Shown: one piece after another, positions 1-45,890 of the stretch
Numbering within the stretch: the first letter of the stretch is position 1
How the letters are laid out: each line of letters opens with the position of its first letter
Source of the DNA: Frankia sp. R82
GTDB lineage: Bacteria; Actinomycetota; Actinomycetes; Frankiales; Frankiaceae
Reading direction: 5' to 3'
Length of the DNA stretch: 45,890 nt
Assembly (NCBI RefSeq): GCF_023716925.1
Contig: NZ_JAMQQG010000011.1
Location: 1 to 45,890, forward strand
Notes under the pieces: generated by a model
What the model saw: the letters and a program-made list of their open reading frames with translations, nothing else
Databases searched by the model: none
Told to the model about the DNA's origin: nothing
Made by a program: the position numbers and the translations under genes

Positions 1-368
1 CCACGGCCCGGCTCGAGCGCTGGCGGGCCGCGGTCGCCCTGCCCGCGGGCCCGGACGCCACCGGGGTGCTCGACGCCGTCCGGGAACGCCTTGCCGACGA
101 CCTGGACGCCCCCGGCGCTCTGAACGCCGTCGATGCCTGGGCGGACGCCGCCCTGGCCGGGGCCGCCGCGGTCGACGGCGTTGCTGTTGGTTTCGAACCT
201 GTTACCGAAATGCGCCCATCTGGTGGTGCCGATGCAGGTGAGGTCTCGTTCTCTTGGCCTTCTGGTGACGTGGCGGGCGTTGGGAGGGAGGCGCCCGCGC
301 TGGTCTCCCGACTGGTTGACACACTGCTCGGTGTAGACCTTGAACCCGTCCGACCTACAGGGAGCTGA
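1..368 (+). CDS. mshC: C-terminal end of mycothiol ligase MshC (partial)
   Basis: The gene enters from the left edge; the frame begins at base 3 and stops with TGA at 366-368, leaving about 121 residues. The segment [16 protein letters not shown] followed by an [16 protein letters not shown] motif and a final [10 protein letters not shown] matches the C-terminal helical domain of MshC. MshC is the class-I-aaRS-like enzyme that joins L-cysteine to glucosaminyl-inositol using ATP in mycothiol synthesis, in the cytoplasm. The nucleotide-binding half lies outside the window. PAC2 and HAD genes nearby fit the usual actinobacterial mshC neighbourhood. A short low-complexity stretch (Ser/Gly/Ala) before the last helix looks like lineage-specific filler. 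A cysteinyl-tRNA synthetase tail is the alternative, but the neighbourhood favours MshC. Confidence 0.78.
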
Positions 369-371
369 GGG

Positions 372-1871
372 ATGGGGTCGCACCACCGCAGGACCGGTCC
401 CGGATCCGCCGATGAGCGGCCCGCCTTCGACGAGGTCGCCCACGGCTACGACCAGCGCCAGGTGGACGACTACCTGCTCACCCTGTGGCGGTACGCAAGT
501 TCCGTGACCTCCCGCGCCGCCGCCGCCGAAGCCGCCCTGCGGCACGAACAGGAACGCGGCGCCGCCGGGGGAACGGCTGGCGGTCCCCACGGGGCCGCGA
601 GCGCCGGTGCCGGAGCTTCCGGTGGAGTCGAAGCGGAGGGACCGTCGGCCGGCAGCCGGATCGGTCAGATGCTCGCGATCGCCCAGCAGGAGGCCGAAGA
701 GATCATCGACGGCGCCCGCCGGATCGCCGAGTCCGCCCTCGAAGAGGTCATCGAGGATGCCGGAGCCAACCACCCGATCGTCCGCGAGGCCCGCGAACAG
801 GCCGAGAAACTGCTGCTCGACGCGGTCGAGGAAAGCCGGCGGATCGCTCACACCCGCCACCTCGAACTGCAGGAACAGATCGCCCGCGCCACCACCACCC
901 TCGAGCTGCTGCGCCACCAGCAGGGCGAGATCGTCGGAGCGGTCCTACGGCTGCGCGCCGTGCTCGGCTCGGACGAGGTCGACCGGGCAGTCACCGATCT
1001 TGCCCGTGCCGGCTCCACCTCACCGCCCGGCGCTTCCCCGCCTGGCACTTCCCCGCCCGGGACGTCACCCTCCGGGACGTCACCCTCCGGCGGGGCCAGC
1101 CCCGATGGCGGCTTCGCAGGCTCGTCGGCCTCCGGTTCCTCGGCCTCCGGCCCGTCCACGGGCGGGTTCTCGGACTCCGGCTCCGCCGGCGACGTGTCCG
1201 TCCCGTCTGCCGCGGCCGACCCGGCACCGGCCGACTCCGGCTCGTCCACGGCAGGTCCGTCAGCAGCTGGCCAGGCGGCAGCCGGTGCGTCGGGGTCGTG
1301 GCCCGTCTCGTCCCCATCGGAGGCAGGCCCGGCGGACGAGCCGAGCAGCTACTCCGATGTGACCTTCGGTCCGGGCGGTACGGCCACGGCTGACCCGAAC
1401 GGTCGCCCGTTCGGCAGCGGCCCCGCGGCCGGCGGCTGGGCCGCCGCCGCCGCAACGGCAGCGACCGGGAGAGCGACGACCACAACGGCGACAGCCGGCG
1501 ACGGCTACTCCTATGGCACCGCCGGGGGCCGGTTCACCGCGGGGTCGGCCCGACCGTTCGTCCCCCGGACCCACGAGACGACCGCGGCGACCGGCCAGTC
1601 CGCCTGGGCCACTGCCGGCTTCGGCCGCCGTCCACCGGGACGCCACCGTCTCACCGACCCCACCGACGCAGGTCCCACCGACGCCAGCGCCACCAGCCCC
1701 GGCCCCCTGCCGACCGGCGCCGGCCACGCCGAATCCGGCCACGCCGACGCTGGCATGGCTGACCCGGTCACCGGGACGGCGGCGCGTCCGGGCAGCACAG
1801 CTACGACCAGCGTCCGCTACCGCCGCGGCGCCGACGAGGAGATCGTCGACGCGGAGATCGTAGAGGAGTAA
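372..1871 (+). CDS. DivIVA-domain coiled-coil protein with long disordered tail
   Basis: 499 residues, starting with ATG only 3 nt after the mshC stop, so probably co-transcribed. Residues 18-40 (FDEVAHGYDQRQVDDYLLTLW) match the DivIVA N-terminal membrane/pole-targeting motif. Residues about 100-215 form a strong heptad-rich coiled coil with Glu/Ala/Arg blocks. Residues about 220-480 are Ser/Pro/Gly/Ala/Thr-rich and predicted disordered, with short repeats such as SPPGT and SPSGT. The last 14 residues are acidic (GADEEIVDAEIVEE) and resemble the end of actinobacterial DnaK. DivIVA/Wag31-type proteins mark curved membrane at poles and septa and organise cell-wall growth. This one is not the canonical Wag31, which is shorter and lies in the division cluster; it is better seen as an accessory paralogue. 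The DivIVA assignment is solid; its partner and job are unknown. Confidence 0.8.
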   Translation: MGSHHRRTGPGSADERPAFDEVAHGYDQRQVDDYLLTLWRYASSVTSRAAAAEAALRHEQERGAAGGTAGGPHGAASAGAGASGGVEAEGPSAGSRIGQMLAIAQQEAEEIIDGARRIAESALEEVIEDAGANHPIVREAREQAEKLLLDAVEESRRIAHTRHLELQEQIARATTTLELLRHQQGEIVGAVLRLRAVLGSDEVDRAVTDLARAGSTSPPGASPPGTSPPGTSPSGTSPSGGASPDGGFAGSSASGSSASGPSTGGFSDSGSAGDVSVPSAAADPAPADSGSSTAGPSAAGQAAAGASGSWPVSSPSEAGPADEPSSYSDVTFGPGGTATADPNGRPFGSGPAAGGWAAAAATAATGRATTTTATAGDGYSYGTAGGRFTAGSARPFVPRTHETTAATGQSAWATAGFGRRPPGRHRLTDPTDAGPTDASATSPGPLPTGAGHAESGHADAGMADPVTGTAARPGSTATTSVRYRRGADEEIVDAEIVEE

Positions 1872-1888
1872 CGCCGGCGCCCGGCGAC

Positions 1889-2731
1889 CTACTGGCCGCG
1901 GCGGCGCAGGTACCGCTCGAACTCGCGGGCGATCGCGTCGCCGCTGGCCTCCGGCAGCGCCGTCTCCGGCTCGCGCGACTCCAACGACCGGACGTACTCG
2001 GCGACCTCCGTGTCACCGGCGGCGAGCTCATCGACCTGACGCTCCCACGCCTTCGCCCGATCGGGCAGGTCCCCGAGCGGAATCTCGATATCGAGCAGAT
2101 CCTCCACCCGGCGCAGCAACGCGAGCGTCGCCTTCGGGCAGGGCGGGTTGGCCACGTAGTGCGGCACCGCCGCCCAGAACGACACCGATGCGAGCTCGGC
2201 GCGTGCGCAGGCCTCCCCGAACACCCCGACGATGCCCGTCGGCCCCTCGTACCGGGACGGTTCCAGCCCGAGCCGCGCGGCGGTGGCCGCATCCCCGGCG
2301 GTGCCGCTGATCGGCACCGGGCGGGTGTGCGGCGAGTCAGCCAGCAGTGCCCCCAGCGAGATCACCATGTCACTGCCGAGCGCGTGCACCGCCTCGATGA
2401 GCTCATCGGTGAAACCGCGCCAGCGCATGTTCGGCTCGAGGCCACGGATGAGCACCAGGTCCGTCTCGGACTTGGGCGGCCGGGCCACCGACAGCCGGGT
2501 CGTCGGCCAGGTGATTTTCCTGGACGCCCCGTCAGTGCCACTCACCGTCGGCCGGTTGACCTGGAAATCGTAGTAGTCGTCCGGGTCGATCGCGCCGATC
2601 ACCCGAGCCTTGAACGCCGTCTCCAGATGCTCGACGGCCGCGGACGACGCGTCGGCAGCGTCGTTCCATCCCTCGAAGGCGGCTACCACTACCGGCGACC
2701 GCAGCTGGCCGACGCCGGAGAACTCGATCAC
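1889..2731 (-). CDS. PAC2-family protein
   Basis: 280 residues. Start is GTG at 2729-2731, preceded on the minus strand by GGAGG with a 6-nt spacer. The N-terminal VVVAAFEGWNDAADASSAA is the signature of the PAC2 family (proteasome assembly chaperone 2 fold), common in actinobacteria and archaea. Residues near 85-150 (LVLIRGLEPNMRWRGF, SLGALLADSPHTRPVP) are also typical. In eukaryotes PAC2 helps 20S assembly; the bacterial role is unproven, though its conservation in organisms with a Pup-proteasome is suggestive. It converges with the DivIVA-type gene, leaving 17 nt between the stops. Length is normal for the family and there is no sign of damage. Confidence 0.85.
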   Translation of the reverse strand: MIEFSGVGQLRSPVVVAAFEGWNDAADASSAAVEHLETAFKARVIGAIDPDDYYDFQVNRPTVSGTDGASRKITWPTTRLSVARPPKSETDLVLIRGLEPNMRWRGFTDELIEAVHALGSDMVISLGALLADSPHTRPVPISGTAGDAATAARLGLEPSRYEGPTGIVGVFGEACARAELASVSFWAAVPHYVANPPCPKATLALLRRVEDLLDIEIPLGDLPDRAKAWERQVDELAAGDTEVAEYVRSLESREPETALPEASGDAIAREFERYLRRRGQ

Positions 2732-3248
2732 CTACCACCTCCTGCCGCCCAGCGGCGGCCCACTGCCCCCGTGACAGTGCAACGGTACGTCCTCACGCAG
2801 ACGTCTCCTGCCCCGAGCCGACATCCGGTGACGTCAGCCCGCTTCGCAATCGGTGGGAATCCCCTACCCACGGGTACCCACCGCGGTACCAGTCTGCCGG
2901 TGTACTCGTGGGAACGCCCTTCCTCGGTCTGCTGACGGTCAGCTGACGCCACACAACTGCCTTGGTGTCACGTTCTGCGACCGACCTGGAGCGCCGTGCT
3001 CCAGCAATGCCGGACGGTGCCGGACCTACCGGGCTCACGTCCCGGATCGTTCCGCTGGCAGCACCGTATCGGCTCCGGACGGATACCCGCCGCCGCGGGA
3101 TCGTGAACAGTTCCGCGGACCGCTGTCCGAGTCACGACACCCGGTGTGGGACAGACCGCACTGACCGGGTGTGGGGCGCTGCGACGCGGTCCGGCAGCAT
3201 ACGAGCTTGGACGGTTCACCTCACCGGCAAGCTTGGGCAGGAGCGAAC
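2732..3248. other. Divergent intergenic region, no gene recognised
   Basis: 517 bp between the minus-strand PAC2 start and the plus-strand HAD start; it must hold both promoters. No convincing sigma-70-type box pair was seen. Two GGTACC sites lie 6 nt apart at 2873-2878 and 2885-2890 and could be part of an operator. Short open frames here show no family resemblance and no ribosome site. Confidence 0.5.
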
Positions 3249-4040
3249 GTGGGTAGCCTGGCGGCGGTCTTCTTCGACATGGACGGTCTGCTCGTTGACT
3301 CCGAGCCGATCTGGACCGTCGCCGAGCACGAGGCGGCCGCGCGGTTGGGTGGCATCTTCACCCCCGCGATGAAGCGGGCCATGATCGGCCATGGCATCGA
3401 CACCGCGGTCCCCATCATGGTCTCGATGCTCGGCCAGCCACTGTCCGTTGTCGAGGACACCGCCCAGTTCCTCCTGCGCCGCTCCGCGGAGCTGTTCCGC
3501 GAACCCGGTGTCATCGTCGCCCAGCCCGGCGCCCTGGAACTGCTCACCGCCCTGCACGACCGTGGTGTGCCCACCGCTCTGGTCTCCTCGTCCTTCCGCA
3601 ACCTGATGGACCCCGTCCTCGAGGTCATCGGCCGCGACCTGTTCACAGTCACCGTCGCGGGCGACGAGGTGCACCGCCGCAAGCCCGACCCCGAGCCCTA
3701 CCTGACCGCCGCCCGCCAGCTCGGCGTGGACCCCCTGGCCTGCGTCGTCCTCGAGGACAGCCGGTCCGGCGCCACCGCCGGCATCGCCGCCGGCTGCGCC
3801 ACCATCATGGTCCCCTCCATGCCCCCCCAGGACGACCCGCTCACCTCGCCCCCCACTCCGGCCGCTGATCCCGCCACGGTCCACCACCCGGCGGCCGCCC
3901 CGGGCCTCGCCGACCTGCCGGAGGTCGCCCACCTGCGCGACCAGCTCGCCGCCCTCGTCGCGAGCCTGCACGCCCTCGATCCCGACCGCCTCGAGACCAT
4001 CCTCGCCGCCCACCGCACCCGCTCCCGTACTCACCCCTGA
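3249..4040 (+). CDS. HAD-superfamily hydrolase (phosphatase/phosphoglucomutase-like)
   Basis: 263 residues from GTG 3249, chosen because AGGAG at 3239-3243 sits 5 nt upstream and the protein then begins directly with motif I; an in-frame start at 3171 would add an unrelated N-terminus. HAD motifs are all visible: DMDGLLVDSEP near residues 10-20 (nucleophile Asp10 and acid/base Asp12), the VSSSF loop of motif II, RKPDPEPY with the motif III Lys, and VLEDSRSG of motif IV. The cap sequence between residues 20 and 90 is helical, as in subfamily I (beta-phosphoglucomutase/phosphatase type). The last 70 residues are a Pro/Ala-rich linker plus a short helix not needed for catalysis. Substrate cannot be told from sequence. 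A HAD protein of this type beside mshC and PAC2 is a recurrent actinobacterial arrangement. Confidence 0.85.
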   Translation: MGSLAAVFFDMDGLLVDSEPIWTVAEHEAAARLGGIFTPAMKRAMIGHGIDTAVPIMVSMLGQPLSVVEDTAQFLLRRSAELFREPGVIVAQPGALELLTALHDRGVPTALVSSSFRNLMDPVLEVIGRDLFTVTVAGDEVHRRKPDPEPYLTAARQLGVDPLACVVLEDSRSGATAGIAAGCATIMVPSMPPQDDPLTSPPTPAADPATVHHPAAAPGLADLPEVAHLRDQLAALVASLHALDPDRLETILAAHRTRSRTHP

Positions 4041-4116
4041 CCTCCGCGCCGGTCGGCTCCTCCACCGCTGCCCTCCTTCGGCCTGTCCATCCCGCTCCTG
4101 CGTCCTGCCGATGCGG

Positions 4117-5349
4117 TCACAGTGTCCGGAACGTGAATGGCGGGCAGGGCAGACGCCGGGGAGCTCGCAGAGCATGTCGAACCTGCTCGACCACCGACTG
4201 CGGCCGGTGCAGCAGATCGGCCCAGGTGAACCGCAGCACCACCCATCCGAGAGCCATCAGGTCGTTCTGCCGGGTGCGGTCCCGGAACAGTGCCTGCGGC
4301 TGCTCGTGCACCACCGCCCCGTCCACCTCCACCGCCACCAGCCTGCTCGGCCACGCCAGATCAATCCGGGCCAGCACCTTCTGCTGCTCGCGTGGATGCC
4401 AGTCGCCGCCCAGGGACGGCCCCTCGCTTCTCACCGGAGCGGCGCAGCTGTGTGCCTGCGCCCAGTCATCCGAAAAGCCCGCCCCGAGTCCACCCGCCCC
4501 GACTCCTTCGGGTATCCGCGCCGACATCGGATCGCTTCTCCAGACCGGCCACTGCAACGCCTCGGGCACAAGGCCCGCATCCAGGAGCAGAAGCCGCAAC
4601 CACGTCTCCAAGGGTGACTCCGCGCGCCCATCAACCAGCGCGAACCAGCCATACCGCTCGGCCATGCCCTTGCGCCCCACGGCAGCGTCGATGACCGGAT
4701 CGAGCTCAGCGATCCGCCCGTGACGCAGGGCGGCATCCAGCAACCCGACGGCCGTCACCCGGTCACTGGTCCTGACGAGATCGACGAGAGTGCGGATCAC
4801 CCCGGTCGCCGGAATGCCGTGGACGCTCTCCAACTCGTCCGGCCGCCAGGTACCACGATGGCGGACCAGCCCCCTGATGTCACCGGACCCATGGGCATCG
4901 AGCGGCACCAGCACATGCACCGGATGGACATGCACCGGATTGCTCTTCTGGCTCGGCTGGTCGGCAGCCCCGCGACCGCTGGCCGAGGCGGTGGTGTGCC
5001 GCCCAGCTGTCCGTCCGGGCCCGGACGGCCCGAGCTGACGGGATGAGCCTGGCGAGGGCGAGCGCGGCAGGCCCGGCAACATCAGCAGGTCAGCCGCGGT
5101 AGGGCCGCAGATCACCGCGTCGGGTCTACCCACCAACGCAGCTCGGGCCGGCCCCCGCACCGGATGGGCGCCGGGAAGCAGCACCGTACCGCGGCACGGC
5201 GTCGCCCAGCCATGCTCTCGCGTCATGCGTTCGAACTGCCAGCGAGTGATTCCCGCAGCGCGCACCTGCGGCCAGGTGAGCATGCCGTCCTGCCGACGCG
5301 AGAGGCGTCGCAGCTCGGTGGGAAGGTCGACGGACTTCACCTGCTCCAC
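4117..5349 (-). CDS. AbiEi-type winged-helix / DUF559 nuclease-fold protein
   Basis: 410 residues from GTG at 5347-5349; the frame stays open upstream to 5697, but that part runs through a repeat element and is probably not coding. GTG 5340 is an alternative, with GGAG 4 nt ahead. Residues about 8-60 (LSRRQDGMLTWPQVRAAG and onwards) resemble the winged helix at the start of AbiEi-family antitoxins. The C-terminal 100 residues (RIDLAWPSRLVAVEVDG, then LGWVVLRFTWADLL) match DUF559, a Vsr-like PD-(D/E)XK fold, with candidate acidic residues in the IDLAW and VEVDG strands. The middle has Pro/Ser/Gly-rich filler. Such proteins are numerous in actinobacteria, mostly solitary, and usually called AbiEi-like. 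No partner AbiEii toxin is next to it, so a working toxin-antitoxin role is doubtful; transcription regulation or DNA processing is possible. Confidence 0.68.
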   Translation of the reverse strand: MEQVKSVDLPTELRRLSRRQDGMLTWPQVRAAGITRWQFERMTREHGWATPCRGTVLLPGAHPVRGPARAALVGRPDAVICGPTAADLLMLPGLPRSPSPGSSRQLGPSGPGRTAGRHTTASASGRGAADQPSQKSNPVHVHPVHVLVPLDAHGSGDIRGLVRHRGTWRPDELESVHGIPATGVIRTLVDLVRTSDRVTAVGLLDAALRHGRIAELDPVIDAAVGRKGMAERYGWFALVDGRAESPLETWLRLLLLDAGLVPEALQWPVWRSDPMSARIPEGVGAGGLGAGFSDDWAQAHSCAAPVRSEGPSLGGDWHPREQQKVLARIDLAWPSRLVAVEVDGAVVHEQPQALFRDRTRQNDLMALGWVVLRFTWADLLHRPQSVVEQVRHALRAPRRLPCPPFTFRTL

Positions 5350-5503
5350 GGTGGACCGCCGACGGGCGCACGACCACTTTCTTCGGAAATCTGTGGACGA
5401 CCCCGCCCCTGTGGAAAACTCGCTGGCGTTGCCTCCGTCCTTTCCCCGTTCCCATGCGCCACCGGCGTCCTGTCCCGACCAGTCGCCATCCGAGCGCGGC
5501 GGG

Positions 5504-5562
5504 CCACATGTGGAGGGTTGTTCGGGTTTTCCGGGGGTCATTCCTTGAATAACCCTCCACAT
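5504..5562. repeat. 59-bp inverted-repeat element, copy 1
   Basis: Identical over 59 bp to 5694-5752, 190 bp away. It has perfect terminal inverted repeats: ATGTGGAGGGTT at 5508-5519 and its complement at 5551-5562, extending to 14 bp in this copy (5506-5519 / 5551-5564). The 31-nt core is asymmetric. The left end also forms the palindrome CCACATGTGG. The architecture suggests a tiny non-coding mobile or REP/MITE-like unit, or a paired regulatory hairpin; nothing in it codes. Confidence 0.85.
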
Positions 5563-5693
5563 GTCGGCGGAACGCCGGTTTCCTTGGCCCTGTGCACCGT
5601 TGCCGTTGCCGTTGCCGCGTGTAGAGGTGTGTCGCGACGTGTGATGTGGCTGCCGGAGTGGCTGTCCGGGAACGGAATTCAGGGTAGAGGGAT

Positions 5694-5752
5694 CCACATG
5701 TGGAGGGTTGTTCGGGTTTTCCGGGGGTCATTCCTTGAATAACCCTCCACAT
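5694..5752. repeat. 59-bp inverted-repeat element, copy 2
   Basis: Exact second copy of 5504-5562 in the same orientation. Arms are ATGTGGAGGGTT (5698-5709) and its complement (5741-5752). The flanks differ from those of copy 1 immediately outside the match (GATC on the left, CTGGGAGG on the right), so the unit ends are well defined. Perfect identity means either recent duplication or conservation. Confidence 0.85.
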
Positions 5753-5893
5753 CTGGGAGGATGGAACAGCGCTCTTGGCGAAGTGGTCGAAGGCGGGGAC
5801 TCGGCTGTAGGCCTGGCACAGTTGTGGGATCAAAAGAAAGAAAAGTCCGAGTTTCCCACAGTAGCTGGCCAGGGCGAAGTGGATGGTCGACGG

Positions 5894-8425
5894 TCAGGCG
5901 GTGGAGATGGCGCGTAGGACGTCCATGCGGGCGGCGCGGCGGGCGGGGAAGACGGCGGCGAGGATGCCGAGCAGGACACCGATGACGATGACGATGACGA
6001 TGGTGAACGCGGGATAGGCGAAGGTGCTGATGCCCTGGCTGGCCAGGGCCTGGGTGAGTGCCCAGCCGAAGACGCTGCCGACGGCGACTCCGAGTACGGC
6101 ACCGAACACCGAAATGATGGTCGACTCCATGACGACCATGGCCCGCATCTGAGCTCGGGACATGCCGACGGCCCGGAGCAGGCCGATTTCCCGGGTTCGT
6201 TCGATCACGGACAGGGCGAGGGTGTTGACGATGCCGAACAGGGCGATGATGACAGCCAGGGCCAGCAGAACGTAGATGAAGCCAAGCAGCTGATCGACCT
6301 GTTTCTCCTGCTGGGCGACGAACTCGGACTGGTCGCGGACCTCGACCGTGGCATAGGGCTTGACGACTGCGTCGATGGTGGCACGCACCGCGGCCGGGTC
6401 GGCACCGTCGGCCCGTTTGACCAGGACGAACAGGTCGAGGTCCTGGGTGGTGTGCCGGGCGTACTGGCCAGTGGAAACGATCCAGGAGCCGGCGACCTGG
6501 CTTTTCTTGTAGATGCCGGCGACGGTGAGCTTTTCGGCACCGTCGGGATAGGTGACGGTCACGCTCTGGCCGACGGTGAGGTGGCGGTCGGTGGCGGTCG
6601 GCTCGTCCACGAGCAGGGTGTGGTCGGTGAGGCCCTGCAGGTTGCCGTCCACCTTCTTGATGGCGAGAACCTGGAGCACGCCGGTGGGGTCGCCGGCGAG
6701 CAGCTGGACGGCGCGCCCGTCGACCTTTGCCAGACCGCCACGCAGACCGGTGGCGACGCCGACGCCGGGACGGCTCGCCAGGTCGCGGGCGACCTGGCCG
6801 CTGAAGCCGGTGCCGAAGCCCTTCGCGGTGAGGTAGTAATCGGCGCCGAGGCTGTTGTTCACCGTGGTGCGCACAGATTCCTTGATGGACTGGCCGAGAA
6901 TCGCGAACGCGCTGACGAGTGCCAGCCCGATCATGAGGGCGGAGGCGGTGGACGAGGTGCGGCGCGGATTGCGCATCGCGTTCTGCTGGCCGAGGTGCCC
7001 GGTGGTGCCGAACACGGCAACGAACGGACGGCCCAGGACCCGGATCACCGGGACGGACAGCAGCGGCGACAGGGTCGCCACGCCGAGGAAGATCGCTGCC
7101 GCACCGGCGCCGACGGCCCCGGCCGCCGACTTGCCCGACGAGGCGGTACCCACCGCGAGCAGCAGCACGCCGAGCCCGGCCAGCACCATGCCCGCGATCG
7201 CCCGCAGCCGCAGGGAACGGGCGGGCAGCACGTAGGTCTCCCGCATCGCCGCGACCGGCGGAACCGACGCGGCCTTGCGCGCCGGCACGAACGCCGCCAC
7301 CGAAGTGATCACAATGCCGACGGCGTAGGCGATGATGATCGTGCGGGGCTCGAAGACCAGCGACCCGCTGGGCAGCTCCACCCCGAAGGCGCCGACGGCA
7401 GCCCGCAGCAGTACCGCGAGCCCCGCGCCGCAGGCGAGACCAACCGTCGCCCCGGCCGCGCCGACCAGAGCCGCCTCCATCTGCAGGGACACCTGGACCT
7501 GACGCCGGCTCGCCCCGATGGCCCGCAGCAACGCCAGCTCCCGCACCCGCTGGGCGACGAGCATCGTGAAGGTGTTGAAGATGATGAACGCCCCGACGAA
7601 CACCGAGATCGCGGCGAAGACCAGCAGGAACGTGGAGAAGCCGCCGATCGCCTGCTGGATGGCGCTGGCGTTCTCGTCGGCGAGCTGCTTGCCGGTGATG
7701 GCCTGGACACCCGTGGGCAGCGTCGCGGCGACCCGCGCCCGCAGCGTCTCCTGGCCGATCCCGGGTGCCGCGGCGAGATACACGGAGCTGAACTGGTTCG
7801 GTGCGAGCAGCACCCGCTGCGCGGTGGCGGTGTCGAACGCGGTCACCGACGCGCCACCGAGGCTGTCCTGGCCGCCGATCGAGAAGGTGCCGACCAGGGT
7901 GTACGTCGCGGGGGCGCCCTTGGTCTGCACCTGGATCCGCGCGCCGAGCGCCAGGTGCATCGAGCGGACGGTGGCCCGATCCACCACGATCTCGCCGGTC
8001 CTCGGCGCGCGTCCCCGCACGATCGCCTGCGCGGACGTCGGCTCGCCGCCGGTCCAGTTCGAGCCGATCCCCGGCGGCCCGTTGTTGCCGGCAGGCTTGC
8101 CGGTGCGCGGATCGATCAGTACGGCCTGGCCCTGGATGGCGCCGACCGCGGCCCGCACTCCGTCCACTTTGGCCAGGGTCGGCACGATCGAGGCGGGCAG
8201 CGGCGGGCGCCCGGCGTCACTGGCCGCGTCAATCTGGTTGACGGCCCGGACGGAAACGCTGACGTTCTTGTCGATACTGGAGAACAGGCTGTCGAAGGTC
8301 TTGTTCAGCGTGTCGGTGAGAACCAGTGTGCCGGTGACGAAACTCACCCCGGCGACGACCGCCAGCAGGGACAGTGCCAGCCGCGTCTTGCGGGCCAGCA
8401 GGCTCTTGAAGGTGGCGCGCAGCAT
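5894..8425 (-). CDS. FtsX/MacB-type ABC transporter permease
   Basis: 843 residues from ATG 8423-8425, where the protein starts MLRATFKSLLARKTRLALSL, the standard beginning of actinobacterial FtsX-like permeases; the frame remains open further upstream but overlaps the ATPase gene. A first membrane helix lies at about residues 17-40, followed by a large extracytoplasmic domain. Two FtsX modules of three helices each are visible, with MRNPRRTSSTASALMIGLALVSAF beginning the second half; the motif ERTREIGLLRAVGMSR before the last helices is diagnostic. Such permeases work with a LolD/MacB-like ATPase in lipoprotein, peptide or stress-related export, or as mechanotransmitters, rather than nutrient import. 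The start is 4 nt from the stop of the upstream ATPase gene, so the pair forms an operon. Substrate unknown. Confidence 0.92.
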   Translation of the reverse strand: MLRATFKSLLARKTRLALSLLAVVAGVSFVTGTLVLTDTLNKTFDSLFSSIDKNVSVSVRAVNQIDAASDAGRPPLPASIVPTLAKVDGVRAAVGAIQGQAVLIDPRTGKPAGNNGPPGIGSNWTGGEPTSAQAIVRGRAPRTGEIVVDRATVRSMHLALGARIQVQTKGAPATYTLVGTFSIGGQDSLGGASVTAFDTATAQRVLLAPNQFSSVYLAAAPGIGQETLRARVAATLPTGVQAITGKQLADENASAIQQAIGGFSTFLLVFAAISVFVGAFIIFNTFTMLVAQRVRELALLRAIGASRRQVQVSLQMEAALVGAAGATVGLACGAGLAVLLRAAVGAFGVELPSGSLVFEPRTIIIAYAVGIVITSVAAFVPARKAASVPPVAAMRETYVLPARSLRLRAIAGMVLAGLGVLLLAVGTASSGKSAAGAVGAGAAAIFLGVATLSPLLSVPVIRVLGRPFVAVFGTTGHLGQQNAMRNPRRTSSTASALMIGLALVSAFAILGQSIKESVRTTVNNSLGADYYLTAKGFGTGFSGQVARDLASRPGVGVATGLRGGLAKVDGRAVQLLAGDPTGVLQVLAIKKVDGNLQGLTDHTLLVDEPTATDRHLTVGQSVTVTYPDGAEKLTVAGIYKKSQVAGSWIVSTGQYARHTTQDLDLFVLVKRADGADPAAVRATIDAVVKPYATVEVRDQSEFVAQQEKQVDQLLGFIYVLLALAVIIALFGIVNTLALSVIERTREIGLLRAVGMSRAQMRAMVVMESTIISVFGAVLGVAVGSVFGWALTQALASQGISTFAYPAFTIVIVIVIGVLLGILAAVFPARRAARMDVLRAISTA

Positions 8426-8429
8426 CGAC

Positions 8430-10499
8430 TCAGGCCCACCCGGCGGTCTGCGATCCGCCGGAACGACGTCGACGCTGTCCCGTATCCCGGTAGAGCTCGC
8501 CGACCTCACCGGGCGGCCCGTCCACGCCGCCCTGGCTGTCCGCGCTCCGTCGATCGTCCGCGCCCCGTCGATCGACCACACCGCCCGGGTCGTCCGCGCC
8601 GCGTTCGGAGACGTATCCGCGGGCGTGGTCATCGGGCGAGTAGTTCCCCGGTGGGCCACCCGCGGTGTACCGCGCGTCCGGCGCGGCGAACCGTTGACCC
8701 GGCTCGGGGTATCGCGGCTCCGGATCGCCGTATCGCTGCCCCGGCTCGGTGTACCTGGGGTCCGGTCCGGCGGACCGCGGGCTTCGCTCGGCGTGCCGCT
8801 GGTCCGGGTAAGGGAGGTAGCCGCCCGTGTTGTCACCTTCGATGTAGCCGTCCGGGCCAGGCCGGTAACTCTCGGGAGCCGCACCGAAGCCGGCATCCCA
8901 CGCCGACGGGTACCCGCCCGTGGGCGGGGTGCTATACCCGCCCGTGGGCGGGTTGTCGTAGCTGCCGCTGGGCGGGCCGCCGTACCCGCCGCCGGGTGAA
9001 GCGCCGTACCCGCCGCCGGGCGAGGCGCCGTATCCGCCGGTGGACGGATCGCCGTACCCGCCCGTGCCCGGGGTCCCGTACCCGCCCGTTGGATAGCCGC
9101 CCGTGGTCGGGTCGTAGGCCTGCGGGTCGGTGGGGTGGCCTACAGGCTCGGGCCACGAGCCCGCAGGCGCCCCGCGGTAGCCGGCGGGCTCGGCGCCGTA
9201 GGACTCGGCGGCACGGCCGTACCCGTCGCCTGGACGGCGGTCATACCCGTCCGCCTCCCGGGCGCCACCACGATCGCCGTAGCCACCGTCGGTGCCGCGA
9301 TCTGCACGGCCGTCGTCGGTGCCGTGATCGCCGTAACCCGCCTCGGTGGGACGGGTGCCGGGGCCACGGCCGTCCCGGACGACGGCGCGTCGGCCCGGCC
9401 TTTCGGCCCTGCGGACCCCTCCGGTGGACGGATTCGGGACGTGTCCGGGCGGGTTCGGCCCGTAGTCGGCGGCGGCGTTGCTGTAGGCGTCGTCGGCGGG
9501 AGCGTATTCGTGTTCGTCCGTCGAGGGGCCCGGGATCAGACCGCGCTGGGCCGCGTCGAGGTGTTTCATCCGGTCAAGCACCTCGTCGGCGGTGGGCCGC
9601 TGCAGCGAGTCGACGAGCCGGCCGTCCGCGAGGAAGATCACCTCGTCGGAGTAGGAGGCGGCGGTCGCATCGTGGGTGACCATCACGATGGTCTGGCCGA
9701 GCTCGGTCACCGAGTCACGCAGAAACCCCAGCACCTCGGCGCCGGAGCGGGAGTCGAGGTTACCGGTCGGCTCGTCGGCGAAGATGATCTCGGGCTTGGT
9801 GACGAGGGCCCGGGCACAGGCGACCCGTTGCTGCTGGCCGCCGGACAGCTCGGTCGGACGGTGCGCCAGCCGCGGGGCGAGCCCCACCGCATCGACCACC
9901 GTGCGCATCCACTCCCGGTCGGGGGATCGACCGGCGATGCTCAGCGGCAGGGTGATGTTCTCCTGCGCGGTCAGCGTCGGCAGCAGGTTGAACTGCTGGA
10001 AGATGAACCCGATCCGGTCCCGCCGCAGCCGGGTGAGCTCCTTGTCGGACAGCCGGGACAGATCGACATCGCCGATGAACACCCGGCCGCGGGTGATCGT
10101 GTCCAGCCCGGCCAGGCAGTGCATCAGCGTGGACTTACCCGACCCGGACGGACCCATGATCGCGGTGAACCGGCCACGCGGGAAGCCGATGTCGATGCCC
10201 CGCAGCGCGGTGACGATCGTGTCCCCGGAGCCGTAGACCTTGGTCAGCTGGCTGGCGCGGGCCGCCGCGACCGGTGTTCCACCCGTCTCGGTGGGGCGCT
10301 GCTGGCCGCCGCCGGCGGGACCACCACCCCGAGGGCCGCCGCCGCGAGAATCGCTGACGCCTCGAGAGCCACCGCCGTCACGGGGGCCGTCCGCGGGAGC
10401 GGCGCCCTCATCTCCGCCGCGGCGGCGCCCGGCTGTGGAGCCATGGCTCGTTCCCGTGTCCCGCCTCCCGCCGGGGGATGCTCCGGTGCGTCGGGCCAT
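8430..10499 (-). CDS. MacB/LolD-type ABC transporter ATPase with ~360-residue disordered tail
   Basis: 689 residues from ATG 10497-10499, preceded by GGAGGA with a 7-nt spacer. Residues 1-75 are a Gly/Arg-rich disordered leader. Residues about 80-310 form a complete ABC domain: Walker A GPSGSGKS (116-123), Q-loop in FIFQQFNLL, signature LSGGQQQR, Walker B IIFADEPTGNLD and the H-loop in VTHD. The family normally ends near here (220-260 residues total). In this protein a further 360 or so residues follow, rich in Gly, Tyr, Pro, Asp and Arg, with TGGY-, SPGGGYG- and PEPGQR-type short repeats. It is the partner of the downstream FtsX-type permease. The tail is predicted disordered and cytoplasmic and could drive clustering or be a phosphorylation target; that is inference. 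No frameshift separates the tail from the ATPase. Confidence 0.9.
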   Translation of the reverse strand: MARRTGASPGGRRDTGTSHGSTAGRRRGGDEGAAPADGPRDGGGSRGVSDSRGGGPRGGGPAGGGQQRPTETGGTPVAAARASQLTKVYGSGDTIVTALRGIDIGFPRGRFTAIMGPSGSGKSTLMHCLAGLDTITRGRVFIGDVDLSRLSDKELTRLRRDRIGFIFQQFNLLPTLTAQENITLPLSIAGRSPDREWMRTVVDAVGLAPRLAHRPTELSGGQQQRVACARALVTKPEIIFADEPTGNLDSRSGAEVLGFLRDSVTELGQTIVMVTHDATAASYSDEVIFLADGRLVDSLQRPTADEVLDRMKHLDAAQRGLIPGPSTDEHEYAPADDAYSNAAADYGPNPPGHVPNPSTGGVRRAERPGRRAVVRDGRGPGTRPTEAGYGDHGTDDGRADRGTDGGYGDRGGAREADGYDRRPGDGYGRAAESYGAEPAGYRGAPAGSWPEPVGHPTDPQAYDPTTGGYPTGGYGTPGTGGYGDPSTGGYGASPGGGYGASPGGGYGGPPSGSYDNPPTGGYSTPPTGGYPSAWDAGFGAAPESYRPGPDGYIEGDNTGGYLPYPDQRHAERSPRSAGPDPRYTEPGQRYGDPEPRYPEPGQRFAAPDARYTAGGPPGNYSPDDHARGYVSERGADDPGGVVDRRGADDRRSADSQGGVDGPPGEVGELYRDTGQRRRRSGGSQTAGWA

Positions 10500-10860
10500 C
10501 GTAGGGTCCTCCTCGCGCGTCGCCGCCTGTGCGGGACGGAGTTCACCGCGGCCACCGCGGCCGGGGAGCATGCCATCGTCCTATGTACGTCGTTGACCCT
10601 CGGATGGCCGCAGCGAGATCTTCCCGGCGGGCCCGGCCCGTCCGGGTGCGGCGGGCAACCGGGTAGTCATCGCCCGACCTCCAACGAACCAGCGGCGATC
10701 AACGTCTCCGGCGATCACCATCTCCGACGGTCACCGTACCGTCGCCGTCCGGTCTGCCTTCCAGCGTCCTGCGTGCTCGCCGCGCCACGACCGGCTGACC
10801 GCACATACCCGGCGGTGCGACCGAGACCGGTCACCACCGCGTGGGCGACACCTGCCCGGA
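10500..10860. other. Intergenic region, no gene recognised
   Basis: 361 bp between two minus-strand genes; it should carry the promoter of the ABC exporter operon. Bases 10726-10743 hold the inverted pair GACGGT / ACCGTC with a 6-nt spacer, a possible operator. No RNA gene or plausible small protein was seen. Confidence 0.45.
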
Positions 10861-11745
10861 TCACCCCTCGGCCTCGCAGACCGGCGGGGCGCCGTCGTCG
10901 AGACCGGCCGCGGCCTGCGGCGACGGCAGCGGCGGCGGGGTGCCACCGAACGCCGGACACCGCGACTGGTGATCGCACCAGGAGCACAGCCGACTGGGCG
11001 TGGCCCGCCAGTCGCCCGTGCGGTGGGCCCGCTCGATCGCCGCCCACAACGCCGTGATCCGCCGTTCGGTGGAGCGCAGATCGGCCTCGTCCGGCGAGGC
11101 GCGCAGCCAGGTGCGGTCACCCAGGTAGTACAGGCGCAGCTCGCGGGGGATCACCCCGCGCACCCGCCACAGCAGCAGCGCGTAGAAGCGCATCTGGAAC
11201 ATCGCCGACGCCTCGAACGCCGGGCCCGGGGAGCGGCCCGTCTTGTAGTCGACCACGCGCAGCGCCACGCCCTGCGCCGTGGTCGCCGCATCAAGCCGGT
11301 CGACATACCCGCGCAGCCGCAGACCCGACTCCAGCACATGCTCGACGTACAGCTCCCGGGCGGCGGGGGCGAGCCGGGTGGGATCCTCCAGCGCGAAGTA
11401 GCCGTCGAGCAGATCGCGCGCCGAATCCAGCCAGGTGGCCAGCGCCTCGGCACCGTCGAACAGCTCCTCGACCGCCGGCTCCCGGGCCCGTAGCTGCACA
11501 TAGGCCGGCTCCACCAGCGCCCGGGCAGCCGACAGCGTGCGCTCCGGCGACGGGAGATCGAAAAGCCGCTCCAGCACCGTGTGCACGAGCGTTCCCCGGC
11601 TCGCCGCGGCACTCGGCGGCTCGGGCAGCCGGTCGACGACCCGGAACCGGTACCGCAACGGACAGCTGACGAAATCCGCCGCCCGCGACGGCGACAGCGA
11701 CCCGATCAGCGGCCGGGAGCCGGATGGTGGGGTAGTCGTGGTCAC
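10861..11745 (-). CDS. RecB-family PD-(D/E)XK exonuclease with Fe-S cysteines
   Basis: 294 residues from GTG 11743-11745. The motifs of the RecB/Cas4-like nuclease fold are in order: SRAADFVSCPLRYRF (residues 20-34), GTLVHTVLERLF with His55, GYVDRLD near 146-152 for the first metal ligand, VVDYKTG at 164-170 with Asp and Lys of the PD-(D/E)XK core, and QMRFYALLLW (QxxxY helix) near 184-193. Cys28 and the C-terminal cluster Cys254, Cys257 and Cys263 fit a 4Fe-4S pin as in AddB and Cas4. It is a single-domain nuclease with no helicase. This gene next to M50, TrmI and the proteasome ATPase is a conserved actinobacterial arrangement; its repair pathway is not established here. It is divergent from the M50 gene, with 125 bp between. 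Confidence 0.88.
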   Translation of the reverse strand: MTTTTPPSGSRPLIGSLSPSRAADFVSCPLRYRFRVVDRLPEPPSAAASRGTLVHTVLERLFDLPSPERTLSAARALVEPAYVQLRAREPAVEELFDGAEALATWLDSARDLLDGYFALEDPTRLAPAARELYVEHVLESGLRLRGYVDRLDAATTAQGVALRVVDYKTGRSPGPAFEASAMFQMRFYALLLWRVRGVIPRELRLYYLGDRTWLRASPDEADLRSTERRITALWAAIERAHRTGDWRATPSRLCSWCDHQSRCPAFGGTPPPLPSPQAAAGLDDGAPPVCEAEG

Positions 11746-11870
11746 GCCCCGACCCTAGATCCCGCCACCGACAGTTTGACGCGCCGCCTCCCGCTTCTCC
11801 CGCCCCCGCTGGTCACGAGCGTGCACAGGCCCGGCAGACGGGGCCGGATCCACTCCGTAGCATCGGATCC

Positions 11871-13085
11871 ATGACGGACCAGCGCTCCCACGTCGGCTCG
11901 GATGCCCACGGCGGCCCGGGTGACGCCGGGCAGCCACCCGGGCAGCGCCCCGGGCATCCGGGGGGTGAGCGCCCGGCCGGTATGACACTGGGGCGCATCC
12001 GCGGCGTCCCGATCTTCGTCTCACCGTTCGCGCTGGTCTTCGCGGTGCTGGTCGCGTACCTGATGTCCGGCTCGATCCACGACCGGCTGCCGGCCGCGTC
12101 CGACAGCCAGGTGCTGGTGCTCTCCGCGGCGATCTCGGTCGGCTTCCTGGCGTCCCTGCTCGCCCACGAGCTCGGGCACGCCCTGGTCGCCCTGCGTCTG
12201 GGACACACCGTGCGCTCGGTGACGCTGCACGGCTTCGCCGGATTCACCGAGTACGAGCCCGAGCCGCGCGGCGCCGGGCGGATGTTCCTGATCACCTTCA
12301 GTGGCCCGGCGGCCAACGGGATCCTCGCCGGAGCCTGCTACCTGGGCCTGCTCGCCGTCTCCGGCGACTCCCACCTCGGCGTCGTGCTGCGCGACCTGGG
12401 CCTGGTCAACCTCACGCTGTTCGTGTTCAACCTCGCCCCCGGCCTGCCCCTGGACGGCGGGCGCATCGTCATGGCGGCCGTGTGGGCGGCCACCGGCGAT
12501 CAGCTGCGCGGGCTGCGCGCCGGCGCGTACGGCGGGTTCGTCGTCGCCGCGGGGCTGGTCGTGTGGGGATCGATGCTGGGCGGCAGGGGCATCGGCCTGT
12601 TCTACACGTATGCTCTGGCGGGCTTCCTGGCGTTCGCGGCCTACCAGTCGCTGCGCGCCGCCCAGCTGCGCGGCCGGCTGCCCGGGTTGTCCGCCGGGCG
12701 GCTCGTGCGGCGCACCCTGCCCGTCGAGGGCGCGGTCCCGCTGGCCGAGGCACTGCGTCGCGCCCAGGAGGTCGGCGCCACCGCGGTCGCCGTCATCGGC
12801 CGCGACGGCGCCCCCCTGAAAATCATGAACGGCTCGGCGGTCGATGCGCTGCCCGAGCATCGGAGGCCGTGGATGAGCGTGGACGAGGTGAGCCGGGAGA
12901 TCGGGCCCGGCATGGTGCTCGATGCCGATCTGGAAGGCGAACACCTGCTCGCCGCCGTCCAGCGGGTCCCGGCCTCGGAGTACCTCGTCACCCAGGCCGG
13001 CCGGCCGGTCGGCGTGCTCGCCATGGTCGATCTCGTCGCCCGGCTCGACCCGTCCGCCGCCGCCCGCATGGTGGCCCACCGATGA
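11871..13085 (+). CDS. Site-2 protease family (M50) membrane metalloprotease
   Basis: 404 residues from ATG 11871. An N-terminal Gly/Pro-rich cytoplasmic leader (1-40) is followed by membrane helices; the zinc motif HELGH lies at residues 99-103 inside a helix and the third ligand in NLAPGLPLDGG at 186-196, the S2P hallmark. Further helices extend to about 255. Residues from about 265 to the end look like a degenerate CBS pair (VAVIGRDGAPLKIM and PVGVLAMVDLV). These proteases cut substrates within the membrane, often anti-sigma factors. The stop overlaps the ATG of trmI (ATGA), so the two are translationally coupled. The pairing of M50, TrmI and proteasome genes recurs in actinobacteria; the substrate is not known. 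Confidence 0.9.
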   Translation: MTDQRSHVGSDAHGGPGDAGQPPGQRPGHPGGERPAGMTLGRIRGVPIFVSPFALVFAVLVAYLMSGSIHDRLPAASDSQVLVLSAAISVGFLASLLAHELGHALVALRLGHTVRSVTLHGFAGFTEYEPEPRGAGRMFLITFSGPAANGILAGACYLGLLAVSGDSHLGVVLRDLGLVNLTLFVFNLAPGLPLDGGRIVMAAVWAATGDQLRGLRAGAYGGFVVAAGLVVWGSMLGGRGIGLFYTYALAGFLAFAAYQSLRAAQLRGRLPGLSAGRLVRRTLPVEGAVPLAEALRRAQEVGATAVAVIGRDGAPLKIMNGSAVDALPEHRRPWMSVDEVSREIGPGMVLDADLEGEHLLAAVQRVPASEYLVTQAGRPVGVLAMVDLVARLDPSAAARMVAHR

Positions 13086-14092
13086 GCGTCTCCGCGCCCG
13101 AACCGACCGACCCACTGCCGTCCACGGTGGACGAGGACGACTCGACGCTGCGGCCGGGGCCGACGGGGGCATCGCATCGGCGTGGGCCATTCACCAAGGG
13201 CGACCGGGTCCAGCTCACCGACCCCAAGGGACGCAAGCACACGGTCGTGCTCGAGCCCGGCAAGCAGTTCCACACCCATCGGGGCGCCGTCGAGCACGAC
13301 GCGCTGCTCGGCCGGCCCGAGGGCATCGTCGTCACCAGCACCGGTGGTACCGACTACCTGGCGTTGCGGCCGCTGCTCGTCGACTTCGTGCTGTCCATGC
13401 CCCGGGGGGCCACCGTCGTCTACCCCAAGGACGCCGGTCAGATCGTCACCTACGCGGACGTCTTCCCGGGCGCGCGGGTGCTGGAGGCCGGCGTCGGCTC
13501 GGGGGCGCTGTCCTGTTCCCTGCTGCGCGCCATCGGCGACGACGGACGGCTGGTGTCCTACGAACGGCGGGCCGACTTCGCCGACATCGCCCGGCGCAAC
13601 ATCGAGACGTTCTTCGGCGGCCCCCACCCGGCGCACACCATCCGCGTCGGTGACCTGGCCGAGACGTCCGAGCGCGACATCGACCGGGTCGTGCTCGACA
13701 TGCTCGCGCCCTGGGACGTCGTGGACGCCGCCAGCGCCGCCCTGGTGCCCGGCGGCGTGGTCTGCGCCTACGTGGCGACCACCACGCAGCTCTCGCGCAC
13801 CGTGGAGGCCCTGCGCGGCCACGGCACCTTCGCCGAGCCCGCCGCCTGGGAGACGATGCTGCGCGACTGGCACGTGGAGGGCCTCGCCGTGCGACCCGGG
13901 CACCGCATGGTCGGCCACACCGGCTTCCTGGTGACCGCCCGCCGCCTTGCCGACGGCGTCACCCCGCCGGTGCGCCGCCGCCGCCCCGCCAAGGGCTCGC
14001 TGCCCGACCCGGCGGACGTGGCCGCCACCACGGAACCGCCCGGGCCCGGTCCGCAGGCCGTCCCCGCCGAGCCGCCCGCCCCGCTGCCGTGA
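13082..14092 (+). CDS. trmI: tRNA (adenine-58-N1)-methyltransferase TrmI
   Basis: 336 residues from ATG 13082, overlapping the M50 stop by 4 nt (ATGA); a longer open frame upstream is only a shadow of the M50 gene. The N-terminal beta-rich domain (FTKGDRVQLTDPKGRKH, about residues 35-50) is typical of TrmI. YPKDAGQIVTYADVFPGARV leads into the SAM motif VLEAGVGSGALS at about 136-147, and DRVVLDMLAPWDV is the motif IV equivalent with the conserved Asp. The enzyme forms a tetramer and makes m1A58 in the tRNA T-loop using S-adenosylmethionine. The last 45 residues are Pro/Arg-rich and disordered. In M. tuberculosis the homologue likewise lies upstream of the mpa gene. The stop codon lies inside a strong hairpin. 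Confidence 0.93.
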   Translation: MSVSAPEPTDPLPSTVDEDDSTLRPGPTGASHRRGPFTKGDRVQLTDPKGRKHTVVLEPGKQFHTHRGAVEHDALLGRPEGIVVTSTGGTDYLALRPLLVDFVLSMPRGATVVYPKDAGQIVTYADVFPGARVLEAGVGSGALSCSLLRAIGDDGRLVSYERRADFADIARRNIETFFGGPHPAHTIRVGDLAETSERDIDRVVLDMLAPWDVVDAASAALVPGGVVCAYVATTTQLSRTVEALRGHGTFAEPAAWETMLRDWHVEGLAVRPGHRMVGHTGFLVTARRLADGVTPPVRRRRPAKGSLPDPADVAATTEPPGPGPQAVPAEPPAPLP

Positions 14093-14112
14093 TCGGGTCG
14101 CCGATCACGGCA
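14085..14112 (+). terminator. Hairpin overlapping the trmI stop codon
   Basis: A perfect 12-bp stem (14085-14096 with 14101-14112) with the 4-nt loop GTCG. The trmI TGA (14090-14092) is within the left arm. There is no U-run, as is usual for hairpin terminators in this group. It separates trmI from the convergent ferredoxin gene, so termination or 3'-end protection is likely. Confidence 0.65.
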
Positions 14113-14316
14113 CCCGAGGCCAGGTAGCCGGTGATCCGTCCGCGCGAACCACGGTGCGTGACGGAGATCTCGGTGGCACGCGGGAGACTGGCGCCATAGC
14201 GGTCGCCGTGGGGGCGTTCATGGGCGATTCGCCCCCATGGCGACCCGTGCGGACGGATCATGCTCGGTGGGCTGTTGCTGAGTGTGGCGACGCGCGGGGT
14301 GCGGCGGGTGGCGGGG

Positions 14317-14646
14317 TCAGACCTCCTCGGCGGGGCCGCCGGCCTCCAGGGTGCCGTCGGCGCGTTCGACGTAGATGCACGTCCCGGGGCACTCGTCGGC
14401 GGCGCCCAGGACGGCGTCCACGACGGGCAGGGGGACGGGCACGCGCGCGCCGTCGAGCGTCTGGAGCTCGCCCGTGTCGTCCTTGACGTATGCCAGGCCG
14501 TCGACGTCGAACTCGAACACGCTCGGAGCAAGCTGGACGCACAGGCCGTCACCGGTGCAGGCGTTCTGGTCGACCCGCACGCGCAGGCCTGCCGAAACGC
14601 CCGACTTCGCTGGAGTTGCCACAGGGCTCCGATCTTCTGTCACCAT
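14317..14646 (-). CDS. Small ferredoxin (single Fe-S cluster)
   Basis: 109 residues from ATG 14644-14646 (GTG one codon later is possible). After a 20-residue leader comes [19 protein letters not shown], then [11 protein letters not shown] near residue 90. The pattern CxxDxxC...CP with a fourth Cys in PGTC fits the small actinobacterial 3Fe-4S/4Fe-4S ferredoxins that feed electrons to cytochromes P450 and other redox enzymes. The C-terminal tail is acidic. A ferredoxin is a recurring member of the actinobacterial proteasome neighbourhood, though no mechanistic link is established. It is divergent from mpa, with 119 bp between. Confidence 0.85.
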
Positions 14647-14765
14647 GGCACCGTAACCCGCTGTTTACGGCAAAGCCGGGTCGTCCTTGCCCGACCGGCC
14701 TGCCGGCGGCGGTCACAACGGTAGTGTGGGTGCGTCCCGGTCAGCACGGGGGAGGTGGAGGCGCA

Positions 14766-16571
14766 GTGTCCGGTCCCCGTTCGGGCTCTGGCTCCGATGG
14801 GAGCACGGGTCGTCCAGGTGATGCCGAATCACGGCGGTCGGCGTACGAGAAGGAATCACACGAGCTCACGACGCAGGTCGCCTTCCTGGAAGAGGAAGTG
14901 GCCATGCTGCGGCGTAGGTTGTCCGAATCGCCCAGGCAGGTCAGGGTGCTGGAGGAACGGCTCGCGGAGGTCCAGGCGGAGCTGTCGTCTGCTTCAGGGC
15001 AGAACGACAGACTCGTCGCGACTCTGCGCGAGGCGCGCGACCAGATCGTCACCCTGAAAGAGGAGGTCGACAGACTCGCGCAGCCGCCCAGCGGCTACGG
15101 GGTCTTCGTCTCCGGCTACGACGACGGTACCGTCGACGTGTTCACCCAGGGCAGAAAGCTCCGGGTGACAGTGTCGCCGAGTGTCGTCATCGAAGCTCTC
15201 GAGCCTGGCCAGGAGGTCATGCTCAACGAGGCCCTCAACGTGGTCGAGGCGCGCTCGTTCGAGCGGCAGGGCGAGATCGTCCTGCTCAAGGAGGTCCTCG
15301 AGGGCGGTGATCGAGCGCTGGTGCTCGGTCACACCGACGAGGAGCGCGTTGTCATGCTGGCCCAGCCGCTGCTGTCCGGGCCGATCCGCGCGGGCGACTC
15401 GCTGCTCATCGAACCCCGCTCCGGGTACGCCTTCGAGCGCATTCCCAAGTCCGAGGTCGAGGAGCTGGTCCTCGAAGAGGTCCCGGACATCGGTTACGAG
15501 CAGATCGGTGGGCTCAAGAGCCAGATCGAGTCGATCCGGGACTCGGTCGAGCTGCCGTTCCTCTACAAGGATCTCTACAAGGAGCATCAGCTCAGGCCAC
15601 CGAAGGGCGTGCTGTTGTACGGCCCGCCCGGCTGTGGCAAGACGCTGATCGCCAAGGCGGTCGCCAACTCGCTGGCCAAGAAGGTCGAAGCGGCGACCGG
15701 CCAGGGTTCCGGGCGGGCGTTCTTCCTCAACATCAAGGGCCCGGAGCTGCTCAACAAGTTCGTCGGCGAGACCGAGCGGCAGATCCGGCTGGTGTTCCAG
15801 CGGGCGCGCGAGAAGGCGTCCGAGGGGATGCCGGTGATCGTGTTCTTCGATGAGATGGACTCGATCTTCCGGACCCGTGGCTCGGGTGTGTCCTCGGACG
15901 TGGAGAACACGATCGTTCCGCAGCTGCTCAGCGAGATCGACGGCGTCGAGCAGCTCGAGAACGTCATCGTGATCGGCGCGTCCAACCGCGAGGACATGAT
16001 CGACCCGGCGATCCTGCGGCCCGGCCGGCTCGACGTCAAGATCAAGGTGGAGCGCCCCGACGCCGAGGCGGCACGCGACATCTTCGCCAAGTACGTCGTG
16101 ACCAGCCTGCCGTTGTACCCGGACGATCTCGCCGAGTTCGATGGCAACCGTGAGGCCACCGTCGCGGCGATGATCCAACGGGTCGTCGAGCGGATGTACG
16201 CCGAGACGGAGGAGAACCGCTTCCTCGAGGTGACCTACGCCAACGGCGACAAGGAGGTCCTGTACTTCAAGGACTTCAACTCCGGTGCCATGATCGAGAA
16301 CATCGTGGCCCGGGCCAAGAAGATGTCGGTCAAGGAGCACATCGAAGGCGGCAAGAAGGGCCTGCGCATGCAGTACCTGCTCGCCGCCTGTCTGGACGAG
16401 TTCAAGGAGAACGAGGACCTCCCGAACACGACCAACCCGGACGACTGGGCCCGGATCTCCGGCAAGAAGGGTGAGCGGATCGTCTACATCCGCACGCTCG
16501 TCACCGGTACCAAGGGCACTGAGGCCGGCCGCTCCATCGACACGGTCGCCAACACCGGCCAGTACCTCTAG
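14766..16571 (+). CDS. mpa: Proteasome-associated AAA ATPase Mpa/ARC
   Basis: 601 residues from GTG 14766, with GGAGG 4 nt upstream; open frame further upstream overlaps the ferredoxin gene and is discounted. Order of parts: variable leader (1-25), coiled coil for Pup binding (about 28-105), tandem OB domain (about 108-235), AAA module with Walker A GPPGCGKT (286-293), Walker [10 protein letters not shown] (357-365) and sensor region [14 protein letters not shown], and a C-terminus ending GQYL whose penultimate Tyr is the proteasome-docking, gate-opening motif. The hexamer recognises pupylated proteins, unfolds them and threads them into the 20S core. Length and all key residues are normal, so a docking partner is expected although no prcBA genes lie in this window. 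The gene is named mpa in mycobacteria and arc elsewhere. Confidence 0.97.
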
Positions 16572-16638
16572 GACGTCCTGGAAGTACCGGTCACCACGCC
16601 GAGTCCCTTGCCGGGGCCTCGGGGATCAGCACGGCGCG

Positions 16639-16698
16639 GGGCCTGCCCACGGGGCCGTGACCGCCCATCCCGGGTGGTCGCCATCCGTGGGCAGGCCC
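16639..16698 (+). terminator. Large hairpin after mpa
   Basis: A perfect 14-bp inverted repeat (16639-16652 with 16685-16698) encloses 32 nt that can form a second stem (GACCGCCC with GGGTGGTC, one G-U pair). It begins 67 nt after the mpa stop and is followed by TTG rather than a U-run. Most likely a terminator, making dop start from its own promoter. Confidence 0.65.
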
Positions 16699-17133
16699 TT
16701 GCCGTTTCCGAGCTCACCGTCCGCGGCTGCGGCGACGTTATGTCTGTTCAGTCGGATGTCTGTGCGGCTGGACCTCGCGCTGTCTCCTGTACAGGGCTAC
16801 GCGTCCGTTTTGCCCCTACGGAGCAGACGGCGGCCGGCTCGGCCGTGCACCGGCGCCGGACGGCGGCTGCGTGCCGGGCCTGGCCGGGCCGGGCCGGGCC
16901 GACGATCGCTTCGGGTGACTGGTGCACGTGCGGACGTGTCGGATCGGCGTGTTCGGCGTGCACGAAAGTGCGGGGGAGGGCAGGGGGATACGCGGGGCGG
17001 CGCGTGAGCGGATGCGAGCGGACGGTGGCGGAGCTGATCCTGGCGGCGCCGCGGGCAGCGGGGTGGACCGCCCAGAACAAACAAGCGCGACGTCCGGCTA
17101 ACCGATGGGCCGCGCAGGACCTACGCTTGCAGG
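16699..17133. other. dop upstream region, no gene recognised
   Basis: About 435 bp between the mpa hairpin and the dop start. Frames that are open here lack a ribosome site and family resemblance. It must hold the dop promoter; I could not pick a convincing box pair. The bases before the dop GTG contain little Shine-Dalgarno signal (AGG directly adjacent), so dop may be leaderless or weakly initiated. Confidence 0.45.
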
Positions 17134-18651
17134 GTGAGCGCGCGCCGGATCATGGGGATCGAGACCGAGTACGGAGTGTCGGTGCCCGGTCAGCCGAACA
17201 CCAATCAGATGTTGGCCTCGTCGTTGGTGGTGAACTCCTACGCCAACCGGGCCTCGTCCACGGGCAGTCGCGCCCGGTGGGACTTCGAGGAGGAGTCGCC
17301 ACTGCGGGACGCCCGCGGCTTCGAGCTGCCGCGGGAGCCGGTCGTGGACCCGAGCGCGCCGGCCAACGAGGACGACCTGGGCCTGGCCAACGTCATCCTG
17401 ACGAACGGGGCCCGACTGTACGTCGACCATGCGCATCCGGAGTTCTCCGCGCCGGAGGTCACCAACCCGCGGGACGCGGTGCTGTGGGACAAGGCCGGCG
17501 AGCGGGTGATGGCCGAGGCGGCCCGTCGCGCGCTGACGGTGCCGGGGACGCGTCCGGTGCACCTGTACAAGAACAACACCGACAACAAGGGCGTCTCCTA
17601 CGGCTGTCACGAGAACTACCTGATGGCGCGGTCCACGCCGTTCGGAGAGATCGTGCGCCATCTCACGCCGTTCTTCGTCTCCCGGCAGGTGGTGTGCGGG
17701 GCGGGGCGGGTCGGCATCGGGGTGGACGGGCGGGAGTCCGGGTTCCAGATCAGCCAGCGGGCGGACTTCTTCGAGGTCGAGGTCGGCCTGGAGACGACGC
17801 TGAAGCGGCCGATCATCAACACCCGGGACGAGCCGCACGCCGACCCGGAGAAGTACCGTCGGCTGCACGTGATCATCGGCGACGCGAACATGAGCGAGGT
17901 CGCCACCTATCTGAAGGCGGGGACGACCTCGCTGGTCCTGTCGATGATCGAGGACGGCTGGTTCAGCGTCGACCTGTCGGTGGATGCGCCGGTGGCGACG
18001 CTGCGCGCGATCTCTCATGACCCGAGCCTGACCCATCTGCTGACCCTGAACGACGGGCGGCGGATGACCGCCGTGCAGTTGCAGATGGAGTACTACGAGC
18101 AGGCCCGCAAGTACGTCCAGAACCGGTACGGGGCCGATGTCGACCCGCAGACCGCCGACGTGCTGGCTCGCTGGGAGTCGGTGCTCGGCCGGCTCGAGGT
18201 CGACCCGATGAGCTGCGCCCGCGAGCTCGACTGGGTCGCGAAGCTGTCGATCCTGCAGGGCTACCGGTCCCGCGACGGCCTGCCCTGGGACTCGCCCCGC
18301 CTGGAGCTCGTCGACCTGCAGTACCACGATGTGCGGCCGGACCGCGGTCTGTACAACCGGCTGGTCGAGCGGGGTCGCTTCGACCGGATCGTCACCGAGG
18401 ACCAGGTCACCCGGGCGATGACCGAGCCGCCGGAGGACACCCGGGCGTTCTTCCGTGGTCGCTGCCTGGCGCGCTACCCGCAGCAGGTGGCCGCCGCCTC
18501 CTGGGATTCGGTCATCTTCGACATCGGTCGGGACTCGTTGCAGCGCGTCCCGACGCTGGAGCCGCTGCGGGGCACGAAAGCGCACGTCGGGGAGCTGCTG
18601 GACCGCTGCGCCACCGCCGCCGAGCTCGTGGACGCCCTCGCCGGCCGCTGA
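17134..18651 (+). CDS. dop: Deamidase/depupylase of Pup, Dop
   Basis: 505 residues from GTG 17134, giving [20 protein letters not shown]; other actinobacterial Dops begin in this way, so the later ATG 17152 is less likely. The IETEYG strand (Glu10, Glu12) holds nucleotide/metal ligands of the glutamine-synthetase-like fold shared with Paf[16 protein letters not shown] lies in the Dop-specific segment, and [33 protein letters not shown] and [11 protein letters not shown] are family hallmarks. Dop hydrolyses the C-terminal amide of Pup-Gln and, more importantly here, cleaves Pup from conjugates. Because the pup gene in this window already encodes a C-terminal Glu, depupylation should be its main job. 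It is followed after 140 bp by pup. Confidence 0.96.
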
Positions 18652-18791
18652 TGTCCGGGCTCGCGGGTTGCGCCCTGGGCGGACGGGGCCACGGGACGGC
18701 CGGATCGTGATGGAGTGGACCTCTCACCGACCCGACCGACAGTGTCGGTGGGGCGGGATAGTCTCACGCGAGGCGATCGAAGGAGGGCGTC

Positions 18792-19010
18792 ATGGCCACC
18801 AGGGACAGTGACGGCGGGCAGCAGCATGCCAACCGGCGCGCGGATGAGGCTGACGAGGTCGCGACCGAGGACACCGCCGCCTCCGACCTCAAGGAGCGGC
18901 ACGAGAAGCTCTCCGAGGATGTCGACTCGTTGCTCGACGAGATCGACGACGTCCTGGAGGAGAACGCCGAGGAGTTCGTGAAGGGCTACGTCCAGAAGGG
19001 CGGCGAGTGA
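18792..19010 (+). CDS. pup: Prokaryotic ubiquitin-like protein Pup (Gly-Gly-Glu end)
   Basis: 72 residues from ATG 18792, with AGGAGG 5 nt upstream. The N-terminus is polar and disordered; residues about 32-63 form the Mpa-binding helix (LKERHEKLSEDVDSLLDEI and on), and the C-terminus is VQKGGE followed by TGA. Pup is joined through the side-chain carboxylate of its last Glu to lysines of target proteins by PafA. Many Pups end in Gln and need Dop deamidation; this one is coded ready for ligation. Two closely spaced acidic stretches give a typical composition. It lies 140 bp after dop and is followed by a strong hairpin instead of prcB/prcA. Confidence 0.97.
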   Translation: MATRDSDGGQQHANRRADEADEVATEDTAASDLKERHEKLSEDVDSLLDEIDDVLEENAEEFVKGYVQKGGE

Positions 19011-19044
19011 CCCACCGCGGCACGCGCTGACCGGCTGACCCGTC

Positions 19045-19084
19045 GGCCACCGACCCGCGCCGTAGGTCGCGCGGGCCGGTGGCC
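19045..19084 (+). terminator. Strong hairpin after pup
   Basis: Arms GGCCACCG/CGGTGGCC and CCCGCG/CGCGGG, separated by one A-C mismatch, give a 14-bp stem with a 10-nt loop (19060-19069). It starts 34 nt after the pup stop and ends 20 nt before the next gene, so it probably ends the dop-pup transcript. Confidence 0.7.
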
Positions 19085-19104
19085 GGTGGGGTGGGGCCGG
19101 CCGG

Positions 19105-20526
19105 GTGGGTCGTCCAGCTCAGGACAGTCCCGCACCGAGCCGCGGCTCAGGGCGGCAGAGTGGTCCAGAGCGGAGCGGTTCGGGGCAGCAGGACCGTGCG
19201 GGGCAGGACCGTGCGGGGACCTCGTCGGGGGCGCACGCGGGGCGGGTCCGGCGGGGACGGCGGTGGCTGGGTGTGGTGGCGATCGTCGTCGTGCTGGTCG
19301 TCGGTGGGGTCATCCTGCTCGCGGGACGGGACAAGAACGACTCGAACGTCGCCGACCTGCCGGCCACCGTCGCCCTGGAGGCGATCACCACGCAGGACAC
19401 CGACCTGGGCCTGGCCCGACGACTCGCCCTCGCCGCCTACCGGGCCGCACCCACGTCCTCGCGGACCCGTGAGGCGATGATCGCCGTGTTCGGTGACGTC
19501 GTCCCGGAGACGTTCGACTCCGGGTCGGCCGACGTGCACTCGGTCGCCGTCAGCCAGGACGGCACCCTCGTCGCTGTCGGTGGCGCTGACGGTGTCATCA
19601 CCCTGTGGAAGGTCACCGACCGGACCCGGCTGCAGCGCCTCGACCTGGCGAGGACCTCCGGATGGGTCGATTCCCTCGCCTTCAACCGCGACGGCAGACT
19701 GCTCGCCTCCGGCAGCGCCGACGGCTCCGTCCGGGTGTGGGACGTGCACGATCCCACCGACCTGCGCCAGCTGTCGATCACCCACCGGCACACTGACACG
19801 GTGCGCGCGGTCGCCTTCACTCCGGACAACAACACGCTCGCCTCCAGCGGTGCCGACGAGACGCTGGCCCTGTGGGACATCACCGACCCGGCGCACCCCA
19901 CCATCCGTTCGCATATCCGCACTGTCACCGGTGGCGTGTTCGGCATCGCGTTCGCGCCGAAGGGCGGCATCCTCGCCCTCGCCGGGGAGGACGCGACCAT
20001 CGGCCTGTGGAACATCACCGACGCCGCGAATCCCGTGCGCATCCAGGTGCTGCGTGGTCACGCCCACGCCGTGCAGGCCCTGGCCTACACCGCGGACGGC
20101 GCGACTCTCGTCTCCGGGGGCGTCGATGCCACCGTTCGGCTGTGGAACGTCGCCGACCCCAACCAGCCCGTCTCGCTGGGCACGATCCCGGGCCAGCTCG
20201 GCGGCGTCACGACGGTCGCAAGCTCCGGCACCGTCATCGCCTCCGGCGGCGACGCCCAGGTCGTCCGGCTGGCCGGCATCACCGACCCCACCGACCCCGC
20301 TCCGCTTATCAGCTGGCACGGCCCCACCCGATCGGTGACCACCGTTCGCTTCCTGGGGGACACCGGCGTGGTCCTGGCCGCGGCCCACGACGGCACCCTG
20401 CGCCTGTGGGACGCCGACCCCGCCCACCTTGCCACCGCCGCCTGCAAGGACGCCGCCAACCGCATCACCGCCGCCGAATGGTCCACCGCGTTCGGCTCGA
20501 TGCCCTACCACCCGCCCTGCTCGTAG
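19105..20526 (+). CDS. Membrane-anchored WD40 beta-propeller protein
   Basis: 473 residues from GTG 19105. A polar leader rich in Gln, Gly and Arg (1-52) precedes one hydrophobic helix (about 54-73, VVAIVVVLVVGGVILL), so the rest is placed outside the membrane. Residues about 80-130 are helical and include a segment (ARRLALAAYRAAPTSSRTRE) often found before propellers in actinobacterial NTPase-WD40 proteins. Seven WD-like repeats follow, each ending in LW, VW or a variant (LWKV, VWDV, LWDI, LWNI, LWNV, LAGI, LWDA), enough for one closed propeller. The sixth blade is degenerate. No enzyme domain is present; it is probably a protein-interaction scaffold at the cell surface. It lies where prcBA usually lie, but shows no relation to them. 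Confidence 0.85.
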   Translation: MGRPAQDSPAPSRGSGRQSGPERSGSGQQDRAGQDRAGTSSGAHAGRVRRGRRWLGVVAIVVVLVVGGVILLAGRDKNDSNVADLPATVALEAITTQDTDLGLARRLALAAYRAAPTSSRTREAMIAVFGDVVPETFDSGSADVHSVAVSQDGTLVAVGGADGVITLWKVTDRTRLQRLDLARTSGWVDSLAFNRDGRLLASGSADGSVRVWDVHDPTDLRQLSITHRHTDTVRAVAFTPDNNTLASSGADETLALWDITDPAHPTIRSHIRTVTGGVFGIAFAPKGGILALAGEDATIGLWNITDAANPVRIQVLRGHAHAVQALAYTADGATLVSGGVDATVRLWNVADPNQPVSLGTIPGQLGGVTTVASSGTVIASGGDAQVVRLAGITDPTDPAPLISWHGPTRSVTTVRFLGDTGVVLAAAHDGTLRLWDADPAHLATAACKDAANRITAAEWSTAFGSMPYHPPCS

Positions 20527-20578
20527 TTGTTGCCATTCCCATCGGACGTCGTGACCTGGGTGTTGCAGACTGGGCCCC

Positions 20579-21124
20579 GTGGGTGACGACGGATGTGTGG
20601 ATGATGTCCCAAGCGGTGCCAGCGACGAGATCGGCCCCTCGGTACTTCAGGTGGAGGACTTCGGTCCGGCCCACGTGCCGGGACGTTTTGAGCTCGGCAC
20701 CGACGGTCCCGGCACGATCATCGCCGGGGTGGACGGTTCCCGGACCTCGCTGCGCGCGGCGGCCTACGCCGCGGGACTCGCTCGCCGTCAGGCGTCCCGT
20801 CTCGTCGTCGTGTACGTCGTCGCCCCGCCGACGTGGGCCGCGATCTCGGCGGTGCCCGCTGGCGACGCCCTGCAGGAGGCCACGAACGAGGTTGTCGCCG
20901 AGGTGCGCTCCCTCATCGTGAACCGCTACGCCGAACTCCAGATTTCCATCCGCCTTCTGGTGCGTGCCGGCGACCCACTGGACGGCATCCGCCGCACCGC
21001 CACCGAGGCCCAGGCCGACATGGTCGTGGTCGGTGCCTCCGAAAGCGCCGGTCACCGGCTCGTCGGCTCGCTGGCCGGACGCCTCGTCCGCACCGGAAAA
21101 TGGCCCGTCCTCGTCGTCCCCTGA
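20579..21124 (+). CDS. Universal stress protein (UspA family)
   Basis: 181 residues from GTG 20579. After a 40-residue acidic leader, GTIIAGVDGSRTSLRAAAYAAGLA is the standard start of a Usp domain; QADMVVVGASESAGHRLVGSLAGRLV carries the ATP-loop region and WPVLVVP the last strand. One Usp domain only. The loop deviates from the consensus G-2x-G-9x-G-(S/T), with Glu-Ser in place of the second Gly area, so ATP binding is uncertain. These small cytoplasmic proteins bind nucleotides and aid survival under stress. It follows the WD40 gene by 52 nt. Confidence 0.88.
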   Translation: MGDDGCVDDVPSGASDEIGPSVLQVEDFGPAHVPGRFELGTDGPGTIIAGVDGSRTSLRAAAYAAGLARRQASRLVVVYVVAPPTWAAISAVPAGDALQEATNEVVAEVRSLIVNRYAELQISIRLLVRAGDPLDGIRRTATEAQADMVVVGASESAGHRLVGSLAGRLVRTGKWPVLVVP

Positions 21125-21178
21125 CCGATGGCTCCGATGTCTCCGGGCAGCGGCGCGGTTGAGTGACGGGTCGAGCGA

Positions 21179-21811
21179 TCAGTGGCGATGCCTGATCTTC
21201 GTCATGGCGCCGGAGCGCTGACCGGTGGGGGCGGGGCCGTCGACGGGTGGCTGGGCGGCGACGCGGCGGACGGTCTTGCGAAGCTGAATCATGCGGCCGA
21301 CGCCGGGGATGGCGACGAGCAGCGCGCCGGCGACGGCGGCGAACAGCATCGCCACGGCGAGCGGCATCGAACCGCTTGCGCCGAGGAAGGACACCTTCAC
21401 ACTGTCCAGATTCTGCAGAATAAAGATCAGCAGAATGATCAGGACCAGCGAGAACAGCACCAGAGTCGTCCACACCCGGCTGGTCCGGGTGGAGTGAAGG
21501 TCCGGTCGTGTGGCCGGAGGATAGCCAGGACCTGAACCCGGCCCGGCCGAGCCGGGTCCGACGGGGCCGGGACCGACGTTGCCGGGGCCGGGGCCAGGGC
21601 CGACGTTGCCGGGGCCAGGGCCGGCGGGGCCGGGGTGCACCGGGTCCGAACCGGTGAGGCCGGGATAGGCGGTGGCAGCGGGCGGTGCGCCGGTCGGCGG
21701 AAAGCCCGGCTGCGGGCGGGTGCTCGTGGGGGGCCCGGCCGTCTGGCCTGGGCTGGGAGTCGGTCGCGCAGCGCCGCCCTTGGGCGGCAGGTCGCGGGGC
21801 GGCGTCGTCAT
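21179..21811 (-). CDS. LapA-family membrane protein with Pro/Gly-rich leader
   Basis: 210 residues from ATG 21809-21811; GTG-type starts further upstream would add 19 residues. Residues 1-105 are Pro/Gly/Thr-rich with a repeated PGPGNVGPGPG unit. Two membrane helices follow (VWTTLVLFSLVLIILLIFIL and LAVAMLFAAVAGALLVAI), with the linker QNLDSVKVSFLGASGSMPL between them. This is the DUF1049/LapA pattern (short N-terminal helix, NxxxVxVxFL, second helix). In E. coli LapA works with LapB in lipopolysaccharide control; the actinobacterial role is unknown. The stop converges with that of the usp gene. Confidence 0.8.
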   Translation of the reverse strand: MTTPPRDLPPKGGAARPTPSPGQTAGPPTSTRPQPGFPPTGAPPAATAYPGLTGSDPVHPGPAGPGPGNVGPGPGPGNVGPGPVGPGSAGPGSGPGYPPATRPDLHSTRTSRVWTTLVLFSLVLIILLIFILQNLDSVKVSFLGASGSMPLAVAMLFAAVAGALLVAIPGVGRMIQLRKTVRRVAAQPPVDGPAPTGQRSGAMTKIRHRH

Positions 21812-22054
21812 GCCCGGCGTATACCCCGCCGGCTTGACAGTATCCCGGCTTTGTGAAATTCCAGCCACGCCGCTTGCTGGCCCTCGTCCGCCCGTGGTGG
21901 TCCCTCACTGTTCGCCGGTCGGTGGCGGGGTGTGGCGGTGGCGGGGGTGGTGTTGCTGCCGGGCTTGGAGTCACCCTCCGCACCGTGGTCGCTCAGCCCG
22001 GCTGACGCCGTGGCCAGCGACCACACATCACCCCCGACCGCAGCAGCCCCTGAT

Positions 22055-22082
22055 CCACGGAAAACGGCCTACGGCGCCGTGG
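22055..22082 (-). terminator. Weak hairpin at the end of the small membrane protein gene
   Basis: CCACGG (22055-22060) pairs with CCGTGG (22077-22082); the loop contains TTTT on the minus strand and the stop codon of the gene at 22069-22071. Short stem, so support is modest. Confidence 0.3.
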
Positions 22083-22512
22083 TCAGGCCGGGGGTGACCT
22101 GCCCGGAACCGGGGAGGGTACCGGCGGTGCTCCCGGGGGCGGGGCTCGCGCCGTTCGAGCCGAACAGACCGCCGTCGGTGGACGGGGTCGGGGTGAGGTC
22201 GGCCGGGGTCGGCGTTGTGGTGGGTGTCGGCGTCGCGGACGGGTCCGGAGTGGGTGTGACGACAGGCGTGGGGGAAACGGTCGCCCGCGGGGTGGAGCGG
22301 GGGACGGTGGTCGTGGTGACCGTCGTCCCGTCCTCGTCCACCGTCGTGGTGCGGACCAGCCGGTTGGTCTGCGCCACGTGGGTCGGTATCGGCCGGACCA
22401 CGAGATACGCGGCAACCGTGACGAAGAAGAAGATGATCAGTGCGGCGGTGGAGCGCCGCATGTGGATCGACTGGGCGAAGCGGATCACCCGCTCGCCGGT
22501 GGACGATGTCAC
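22069..22512 (-). CDS. Small single-pass membrane protein with Thr/Pro-rich tail
   Basis: 147 residues. Residues about 20-40 form one membrane helix (STAALIIFFFVTVAAYLVV) after a short basic leader (HMRRS), so the tail is outside. The tail is Thr/Pro/Ser-rich (TTTTVPRSTP, TPTPTTTPTP), a likely O-mannosylated or wall-spanning stalk. No known domain. It lies 9 nt downstream of the MscS-type channel gene on the same strand, so the two are probably co-expressed; an accessory role to the channel is a guess. Clean codon use supports a real gene. Confidence 0.7.
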   Translation of the reverse strand: MTSSTGERVIRFAQSIHMRRSTAALIIFFFVTVAAYLVVRPIPTHVAQTNRLVRTTTVDEDGTTVTTTTVPRSTPRATVSPTPVVTPTPDPSATPTPTTTPTPADLTPTPSTDGGLFGSNGASPAPGSTAGTLPGSGQVTPGLTTAP

Positions 22513-22521
22513 CTGGCAACC

Positions 22522-23475
22522 TCACGAGGCGGTGGGAGCGGCCGTGTCGAGGTCCGCGGGGACGGTGATGCCCTCCCGTTTGAGCGCGGTGCTGATCCGG
22601 GCCCGCAGGGTGCGTCCGACCTCGAACTGACGGCCGGGCTGGGTGCGGGCGACGACGCGGATGCGGTATTCGTCGAGGTCGAGGCTCTCCACGCCCATCA
22701 CCGACGGGGCGTCGAGCAGCAGGTCGTGCAGCACCTCGTCGGCATATGCCTCGATGCCGACCCGGTTGAGCAGGTCACTGACGGTCGTGACGTCCGCCGT
22801 CGCGGGAATCGGCACGTCGATCACGGCGCGGGCCCAGTCCCGGGACAGGTTGATCACCTGGACGATCTGCCCGTTCGGCGTGGTGACGACCTCCCCGCTG
22901 GACGTCCGCAGCCGGGTGATCCGCAGTGTCACCTCCTCGACGGTGCCCAGCGATCCGGCCCCGGGGCCGCCGGAGACGTACAGCCGGACCAGATCGCCGA
23001 AGCCGTACTGCCGCTCGGCGATCAGGAAGAACCCGGCGAGCATGTCCTGCACGATCCGCTGCGCGCCCAGGCCCAGCGCCACACCCACGATCGTGGCCGG
23101 CGCGACGAACCCGGTCACCGGCACGCCGAAGCGTTGCAGGACGAGCACCGCCGTCAGACAGTAGACGAGCACGAGGGCCACCCACGTGATCACCTGGGCG
23201 ACGGCATGGCGATGTTTGGCCGCCTCGGTGCGCACTCCCCGGTCCTGCCCGGAGCGGACATCGATCCGGCTGGTGACCCGATCACCGACGAAGGTGGCCA
23301 GCCGGGTCAGCAGGATCGCCCCGATCAGCAGCATGACGACCTCGAGGCCGCTGCCCCGGGCCCAGTGGGTGATGTCGCTCAGCGGCGCCGTCGCGGTGAC
23401 CGTCGCCGACGCCTGCGCCGCTCCGGCGGCCACGACACTCACGTCGGCAGGTGGGATCGAACTCCGCTCACTCAC
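22522..23475 (-). CDS. Mechanosensitive channel, MscS family
   Basis: 317 residues from GTG 23473-23475. Hydrophobic helices lie at about 38-60 and 95-118, followed by the pore helix segment VTGFVAPATIVGVALGLGAQRIVQDMLAGFFL, the TM3 signature. The beta domain motif FGDLVRL and TTPNGQIVQVINLSRDW confirm MscS. The C-terminal alpha/beta domain ends with VGRTLRARISTALKREGI. Such channels open under membrane tension and release solutes in hypo-osmotic shock. Helix number and length are close to short MscS proteins. Followed by the small membrane protein gene. Confidence 0.92.
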   Translation of the reverse strand: MSERSSIPPADVSVVAAGAAQASATVTATAPLSDITHWARGSGLEVVMLLIGAILLTRLATFVGDRVTSRIDVRSGQDRGVRTEAAKHRHAVAQVITWVALVLVYCLTAVLVLQRFGVPVTGFVAPATIVGVALGLGAQRIVQDMLAGFFLIAERQYGFGDLVRLYVSGGPGAGSLGTVEEVTLRITRLRTSSGEVVTTPNGQIVQVINLSRDWARAVIDVPIPATADVTTVSDLLNRVGIEAYADEVLHDLLLDAPSVMGVESLDLDEYRIRVVARTQPGRQFEVGRTLRARISTALKREGITVPADLDTAAPTAS

Positions 23476-23632
23476 CCGAACCTACCCGCTGCCCGCACCC
23501 CGGGTACCCGACGGAGGTGCCCCGTCCCACTGCGAACCGGCGACCAGCGCGTCGTCACCGAAGCCGGCGGCAGTCGACAATGCCGCCCGCGGCGGCGACC
23601 ATGAGTGTGCGGACGGTAGGAGGTGGACGCGC

Positions 23633-24526
23633 ATGCGGCCAGGTCGGTGGACGTCATCTCGGTGGACGAGCAGGTCCCGAGTCCAGGCACGGCCAGCTGG
23701 GCCTGCTGCCCCGCCCGGTGGCGAGGCCGGTCCCGGTGGGGCGGTCGGCCCCTACGACCTGGCCGATGCCCCGAGCGACGGGTGGTCGCGGGTCGATCTG
23801 GGTTCGCTCGTCGTCCCGTCACCCCCGGGGGCGACGGTCGGCGTCTCCGGGCGGCGCACCGCCCGCGGCGAGCGGGAGGCCGTTGCGGTGGTCGGGCTCG
23901 GGCAGGCCGAACTCGTCCTCGCCGCGTTCGCCGCACCTCGATCCCATCCGCTGTGGGGCGCCCTGCGTGCGCAGCTGCGCACCTGTCCACGGGCCATCCT
24001 TGCCGCCGCCGGCCTACCGGCCACACCCCCGTTCGGTCCGGTCCAGGAGACGATCGGCCCCTGCGGCCCCGAACTGCGCCTCATCACCGGAACCGCCGGT
24101 GAGCCCCGCCTCGTTCGGGTCTTCGGTTTCGACGGGCCGCGCTGGTTGCTGCGCGCCGTCCTCACCGTCCCGCTCGAGACCGTCCCGCTCGAAGCCGTCC
24201 CGCTCGAACCCTCCCCGGACGGGGAGCGCATCGTCGCCGAGGTGCTCCGCGGGGTGATCGTGCTGCGGGGCGGCCGGGCTGTTCCCAGCGGTGGGGCCCT
24301 TGCGCTGGTCCCCGCGGAGTCACCTGGTGGGAAGGATCATGCCCACGTGGCCGCACCTGCGCGCGAGGGCCAGGCGGACGTGCTGCACGACGCGGTCGAG
24401 CTTGATGATCGGCTGGGCCGGATTCGGCCGAACGGCGCGATCGTCGGGGTGGCCCGGGAGAGCACCTCGCGGGATGTCGCCGAGCGCGGCCCCTACCTCA
24501 ACCGCGATCTGTTCACCTGGTCCTGA
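23633..24526 (+). CDS. DUF3710-family protein
   Basis: 297 residues from ATG 23633, with AGGAGG at 23618-23623. GPYDLADAPSDGWSRVDLGSL is the diagnostic start of DUF3710, an actinobacterial family of unknown function. Conserved later blocks are LRTCPRAILAAAG (altered), GPCGPELRLI, RVFGFDGPRWLLRAV and the closing GGRAVPSGGALAL. Residues 1-40 are basic and poorly conserved, and the first in-frame ATG is used; upstream open frame has no ribosome site. A VPLE tandem repeat (three units) near residue 185 is a small insertion. The C-terminal 70 residues (DDRLGRIRPNGAIVGVAR) are an extra tail. The gene is divergent from the channel gene. No role assigned. Confidence 0.75.
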   Translation: MRPGRWTSSRWTSRSRVQARPAGPAAPPGGEAGPGGAVGPYDLADAPSDGWSRVDLGSLVVPSPPGATVGVSGRRTARGEREAVAVVGLGQAELVLAAFAAPRSHPLWGALRAQLRTCPRAILAAAGLPATPPFGPVQETIGPCGPELRLITGTAGEPRLVRVFGFDGPRWLLRAVLTVPLETVPLEAVPLEPSPDGERIVAEVLRGVIVLRGGRAVPSGGALALVPAESPGGKDHAHVAAPAREGQADVLHDAVELDDRLGRIRPNGAIVGVARESTSRDVAERGPYLNRDLFTWS

Positions 24527-24715
24527 GTCTCCTCCCGGCCTCCTCGCCCGACGTCCGACCTGCGGCAGACGCCGCCGCCACGGCGTGGTGCGGCCGACCG
24601 GCCCGTGGTCGGCGGGTTGTTCCGCCTGTGGACTCGGGTCCCCCGGGGAGCGCGACGAGGCGGTTACGGCAGCGATGCTGACAGGGTCGGTTCCGATCGT
24701 GTTGGGAGGCAGCGA

Positions 24716-25153
24716 ATGCTCCGTCACAGCTCGACGCCCGCGCATGTCGTGGTGCGCGACCTCTGTGCCGATTTCGTGACGGAAGACGGGGCCCGAGCGG
24801 CCGTCGCGGGTACCCTCCGTTATGACCCGGCGGACCCGTTCGCGGTCGAGCTCATCCTGCGCCCCGGCCGGGAGTCGATCACGTGGATCTTCGCTCGTTC
24901 CCTGCTGGCGGACGGCACCCAGTCCCGCGCGGGCACCGGTGACGTGCGGATTCGTCCGAACCGCTCGCACGGACGCGCGGTGGTGACCGTCTCCCTGTCC
25001 AGCCCCTCCGGGCGCGCCGACCTGGAGCTGCCGCGTTCGGTGGTTGCCCGCTTCCTCTCCGAGATCGAGGCGCAGGTGCCCACCGGACGCGAAAGCGACT
25101 CCGTCGACTGGGACGCCGAACTGCGCACCCTGTGGCGCACTCCCAATCCCTGA
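24716..25153 (+). CDS. SsgA/SsgB-like sporulation and cell-division regulator
   Basis: 145 residues from ATG 24716, with GGAGG 6 nt upstream. TLRYDPADPFAVELIL, ITWIFARSLLADG, GTGDVRIRPN and HGRAVVTVSLSSPSGRADLELPR are the hallmarks of SsgA-like proteins, and the length matches SsgB. In Streptomyces SsgB recruits FtsZ to sporulation septa; SsgA-like proteins occur in morphologically complex actinomycetes. This supports a filamentous, sporulating host. Which family member it is cannot be decided without a tree. The 189 bp upstream carry no gene. Confidence 0.9.
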   Translation: MLRHSSTPAHVVVRDLCADFVTEDGARAAVAGTLRYDPADPFAVELILRPGRESITWIFARSLLADGTQSRAGTGDVRIRPNRSHGRAVVTVSLSSPSGRADLELPRSVVARFLSEIEAQVPTGRESDSVDWDAELRTLWRTPNP

Positions 25154-25178
25154 TCACGCCGCCCGTACTGCTTCGACG

Positions 25179-25400
25179 TCAGCGGTCGTCTTTGTCGGTG
25201 CGGTCGGTGCGGTCGGTGCGGTCGGTGCGGTCGGATGTGGGGGGCCAGGGGGGAATCGGCGGGGGGCGGTCGATGCCAGCGTCGTGCATGATGGTTTCGA
25301 TGGTCAGGGGAGCGACGTAGGTGCGGTGCAGGGTGGCTGCCGGTTCGCAGGCGTCCAGGTGGACGGGCCGGCCGTCACGGGTGACGAAGCGGCTGGCCAC
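25179..25400 (-). CDS. Small protein of unknown function with (Asp-Arg-Thr) repeat tail
   Basis: 73 residues from GTG 25398-25400, 7 nt after the stop of the DinB-type gene. The first 50 residues (SRFVTRDGRPVHLDACEPA, TYVAPLTIETIMHDAGIDRP) look like folded protein and codon third positions are nearly all G or C. The tail is four Asp-Arg-Thr units encoded by a 9-bp tandem repeat. No clear ribosome site; coupling to the upstream gene is likely if it is real. No family recognised. Confidence 0.5.
   Translation of the reverse strand: MASRFVTRDGRPVHLDACEPAATLHRTYVAPLTIETIMHDAGIDRPPPIPPWPPTSDRTDRTDRTDRTDKDDR
25195..25234. repeat. 9-bp tandem repeat, 4.4 copies
   Basis: Unit TCGGTGCGG repeated four times plus four bases. 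Being a multiple of three it keeps the minus-strand frame and encodes the Asp-Arg-Thr tail of the small ORF. Copy number could vary between strains. Confidence 0.85.
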
Positions 25401-25407
25401 GGTGGGC

Positions 25408-25926
25408 TCAGGCTCCCCGCCGCTCGAGGATGCCGCGTAGCAGGGCGGCTTGGCCGACGTGCTGCAGGTCGTCCGCGATCACACTGATCAGGCGGACGCC
25501 GAGGGTGACCGGCGGCTCCCAGCGCCGGTCGACGACCCGGTCGAAGTCGGCCGCGGCGAGAGTGGCCAGATAGCTGACGGTCTGGTCGTGGACTGCCTCG
25601 TGGTAGGCGACGAGCAGGTCGGGGTCGTCGACCTGAACCGCATCGACCTGGGCGGACGTGTGCCCGTAGCCGATGGACGAGGTGTCCAGCCCCAGGGCGA
25701 ACCGGTCGGCGAAACCCTGGGCCGTCCAGACCTGGTCGAGGCCGGCGACCTCGGCGACATGGTCGTCCTGCACCCGGGTGAGATGCCAGATCAGCCAGGC
25801 GATCGAGTTGGCTGAGCCGTCGACGCGGACGCCGAGGGTCAGACCGCTCAGCCCGGTGACGGCATCGCGGACCTCGTCGCGGATCCGCCCGAACGCGTCG
25901 GCCAGCAGATCGGAACCGTTCATCAC
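25408..25926 (-). CDS. DinB-fold / mycothiol-transferase-like protein (DUF664 type)
   Basis: 172 residues from GTG 25924-25926 (ATG next codon is possible); GGAGGG is 7 nt upstream of the GTG. The sequence NSIAWLIWHLTRVQDDHVAEVAG has the metal-ligand His pair of the DinB/YfiT four-helix bundle, and ISVIADDLQHVGQAALLRGIL supplies the third His. Related actinobacterial enzymes transfer mycothiol or maleylpyruvate, using zinc; bacillithiol homologues include BstA. Because mshC is in the same window, mycothiol is available in this organism. The substrate is unknown. The tandem GGTACCGGT site lies upstream. Confidence 0.85.
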   Translation of the reverse strand: MMNGSDLLADAFGRIRDEVRDAVTGLSGLTLGVRVDGSANSIAWLIWHLTRVQDDHVAEVAGLDQVWTAQGFADRFALGLDTSSIGYGHTSAQVDAVQVDDPDLLVAYHEAVHDQTVSYLATLAAADFDRVVDRRWEPPVTLGVRLISVIADDLQHVGQAALLRGILERRGA

Positions 25927-25951
25927 GTGGACTCCCTCCCGTGATCATTAC

Positions 25952-25969
25952 GGTACCGGTGGTACCGGT
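25952..25969. repeat. Tandem GGTACCGGT pair upstream of the DinB-type gene
   Basis: Two head-to-tail copies of the 9-mer GGTACCGGT, 26 bp before the DinB start. The copies make overlapping palindromes (ACCGGT, GGTACC), so this may be a binding site for a dimeric regulator. It is in the 5' flank of the minus-strand gene. Confidence 0.5.
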
Positions 25970-26006
25970 GCCGATCTTAGGTGTCGGCCGGGTGTCTGCG
26001 GGCTGA

Positions 26007-26846
26007 TCAGACCCGCCGTTTGAAGGCGCGCACCGCCAGCGGCGCGAACACCGCGACCAGGACCACGCCCCACACCAGCACGTGCCAGGTGGGGGTCAGC
26101 ACCGGGCCGCCGACGAACAGCCCGCGGGTCGCGTCCGCCAGCGCCGTCACCGGGTTGACCTTGACGAAGGCCTGCAGCCAGCCGGGCATCGTGTTGGTCT
26201 GGACGAAGACGTTGCTGACGAACGTGAGTGGAAAGATCAGCGTGAAGCCGAAGACCATCACCTTCTCCGGCTCGGACACGAGCATCCCGACCAGCACCGC
26301 GATCCACGACGCGCACAGCGCGAACAGCGCCACCAGCCCGACCGCGGCCAGGGCCTGCAGGGGTCCGGTCTCGATGCGGAAGCCGAGGATGTAGCCGAGG
26401 CCGAGCAGGATGCCGATGGCCCACACCTGCTTGGCGAGGTCCGCGAGGATCCGTCCGGCCAGCGGCGCCGAACGGGCGATCGGCAGGGACCGCAGCCGGT
26501 CGAACACGCCCTTGGTGAGGTCGGTGTTCAGGCCGGTGCCGGTGTTCAACGTGGCGAACAGGGTGTTCTGGACGATCAGGCCGGGCAGCGCGAACGTCAG
26601 GTACTCGCTGGTCGACCCGGAGATCGCGCCGCCGAACACGTAGGTGAACAGCAGCAGGAACATCAGCGGTTGGACGCTGAAGTCGATCAGTTCCATCGGG
26701 TTGTGCTTGACCTGGACGAGGTTGCGCCAGGCCAGCGTGCGCACATGGCGCAGTGTCTCCAGCGGGCTGACCCGGGCCGGGCCGGGATCGGGCCACACCG
26801 CGCGGCGAGTGGACGGCTCGGGCAGGACGGCGGTCACCGTGGACAT
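26007..26846 (-). CDS. ABC-2 type exporter permease, DrrB-like
   Basis: 279 residues, ATG 26844-26846. Six hydrophobic segments can be seen, beginning with PMELIDFSVQPLMFLLLFTYVFGG, the DrrB family opening. LPGLIVQNTLFATLNTGTGLNTDLTKGVFDRLRSLPIARSA is the conserved ABC-2 coupling region. The last helix ends AVRAFKRRV. Partner of the ATPase whose stop is 5 nt upstream. DrrAB pairs export daunorubicin-type drugs or, in mycobacteria, lipids (PDIM); the substrate here is not known. Length is normal. A short GCGGG-CTGATCAG-ACCCGC palindrome near the stop may terminate transcription. Confidence 0.92.
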   Translation of the reverse strand: MSTVTAVLPEPSTRRAVWPDPGPARVSPLETLRHVRTLAWRNLVQVKHNPMELIDFSVQPLMFLLLFTYVFGGAISGSTSEYLTFALPGLIVQNTLFATLNTGTGLNTDLTKGVFDRLRSLPIARSAPLAGRILADLAKQVWAIGILLGLGYILGFRIETGPLQALAAVGLVALFALCASWIAVLVGMLVSEPEKVMVFGFTLIFPLTFVSNVFVQTNTMPGWLQAFVKVNPVTALADATRGLFVGGPVLTPTWHVLVWGVVLVAVFAPLAVRAFKRRV

Positions 26847-26851
26847 GGCGG

Positions 26852-27943
26852 TCAGCTCCTGGTCGCCGCGGGAATCCGCGCGGCGGGGTCGTCATCGTCG
26901 TCTGAGGTGGAACGGGTGCCGGCGGGGGAGTCGGCTGCGGCCGGAGAACCGTCATCGCCGGTGCCGGTGCCGGTGCCGCCGCCCGCCGGCTCGGCGGGGT
27001 GACCGGTGAGGGCGAGGAAGACCTCGTCCAGGCTGGAACTACGCAGGGTGATCTCACCGACGGTGACGCCGGCATCGTCGAGCCGGCGCACCACCGCGGG
27101 CAGCGTCGCCGGATCGGTCACCCGGGCGCTGACCAGAGTGCCGGCGACCTCGGGGCTCGTGTCGAGGACGGCGGCGACAGCGGACACGACCAGCGGCAGA
27201 TCGGCCTCGGCCGCCGGGCGCACCGCAAGAGTCTGCGCCCCGGTCTGCCGCTTGAGCTCCTCCGGTGAACCCTGGGCGATGATCCGACCGTGGTCGACGA
27301 CGGCGATGTCATCGGCGAGCTGGTCGGCCTCCTCCAGATACTGGGTGGTCAGCAGCACTGTGACCCCGTGCACGCCGACGAGGTCGCGGACCACCTCCCA
27401 CATCTCGTTGCGGCTGCGTGGGTCCAGCCCGGTGGTCGGCTCGTCGAGGAACAGCAGGCGGGGCCGCCCGACCAGGCTCGCGGCGAGGTCGAGGCGCCGG
27501 CGCATCCCGCCGGAGTAGGTCTTCGCCGACCGGTCGGCGGAGTCGGACAGCCGGAACTCGGCGAGCAGCTCGCGGGCCCGCTGTTTCGCCTGCGGACGGG
27601 ACAGCCCGAGCAGTCGGCCGATCATCAGCAGGTTCTCGGTACCGGTGAGCATCTCGTCGACCGACGCGTACTGCCCGGTCAGCCCGACCAGACGGCGCAC
27701 CCGGTGGCCGTCGTGGCGGACGTCGTAACCGCCCACGAACGCGGTGCCGGCATCCGGGCGGACCAGGGTGGCGAGCACCCGTACCGCCGTCGTCTTGCCG
27801 GCACCGTTCGGCCCCAGCAGCCCGAAGACGGTGCCGGCCGGCACCTCCAGGTCCACTCCGGCCAGCGCCGTGGTCTCGCCATACCGCTTGACCAGGCCTT
27901 CGGTGACGATCGCGGGGATCGTCTGTTCGTCTCGAACCGTCAT
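26852..27943 (-). CDS. ABC transporter ATPase, DrrA-like
   Basis: 363 residues from ATG 27941-27943; two further in-frame starts up to 27967 lie in a repeated LAGM motif and are less likely, although ribosome-site support is weak for all. Walker A GPNGAGKT, Q-loop VGLTGQYASVDEML, signature YSGGMRRRLDLA, Walker B LLFLDEPTTGLD and switch TTQYLEEADQLADD all belong to the DrrA family; the C-terminal domain ends SSLDEVFLALTGHPAE. The last 50 residues are a Gly/Asp/Pro-rich acidic tail unique to this protein. It powers the DrrB-type permease just downstream. Confidence 0.92.
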   Translation of the reverse strand: MTVRDEQTIPAIVTEGLVKRYGETTALAGVDLEVPAGTVFGLLGPNGAGKTTAVRVLATLVRPDAGTAFVGGYDVRHDGHRVRRLVGLTGQYASVDEMLTGTENLLMIGRLLGLSRPQAKQRARELLAEFRLSDSADRSAKTYSGGMRRRLDLAASLVGRPRLLFLDEPTTGLDPRSRNEMWEVVRDLVGVHGVTVLLTTQYLEEADQLADDIAVVDHGRIIAQGSPEELKRQTGAQTLAVRPAAEADLPLVVSAVAAVLDTSPEVAGTLVSARVTDPATLPAVVRRLDDAGVTVGEITLRSSSLDEVFLALTGHPAEPAGGGTGTGTGDDGSPAAADSPAGTRSTSDDDDDPAARIPAATRS

Positions 27944-28014
27944 GCCCGCCAGCATGCCCGCCAGCACCGACAGTTTGACGACTCACCGCGGTCTCCCGGC
28001 TGTCAGCGGCGACA

Positions 28015-28070
28015 ACCCGCTGGCAACCCGCTGACCACCGGCCGGCAGATCGCTGGCGCTGCCAGCGGGT
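28015..28070 (-). terminator. Inverted repeat between aldo/keto reductase and drrA-like gene
   Basis: Perfect 11-bp arms (ACCCGCTGGCA 28015-28025, complement 28060-28070) around 34 nt, 21 bp past the stop of the minus-strand reductase gene. Likely terminates that gene; it could also affect the downstream drrA-like leader. Confidence 0.5.
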
Positions 28071-28090
28071 GTCCGGGCCGGTCGGTCAGG

Positions 28091-29131
28091 TCAGCGGCGG
28101 CGGCGATCGGGGTCGAGTGCCGGGCTGCGGTCGAAGTGGTTGACGCCGCTGATGTCGGTGCCCGGCGGTACGACCTTGTCGATCGCGTCCAGGGTCGCCG
28201 GGTCCAGGACGACGTCGGCGGCGCCGAGGAGATCCTCGAGCTGCGTCATCGTCTTCGGCCCGATGATCGCGGATGTGATGGCCGGGTGGGCGTCGACGAA
28301 CGCCAGCGCCAGGTGGGTCAGCGACAGACCGGCCTGCTCGGCGATCGTGATCAGCGACTCCACCGCGTCGTACCGGGCGGGTGTGCTGGGATCGGCGTCG
28401 AGGTCGGCGTTCGGTCGGATCCGGGAGAACGGGCCGTCCTTGCCGTAACGCGAGCCGTTCGGGGTGTCCTGACCGCGGCGGTACTTGCCGGTCAGCCAGC
28501 CGCCGGCCAGCGGGCTCCACGGGATGACGCCCAGGTCGTGGCGCTGCGCCGCCGGCAGCACCGCCTCCTCGATCCTGCGGGCGAAGATGGAGTACTGCGG
28601 CTGTTCGCAGACGAACCGCTCGCTGCTCCGGCGGCGCGCCGCCCACTGCGCCTCGACGATCCAGTCCGCGGGGAACGTCGAGGAGCCCAGGTAGCGCACC
28701 TTGCCCGCCCGCACCAGATCGGTCAGGGCTCCCAGGGTGTCCTCGAGGTCGACGTCCCAGTCGAGGCGATGGATCTGGTAGAGATCGATGTGATCGGTGT
28801 CGAGGCGGCGCAGGCTGTCCTCGACGGCCCGGATGATCCAGCGCCGCGAGCCGCCACGGTGGTTGCGCTCGTCGCCCATCGGGTTGAAGAACTTCGTGGC
28901 GAGCACGACGTCGTCCCGGCGGCCCTGCAGGGCCCGCCCGACGATCTCCTCGCTGACGCCCTGTGAGTAGACGTCGGCGGTGTCGATGAAGTTGATCCCG
29001 GCGTCAAGCGCCCGGTGGATGATGCGGACGGCTTCGTCCTGGTCGTTGTTGCCGATCGGGCCGAACATCATCGCGCCCAGGCACTGGGTACTGACCTCGA
29101 CTCCGGTCCGGGCCAGCTTGCGGTACCGCAT
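28091..29131 (-). CDS. Aldo/keto reductase
   Basis: 346 residues from ATG 29129-29131; GGAGG is 10 nt upstream. MRYRKLARTGVEVSTQCLGAMMFG is the standard AKR start. The catalytic tetrad can be placed at Asp50, Tyr55, Lys80 and His121 (FIDTADVY, LATKF, YQIHR). IGPKTMTQLEDLLGAADVVL near the end carries the NADPH-binding motif of the YhdN/AKR11-12-like branch. Cytoplasmic (beta/alpha)8 oxidoreductase acting on aldehydes or ketones; natural substrate unknown. Monocistronic by its neighbours. Length normal. Confidence 0.93.
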   Translation of the reverse strand: MRYRKLARTGVEVSTQCLGAMMFGPIGNNDQDEAVRIIHRALDAGINFIDTADVYSQGVSEEIVGRALQGRRDDVVLATKFFNPMGDERNHRGGSRRWIIRAVEDSLRRLDTDHIDLYQIHRLDWDVDLEDTLGALTDLVRAGKVRYLGSSTFPADWIVEAQWAARRRSSERFVCEQPQYSIFARRIEEAVLPAAQRHDLGVIPWSPLAGGWLTGKYRRGQDTPNGSRYGKDGPFSRIRPNADLDADPSTPARYDAVESLITIAEQAGLSLTHLALAFVDAHPAITSAIIGPKTMTQLEDLLGAADVVLDPATLDAIDKVVPPGTDISGVNHFDRSPALDPDRRRR

Positions 29132-29345
29132 GGGGATGCTGCCTCCTGCGCTGTCGTCTGCTGTCGTCGCTCTGTGCTGTCGTCGATCACGGTTGCCGCT
29201 CGAGGTCATCGGTGAATCGAGGACGTCAGCGACATCGCGGCTGGCGTCCACGTCACGGGAGGTGCCCTGTCGACCGTAGCGACTTCGCCCCATGGGCAGT
29301 AGCCTTACGGCGCGTAGCAGTGTTGGCGCGCAGGGGAGGTCCAGG

Positions 29346-30494
29346 GTGCAGCGCACGCTGTTCGACGCCGACCATGAGCTGTTCCGTGCGTCGGTGCGGG
29401 CCTTCGTCGAGCGGACGATCGAGCCCGGCCTGCCGACGTACATGGCCGAGCGGCTGATCGACCGGGCGGCCTGGCGGGAGGCCGGCGAGGCAGGTTTTCT
29501 CGGTGTCGGCATTCCCGAGGAGCTCGGCGGCAGCGGCGTCGGCGACTACCGGTTCAACGCCGTCTGGCTGGAGGAACTGGCGAAGGCCAGCCTCGGCGTC
29601 GCCACCTCGTTCAGCCTGCACACCGACATCGTCGCGCCGTACCTGGTCGAGCTCACCACGCCGCAGCAGCGCACCCGCTGGCTGCCCGGGTTCTGCGCCG
29701 GGGACATCGTCACCGCGATCGGGATGACCGAACCGTCCGGCGGGTCGGACCTGGCCGCGCTGCGCACCACCGCCGTCCGGGACGGCGACGACTGGATCAT
29801 CAACGGGTCGAAGACGTTCATCACCAACGGTTCCTCGGCGGAGCTCGTCATCGTCGCCGCCCGCACCAACCCGGACGCCAAGGCCGCCCGCGGCATCACC
29901 CTGTTCGCCGTCGAGGAGGGCATGCCCGGCTTCACCCGCGGTCGCAAGCTCGACAAGGTCGGCCAGCACGAGGCGGACACCGCCGAGCTGTTCTTCACCG
30001 ACCTGCGGGTCGGCGCGGACGCGGTGCTCGGCGAGGTCGACCGCGGCTTCGTGGCGATGATGGAACGCCTGCCGCAGGAGCGGATCAGCTGCGCGATCAC
30101 CAACCTCGCCCACGCCGACGCGATCCTCGCCGAGACCATCACCTACGCCCGCGAGCGCCGGGCGTTCGGCGCGCCGATCGGCAGCTTCCAGCACAACAAG
30201 TTCCTGTTCGCCGAACTCGTCACCCAGCTCGACGTCGCCCAGGCGTTCATCGACGCCTGCGTGCTCGCGCACAGCGCCGGCGAGCTGTCCGCGGTGGATG
30301 CGGCCAAGGCGAAATGGTGGTCGTCGCAGGTGCAGAACGACGTGCTCGACGCCTGCGTCCAGCTGCACGGCGGCTACGGCTACATGACCGAGTACCGCGC
30401 GGCCCGCGCCTGGATGGACGGCCGGGTCACCCGCATCTGGGCCGGCTCGAACGAGATCATGAAGGAGATCATCGGCCGCGATCTCGGCTTCTGA
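29346..30494 (+). CDS. Acyl-CoA dehydrogenase (FadE type)
   Basis: 382 residues from GTG 29346, with GGGGAGG about 6 nt upstream; an earlier in-frame ATG at 29292 would add 18 unrelated residues. FAD-binding motifs AIGMTEPSGGSDLAAL and DDWIINGSKTFITNG, the FG-motif ERRAFGAPIGSFQ, and QLHGGYGYMTEYRAARAWMDGRVTRIWAGSNEIMKEIIGR are all present. In the last block, Ala occupies the position where short/medium-chain enzymes have the catalytic Glu (WAGS for YEGT); the base may instead be in helix G as in isovaleryl- or long-chain types. It oxidises acyl-CoA at C2-C3 and passes electrons to ETF. Substrate not assigned. Confidence 0.93.
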   Translation: MQRTLFDADHELFRASVRAFVERTIEPGLPTYMAERLIDRAAWREAGEAGFLGVGIPEELGGSGVGDYRFNAVWLEELAKASLGVATSFSLHTDIVAPYLVELTTPQQRTRWLPGFCAGDIVTAIGMTEPSGGSDLAALRTTAVRDGDDWIINGSKTFITNGSSAELVIVAARTNPDAKAARGITLFAVEEGMPGFTRGRKLDKVGQHEADTAELFFTDLRVGADAVLGEVDRGFVAMMERLPQERISCAITNLAHADAILAETITYARERRAFGAPIGSFQHNKFLFAELVTQLDVAQAFIDACVLAHSAGELSAVDAAKAKWWSSQVQNDVLDACVQLHGGYGYMTEYRAARAWMDGRVTRIWAGSNEIMKEIIGRDLGF

Positions 30495-30499
30495 GTACT

Positions 30500-30516
30500 C
30501 CGGTCGGCCCGACCGG
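30500..30516 (+). terminator. Hairpin after the acyl-CoA dehydrogenase
   Basis: Stem CCGGTCG/CGACCGG (7 bp) with a 3-nt loop, 5 nt past the stop codon; no U-run. Confidence 0.5.
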
Positions 30517-30827
30517 CGGATTCCAGCCGCGTCGCGCGGGTGGCGGCTCGTTCCGGCCGGTTCCCCCGTCCTCCGATTGGTTCTCCCCAGCTCTCGCCGG
30601 CATTCCTGGGTCGATGCGCGAGGATGCTATAGTTCCCGGGAAATCCGTTGTTCTTCCGCGTTTCGGACACGGATCGGGGGGCCCGTGTTCCATCAGTGCC
30701 GAACTTCGCCGTGGCCGTTGGCATGCCGCTGGCGGAGCTTCGACGGATCAGTGAGCCGGCCGGCTCCGGCCAGGCCCGGAGCGCGGGTCGAGGCGTTTTC
30801 TGGTGCTGGCGCCAGCGCGAGGCTGGC
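30517..30827 (+). other. Long leader region of the kinase-Hsp70 unit
   Basis: 311 bp before the kinase start. It holds an extended -10 candidate (listed separately) and, at 30665-30690, a hairpin with ACACGG/CCGTGT arms and a 10-nt G-rich loop. If transcription starts near 30640 the 5' leader is about 190 nt, unusually long here, so leader-level control is possible. The frame is open through this region, but an N-terminal extension would bear no relation to kinases. Confidence 0.4.
30628..30633 (+). promoter_or_regulatory. Extended -10 promoter candidate (TGC-TATAGT)
   Basis: TATAGT preceded by TGC forms an extended -10 element, in an otherwise GC-rich stretch. No good -35 hexamer is seen 16-18 nt upstream. 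It is the best promoter candidate for the kinase-Hsp70-coiled-coil unit. Confidence 0.35.
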
Positions 30828-31754
30828 ATGAGGGGCGGGTACGGGCTCGGCCCCTACGATCCGCGGTGGATCGGGCCGTACCGCGTCGACGGCCTGCTCG
30901 GCCAGGGCGGTATGGGCCGCGTCTATCTCGGACGTGATCCGGTGGACCGGCCGGTCGCCATCAAGGTGATCAAAGACGACCTCGCCGGAAACGCGGAGTA
31001 CCTGCGGCGTTTCCGCGAGGAGGCAGCCAACGCGCGGCGCATCGCCCGCCAGCACACCGCCCAGGTGCTCGACTTCAACGTCGACCGCGGTTCGCCCTAT
31101 CTGGTGACCGAGTACGTCGAAGGTCCGACGCTACGTGACCGGATTCGCCACGGCCGGCCGATCGTCGGCTCCGAACTCGACCAGCTCGCCTTCGTGCTGG
31201 CCACTGCGCTGCAGGCGATGCACCAGGTCGGGCTGATCCACCGCGATCTCAAACCGGAGAACGTCATCCTGTCGTCGATGGGCCCACGCGTCATCGACTT
31301 CGGGGTGGCCCGGGTCTCGGACGGCCCGCATGAACCGGACCGGAACTCGACCTTCGTCGGCACCCTCGGGTACATCGCCCCCGAGATCCTGGCGAGCAGA
31401 CCCGCGACGGCGAAGGTCGACATCTTCGCCTGGGGGGCGACGGTCGCCTTCGCCGGTACCGGTCGGCCGACGTTCGGCGACGGAAACATCGAACAGCGCC
31501 GGTACCGCACCCTTGGGCAGGCTCCGGACCTCAGCGGACTCGAACTGCCGCTGCGGGACGTGGTCGATCGTGCCCTGCACAAGTCGCCGGCGATGCGTCC
31601 GTCCGCAGCCGATCTGGTCCGGGTGCTCAACGGTGGCGCGGCGCTGGGCGCCGGGACGGACGAGCTGTCGGCCGGCCTCGACGGTGAACTGCCACCGCGC
31701 CCGGAACGTGAGCTCACCCTGGAGCAGGAAATTCTTCGCAGAATGGGGATGTAG
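30828..31754 (+). CDS. Soluble Ser/Thr protein kinase (Hanks type) linked to an Hsp70
   Basis: 308 residues from ATG 30828 (GAGG 6 nt upstream). All kinase elements are present: Gly loop GQGGMG (25-30), catalytic Lys46 in VAIK, HRDLKPEN (138-145), DFG (157-159), APE (184-186). The sequence is intact and should be active. Unlike PknB-type kinases there is no membrane helix or PASTA domain after the catalytic domain; only about 40 residues follow the fold, with an acidic helix at the very end (TLEQEILRRMGM). The segment around residue 175, before APE, holds Ser/Thr for activation-loop autophosphorylation. The stop TAG is directly followed by the GTG of the Hsp70-like gene (0 nt), which argues for coupled translation and a common role. 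The chaperone-like protein or the third gene product are plausible substrates; this is inference. Confidence 0.9.
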   Translation: MRGGYGLGPYDPRWIGPYRVDGLLGQGGMGRVYLGRDPVDRPVAIKVIKDDLAGNAEYLRRFREEAANARRIARQHTAQVLDFNVDRGSPYLVTEYVEGPTLRDRIRHGRPIVGSELDQLAFVLATALQAMHQVGLIHRDLKPENVILSSMGPRVIDFGVARVSDGPHEPDRNSTFVGTLGYIAPEILASRPATAKVDIFAWGATVAFAGTGRPTFGDGNIEQRRYRTLGQAPDLSGLELPLRDVVDRALHKSPAMRPSAADLVRVLNGGAALGAGTDELSAGLDGELPPRPERELTLEQEILRRMGM

Positions 31755-33626
31755 GTGCACGGAGCAGCGCCGTCGATCGTCGCCGCCGTTGATTTCGGCA
31801 CCTTTGGCTCCGGCTATGCCTGGGCGTTGAAGAATCCGGCCGGCACCTACATCCCGAGCCATGACATCAACTGCAACGACCAGTGGAAGGGTGCGGATTC
31901 CGGATATCCCAAGAATCGCAGCGCGATTCTGCTGGGCGACCAGGGCGAGACCCTGGCCTGGGGCTACGAGGCGCTCAACCGTTACACCGACGGGGGCGAG
32001 CAGGCGGGCGGCTTCGCCGTCGACTTCAAGATGCGGCTTGCCTCCGGCGACGGTCCGGGCGCGGGGCCGGGCACAGCTCCGCAGGCGGGGTCGGGCAGTG
32101 GTCCGGGTGGTCGGCCCGGGAGTGGTCCGGGGAGTACCCCGAGCCAGGCCGAGGGCGGTCGCAACGAGACCGGCCGGTCGACCGAGCATCTCATTGCGGC
32201 CTATCTGCGCGAGCTCCACACCGTCGCCCGTCAGCACATTCTGCGGGCCGGGTACGGTGATCTGCCGATTTCCTGGTACCTCAGCGTGCCTGCCATCTGG
32301 AGTGACTTCGACCGGCAGGTCATGCGCCGGGCCGCGATGGCGGCCGGTCTCCCCGCCGACCCGTACCGGTTGTCGATCGTTCTTGAACCGGAGGCGGCCG
32401 CGCTGTACTGCATGGCCAGCGAGGCCCGCGCCGGCGGTTTCGGCCCGGCCGGCCCGGTCGGTGTGCCCGGTCCGGCCCAGGTCGCCGGGCTGGGCACACC
32501 GCGGCACCGGCCGGGCTCCCGGTTCGTCATCGTCGACTGCGGTGGCGGCACCACCGACCTCGTCCCACTGACGATGCGTTCCGACGGCACCTTCGACCAG
32601 ATCGGCGTGGCCACCGGGGACACGTCCGGGGCGAACCGGGTCACCCGGCAGTTCACCGTGTCCGTGCTGGCCGAGCGGCTGGGCCGCCCGACACTGCTGC
32701 ACCTGGTGAAGGCGGAACCGAAGGCCGTCAACGAGCTGATGCGGGCCTGGGAGAAGGCCCGCGACGTCTTCGACCCCGCGCAGCGCACCCCCCTGCGGAT
32801 CGAGCTGTCCATGCGGCTGTGGAAGGCGCTTCCCGGGTCGGCCCGCGCACAGCTCGCCGCCACGCAGAACGGTGAGAACGAGGCGATCCTGCTGTCCGCG
32901 GCCCAAACCCGGGCCCTGCTCGACACGTCGGTCGACCCGATCTGCGCCCTGGTGGACGAGCAGCTGCACCGGATCGCCGAGCAGGCCAGCACGCGCGGGC
33001 CGGGCGATCCGGACGAGCCGACCGCGGTCTGTCTCGTCGGGGGATTCGCCAACTCGCGGTACCTGCAGCAGCGGCTCGCCACGGTGGTCGAGGGACGGGC
33101 CCGGCTGTTCGTGCCACCGCGACCGGAGAACGCCGTCCTGTTCGGCGCGGTGCAGTACGGCAACAACCCGGCGCGGATCCGTTCCCGCACAGCCGCGCGG
33201 ACCTACGGCTACGGTCTGCTGGACGCGTTCGATCCCGCCCTTGATCCTCCCGAGCGGTTGTACCTCAACGCGGAGAAGAAGGCCCTGTGCAAGGGGCGGT
33301 TCCGCGTCCTGGTCCGACGTGGAGAGATCATTCCGGTCGGGAGTGAGAAAACCTCACGGGTCTATCCCCGCGAGGGGAACCAGACCCGGATGAAGCTGTC
33401 GTTCTTCTCCTCGGACGAGGACGATCCGCGCTACGTCGACGATGGCCGGGTGAGCGAGGTCGGCTTCGTGACCATCTTCCTGCCCGACGTCGGGAACCGG
33501 CGGTACACCGCCCGGGAACGCGCCATCGATGTCAGGACGATCTTCGGTGAGACGGTGATCCGGGTGCAGGCGGTCGATCTCGCCACCGGTTACCAGACCG
33601 ATGCGGAGATCGAGTTCACCGCATGA
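31755..33626 (+). CDS. HSPA12-like divergent Hsp70 (actin-ATPase fold)
   Basis: 623 residues from GTG 31755. Phosphate-1 loop AVDFGTFGSGYAWAL (11-25), LSVPAIWSDFDRQVMRRAA (176-194), LEPEAAALYCM (210-220), phosphate-2 loop VIVDCGGGTTDLV (258-270) and adenosine loop VCLVGGFANSRYLQQRL follow the Hsp70/actin plan. The FGTFGSGYA form, the Trp-containing segment and the C-terminal YGYGLLDAFDP...RFRVLVRRGEIIPVGS block match the animal HSPA12A/B branch and its bacterial relatives, not DnaK. Two insertions are visible: a Gly/Pro-rich loop at 97-140 and a smaller one at 225-255. The C-terminus (about 480-623) is a beta-rich domain without the DnaK helical lid or its EEVD-like tail. Third-gene ATG overlaps the stop. 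Chaperone, sensor or scaffold roles are all open; no DnaJ is nearby. Confidence 0.88.
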   Translation: MHGAAPSIVAAVDFGTFGSGYAWALKNPAGTYIPSHDINCNDQWKGADSGYPKNRSAILLGDQGETLAWGYEALNRYTDGGEQAGGFAVDFKMRLASGDGPGAGPGTAPQAGSGSGPGGRPGSGPGSTPSQAEGGRNETGRSTEHLIAAYLRELHTVARQHILRAGYGDLPISWYLSVPAIWSDFDRQVMRRAAMAAGLPADPYRLSIVLEPEAAALYCMASEARAGGFGPAGPVGVPGPAQVAGLGTPRHRPGSRFVIVDCGGGTTDLVPLTMRSDGTFDQIGVATGDTSGANRVTRQFTVSVLAERLGRPTLLHLVKAEPKAVNELMRAWEKARDVFDPAQRTPLRIELSMRLWKALPGSARAQLAATQNGENEAILLSAAQTRALLDTSVDPICALVDEQLHRIAEQASTRGPGDPDEPTAVCLVGGFANSRYLQQRLATVVEGRARLFVPPRPENAVLFGAVQYGNNPARIRSRTAARTYGYGLLDAFDPALDPPERLYLNAEKKALCKGRFRVLVRRGEIIPVGSEKTSRVYPREGNQTRMKLSFFSSDEDDPRYVDDGRVSEVGFVTIFLPDVGNRRYTARERAIDVRTIFGETVIRVQAVDLATGYQTDAEIEFTA

Positions 33627-34576
33627 CGGCGTCGGTGTTGCGGCAGCGGGCGGTGACGTCGGCGGGAAGGAGATGCGGTGCGGGCCGCGGTGGCGGAAAG
33701 GAGCAGCGGATCATCGTGAGGATCTTCCGGGCCGCGGACTCTCTTCCGGCCGCGGATCCGGTGGTGGATCCGGCGGCTGGTCCGGCGGTGGCTGATCCGC
33801 GCCTCGAGGCGGTGCTGGGCGACGTGGCGCCCGGCACGGTGGATGGTGCGGCCGTTCCTGCCTCGGTCGGCGCGGACATCGTCCGCCTGCAGGCGTACTT
33901 CGAGGCGATCCGGGACGATCTGGGCGCCCGCCTGCTGGCCGCCGAGGCGCAGATCCGGGACCTGCGCGTTCGGGTGGCCGAGCTGGAACGCTTCCGGGGC
34001 CCGGCCGATGCCGCCGCCGCGACGATCGGGGCCTCGACGGCGCGCCATGACGAGTACCGCGCGATCGCGTCCCGGGTGGAGGGCCTGCTCGACCAGCAGA
34101 TCACCTACCTGGCGACCCGCGGTGGACGGGCGACCCCGGACGCGGCCCGGCTGGCCCGCCGCCTCGCTGACGTGCTGTTCACCGGCCCGGCGCCGGACGT
34201 CGAAACCGTCCGTGACGGGCTGCGGCAGCTTGTCGCGGACGCTGTGGTGGATCCGACCATGCCGGCTGGTGGCGGTGTTGTCGATGCCGGTGCCGTCGAG
34301 ACGGAAACCGCCGCGGCCGTCGCGGCTGTCACGGCCGGTGCGGAGATCGGCCGGCTGCGTGACGCCGCCGTGCAGGGCGGACTCCCGCATCAGTGGACCT
34401 TTGAGGCCGCTCTCGGCGGACCGCTCGACGAGAGCCGGCAGCGGACCTTCGGCCTGTGCGACCCGGATCATCGTGTCGATCTGGTCGTCTTCCCCGCACT
34501 CGTGGTGGACGGCGTCATCATGATGCGCCAACGCGTCCATACCGCAGCCCGGGTCACGCCCGTTCGGACCGGGTGA
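33623..34576 (+). CDS. Coiled-coil protein, third gene of the kinase-Hsp70 unit
   Basis: 317 residues from ATG 33623, overlapping the Hsp70 stop by 4 nt (ATGA). GTG 33716, with GGAG 12 nt upstream, is a second option and would remove a basic, low-complexity leader. Residues about 75-130 (IVRLQAYFEAIRDDLGARLLAAEAQIRDLRVRVAELERF) form a clear coiled coil; helices follow (LLDQQITYLATRGG). The C-terminal 60 residues (HQWTFEAALGGPLDESRQRTFGLCDPDHRVDLVVFPALVV) look like a small alpha/beta domain. No family recognised. A coiled coil beside an Hsp70 recalls GrpE-type exchange factors, but no GrpE motif is seen, so this is only a hypothesis. Position and coupling make it the expected partner of the Hsp70. 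Confidence 0.75.
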   Translation: MTASVLRQRAVTSAGRRCGAGRGGGKEQRIIVRIFRAADSLPAADPVVDPAAGPAVADPRLEAVLGDVAPGTVDGAAVPASVGADIVRLQAYFEAIRDDLGARLLAAEAQIRDLRVRVAELERFRGPADAAAATIGASTARHDEYRAIASRVEGLLDQQITYLATRGGRATPDAARLARRLADVLFTGPAPDVETVRDGLRQLVADAVVDPTMPAGGGVVDAGAVETETAAAVAAVTAGAEIGRLRDAAVQGGLPHQWTFEAALGGPLDESRQRTFGLCDPDHRVDLVVFPALVVDGVIMMRQRVHTAARVTPVRTG

Positions 34577-34603
34577 CGCAGGCGCGAGGGTGCGTTCTCA
34601 CCC
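34571..34603 (+). terminator. Hairpin at the end of the kinase-Hsp70 unit
   Basis: GGGTG/CACCC and ACGCA/TGCGT arms separated by a 3-nt bulge, loop of 10 nt, overlapping the TGA at 34574-34576. Marks the probable end of the three-gene transcript. Confidence 0.5.
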
Positions 34604-34828
34604 AGCAGCCCGCGTCTGGTCCCCTGCCTGGCGGCTGGCGGCTGGCGCAGCGGCTAGTAGCGGACGGTGCTGGCCAGCAGCGGTGGGTAGACGGTGGACG
34701 GTTCACCGTGGTGCCGGCGAAGATCGGCACAACCGTGCCCGTGGTGGCGCTGCGGCGGTACTTGCCAGAGAGAAAGCTGCACGCGCCGGCAGCGGGCCGA
34801 GACACGTCCTGCGTGGCAGCGTCGACAT

Positions 34829-35201
34829 CGACGGCGGACTCGCCCAGGTCAGCCGAGCGATCCGCTGGATCCGCGAGCACTACGCCGAACCGTTGCGGAT
34901 CGCCGACCTCGCCCAGCTCGCCGGCCTGAGCCCGTCCGCCTTCCACCGCCGCTTCCGCGAGATCACCGCGCTCAGCCCGTTGCAGTTCCAGAAGCGCATT
35001 CGGCTGTAGCAGGCCCGCACTCTGCTGGTCGCCGGCCCGGCAGACATCGCCGGCGTCGGCCACCTCGTCGGCTACGACAACCCCACCCAGGTCAACCGCG
35101 AATACCGCCGCCTGTCCGGCGCCCCACCCGGCCGCGACGCCACCCGCCTGCGCGCCGACCCCGAGACCCAGCTCCTCGACCCGGCTCGTCACCTGCCGTG
35201 A
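34829..35201 (+). pseudogene. AraC-family regulator remnant with internal stop
   Basis: Only the C-terminal DNA-binding region is recognisable: SRAIRWIREHYAEPLRIADLAQLAGLSPSAFHRRFREITA is the first AraC helix-turn-helix, then a TAG at 35007-35009 interrupts LQFQKRIRL and QARTLLVAG, and VGYDNPTQVNREYRRLSGAPPGRDATRLR is the second helix-turn-helix in the same frame. A one-base change (CAG to TAG, as Gln is usual near this point) could account for the stop. The N-terminal cupin-like ligand domain is missing; bases 34604-34828 hold nothing recognisable. The end overlaps the convergent HxlR gene by 13 bp. A functional protein is unlikely unless the stop is read through. Confidence 0.8.
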
Positions 35202-35608
35202 GATGCGGCCGCGTCGTAGGCGGTACGGGCGGCGGCGATGTCGCCTCGGTGCCGCTCGGCCCAGCCGGTCAGGGACAGCAGCGAGGTCAGCAGCTCCCTC
35301 GCCATGTCCGTGAGCCGATAATCGACCTTCGGCGGGACGGTGGCGTAGACCGTGCGGGTCAGCAGACCATCCCGTTCGAGGTTGCGCAGGGTGAGCGTCA
35401 GCATCCGTCGGCTGATGCCGTCGATCGCCCGCTCGAGCTCGGTGAAGCGCGCCGGCCCGTCGGCCACCGCGACGATGATCAGGATGCTCCACTTGCCCGC
35501 GACCCGGTCGAGCACCTCGGTCAGCGGGCAGGCACGCGTGCTGAGGTCGCTGGCGGGCTGGCCACGGGTGTGCTGGTCGCTGACGTACCGATCGGGCAGG
35601 TGGGACAC
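35189..35608 (-). CDS. HxlR-family winged-helix regulator
   Basis: 139 residues from GTG 35606-35608, with a GGGGAG ribosome site about 8 nt upstream; the longer frame to 35899 overlaps the efflux gene. CPLTEVLDRVAGKWSILIIVAVADGPARFTELERAIDGISRRMLTLTLRNLERDGLLTRTVYATVPPKVDYRLTDMARELL-type HxlR blocks are all present (helix 3 carries ISRRMLTLTLR, wing follows). The conserved Cys near the start (TRACPL) could sense electrophiles or oxidants, as in YodB or QorR. It lies 52 bp downstream of the DHA2 pump on the same strand and probably controls it and itself. Confidence 0.9.
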   Translation of the reverse strand: MSHLPDRYVSDQHTRGQPASDLSTRACPLTEVLDRVAGKWSILIIVAVADGPARFTELERAIDGISRRMLTLTLRNLERDGLLTRTVYATVPPKVDYRLTDMARELLTSLLSLTGWAERHRGDIAAARTAYDAAASHGR

Positions 35609-35660
35609 CGCGGAGCTCCCCTCGACGAGCTCTACGATGCCATCCGGGGGCCCCGTCGGG

Positions 35661-37169
35661 TCAGACCTCGGCAGGTCCCACCCCGAGCTCGGCGCCGGTG
35701 GCCCCCAGACGCGCTGGCTCCCGCTCTGGTTCGTGCGCCGACATCGATTCCGGTTCCGCTGCCGGCGGGGGTTCCGTCGCAGGTCGAAGGGTGATGGCGG
35801 CCAGCGCCAGCGCGGCGAGGGCGAAGGCGGCCGCGAGCAGAAAGGCGACGTGATAACCGCCGAGCAGGGCGGCCCTCGGGGACGAGCCGGACCCGGCAAG
35901 CGCGGTCGTCCGGGTGCCGACGGCAGCGTTCAGGACGGTCAGGCCGATCGCTCCGCCGATCTGCTGGCTGGTGTTGAACAGCCCGGACGCAATGCCGGCA
36001 TCGGCCGGTGCCACCGCCGACATGCCCAGCCCCATGGCGGCCGGGAGCGCCATGCCGGCACCGCAACCCAGCAGAAGGGACGCGGGCAGAAAGTCAACGA
36101 GGTAGCTTCCGTCGGCGCGAGAGAACGACAGCCCGACGAATCCCAGCACGATCAGGGCGAGCCCGCCGACCAGCATCGTGCGTGGACCGACCGACAGAAC
36201 CAGCCGGGCGGCGAGACCCAGCGACACCGCCGCAATCGTCAGCGCGATCGGCACGAACGCCAGTCCCGCCTCGAGCGGGTTGTAGCCGAGCACGCGCTGC
36301 AGGTACAGGGTGCCGAAATAGAGCAGGCCGAACAGGCCGGCGATCAGCAGGAACTGCACGGCGTTGGCGGCTGACACCTGACGGGACCGAAAGATTCCCA
36401 GTGGCAGCAGCGGCTGCACCGCGGTGGCCTCGCGCAAGACGAAGGCGACCAGCAGAACAATCGACAGCGGGCCGAGTACCACGGTCCCAGTGGAACCCCA
36501 TCCGACCTGTTCCGCATGGACGATCGTGTACACGAGCAGCATCAGCCCGGAGGTGACCAGCAGTGCGCCCGCGATGTCGACACCCCTGGCAAGACCGGGC
36601 CCGGTGTCGCGTTCGACGGTGCGCAAAGCACAGATCACGACGAGGGCGCCGATCGGGACGTTGATGAAGAAGATCCAGCTCCAGCTGGTCAGATCGGTCA
36701 GCACACCGCCGGCCAGCGTGCCCACCGTGCCGCCGCCGGCCGACGCGAAACTGTAGGCGGCGATGCCCTGCGCCTGCTCGCGTGGCCCGGCGGACATCGC
36801 CGCGATCATCCCCAGCACGCAGGCGGACGCCACCGCACCGCCGACTCCCTGCGCAAAGCGGAACACGATCAGGGTGGCCTCGGAGGTGGCGAATCCGCAC
36901 AACAGCGAGGCGGCGCTGAACAGCGTCACCCCGGTGGCAAAGACCGACCTTCGGCCGATCAGATCACCGAGCCGGCCCGCGAACAGCAACAGCCCACCGA
37001 ACGGGACGACGTAGGAGTTGACCACCCAGACCAGGCTCGCGGACGAGAAGTGCAGGCTGCGCTGCACGGCGGGCAGCGCCACGTTCACGATGTTCTGATC
37101 GATAACGATCATCATCTGGCCCGCGCACAGCACCGCGAGAGGCAGCCAGCGCGGCATCGACCTGGTCAT
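35661..37169 (-). CDS. MFS drug efflux transporter, DHA2 (14-TM) type
   Basis: 502 residues from ATG 37167-37169, with GAGGAG 8 nt upstream; the open frame upstream to 37283 is not needed. LPLAVLCAGQMMIVIDQNIVNVALPAVQRSL is the DHA2 motif D1 region, GRLGDLIGRRSVF is motif A, and about 14 hydrophobic segments follow, with FFINVPIG typical of EmrB/QacA-type pumps. Proton-driven export of drugs, dyes or endogenous compounds is expected. The C-terminus is an acidic Glu/Pro-rich tail. Followed by the HxlR gene; a 16-bp palindrome lies 97 bp upstream. Confidence 0.93.
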   Translation of the reverse strand: MTRSMPRWLPLAVLCAGQMMIVIDQNIVNVALPAVQRSLHFSSASLVWVVNSYVVPFGGLLLFAGRLGDLIGRRSVFATGVTLFSAASLLCGFATSEATLIVFRFAQGVGGAVASACVLGMIAAMSAGPREQAQGIAAYSFASAGGGTVGTLAGGVLTDLTSWSWIFFINVPIGALVVICALRTVERDTGPGLARGVDIAGALLVTSGLMLLVYTIVHAEQVGWGSTGTVVLGPLSIVLLVAFVLREATAVQPLLPLGIFRSRQVSAANAVQFLLIAGLFGLLYFGTLYLQRVLGYNPLEAGLAFVPIALTIAAVSLGLAARLVLSVGPRTMLVGGLALIVLGFVGLSFSRADGSYLVDFLPASLLLGCGAGMALPAAMGLGMSAVAPADAGIASGLFNTSQQIGGAIGLTVLNAAVGTRTTALAGSGSSPRAALLGGYHVAFLLAAAFALAALALAAITLRPATEPPPAAEPESMSAHEPEREPARLGATGAELGVGPAEV

Positions 37170-37265
37170 GAACGAAAACTCCTCGAGGGCGACCGTAGTT
37201 ACCCGCGACCAGAGATCATCGCGATTGGTTCTCATGATGGCCGACCGCTCGAACCGGCGAAAGAA

Positions 37266-37281
37266 GGCACATGTATGTGCC
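37266..37281. promoter_or_regulatory. 16-bp palindrome upstream of the efflux gene
   Basis: GGCACAT and ATGTGCC separated by GT form a perfect 7-2-7 inverted repeat, 97 bp before the efflux pump ATG and in AT-richer sequence than its surroundings. It suits a dimeric regulator such as the HxlR protein or a TetR-type factor. Confidence 0.4.
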
Positions 37282-37395
37282 ACGGTTACACCGATGTGAC
37301 CATGGCCAAGCAGCCTGATCTTCGTCGGCGAGATGCGCCACCCGATGGGCGATGACGCTCGGCACGATCGTTCGTCAGCAGCTCCGCCGCCAGGT

Positions 37396-37432
37396 CAGTG
37401 CCCCTGTGGTGGCTTCAGTGCCCCTGCGGTGG
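37396..37432. repeat. 17-bp direct repeat at the 3' end of the RloB-like gene
   Basis: CAGTGCCCCTGTGGTGG (37396-37412) and CAGTGCCCCTGCGGTGG (37416-37432) differ at one base, with a 20-bp period. The second copy is the last codons and stop of the RloB-like gene; the first would extend it if read through. A short duplication at the border of the defence module. Confidence 0.7.
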
Positions 37433-38071
37433 AGAAGGTCCGAGCTCGCCCGCACCCGGCTGATGGTCGATGGCCATGAGCAGATCAGTCATGGATGACG
37501 ATGGATTGTTGCTGGGAAAAACTGCGTTGTCTCGCTTGTGCTGGGCGTCGAGAGCGCGGGCGTTGGCGATGGCCGTCGCCCGTAACGGCATGTACTTCGC
37601 GGCATCGATCCCTTTTCCGGCCCGGCCGTCCAGGCGTTTGCTGTGGCGCTCGACATCGTCGGTGCTCGCGAAGCGGGTGTATCTTTCGAAGTGGAGGATC
37701 AACCACAGTTCGAAACAGGGGTTGGAGATGGCGACTCTGATCTTCGGGCGCTGGCGTGCTAGGTTGACCGCCTGCTTCAGGTACGGGTGGTTGTTCGGCC
37801 ACTCCACATCGAAGACGCACCGGCACTCGTCGATCTCCTGGTCCTGGCTGCGCTCGATCGCCCGCTGGACCAGTTTCAGCGGGACTCCACGCTCGGGGTC
37901 GATCTCGATGCTCACTGCCGAATTGGCGGCCACATGAGGTAGCTTTTTTATACCGTTGATGTAGTCGGGTTCGGAGAGCTTGCCCTCGCAGAAGATGACA
38001 AAGGTCTTCTTCTCGGGCCGCACCTGTGTTTTTCGTTTGAGGGGGCTGGAGCCCACTCTTCTCGGGGCCAC
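37415..38071 (-). CDS. RloB-family protein (AbiLii/RloB-like, defence)
   Basis: 218 residues from GTG 38069-38071, 5 nt after the stop of the AAA ATPase. The N-terminal FVIFCEGKLSEPDYINGI (residues 24-41), CVFDVEWP near 85-92 and SNPCFELWLILHF at 116-128 are the RloB-family signature. The EG...EpxY and FDxE blocks resemble the Glu and Asp-x-Asp of a Toprim-like fold, giving a possible metal-dependent nuclease. RloB with an OLD-like ATPase makes up AbiL-type systems, which stop phage growth by abortive infection. Codon use is less GC-extreme than that of the neighbours, as expected for transferred defence genes. The role is inferred from family and partner. Confidence 0.85.
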   Translation of the reverse strand: MAPRRVGSSPLKRKTQVRPEKKTFVIFCEGKLSEPDYINGIKKLPHVAANSAVSIEIDPERGVPLKLVQRAIERSQDQEIDECRCVFDVEWPNNHPYLKQAVNLARQRPKIRVAISNPCFELWLILHFERYTRFASTDDVERHSKRLDGRAGKGIDAAKYMPLRATAIANARALDAQHKRDNAVFPSNNPSSSMTDLLMAIDHQPGAGELGPSPPQGH

Positions 38072-38076
38072 CGAGG

Positions 38077-39363
38077 CTATCCAATGCGCCGAAGCGAACG
38101 GAGGAGATCGGTCTGGTTGACGTCCGGCACGGCGCCGAATCTGCCGTGCAGGTAGGCGCGCTCGAGGTTCTGGGACGTGCGAACCCGCTCGCCGGCGAAC
38201 TCGGCAAGCGCGCCCAGCCGGGTCGCTCCCGCCCTGGTCTTCTCGGTGAACCAGACCTCGTCCCGGTTGAGGTGGTTGAGGAGGCTGGTGTTGTGGGCCG
38301 CGAAGATGAGCTGGGCGCCCCTCGGGTTCGTGGCGCGCTCGTGGAAGAGCCTGATCAGTTGTGCTGTCAGGGTCGGGTGCAGGCTTGCGTCCAGTTCGTC
38401 GAAGAGGAGGGTCGTGCCGGCCTGAAGCGCGACCAGTACGGGCCCGATCAGATCGAACCAGATCTGGGTGCCCTGGCTCTCGGCGATGAAGTCGAGCGGG
38501 ATCTGCTCTTCCTCGGCCTCGTGGACGAGGCGGACCCCGCGCATTAGCCGCACGGAGCCGGGGTCACCCGCTCTTGGCACCTCGTCCTCGTCGATGAGAA
38601 CGTCGACTATGCCCATGTCCGCCATTCTAAGCAGAGCCAGCGCCAGATCTCGATCAGGGGTCGGCAGGTCTGTCTCGTCGAAGAGCGCGGGCTGTGTGGC
38701 GGTGGCCTGGTTGTCAAACCAGCGAATCGAGGATCGGGCTGCCGGCAGGTACCGGCCGCTGGTCCGTCCGAGCCGGGATCGCCGGGGCATGCCGAATGTC
38801 TGCGCCCGCGTCAGGGTTCGGACAAAGTCGGACACGAGAGGCTCTTTGAAACGAGCTGCCACGGAGAGCGCGAGCGTTGCCTCGGTGAGCAGCTCGCGAG
38901 TGCCCGACAGACCACCCAGGCCACGCTGCAACTTGAGTTCGGAACCTTCACGTTCGAAGATTCTGCGACGCTTCTTTTCGGGGTAGTGAAAAAGTCCTTC
39001 GTAGTAGACCATGGTCCGGTCAAGCTGCAGTACGTACTCGAATCTGACGCCACCGACGAGCAGGTCGACAGTGAACTCCGAGGGTGTGTCCGGGCCGTTT
39101 CCAAAGGCGTGGGATTCGATGGGTATATCGCGGTCCCACAGTCTGAGCGAGTGCTGGACCGCGTCACGAAGCCAGGTGAAGGCGGCGATGACGTTGGATT
39201 TTCCGGACGCGTTCGGCCCGAATATTGCGGCCACGGTCAGCAGACTCTCGCCGAGTAGCTCGGCGGGGCGCACCTCGTCGCGATCCTGGTCTACCGCGAT
39301 CATGGACAGCTCGGCTGTACTGAGGATCGATCGGAAGTTCGTCACCTGAAAGCGGATCAGCAT
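38077..39363 (-). CDS. OLD/RloA-like AAA ATPase (AbiLi-type)
   Basis: 428 residues from ATG 39361-39363. MLIRFQVTNFRSI begins like SMC/OLD-type ATPases; Walker A GPNASGKS (49-56), a diverged middle, GTTLLFDELDASLHP as signature/Walker B and FAAHNTSLLN with the switch His. No Toprim domain at the C-terminus, so the nuclease-type partner is supplied by the RloB-like gene 5 nt downstream. In AbiL, PARIS and Gabija-like systems such ATPases sense phage products and release or activate a toxic partner. The predicted ABC-like ATP sites seem complete. The upstream region has no repeats that would flag a mobile element. Confidence 0.87.
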   Translation of the reverse strand: MLIRFQVTNFRSILSTAELSMIAVDQDRDEVRPAELLGESLLTVAAIFGPNASGKSNVIAAFTWLRDAVQHSLRLWDRDIPIESHAFGNGPDTPSEFTVDLLVGGVRFEYVLQLDRTMVYYEGLFHYPEKKRRRIFEREGSELKLQRGLGGLSGTRELLTEATLALSVAARFKEPLVSDFVRTLTRAQTFGMPRRSRLGRTSGRYLPAARSSIRWFDNQATATQPALFDETDLPTPDRDLALALLRMADMGIVDVLIDEDEVPRAGDPGSVRLMRGVRLVHEAEEEQIPLDFIAESQGTQIWFDLIGPVLVALQAGTTLLFDELDASLHPTLTAQLIRLFHERATNPRGAQLIFAAHNTSLLNHLNRDEVWFTEKTRAGATRLGALAEFAGERVRTSQNLERAYLHGRFGAVPDVNQTDLLRSLRRIG

Positions 39364-39913
39364 CAGCTATCCCAACGTCGTCGATCGACGCTACCAGTCG
39401 CTCCTTCTCGTCGGATCTTGACGAATCTCCTGGCCAGCGTGCGGTCAGGTCGTCATCCTAGACGACAGTGCTTCCCGAAGTTGGTTGTCTGCTGTGGTCG
39501 CTACCACCGTGGGCCCAAGTGCCAACGGTCAATATCGGTCTGCTTCGTCGGCGCTGACTCCGATCGAGGCTCCCCGCCCCGCTGTCAACCGATTCGGACA
39601 TCTTTGTGTTAGCTGACCGTTACCCGGAGTCCGGCTCGGAGGTGTGCTCTCGAGGGGGGTGCTCACGTGCTAGCGATTGCCCCCATTGGGTGAGACCCGG
39701 TGGTGGCATCCAGCTGCCTGTCGAAGGCTCGTCGCCTCGACTCGTGGCACCGCTTGCCCATATCGGTTATATCGCCGCAACGGGTTGATGCTCCGTGGGC
39801 AGAACGGTTGTGGAGGCGGCGTGCGCGGTTCACGCCGCGGTCGACTGTGGTGCGGATGGTGGAGTGCTGGAGGTGAGGATGTGGGGGATTGATACGTTAA
39901 GGTCGTATTTGCC
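39364..39913. other. Intergenic region between the defence pair and an MFS gene, no gene recognised
   Basis: 550 bp, less GC-rich than neighbouring genes (for example TTGATACGTTAAGG near 39886-39900). Several short frames are open on both strands but none has a ribosome site or protein-like composition. It probably contains the promoter of the ATPase-RloB pair (near 39364-39450) and the border of an acquired segment. No tRNA, integrase or terminal repeat was seen. Confidence 0.5.
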
Positions 39914-41329
39914 CTATTTAGACGGTCTGGTGCGCATGGTCGGCGTGCTGGGATGCGGCAGTGTGACTCCCGCACCCTCGGCCGGGTGCGCAGGTGAGCC
40001 GGCGGGGCGGCCCTGACGGTCCTGGCGGCGTTCGGGGGCGGACAGGGTGCTGTAGACGAAGGCGGCGGCGCCGAGCAGGGCGGCGGCGGCCGGGATGGTG
40101 GAGGCGCCGGAGAGGTCGACGGTCAGGCCGCCCAGCGCCGCGCCGACGGCGGCACCGGCATAGATGGCGGAGCCGTTGAGGCCGAGGGCGACGGCGGAGA
40201 CGTCCGGGGCGACGACGAACAGCCGGTGCTGCTGTGGGGTGATGGACAGCCCCTGGAAGGCGCCGACGGCAAACATCGTGACCATCGCCGCGCCATACCA
40301 GGCCTGTGTGCCGATCAGCACGGTGAACGCGCAGGTCATCCCGCCGGCGCCGAGCAGCAGGACGGGCAGCGCGCCGCGGCTGTCGACCAGTCGCCCCACC
40401 ACCCGGTTGCCGATCAGGCTGCCAGCGCCGAACGCCAGCAGGACCAGCACCAGGCTGGTGTCGGTGCTGTCCATGTCCAGGACGACGGGCAGGTAGGTGA
40501 TGAGCATGATCGGCGCGGCGACCAGGACGACCGTCGTGAGTAGCACCAGCAGCACGGGCGTGCGCGTCAGCACACCGAGGCGGGTCCGCATCGACGTCTG
40601 CGGCACGTGGGCCGCCGGCAGCCGCAGTACGCACAGCGCCGTCAGTGCCGCGAGCCCCGTGATGATCCACAGCACCGTCCGCCAGCCGAACCACTGCCCG
40701 ATCAGCACTCCGAACGGAACCCCGAGCACCGTCGACAGGGACGTCCCCGCCGTCACCGCGGCCAGCGCCCGCCCGCGTCGTTCCGCGCCGGCGAGCACCC
40801 CGGCCATGATGTACGCGTTTGACTGGAACGCCGCCGCCCCGACCGCGGCGAACGCCCGCCCGGTGGCCATCACGGCGTAGGACGGCGCGAGCGCCTGGGC
40901 GACCATCCCGAGCAGGAACAACACGAGCCCGCCGCCGAGCAGCACCCGCCGGTCGTAACGTCCGGTGAGCGTTGCGACGACGGGGGACGCGACCGCATAG
41001 GTGATCGAGAAGATCGTCGTGAGCTGCCCCGCCGTGGACACCCCGACGGACAGGTCCCTCGAGATCGACGGCAGCAGCCCGCTGAGCACGAACCCGTCCA
41101 CCCCGAGCGTGAACGTTCCCGCGGCCAGCACCCCCAGCTGCCATCCCCGCAGCCCACCGGCCGGAGCGCCACCGCTCGCCGGAGCGACCGCCAGGGTTGC
41201 CGCGGTCCCGGGTTCGCGGCTGGCGGTCGTGGTGGCCGCCGTGGTGGCCGACGGCGCAGGTGCGCCGCCGCCCCCCGACGCGGTCGTCTCGTCGCCGACG
41301 GTGTCGTTCGATGCTTGTCGAATCGTCAC
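39914..41329 (-). CDS. MFS efflux transporter, DHA1 (12-TM) type
   Basis: 471 residues from GTG 41327-41329; the frame is open far upstream but a promoter lies immediately before this GTG. After a 55-residue Thr/Ala/Gly leader, WQLGVLAAGTFTLGVDGFVLSGLLPSISRDL starts the first helix; GRYDRRVLLGGG is motif A and GVPFGVLIGQWFGWRTVLWIITG is the typical helix 5 region. Twelve hydrophobic segments, as in AraJ/Cml-type sugar or drug exporters. The C-terminus is a hydrophilic tail. Divergent from an ArsR-type regulator that likely represses it. Substrate unknown. Confidence 0.92.
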   Translation of the reverse strand: MTIRQASNDTVGDETTASGGGGAPAPSATTAATTTASREPGTAATLAVAPASGGAPAGGLRGWQLGVLAAGTFTLGVDGFVLSGLLPSISRDLSVGVSTAGQLTTIFSITYAVASPVVATLTGRYDRRVLLGGGLVLFLLGMVAQALAPSYAVMATGRAFAAVGAAAFQSNAYIMAGVLAGAERRGRALAAVTAGTSLSTVLGVPFGVLIGQWFGWRTVLWIITGLAALTALCVLRLPAAHVPQTSMRTRLGVLTRTPVLLVLLTTVVLVAAPIMLITYLPVVLDMDSTDTSLVLVLLAFGAGSLIGNRVVGRLVDSRGALPVLLLGAGGMTCAFTVLIGTQAWYGAAMVTMFAVGAFQGLSITPQQHRLFVVAPDVSAVALGLNGSAIYAGAAVGAALGGLTVDLSGASTIPAAAALLGAAAFVYSTLSAPERRQDRQGRPAGSPAHPAEGAGVTLPHPSTPTMRTRPSK

Positions 41330-41335
41330 AGTGTG

Positions 41336-41364
41336 AGGGTAGAGTTCACTTCGATGGATGTCAA
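41336..41364 (-). promoter_or_regulatory. Sigma-70-type promoter, probably leaderless start
   Basis: On the minus strand TTGACA (41359-41364) and TACCCT (41336-41341) are separated by exactly 17 nt. The -10 box ends 6 nt before the GTG of the DHA1 gene, so the transcript should begin at or near the start codon (leaderless), in line with the lack of a ribosome site. Confidence 0.65.
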
Positions 41365-41368
41365 AGTG
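41347..41368. promoter_or_regulatory. Imperfect palindrome overlapping the -35 box, ArsR-type operator candidate
   Basis: CACTTCGA (41347-41354) and TCAAAGTG (41361-41368) are complementary at 7 of 8 positions around a 6-nt centre. It covers the -35 hexamer of the DHA1 promoter and lies 55 bp before the ArsR gene. Size and place fit a winged-helix dimer site for repression of both genes. Confidence 0.5.
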
Positions 41369-41422
41369 TTGGAATCGTCGGGTGGCCCTTCGTAATCGCA
41401 GGGGCAGGGGAGGGGGTCGGGG

Positions 41423-41806
41423 ATGGCACGTCAGCTCCCGCAGCCAGGCCGTGACTCGATCAATCTGGTCACGGTGCTGGCCGCCCTCGCTGATCCGGTC
41501 CGCCTCACGCTGATGCGTTCGATCTATGCCCACGGCGACCCGATCGACTGTGCCACCATCGCCGCCGGCATCGAGGTGACCCCGCCGACGATCTCCCATC
41601 ACTACCGCGTCCTGCGCGAGGCCGGCCTCACCACGACGACGGTGGACGGCCGCCGCCGCATCGTCACCATCCGTTACGAAGACCTCGATGTCCGCTTCCC
41701 AGGACTGCTTGCCGCGATCCTGACCCCCGAGCTCATCCCACCCACTGCCGGAGCAGGGAAGGACCCCGCGCCACCGGTGCGGCAGGGGCAGATCTCGGTG
41801 CACTGA
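41423..41806 (+). CDS. ArsR-family winged-helix repressor
   Basis: 127 residues from ATG 41423, with AGGGGAGGGGG upstream. LAALADPVRLTLMRSIYAHGDPIDCATIAAGIEVTPPTISHHYRVLREAGLTTTTVDGRRRIVTIR is a complete ArsR winged helix (recognition helix PPTISHHYRVLR). The metal-type ELCVCDL motif is missing; only one Cys (DCATI) is present, so it is likely not an arsenic sensor but a small-molecule or redox type. Divergent from the DHA1 pump and presumably its repressor. Confidence 0.9.
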   Translation: MARQLPQPGRDSINLVTVLAALADPVRLTLMRSIYAHGDPIDCATIAAGIEVTPPTISHHYRVLREAGLTTTTVDGRRRIVTIRYEDLDVRFPGLLAAILTPELIPPTAGAGKDPAPPVRQGQISVH

Positions 41807-42204
41807 TCTGTCGGATCCGGCCGCCGACCCTGTTCGCGAAAGATAACGACGTCACTACCATGCGTCCACCTGGCGGCCCTTTCGCCGAAAAATCACCGGG
41901 GGGCGTAGGTGCTGGGCAAAAAGCGCCGAAGATTCCGCATGTGAGAGCGTTCCAGCTGCTAGAGTCCGCATCTGCGTGCAGCGTAGGGGGGCTCTCTGCA
42001 GCTTTGTAACCCGAGCTGACGCCGAGTGCGCGTCGGTCCCGCGAGGGCACCCGGTGCGTTTGGCCGCGCGTTTCCCGTCGAGTGGGCCGCAACGGAGCTG
42101 CCACCTCACTCCCGCCAGTACTTCGGTGCTGCCGGATGCCTGTGTGCAGCCCGGACCGTCCCATCACGACCACTCGCGAAAACCAGACCGAGGGAGACCC
42201 GACC
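41807..42204. other. Intergenic region before the secreted repeat protein, no gene recognised
   Basis: 398 bp. A TAGAGT box (41960-41965) in a locally A-rich stretch may be the -10 of the secreted-protein gene, which would give a leader of about 235 nt. I looked for c-di-AMP and c-di-GMP riboswitch cores, which can precede cell-wall protein genes, and found no convincing match. The frame is open from 42082, but the ribosome site and signal peptide place the start at 42205. Confidence 0.4.
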
Positions 42205-43353
42205 ATGCCACGGTTGCCGCGCCCTGCCCGCTTTCCCAACAGGCCCACGGCCCTGCCCGCCGACCGTCCCACGTTCCGCGGCACTGTCCGCGCGGCTGGA
42301 GTGGCGGGCGCGACCACACTGCTGTGTGCTGCCGTGGTCGTGGCTGCTCCCAGCGCGGCGCACGCGAACTCGGTGAGCCTCACCGTCCGGACGCCCGGGG
42401 CAACCAGCGGCCCCAGCGCGACCTTCGCCGAGATCTCCACCCACGCGGACTGCGCCAGTGGGCTGATCGCCGGGGGCGGGGTCGACCAGGCGATCGGTAC
42501 CGGAACAGCGTCGAACGGCAACCACGTCATGGGCTCCTCGCCGAGCTCGAACGGCAGCTCCGAGTACACCGGCTCCACTGGCGTCGTCGACACGGACGTC
42601 ACCCACTGGCTCGGTATCGGCGGCACCGGTGGGGCGACCGACGCCGCGTTCTCCACCACGCCATACGCGACCTGCCTGACCAGCACACTGATCAACCACA
42701 CGCAGGTCGTGATGAACAAGGTCGCCGGCCCGACGACGGCCTCGACGGTCGGCCTGGTCACCGCGGTCTGCCCGGCGAACACGGTGCTGCTCGGCGGCGG
42801 CGCGCGCAGCACGCCGGCGAGCATCGGCAGCATCAAGCCGATCGCCAGCTTCCCGACCTTCAACGATGCGGCCCACAGCTACGGCGCCAGGGCCGCGGCC
42901 GACGGTGCGACCAACCCGAACGCCTGGAGCGCGGTCGGCTGGAACGGCGGCGGTGGCAACGTCGGCAACACCACCTACGCCTACGCGATCTGCAGCGGTA
43001 GCGGCATCAACGTCAGCGGGGTCACGGTGAAGGTGCGCTTCGCCGAGGTGAGCGGCCCGACCTCGGCCACCACCGGGCAGACCGCCACCGTCGGCTGCGG
43101 CGGTTCGGACGGCAGGCTGATCAGCGGCGGCGCGGCGGTCAGCGGCGGCAGCGTGACCACGACCGACTTCACCGGCCCGGGCTCGGGCGGCACCCACCTC
43201 AACGGCAGCTTCCCGAGCGGCTCCACCGGCAGCCCGGTAGCCAACGGGACGACCACCGCCGCGTACTGGACCGCCTTCAGCCACACCGGCGGCGCAAGCT
43301 CGCCGAGCACCTACACCGATGCCTGGGTGCTGTGCGCCGACGACGGCGTCTGA
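42205..43353 (+). CDS. Secreted protein of three Cys-paired repeats
   Basis: 382 residues from ATG 42205 (GAGGGAG about 8 nt upstream). A basic leader and hydrophobic stretch (about 29-49) end in PSAAHA, giving a Sec signal peptide cut near residue 54. The mature part is three repeats of about 90-105 residues, each starting SGP-S/T-A-T, with a Cys, an (L/I)(I/L)xGGG strand, a Trp-x-G/A segment and a closing Cys: Cys83-Cys157, Cys189-Cys263, Cys298-Cys377. Spacing of 74, 74 and 79 suggests one disulfide per repeat. Composition is Gly/Ser/Thr-rich and low in charge. No known family; surface or extracellular adhesion or structural role is a guess. A second secreted protein follows in the same direction. 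Confidence 0.82.
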   Translation: MPRLPRPARFPNRPTALPADRPTFRGTVRAAGVAGATTLLCAAVVVAAPSAAHANSVSLTVRTPGATSGPSATFAEISTHADCASGLIAGGGVDQAIGTGTASNGNHVMGSSPSSNGSSEYTGSTGVVDTDVTHWLGIGGTGGATDAAFSTTPYATCLTSTLINHTQVVMNKVAGPTTASTVGLVTAVCPANTVLLGGGARSTPASIGSIKPIASFPTFNDAAHSYGARAAADGATNPNAWSAVGWNGGGGNVGNTTYAYAICSGSGINVSGVTVKVRFAEVSGPTSATTGQTATVGCGGSDGRLISGGAAVSGGSVTTTDFTGPGSGGTHLNGSFPSGSTGSPVANGTTTAAYWTAFSHTGGASSPSTYTDAWVLCADDGV

Positions 43354-43368
43354 CCCCGGCAGCCACCG

Positions 43369-43400
43369 CGCGTCCGTAGGCCCACGCGTCCGTAGGCCCA
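43369..43400. repeat. 16-bp tandem duplication
   Basis: CGCGTCCGTAGGCCCA occurs twice head-to-tail between the two secreted-protein genes, with a partial third start (CGTCC). Confidence 0.9.
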
Positions 43401-43445
43401 CGTCCAGGATTCCGTACGTCCCACCGCCCGAAAGAGTCGACTTGC

Positions 43446-45356
43446 ATGCCCGCACGACACTCCCGGCGCGCCGCGCCGTCATCCCCCCAACCATCTCGGC
43501 CCGTCCAGCAGCCCTGCCCGCCGCCCCGGTCGGCTTCGTCACCGTCCAGCCGAGACGTCCGCCGGCGGACCAGAGCGGGACACCTTCTCGTGGTCGGCGC
43601 GGTCGGTGTGCTGGCCGCGGTCACGGGGGCGGCCGTCGTCAGTCCGGCGGCGGCGGCTGATCCGGCGCCGAGTTCGTCCCCCTGCGGGACGACCGGAGCG
43701 CTGACGACCTCGGCCGGGGCGCCGGCATGCGGCTACGGCCAGCCGGGGACGGACACCTTCACCGTGCCGGCCGGCGTGACCAGCGTGACCATCGACCTGT
43801 TCGGCGGTGAGGGGGGCAGCGCCGCCGGGTACGTCGCACCGAACCCGGTCAACGACGGTGCTCCCGGCGGGCTCGGTGGCCAGAGCCATGCCACCGTCGC
43901 CGTCCGGCCTGGGCAGGTTCTGCAGATCACGACCGGCGCCGCCGGAGTGCCGGGGACCTCCCGCCACGGCGAGTTCGCCCGCCTGGGTGGCACCGGGCAC
44001 GGCGCCGGCGGCGGCGGCGCGCACGGTGGTGGCGGCGCCGGTGGTGGCGGCTCGGATGTCCGGATCGGCGCCATCGGTGCGGACGACCGGATCCTCGTGG
44101 CCGGTGGTGGTGGCGGGGCCGGCAACGGTGGGCCGCTGCTGCACGGCGGTGACGGCGGCGGGCTCGTCGGCCAGGACGGCGGCCAGGGCGGCGGTCCGGC
44201 CGGTTCGGGCCTCGCCGGTGGTGGTGCCAGCCAGAGCGCGCACGGCACCGGCAGCCCGAACTCGGCGAAGGGCGGCCCCGGCATCGCCGGCAGCGACATC
44301 GACCCGGCCAACAGCCAGCCCAACCCGGGCAGCGGCGGCCCCGGCGGCAACGGCGGTGGCGGCGGCAACGGTGGCGGTGGTGGCGGTGGCGGCTACCGGG
44401 GCGGCGGCGGCGGATCGGGCGGCGGCGACCCGGGTAACTTCTACGGCGCTGGTGGTGGCGGTGGCAGCGGCTATGCCGCGCCGTCCCTCACCGACGTGGC
44501 CCTGACCGGCGGCGTCAACCACGGCAACGGCCGGGCGGTCGTGGCGTTCCGCTGGGGGAGCGCGGTGACTGTTTCCGCGAGCCCGGCCACCCCGTTGTTC
44601 GGTCAGGCCGTCACCCTGACCGCAACCGTCACCACCGATCCGGCCGCGGGCACGCCCACCGGCACCGTCACCTTCCTCGACGGCGCCGCCGCCCTGGGCA
44701 CCGCGATGCTCGACGGCGGACAGGCCACCCTTGCGGTCGGTGGTCTGCAGCCCGGGCCACATCCGGTCACCGTCACCTACAGCGGTGACGCGGCCCATGC
44801 GCCGAGCCAGAGCGCGGCCGCCACCACCGTCACGGTCGGCTTCAGCCAGCCCTGCCTGACCAGCGCGCGTAGCGGACCGTTGACGGTCGCCGCCGGCCAG
44901 TCGCTGTGCCTGGGCGCCGGGGGTCGCCAGAGTGGGCCGGTCACCGTGCGGGCCGGGGGTGCACTAGCCGTCACCGGTGCCACGATCTCCGGTCCGGTGA
45001 GTGCGGACGGGGCGTTGGCGATCACCGCCTGCGGGGCGACCATCTCCGGCCCGGTGTCGATCCACGCCACCAGCGGATACGTCCAGCTCGGCAACCCGTC
45101 CGCCTGCGCCGGCAACACGATCTCCGGGCCGTTGACGGTCGAGGCCAACCGCGGCGGCCTGACCGTCGCCGCCACCACGGTCACCGGACCGGTGCGGATC
45201 AACGACAACAGCGGCACCGGCCCGGTGCCCGGCAGCGACGTCCCGTCGTTCACCGGCAACCGGGTCAGCGGCCCGCTGAGCTGCACCGGCAACCAGCCGA
45301 CCCTGCGCCAGTCGGGCAACACGGTGACCGGACCCCGCTCCGGTCAGTGCGCCTGA
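43446..45356 (+). CDS. Secreted Gly-rich protein with Ig-like domain and C-terminal repeat array
   Basis: 636 residues from ATG 43446. A long basic leader (1-45) and hydrophobic segment (LLVVGAVGVLAAVTGAAVV) ending PAAAA form the export signal. Residues about 95-370 are the Gly_rich type region: TFTVPAGVTSVTIDLFGGEGG at its start, long Gly runs with GNGGPLLHGGDGG, and a closing YAAPSLTDVAL...RAVVAFRW. Residues about 375-465 form a bacterial Ig-like domain (VTLTATVTTDPAAGTPTGTV, HPVTVTYSGDAAHAPSQS). Residues about 470-636 hold at least seven strands of T(I/V)(S/T)GP(V/L) type, spaced about 20-25 residues, which resemble a beta-solenoid. Likely an extracellular matrix or surface protein. The gene is followed by a strong terminator. 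Confidence 0.85.
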   Translation: MPARHSRRAAPSSPQPSRPVQQPCPPPRSASSPSSRDVRRRTRAGHLLVVGAVGVLAAVTGAAVVSPAAAADPAPSSSPCGTTGALTTSAGAPACGYGQPGTDTFTVPAGVTSVTIDLFGGEGGSAAGYVAPNPVNDGAPGGLGGQSHATVAVRPGQVLQITTGAAGVPGTSRHGEFARLGGTGHGAGGGGAHGGGGAGGGGSDVRIGAIGADDRILVAGGGGGAGNGGPLLHGGDGGGLVGQDGGQGGGPAGSGLAGGGASQSAHGTGSPNSAKGGPGIAGSDIDPANSQPNPGSGGPGGNGGGGGNGGGGGGGGYRGGGGGSGGGDPGNFYGAGGGGGSGYAAPSLTDVALTGGVNHGNGRAVVAFRWGSAVTVSASPATPLFGQAVTLTATVTTDPAAGTPTGTVTFLDGAAALGTAMLDGGQATLAVGGLQPGPHPVTVTYSGDAAHAPSQSAAATTVTVGFSQPCLTSARSGPLTVAAGQSLCLGAGGRQSGPVTVRAGGALAVTGATISGPVSADGALAITACGATISGPVSIHATSGYVQLGNPSACAGNTISGPLTVEANRGGLTVAATTVTGPVRINDNSGTGPVPGSDVPSFTGNRVSGPLSCTGNQPTLRQSGNTVTGPRSGQCA

Positions 45357-45379
45357 CGGGGTACAGGGGAACATCGGCG

Positions 45380-45414
45380 GCCTTGGCCAGGCGTTGGCAG
45401 CGCCCGGCCAAGGC
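45380..45414 (+). terminator. Strong hairpin after the Gly-rich secreted protein gene
   Basis: Perfect 9-bp outer stem (45380-45388 with 45406-45414), one A-C mismatch, then GGCG/CGCC and a 7-nt loop; 24 nt past the stop. Clear terminator structure without U-run. It may serve the opposing antitoxin remnant as well. Confidence 0.7.
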
Positions 45415-45432
45415 AGTCGGTCCTCCCGGGCC

Positions 45433-45642
45433 TCACTCGGCCTGATCTCGGACGACTCCGCCACCGCTCTCGAGCCTGTCGATGGAGATCGCCAATCTGC
45501 GTGCGTTCTCCAGGCTGCAAAGCAGGTAGACGGTCGCCTTGAGGGACTGGTAGTCGTCCAGGGACTCGATGACGACCGGCTCGTGGCCGGCGCGCGTGAT
45601 GATGACTTCTTCGTGGTCGTCCGCAGCTGCGGCCCGACCGCC
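45433..45642 (-). pseudogene. Phd/YefM antitoxin remnant, N-terminus lost
   Basis: The minus-strand segment DDHEEVIITRAGHEPVVIES, LDDYQSLKATVYLLCSLENARRLAISIDRLE is the C-terminal two thirds of a YefM/Phd antitoxin. The DNA-binding N-terminus (about 20-30 residues with the ARANL-type motif) is not found in any frame upstream: the open frame continues to 45792 with unrelated sequence. The usual RelE/YoeB toxin gene after it is missing, since only 76 bp separate it from the secreted-protein gene. It is best read as a decayed toxin-antitoxin module. A re-purposed shortened protein starting at an unknown codon cannot be excluded. Confidence 0.72.
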
Positions 45643-45890
45643 TACGAAATCGCACGAGAACGGTTCCGCGGAACCGTTGGAGCCCGGCCAGGATGCCGGA
45701 GATGCACCGGACGACGAAGGAGACGTGACCGAGACGCACTCGAAGGCCGGTCTGGTCGCCTGGTAGGCCTCGCGCGCACCCGGCCCGCCCATCCGGCGTT
45801 CCCGCAGCTCCGCCTAGGCAGTTTCTCGTGGATCTTGACTGCCGGGTAGGCTTCATGATCCATGGTTGGTCGGCATGAGATCACCGACAT
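45643..45890. other. Right-hand end, no gene recognised
   Basis: 248 bp with frames open on both strands but no ribosome site, no motif and no resemblance to a known family. It may be the decayed 5' part of the antitoxin locus or the flank of a gene beyond the window. Confidence 0.4.

Follow-up and report, generated by a model that had tools for sequence, protein, structure and literature searches.

Non-canonical Hsp70s, such as HSPA12, work by mechanisms that are poorly understood. In HSPA12A and HSPA12B, a long insert falls in the region equivalent to that between the EPEAA and DCGGG motifs (PMC2266713). In bacteria, an HSP70-GrpE theme, in which GTPase and GAP1 genes occur with GrpE and DnaJ, is set out in a study of DO-GTPase/GAP1-N2 conflict systems (PMC7159879, Kaur et al. 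2020). In this study, a window of 45,890 nt (the whole stretch of DNA analysed) from Frankia sp. R82 was found to contain a unit of consecutive genes encoding a soluble Ser/Thr kinase, a divergent Hsp70 and a coiled-coil protein, here called the partner. No description of the Hsp70-partner pair was found in the literature searched, which lacked most subscription papers.

Gene organization of the unit

The features of the unit, all on the plus strand, are as follows.

30622 to 30694, plus strand: conserved upstream block with a -10-like TATAGT (30628-30633) and the palindrome TTCCCGGGAA
30828 to 31754, plus strand: Ser/Thr protein kinase, 308 aa (Pfam Pkinase, motifs, hydropathy, relatives at loci L029, L030 and L032)
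31713 to 31751, plus strand: kinase C-terminal tail (LTLEQEILRRMGM), a candidate docking helix with conserved E..ILRR.G
31755 to 33626, plus strand: divergent Hsp70-family ATPase, 623 aa (Pfam HSP70, family profile to DnaK)
33345 to 33617, plus strand: putative all-beta C-terminus of the Hsp70, approximately residues 531-621 (from the secondary structure in an AlphaFold2 model of low confidence)
33716 to 34576, plus strand: partner protein, 286 aa, coiled coil and conserved C-terminal region (homologues 3' of Hsp70)

The upstream block is near-identical at three Frankia loci (the window, L029 and L032), where it adjoins diverged DNA, and a genome search with its first 24 nt, allowing up to 3 mismatches, gave a single occurrence. 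It is likely the promoter or leader of the unit, as predicted from sequence; a search for the sigma-70 consensus upstream gave no match. An in-frame TTG at 30648 is a possible alternative start of the kinase. All three genes showed dN below dS against their copies in Frankia AiPa1 (NG86: 0.110/0.513, 0.132/0.439 and 0.308/0.778).

The earlier note on this DNA described the three genes as fused by zero or negative spacing. At the first junction this is right: the TAG stop of the kinase is followed at 0 nt by the GTG of the Hsp70 (31754/31755), and zero spacing or overlap is also retained at L029 and L030. At the second, the TGA of the Hsp70 does overlap an ATG as ATGA at 33623, but this ATG is probably not the start of the partner. 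In Frankia AiPa1 the partner starts 31 nt downstream of the Hsp70, without the first 31 residues, and the shared partner N-terminus VRIFRAAD begins in the window at GTG 33716, with AAAGGAG just 5' of it. For these two reasons the gap between Hsp70 and partner is probably 89 nt rather than -4, and the partner has 286 aa from the conserved GTG versus 317 aa from ATG 33623.

The Hsp70 and its partner as a conserved pair

The Hsp70 is divergent, and its single sequence passed the Pfam HSP70 (PF00012) cut-off only marginally (20.7 versus 20.6 bits); the family profile clearly matched the solved DnaK chain 1dkg_D (E 3e-16). The FGTFGSGYA and DCGGGTTD loops, on which its earlier assignment to the HSPA12 branch was based, are present at residues 14 and 261. 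The ATPase residues D13, G15, T16, E211, D261, GGGT263-266 and GG429-430 are retained in all 26 Hsp70s compared, and K92 in 25 of the 26 family members; we take these conserved positions to correspond to Hsc70 residues. The segment from EPEAA to DCGGG is extended: it has 50 residues in the window, and its length is 28-50 residues in the 23 proteins, out of 26, in which both motifs were located. No HSPA12 chain appeared among the 60 of 118 PDB sequences listed from the Hsp70 profile search. The AlphaFold2 model, built from 4 sequences, was poor (mean pLDDT 49.8); in this low-confidence model the C-terminal end appears all-beta and no helical lid was detected. The C-terminal part presumably resembles that of HSPA12A. 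The best Foldseek matches of the model were two-domain Hsp70s, some of them lid-truncated, with TM scores of about 0.3.

Of all 33 loci, 29 have a homologue of the partner directly 3' of the Hsp70 gene. Among the 30 testable loci with an intact family Hsp70, there are 28 in which the next gene downstream, read in the same direction, is the partner. When plasmids were searched separately with the Hsp70 and with the partner, the same 8 records were found, all Streptomyces plasmids, with the two genes adjacent in each. The divergences of the two proteins also correlate: across 26 loci the Mantel r was 0.89, uncorrected for kinship, and none of 5000 label permutations was as high; over the 299 pairs with Hsp70 identity below 50%, r was 0.59. 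The partner alignment is weak, since identity outside the window's family is only 19-24% in the pairs listed. Thus the conserved core is formed by the Hsp70 and partner genes. The co-occurrence proposed in the earlier note is borne out for these two, by both co-occurrence and co-divergence, and rare co-occurrence is refuted. Two loci (L031 and L081) have an intact Hsp70 without a partner within the DNA read; the partner is therefore not strictly obligate. The Hsp70 family is rare, being found in at least 16 of 392, at least 6 of 200 and at least 1 of 396 genomes in three profile searches; these are lower bounds because only 3 or 6 candidates were scored per genome. The pair is scattered across actinobacteria and plasmids, with 5 of 33 loci on named plasmids.

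The order of an ATPase gene followed by a gene for a small protein on the 8 Streptomyces plasmids, together with operator-like repeats upstream at L033 and L057, would fit an actin-like segregation pair of the ParM-ParR plasmid-partition kind, in which an ATPase acts with a DNA-binding adaptor. This explanation is highly improbable, however, as the ATPase is of the Hsp70 type by its DnaK profile matches and its putative C-terminal beta part, with only weak Pfam MreB matches below the cut-off, and named plasmids account for so few of the loci. Upstream repeats had at most 3 copies per family in six regions and were absent from one, and the window has only two-copy families; these repeats fall short of a ParM-type iteron array upstream of the ATPase. 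A partition system is therefore disfavoured.

The partner matched no family of Pfam, NCBIfam or PADLOC at E 1. Coiled-coil and designed helical proteins were among the 60 of 98 matches listed when its profile was compared with solved structures. Its AlphaFold2 model, from 3 sequences, was also poor (pLDDT 40.1), so the models of Hsp70 and partner are too weak for interface claims. GrpE consists of long helices plus short C-terminal strands. The very low-confidence model of the partner likewise suggests long helices and short C-terminal strands, a likeness which, with the Hsp70 fold and its putative beta-type C-terminal part, would be consistent with a folding chaperone dedicated to a single client, in which the partner is a GrpE analogue and the kinase provides the stress input. 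We consider this unlikely. GrpE (PF01025) homology of the partner was rejected, there being no Pfam match at E 1 and an hhalign probability of 1.2% against the GrpE of the window's own genome; the suggestion that the coiled-coil protein is the missing co-factor thus finds no support as regards GrpE-type descent. DnaJ and GrpE are indeed not nearby, as had been stated: the contig of the window has neither, nor any J-domain match, and the genome's 3 DnaJ and 2 GrpE family matches all lie elsewhere. Among the neighbours listed for the pair, moreover, no gene is common to all clades.

The kinase and other neighbours of the pair

The kinase is complete and soluble, as first described. It covers positions 1-258 of 263 of the Pfam Pkinase profile (E 3.8e-41) with the motifs GQGGMG, VAIK, HRDLKPEN, DFG and APE, and the mean for its most hydrophobic stretch of 19 residues is only 1.34 on the Kyte-Doolittle scale, so no membrane span is expected. 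The E..ILRR.G tail is retained in all three aligned kinases beyond a poorly conserved linker, and docking may occur through it. NCBIfam SerThrKinAfsKStmc matched the kinase at E 1.4e-51, far below its cut-off, and the PADLOC model PD-T4-6 matched at E 2.2e-57; many broad PADLOC kinase models, including mad6, match it too.

The kinase lies upstream of the Hsp70 in 4 of 5 loci of the window's own family (the window, L029, L030 and L032); the fifth, L031, has neither kinase nor partner. Of all 33 loci just 5 have it, including one outside the window's family where it follows the pair, and the kinase is thus not part of the general unit. The absence of a kinase-profile match from the other 28 loci would be expected if the Frankia kinase were a mere neighbour, functionally unlinked to the pair. 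This is very unlikely given the conserved tight junctions at L029 and L030, the 51% identity to the L030 kinase and the shared upstream block. The closest kinase relatives occupy the same locus; a search of 35 genomes at E 1e-75 gave four loci of the same family and one longer protein at 48%.

Other clades carry different add-ons: a patatin phospholipase (L028 and L068, and by position L069), a kinase-TPR gene (L070) and an AAA+/radical-SAM/peptidase-M6-like set (L065). On the Hsp70 tree, the kinase-upstream, patatin and HTH labels each require one change when unlabelled rows, such as L066 within the patatin group, are left out; this is the pattern expected of add-ons to a fixed core. Three genomes of the genus that lack the unit (L117, L118 and L120) still have the adjacent gene for an aldo-keto reductase, as well as parts of the ABC/DinB/MscS block.

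Defence-like genes lie near some members of the family: an AbiL pair in the window, IetS near the broken Hsp70 of L084, an Old/GajA/AriA-like neighbour at L079 and an AbiD/PD-T4-5-like neighbour at L035. Defence families were counted in the flanks of 19 of the 33 loci (L056-L058, L060-L071, L079-L081 and L083), which include L079 alone of these four. PADLOC families at E 1e-15 numbered 34 in 140 flank proteins (of 156 called genes) versus 31 in 137 controls (of 204 called elsewhere on the same contigs), where families, not genes, were counted and 25 of each set were listed; the control genes even include Jet and IetA matches. Without an excess over controls, defence by guilt of association was rejected, and gene content at the 19 loci lends no support to the phage-response role once suggested. 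The mobile-element families DDE_Tnp_1, rve and Phage_integrase occur 3 times each in the 140 flank proteins and are absent among the 25 control families listed, a difference that is suggestive only. The window's Hsp70 had no match in 50,697 phage records, and two Hsp70 queries found no relative in IMG/VR; a viral origin was thus rejected. A plasmid Hsp70 used as query matched 10 phage records, in each case over about half its length, and those that carry an annotation are annotated as DnaK.

These data bear on a conflict or defence system in which the core senses an invader and frees an effector (kinase, patatin phospholipase or peptidase), a scheme already put forward for chaperone-gated conflict systems. 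The constant core with varying add-on enzymes, the sporadic distribution with plasmid carriage and the defence-like neighbours at four loci all agree with this explanation. It is nevertheless rather unlikely in view of the near-equal flank and control counts, the match of the kinase to broad PADLOC kinase models only and the unmatched phage records.

Proposed function and comparison with known systems

The reading we prefer, quite possible though short of probable, is an accessory signalling or chaperone module in which a switch of the Hsp70 type, driven by ATP and served by a partner of its own, is coupled to a kinase in Frankia. The core would be an ATP-hydrolysing switch made of a nucleotide-binding domain and a beta-type C-terminal domain, with which the coiled-coil partner may form a physical complex, acting as a client adaptor or as a nucleotide-exchange or dimerisation factor. 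The core would be produced together with the soluble kinase, presumably by co-transcription, in Frankia and in a sister genus. The kinase would most likely phosphorylate the Hsp70 or the partner, or stay held by them until release, so that ATP state is coupled to phosphorylation; regulation would run in this direction, and the kinase target may also be something other than the Hsp70 or partner. The recurrence of the pair with varied add-on enzymes suggests a reusable molecular switch. A bolder version, which we regard as doubtful, is that an Hsp70 which may be of the HSPA12 type makes up, with a partner not described before, a portable switch driven by ATP. Different clades would have wired this switch to different output enzymes (a kinase, patatin phospholipase or peptidase), and it would gate signalling and not folding. 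A bacterial Hsp70 that has a dedicated, co-diverging partner and enzymes particular to each clade would offer a small, genetically tractable system to probe ATP use by such an Hsp70 and its coupling to a kinase.

The protein resembles DnaK/Hsp70 chaperones (PF00012) in ATPase motifs, family profile and two-domain layout, but identity is 13-18% in the fold alignments listed and no lid was found in the low-confidence model. Unlike in the DnaK-DnaJ-GrpE operon, the Frankia Hsp70 has a partner of its own. The likeness to the HSPA12A/B branch of animal Hsp70s lies in the two loops, in the extended segment at the place where HSPA12A/B have their long insert and, presumably, in the C-terminal part. 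What the locus has in common with the DO-GTPase/GAP1-N2 systems (PMC7159879) is an Hsp70 encoded alongside signalling genes in actinobacteria; in one version of those systems the Hsp70 lacks the peptide-binding domain. No DO-GTPase, GAP1, GrpE or DnaJ turned up in 23 proteins that were compared with Pfam one by one, and the bulk Pfam scan of flanks listed 25 of 139 families. AfsK/PknB-type actinobacterial Ser/Thr kinases share the kinase domain, whereas the Frankia kinase is short and soluble, has a conserved tail and is sited at an Hsp70 locus.

The gene unit in Frankia

The three genes proposed in the earlier note were confirmed at 30828-34576 on the forward strand:

30828-31754 (+), kinase
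31755-33626 (+), Hsp70
third gene, ending at 34576 (+), coiled-coil partner of the Hsp70

The kinase is complete and soluble, as had been described, and no base separates its stop from the Hsp70 start codon. An ATGA overlap of the Hsp70 and third genes, as claimed, is present in the DNA, but the third protein's common start is probably GTG 33716, which is preceded by AAAGGAG; in Frankia AiPa1 nothing corresponds to the residues that the DNA upstream of this GTG would encode. For kinase, Hsp70 and partner genes alike, dN is lower than dS. The upstream block containing TATAGT and TTCCCGGGAA is nearly identical across three Frankia, and within the genome its core occurs only once. This would be consistent with a single promoter for all three genes, although a search upstream of the unit for a sigma-70 consensus site found none.

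Directly 3' of the unit, 34700-35160 (+) reads by eye as a fragment of an AraC-type regulator gene, with a TAG in frame near 35007, by appearance a pseudogene. One genome of this genus that lacks the unit carries a kinase with WD40-like repeats after it (by eye), close to the aldo-keto reductase gene that also neighbours the unit (L119:11572-14268, (-)).

The Hsp70-partner pair as conserved core

The conserved core is the Hsp70-partner pair, not the triad. Of the 33 loci read (window, L028-L032, L033-L037, L056-L071, L079-L084), 29 have the partner directly downstream of the Hsp70; the loci represent fewer independent cases, L033/L037 and L068/L069 being near-copies. The partner is absent from L031, L081 and L071 (broken Hsp70), and the L032 sequence stops inside the Hsp70; a refined partner profile found nothing further in these four loci. 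Regarding the co-occurrence elsewhere that the earlier note had proposed to check, the pair recurs (28/30 loci, leaving out L032 and the broken-Hsp70 loci L071 and L084), but the kinase is not general. Among 72,556 plasmid records, separate Hsp70 and partner queries returned the same eight Streptomyces plasmids, on which the two genes adjoin; each search also gave one record with a second matching place. Hsp70 and partner protein distances were correlated across 26 loci (r = 0.89; 0/5000 permutations as high, with shared ancestry not taken into account by the permutations), and for 299 pairs below 50% Hsp70 identity r was 0.59.

The kinase is an add-on to the pair. Four loci carry it upstream of the Hsp70, namely the window, L029, L030 and L032 (split over two frames in the last). 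In the fifth locus of this family, L031, both kinase and partner are missing; in the Hsp70 tree this locus groups with L065. A kinase query at E 1e-75 matched five of 35 genomes: those four loci and a longer protein with 48% identity in G017. In the three full kinases, a C-terminal E..ILRR.G is kept after a poorly conserved linker; this tail could dock onto the Hsp70 or the partner.

The pair is also an accessory module. Its Hsp70 was detected in 3 of 13 Frankia genomes (G000, the window's own, G004 and G006; one weak match in G011 left out). Profile searches at set thresholds found it in at least 16 of 392 genomes of a genus taken as Streptomyces and at least 6 of 200 of Actinosynnema's family; across the phylum they gave at least 1 of 396, the window's own genome being the one match. 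Among 58 relatives, 12 matched at E 0.001, strongly in five only (G000, G004, G006, G016, G021).

In L071:5922-7129 (-), the Hsp70 is split over two reading frames, with no partner found and transposase-like genes adjoining (by eye).

Neighbours and the question of defence

The neighbours differ in other clades. A patatin phospholipase lies 3' of the pair in L028 and L068 (L069 being a near-copy of the latter), with one unknown protein between (Pfam E 1.4e-26 and 3e-23); in L070, a kinase with TPR repeats lies downstream; and in L065, the pair is surrounded by a kinase-like protein (under the Pfam cut-off), radical-SAM, AAA+ ATPase and peptidase-M6-like genes. A small divergent gene with weak HTH likeness (HTH_23 E 0.025, under cut-off) lies upstream in 12/33 loci. 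On a tree of 29 Hsp70s, the kinase-upstream, patatin and HTH labels required one change each, against shuffled means of 2.9, 2.9 and 6.4, with ten unlabelled rows uncounted, one of which (L066) falls inside the patatin group.

Side observations at these loci were:

L065:982-11175, row of kinase-like, radical-SAM, unknown, AAA+, Hsp70, partner and peptidase-M6-like genes, by appearance a single operon
L033:7761-7798 and L057:5773-5943, operator-like repeats resembling YTGTGCANNNTTGCACA, located in the gap from the small divergent gene to the Hsp70

A defence role, including the phage response suggested earlier, is possible but not supported. Defence-like neighbours occur in the window, L035 and L084, yet these lie outside the flank count, in which the flanks of 19 loci (34 PADLOC families/140 proteins) resembled control genes from the same contigs (31/137). 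A signalling or chaperone switch is therefore preferred, with less than even confidence, the kinase being its putative output or input in Frankia.

Defence-like genes seen near the pair were:

window 37415-39363 (-), AbiLii/AbiLi-like pair (PADLOC E 1.2e-22 and 2.4e-87), lying 2.8 kb away from the unit, on the opposite strand
L084:759-3317, IetS-like protein (PADLOC E 3.2e-38), close to a broken Hsp70 whose partner gene is still present
L079:2971-5361 (-), AriA/Old/GajA-like ATPase (best E 8.6e-16)
L035:6352-7074 (-), Abi family protein by annotation, near the plasmid pair, matching PD-T4-5/AbiD models (E 6.6e-11, 6.9e-8)

The two proteins

The partner combines a coiled coil with a C-terminal region that is conserved, and matched no family in Pfam, NCBIfam or PADLOC; its own structure model was unusable. 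By profile comparison it is not a GrpE, which gives no support by descent to the co-factor role proposed earlier. The Hsp70, by its loops a candidate HSPA12 member, keeps its ATPase positions in 25-26 of 26 proteins. Its poor model found Hsp70s as best fold matches, lid-truncated forms among them (TM about 0.3), and its family profile retrieved a DnaK chain at E 3e-16. The evidence supports an Hsp70-type switch that would be driven by ATP and work with a dedicated partner of its own, the attached enzymes differing between clades.
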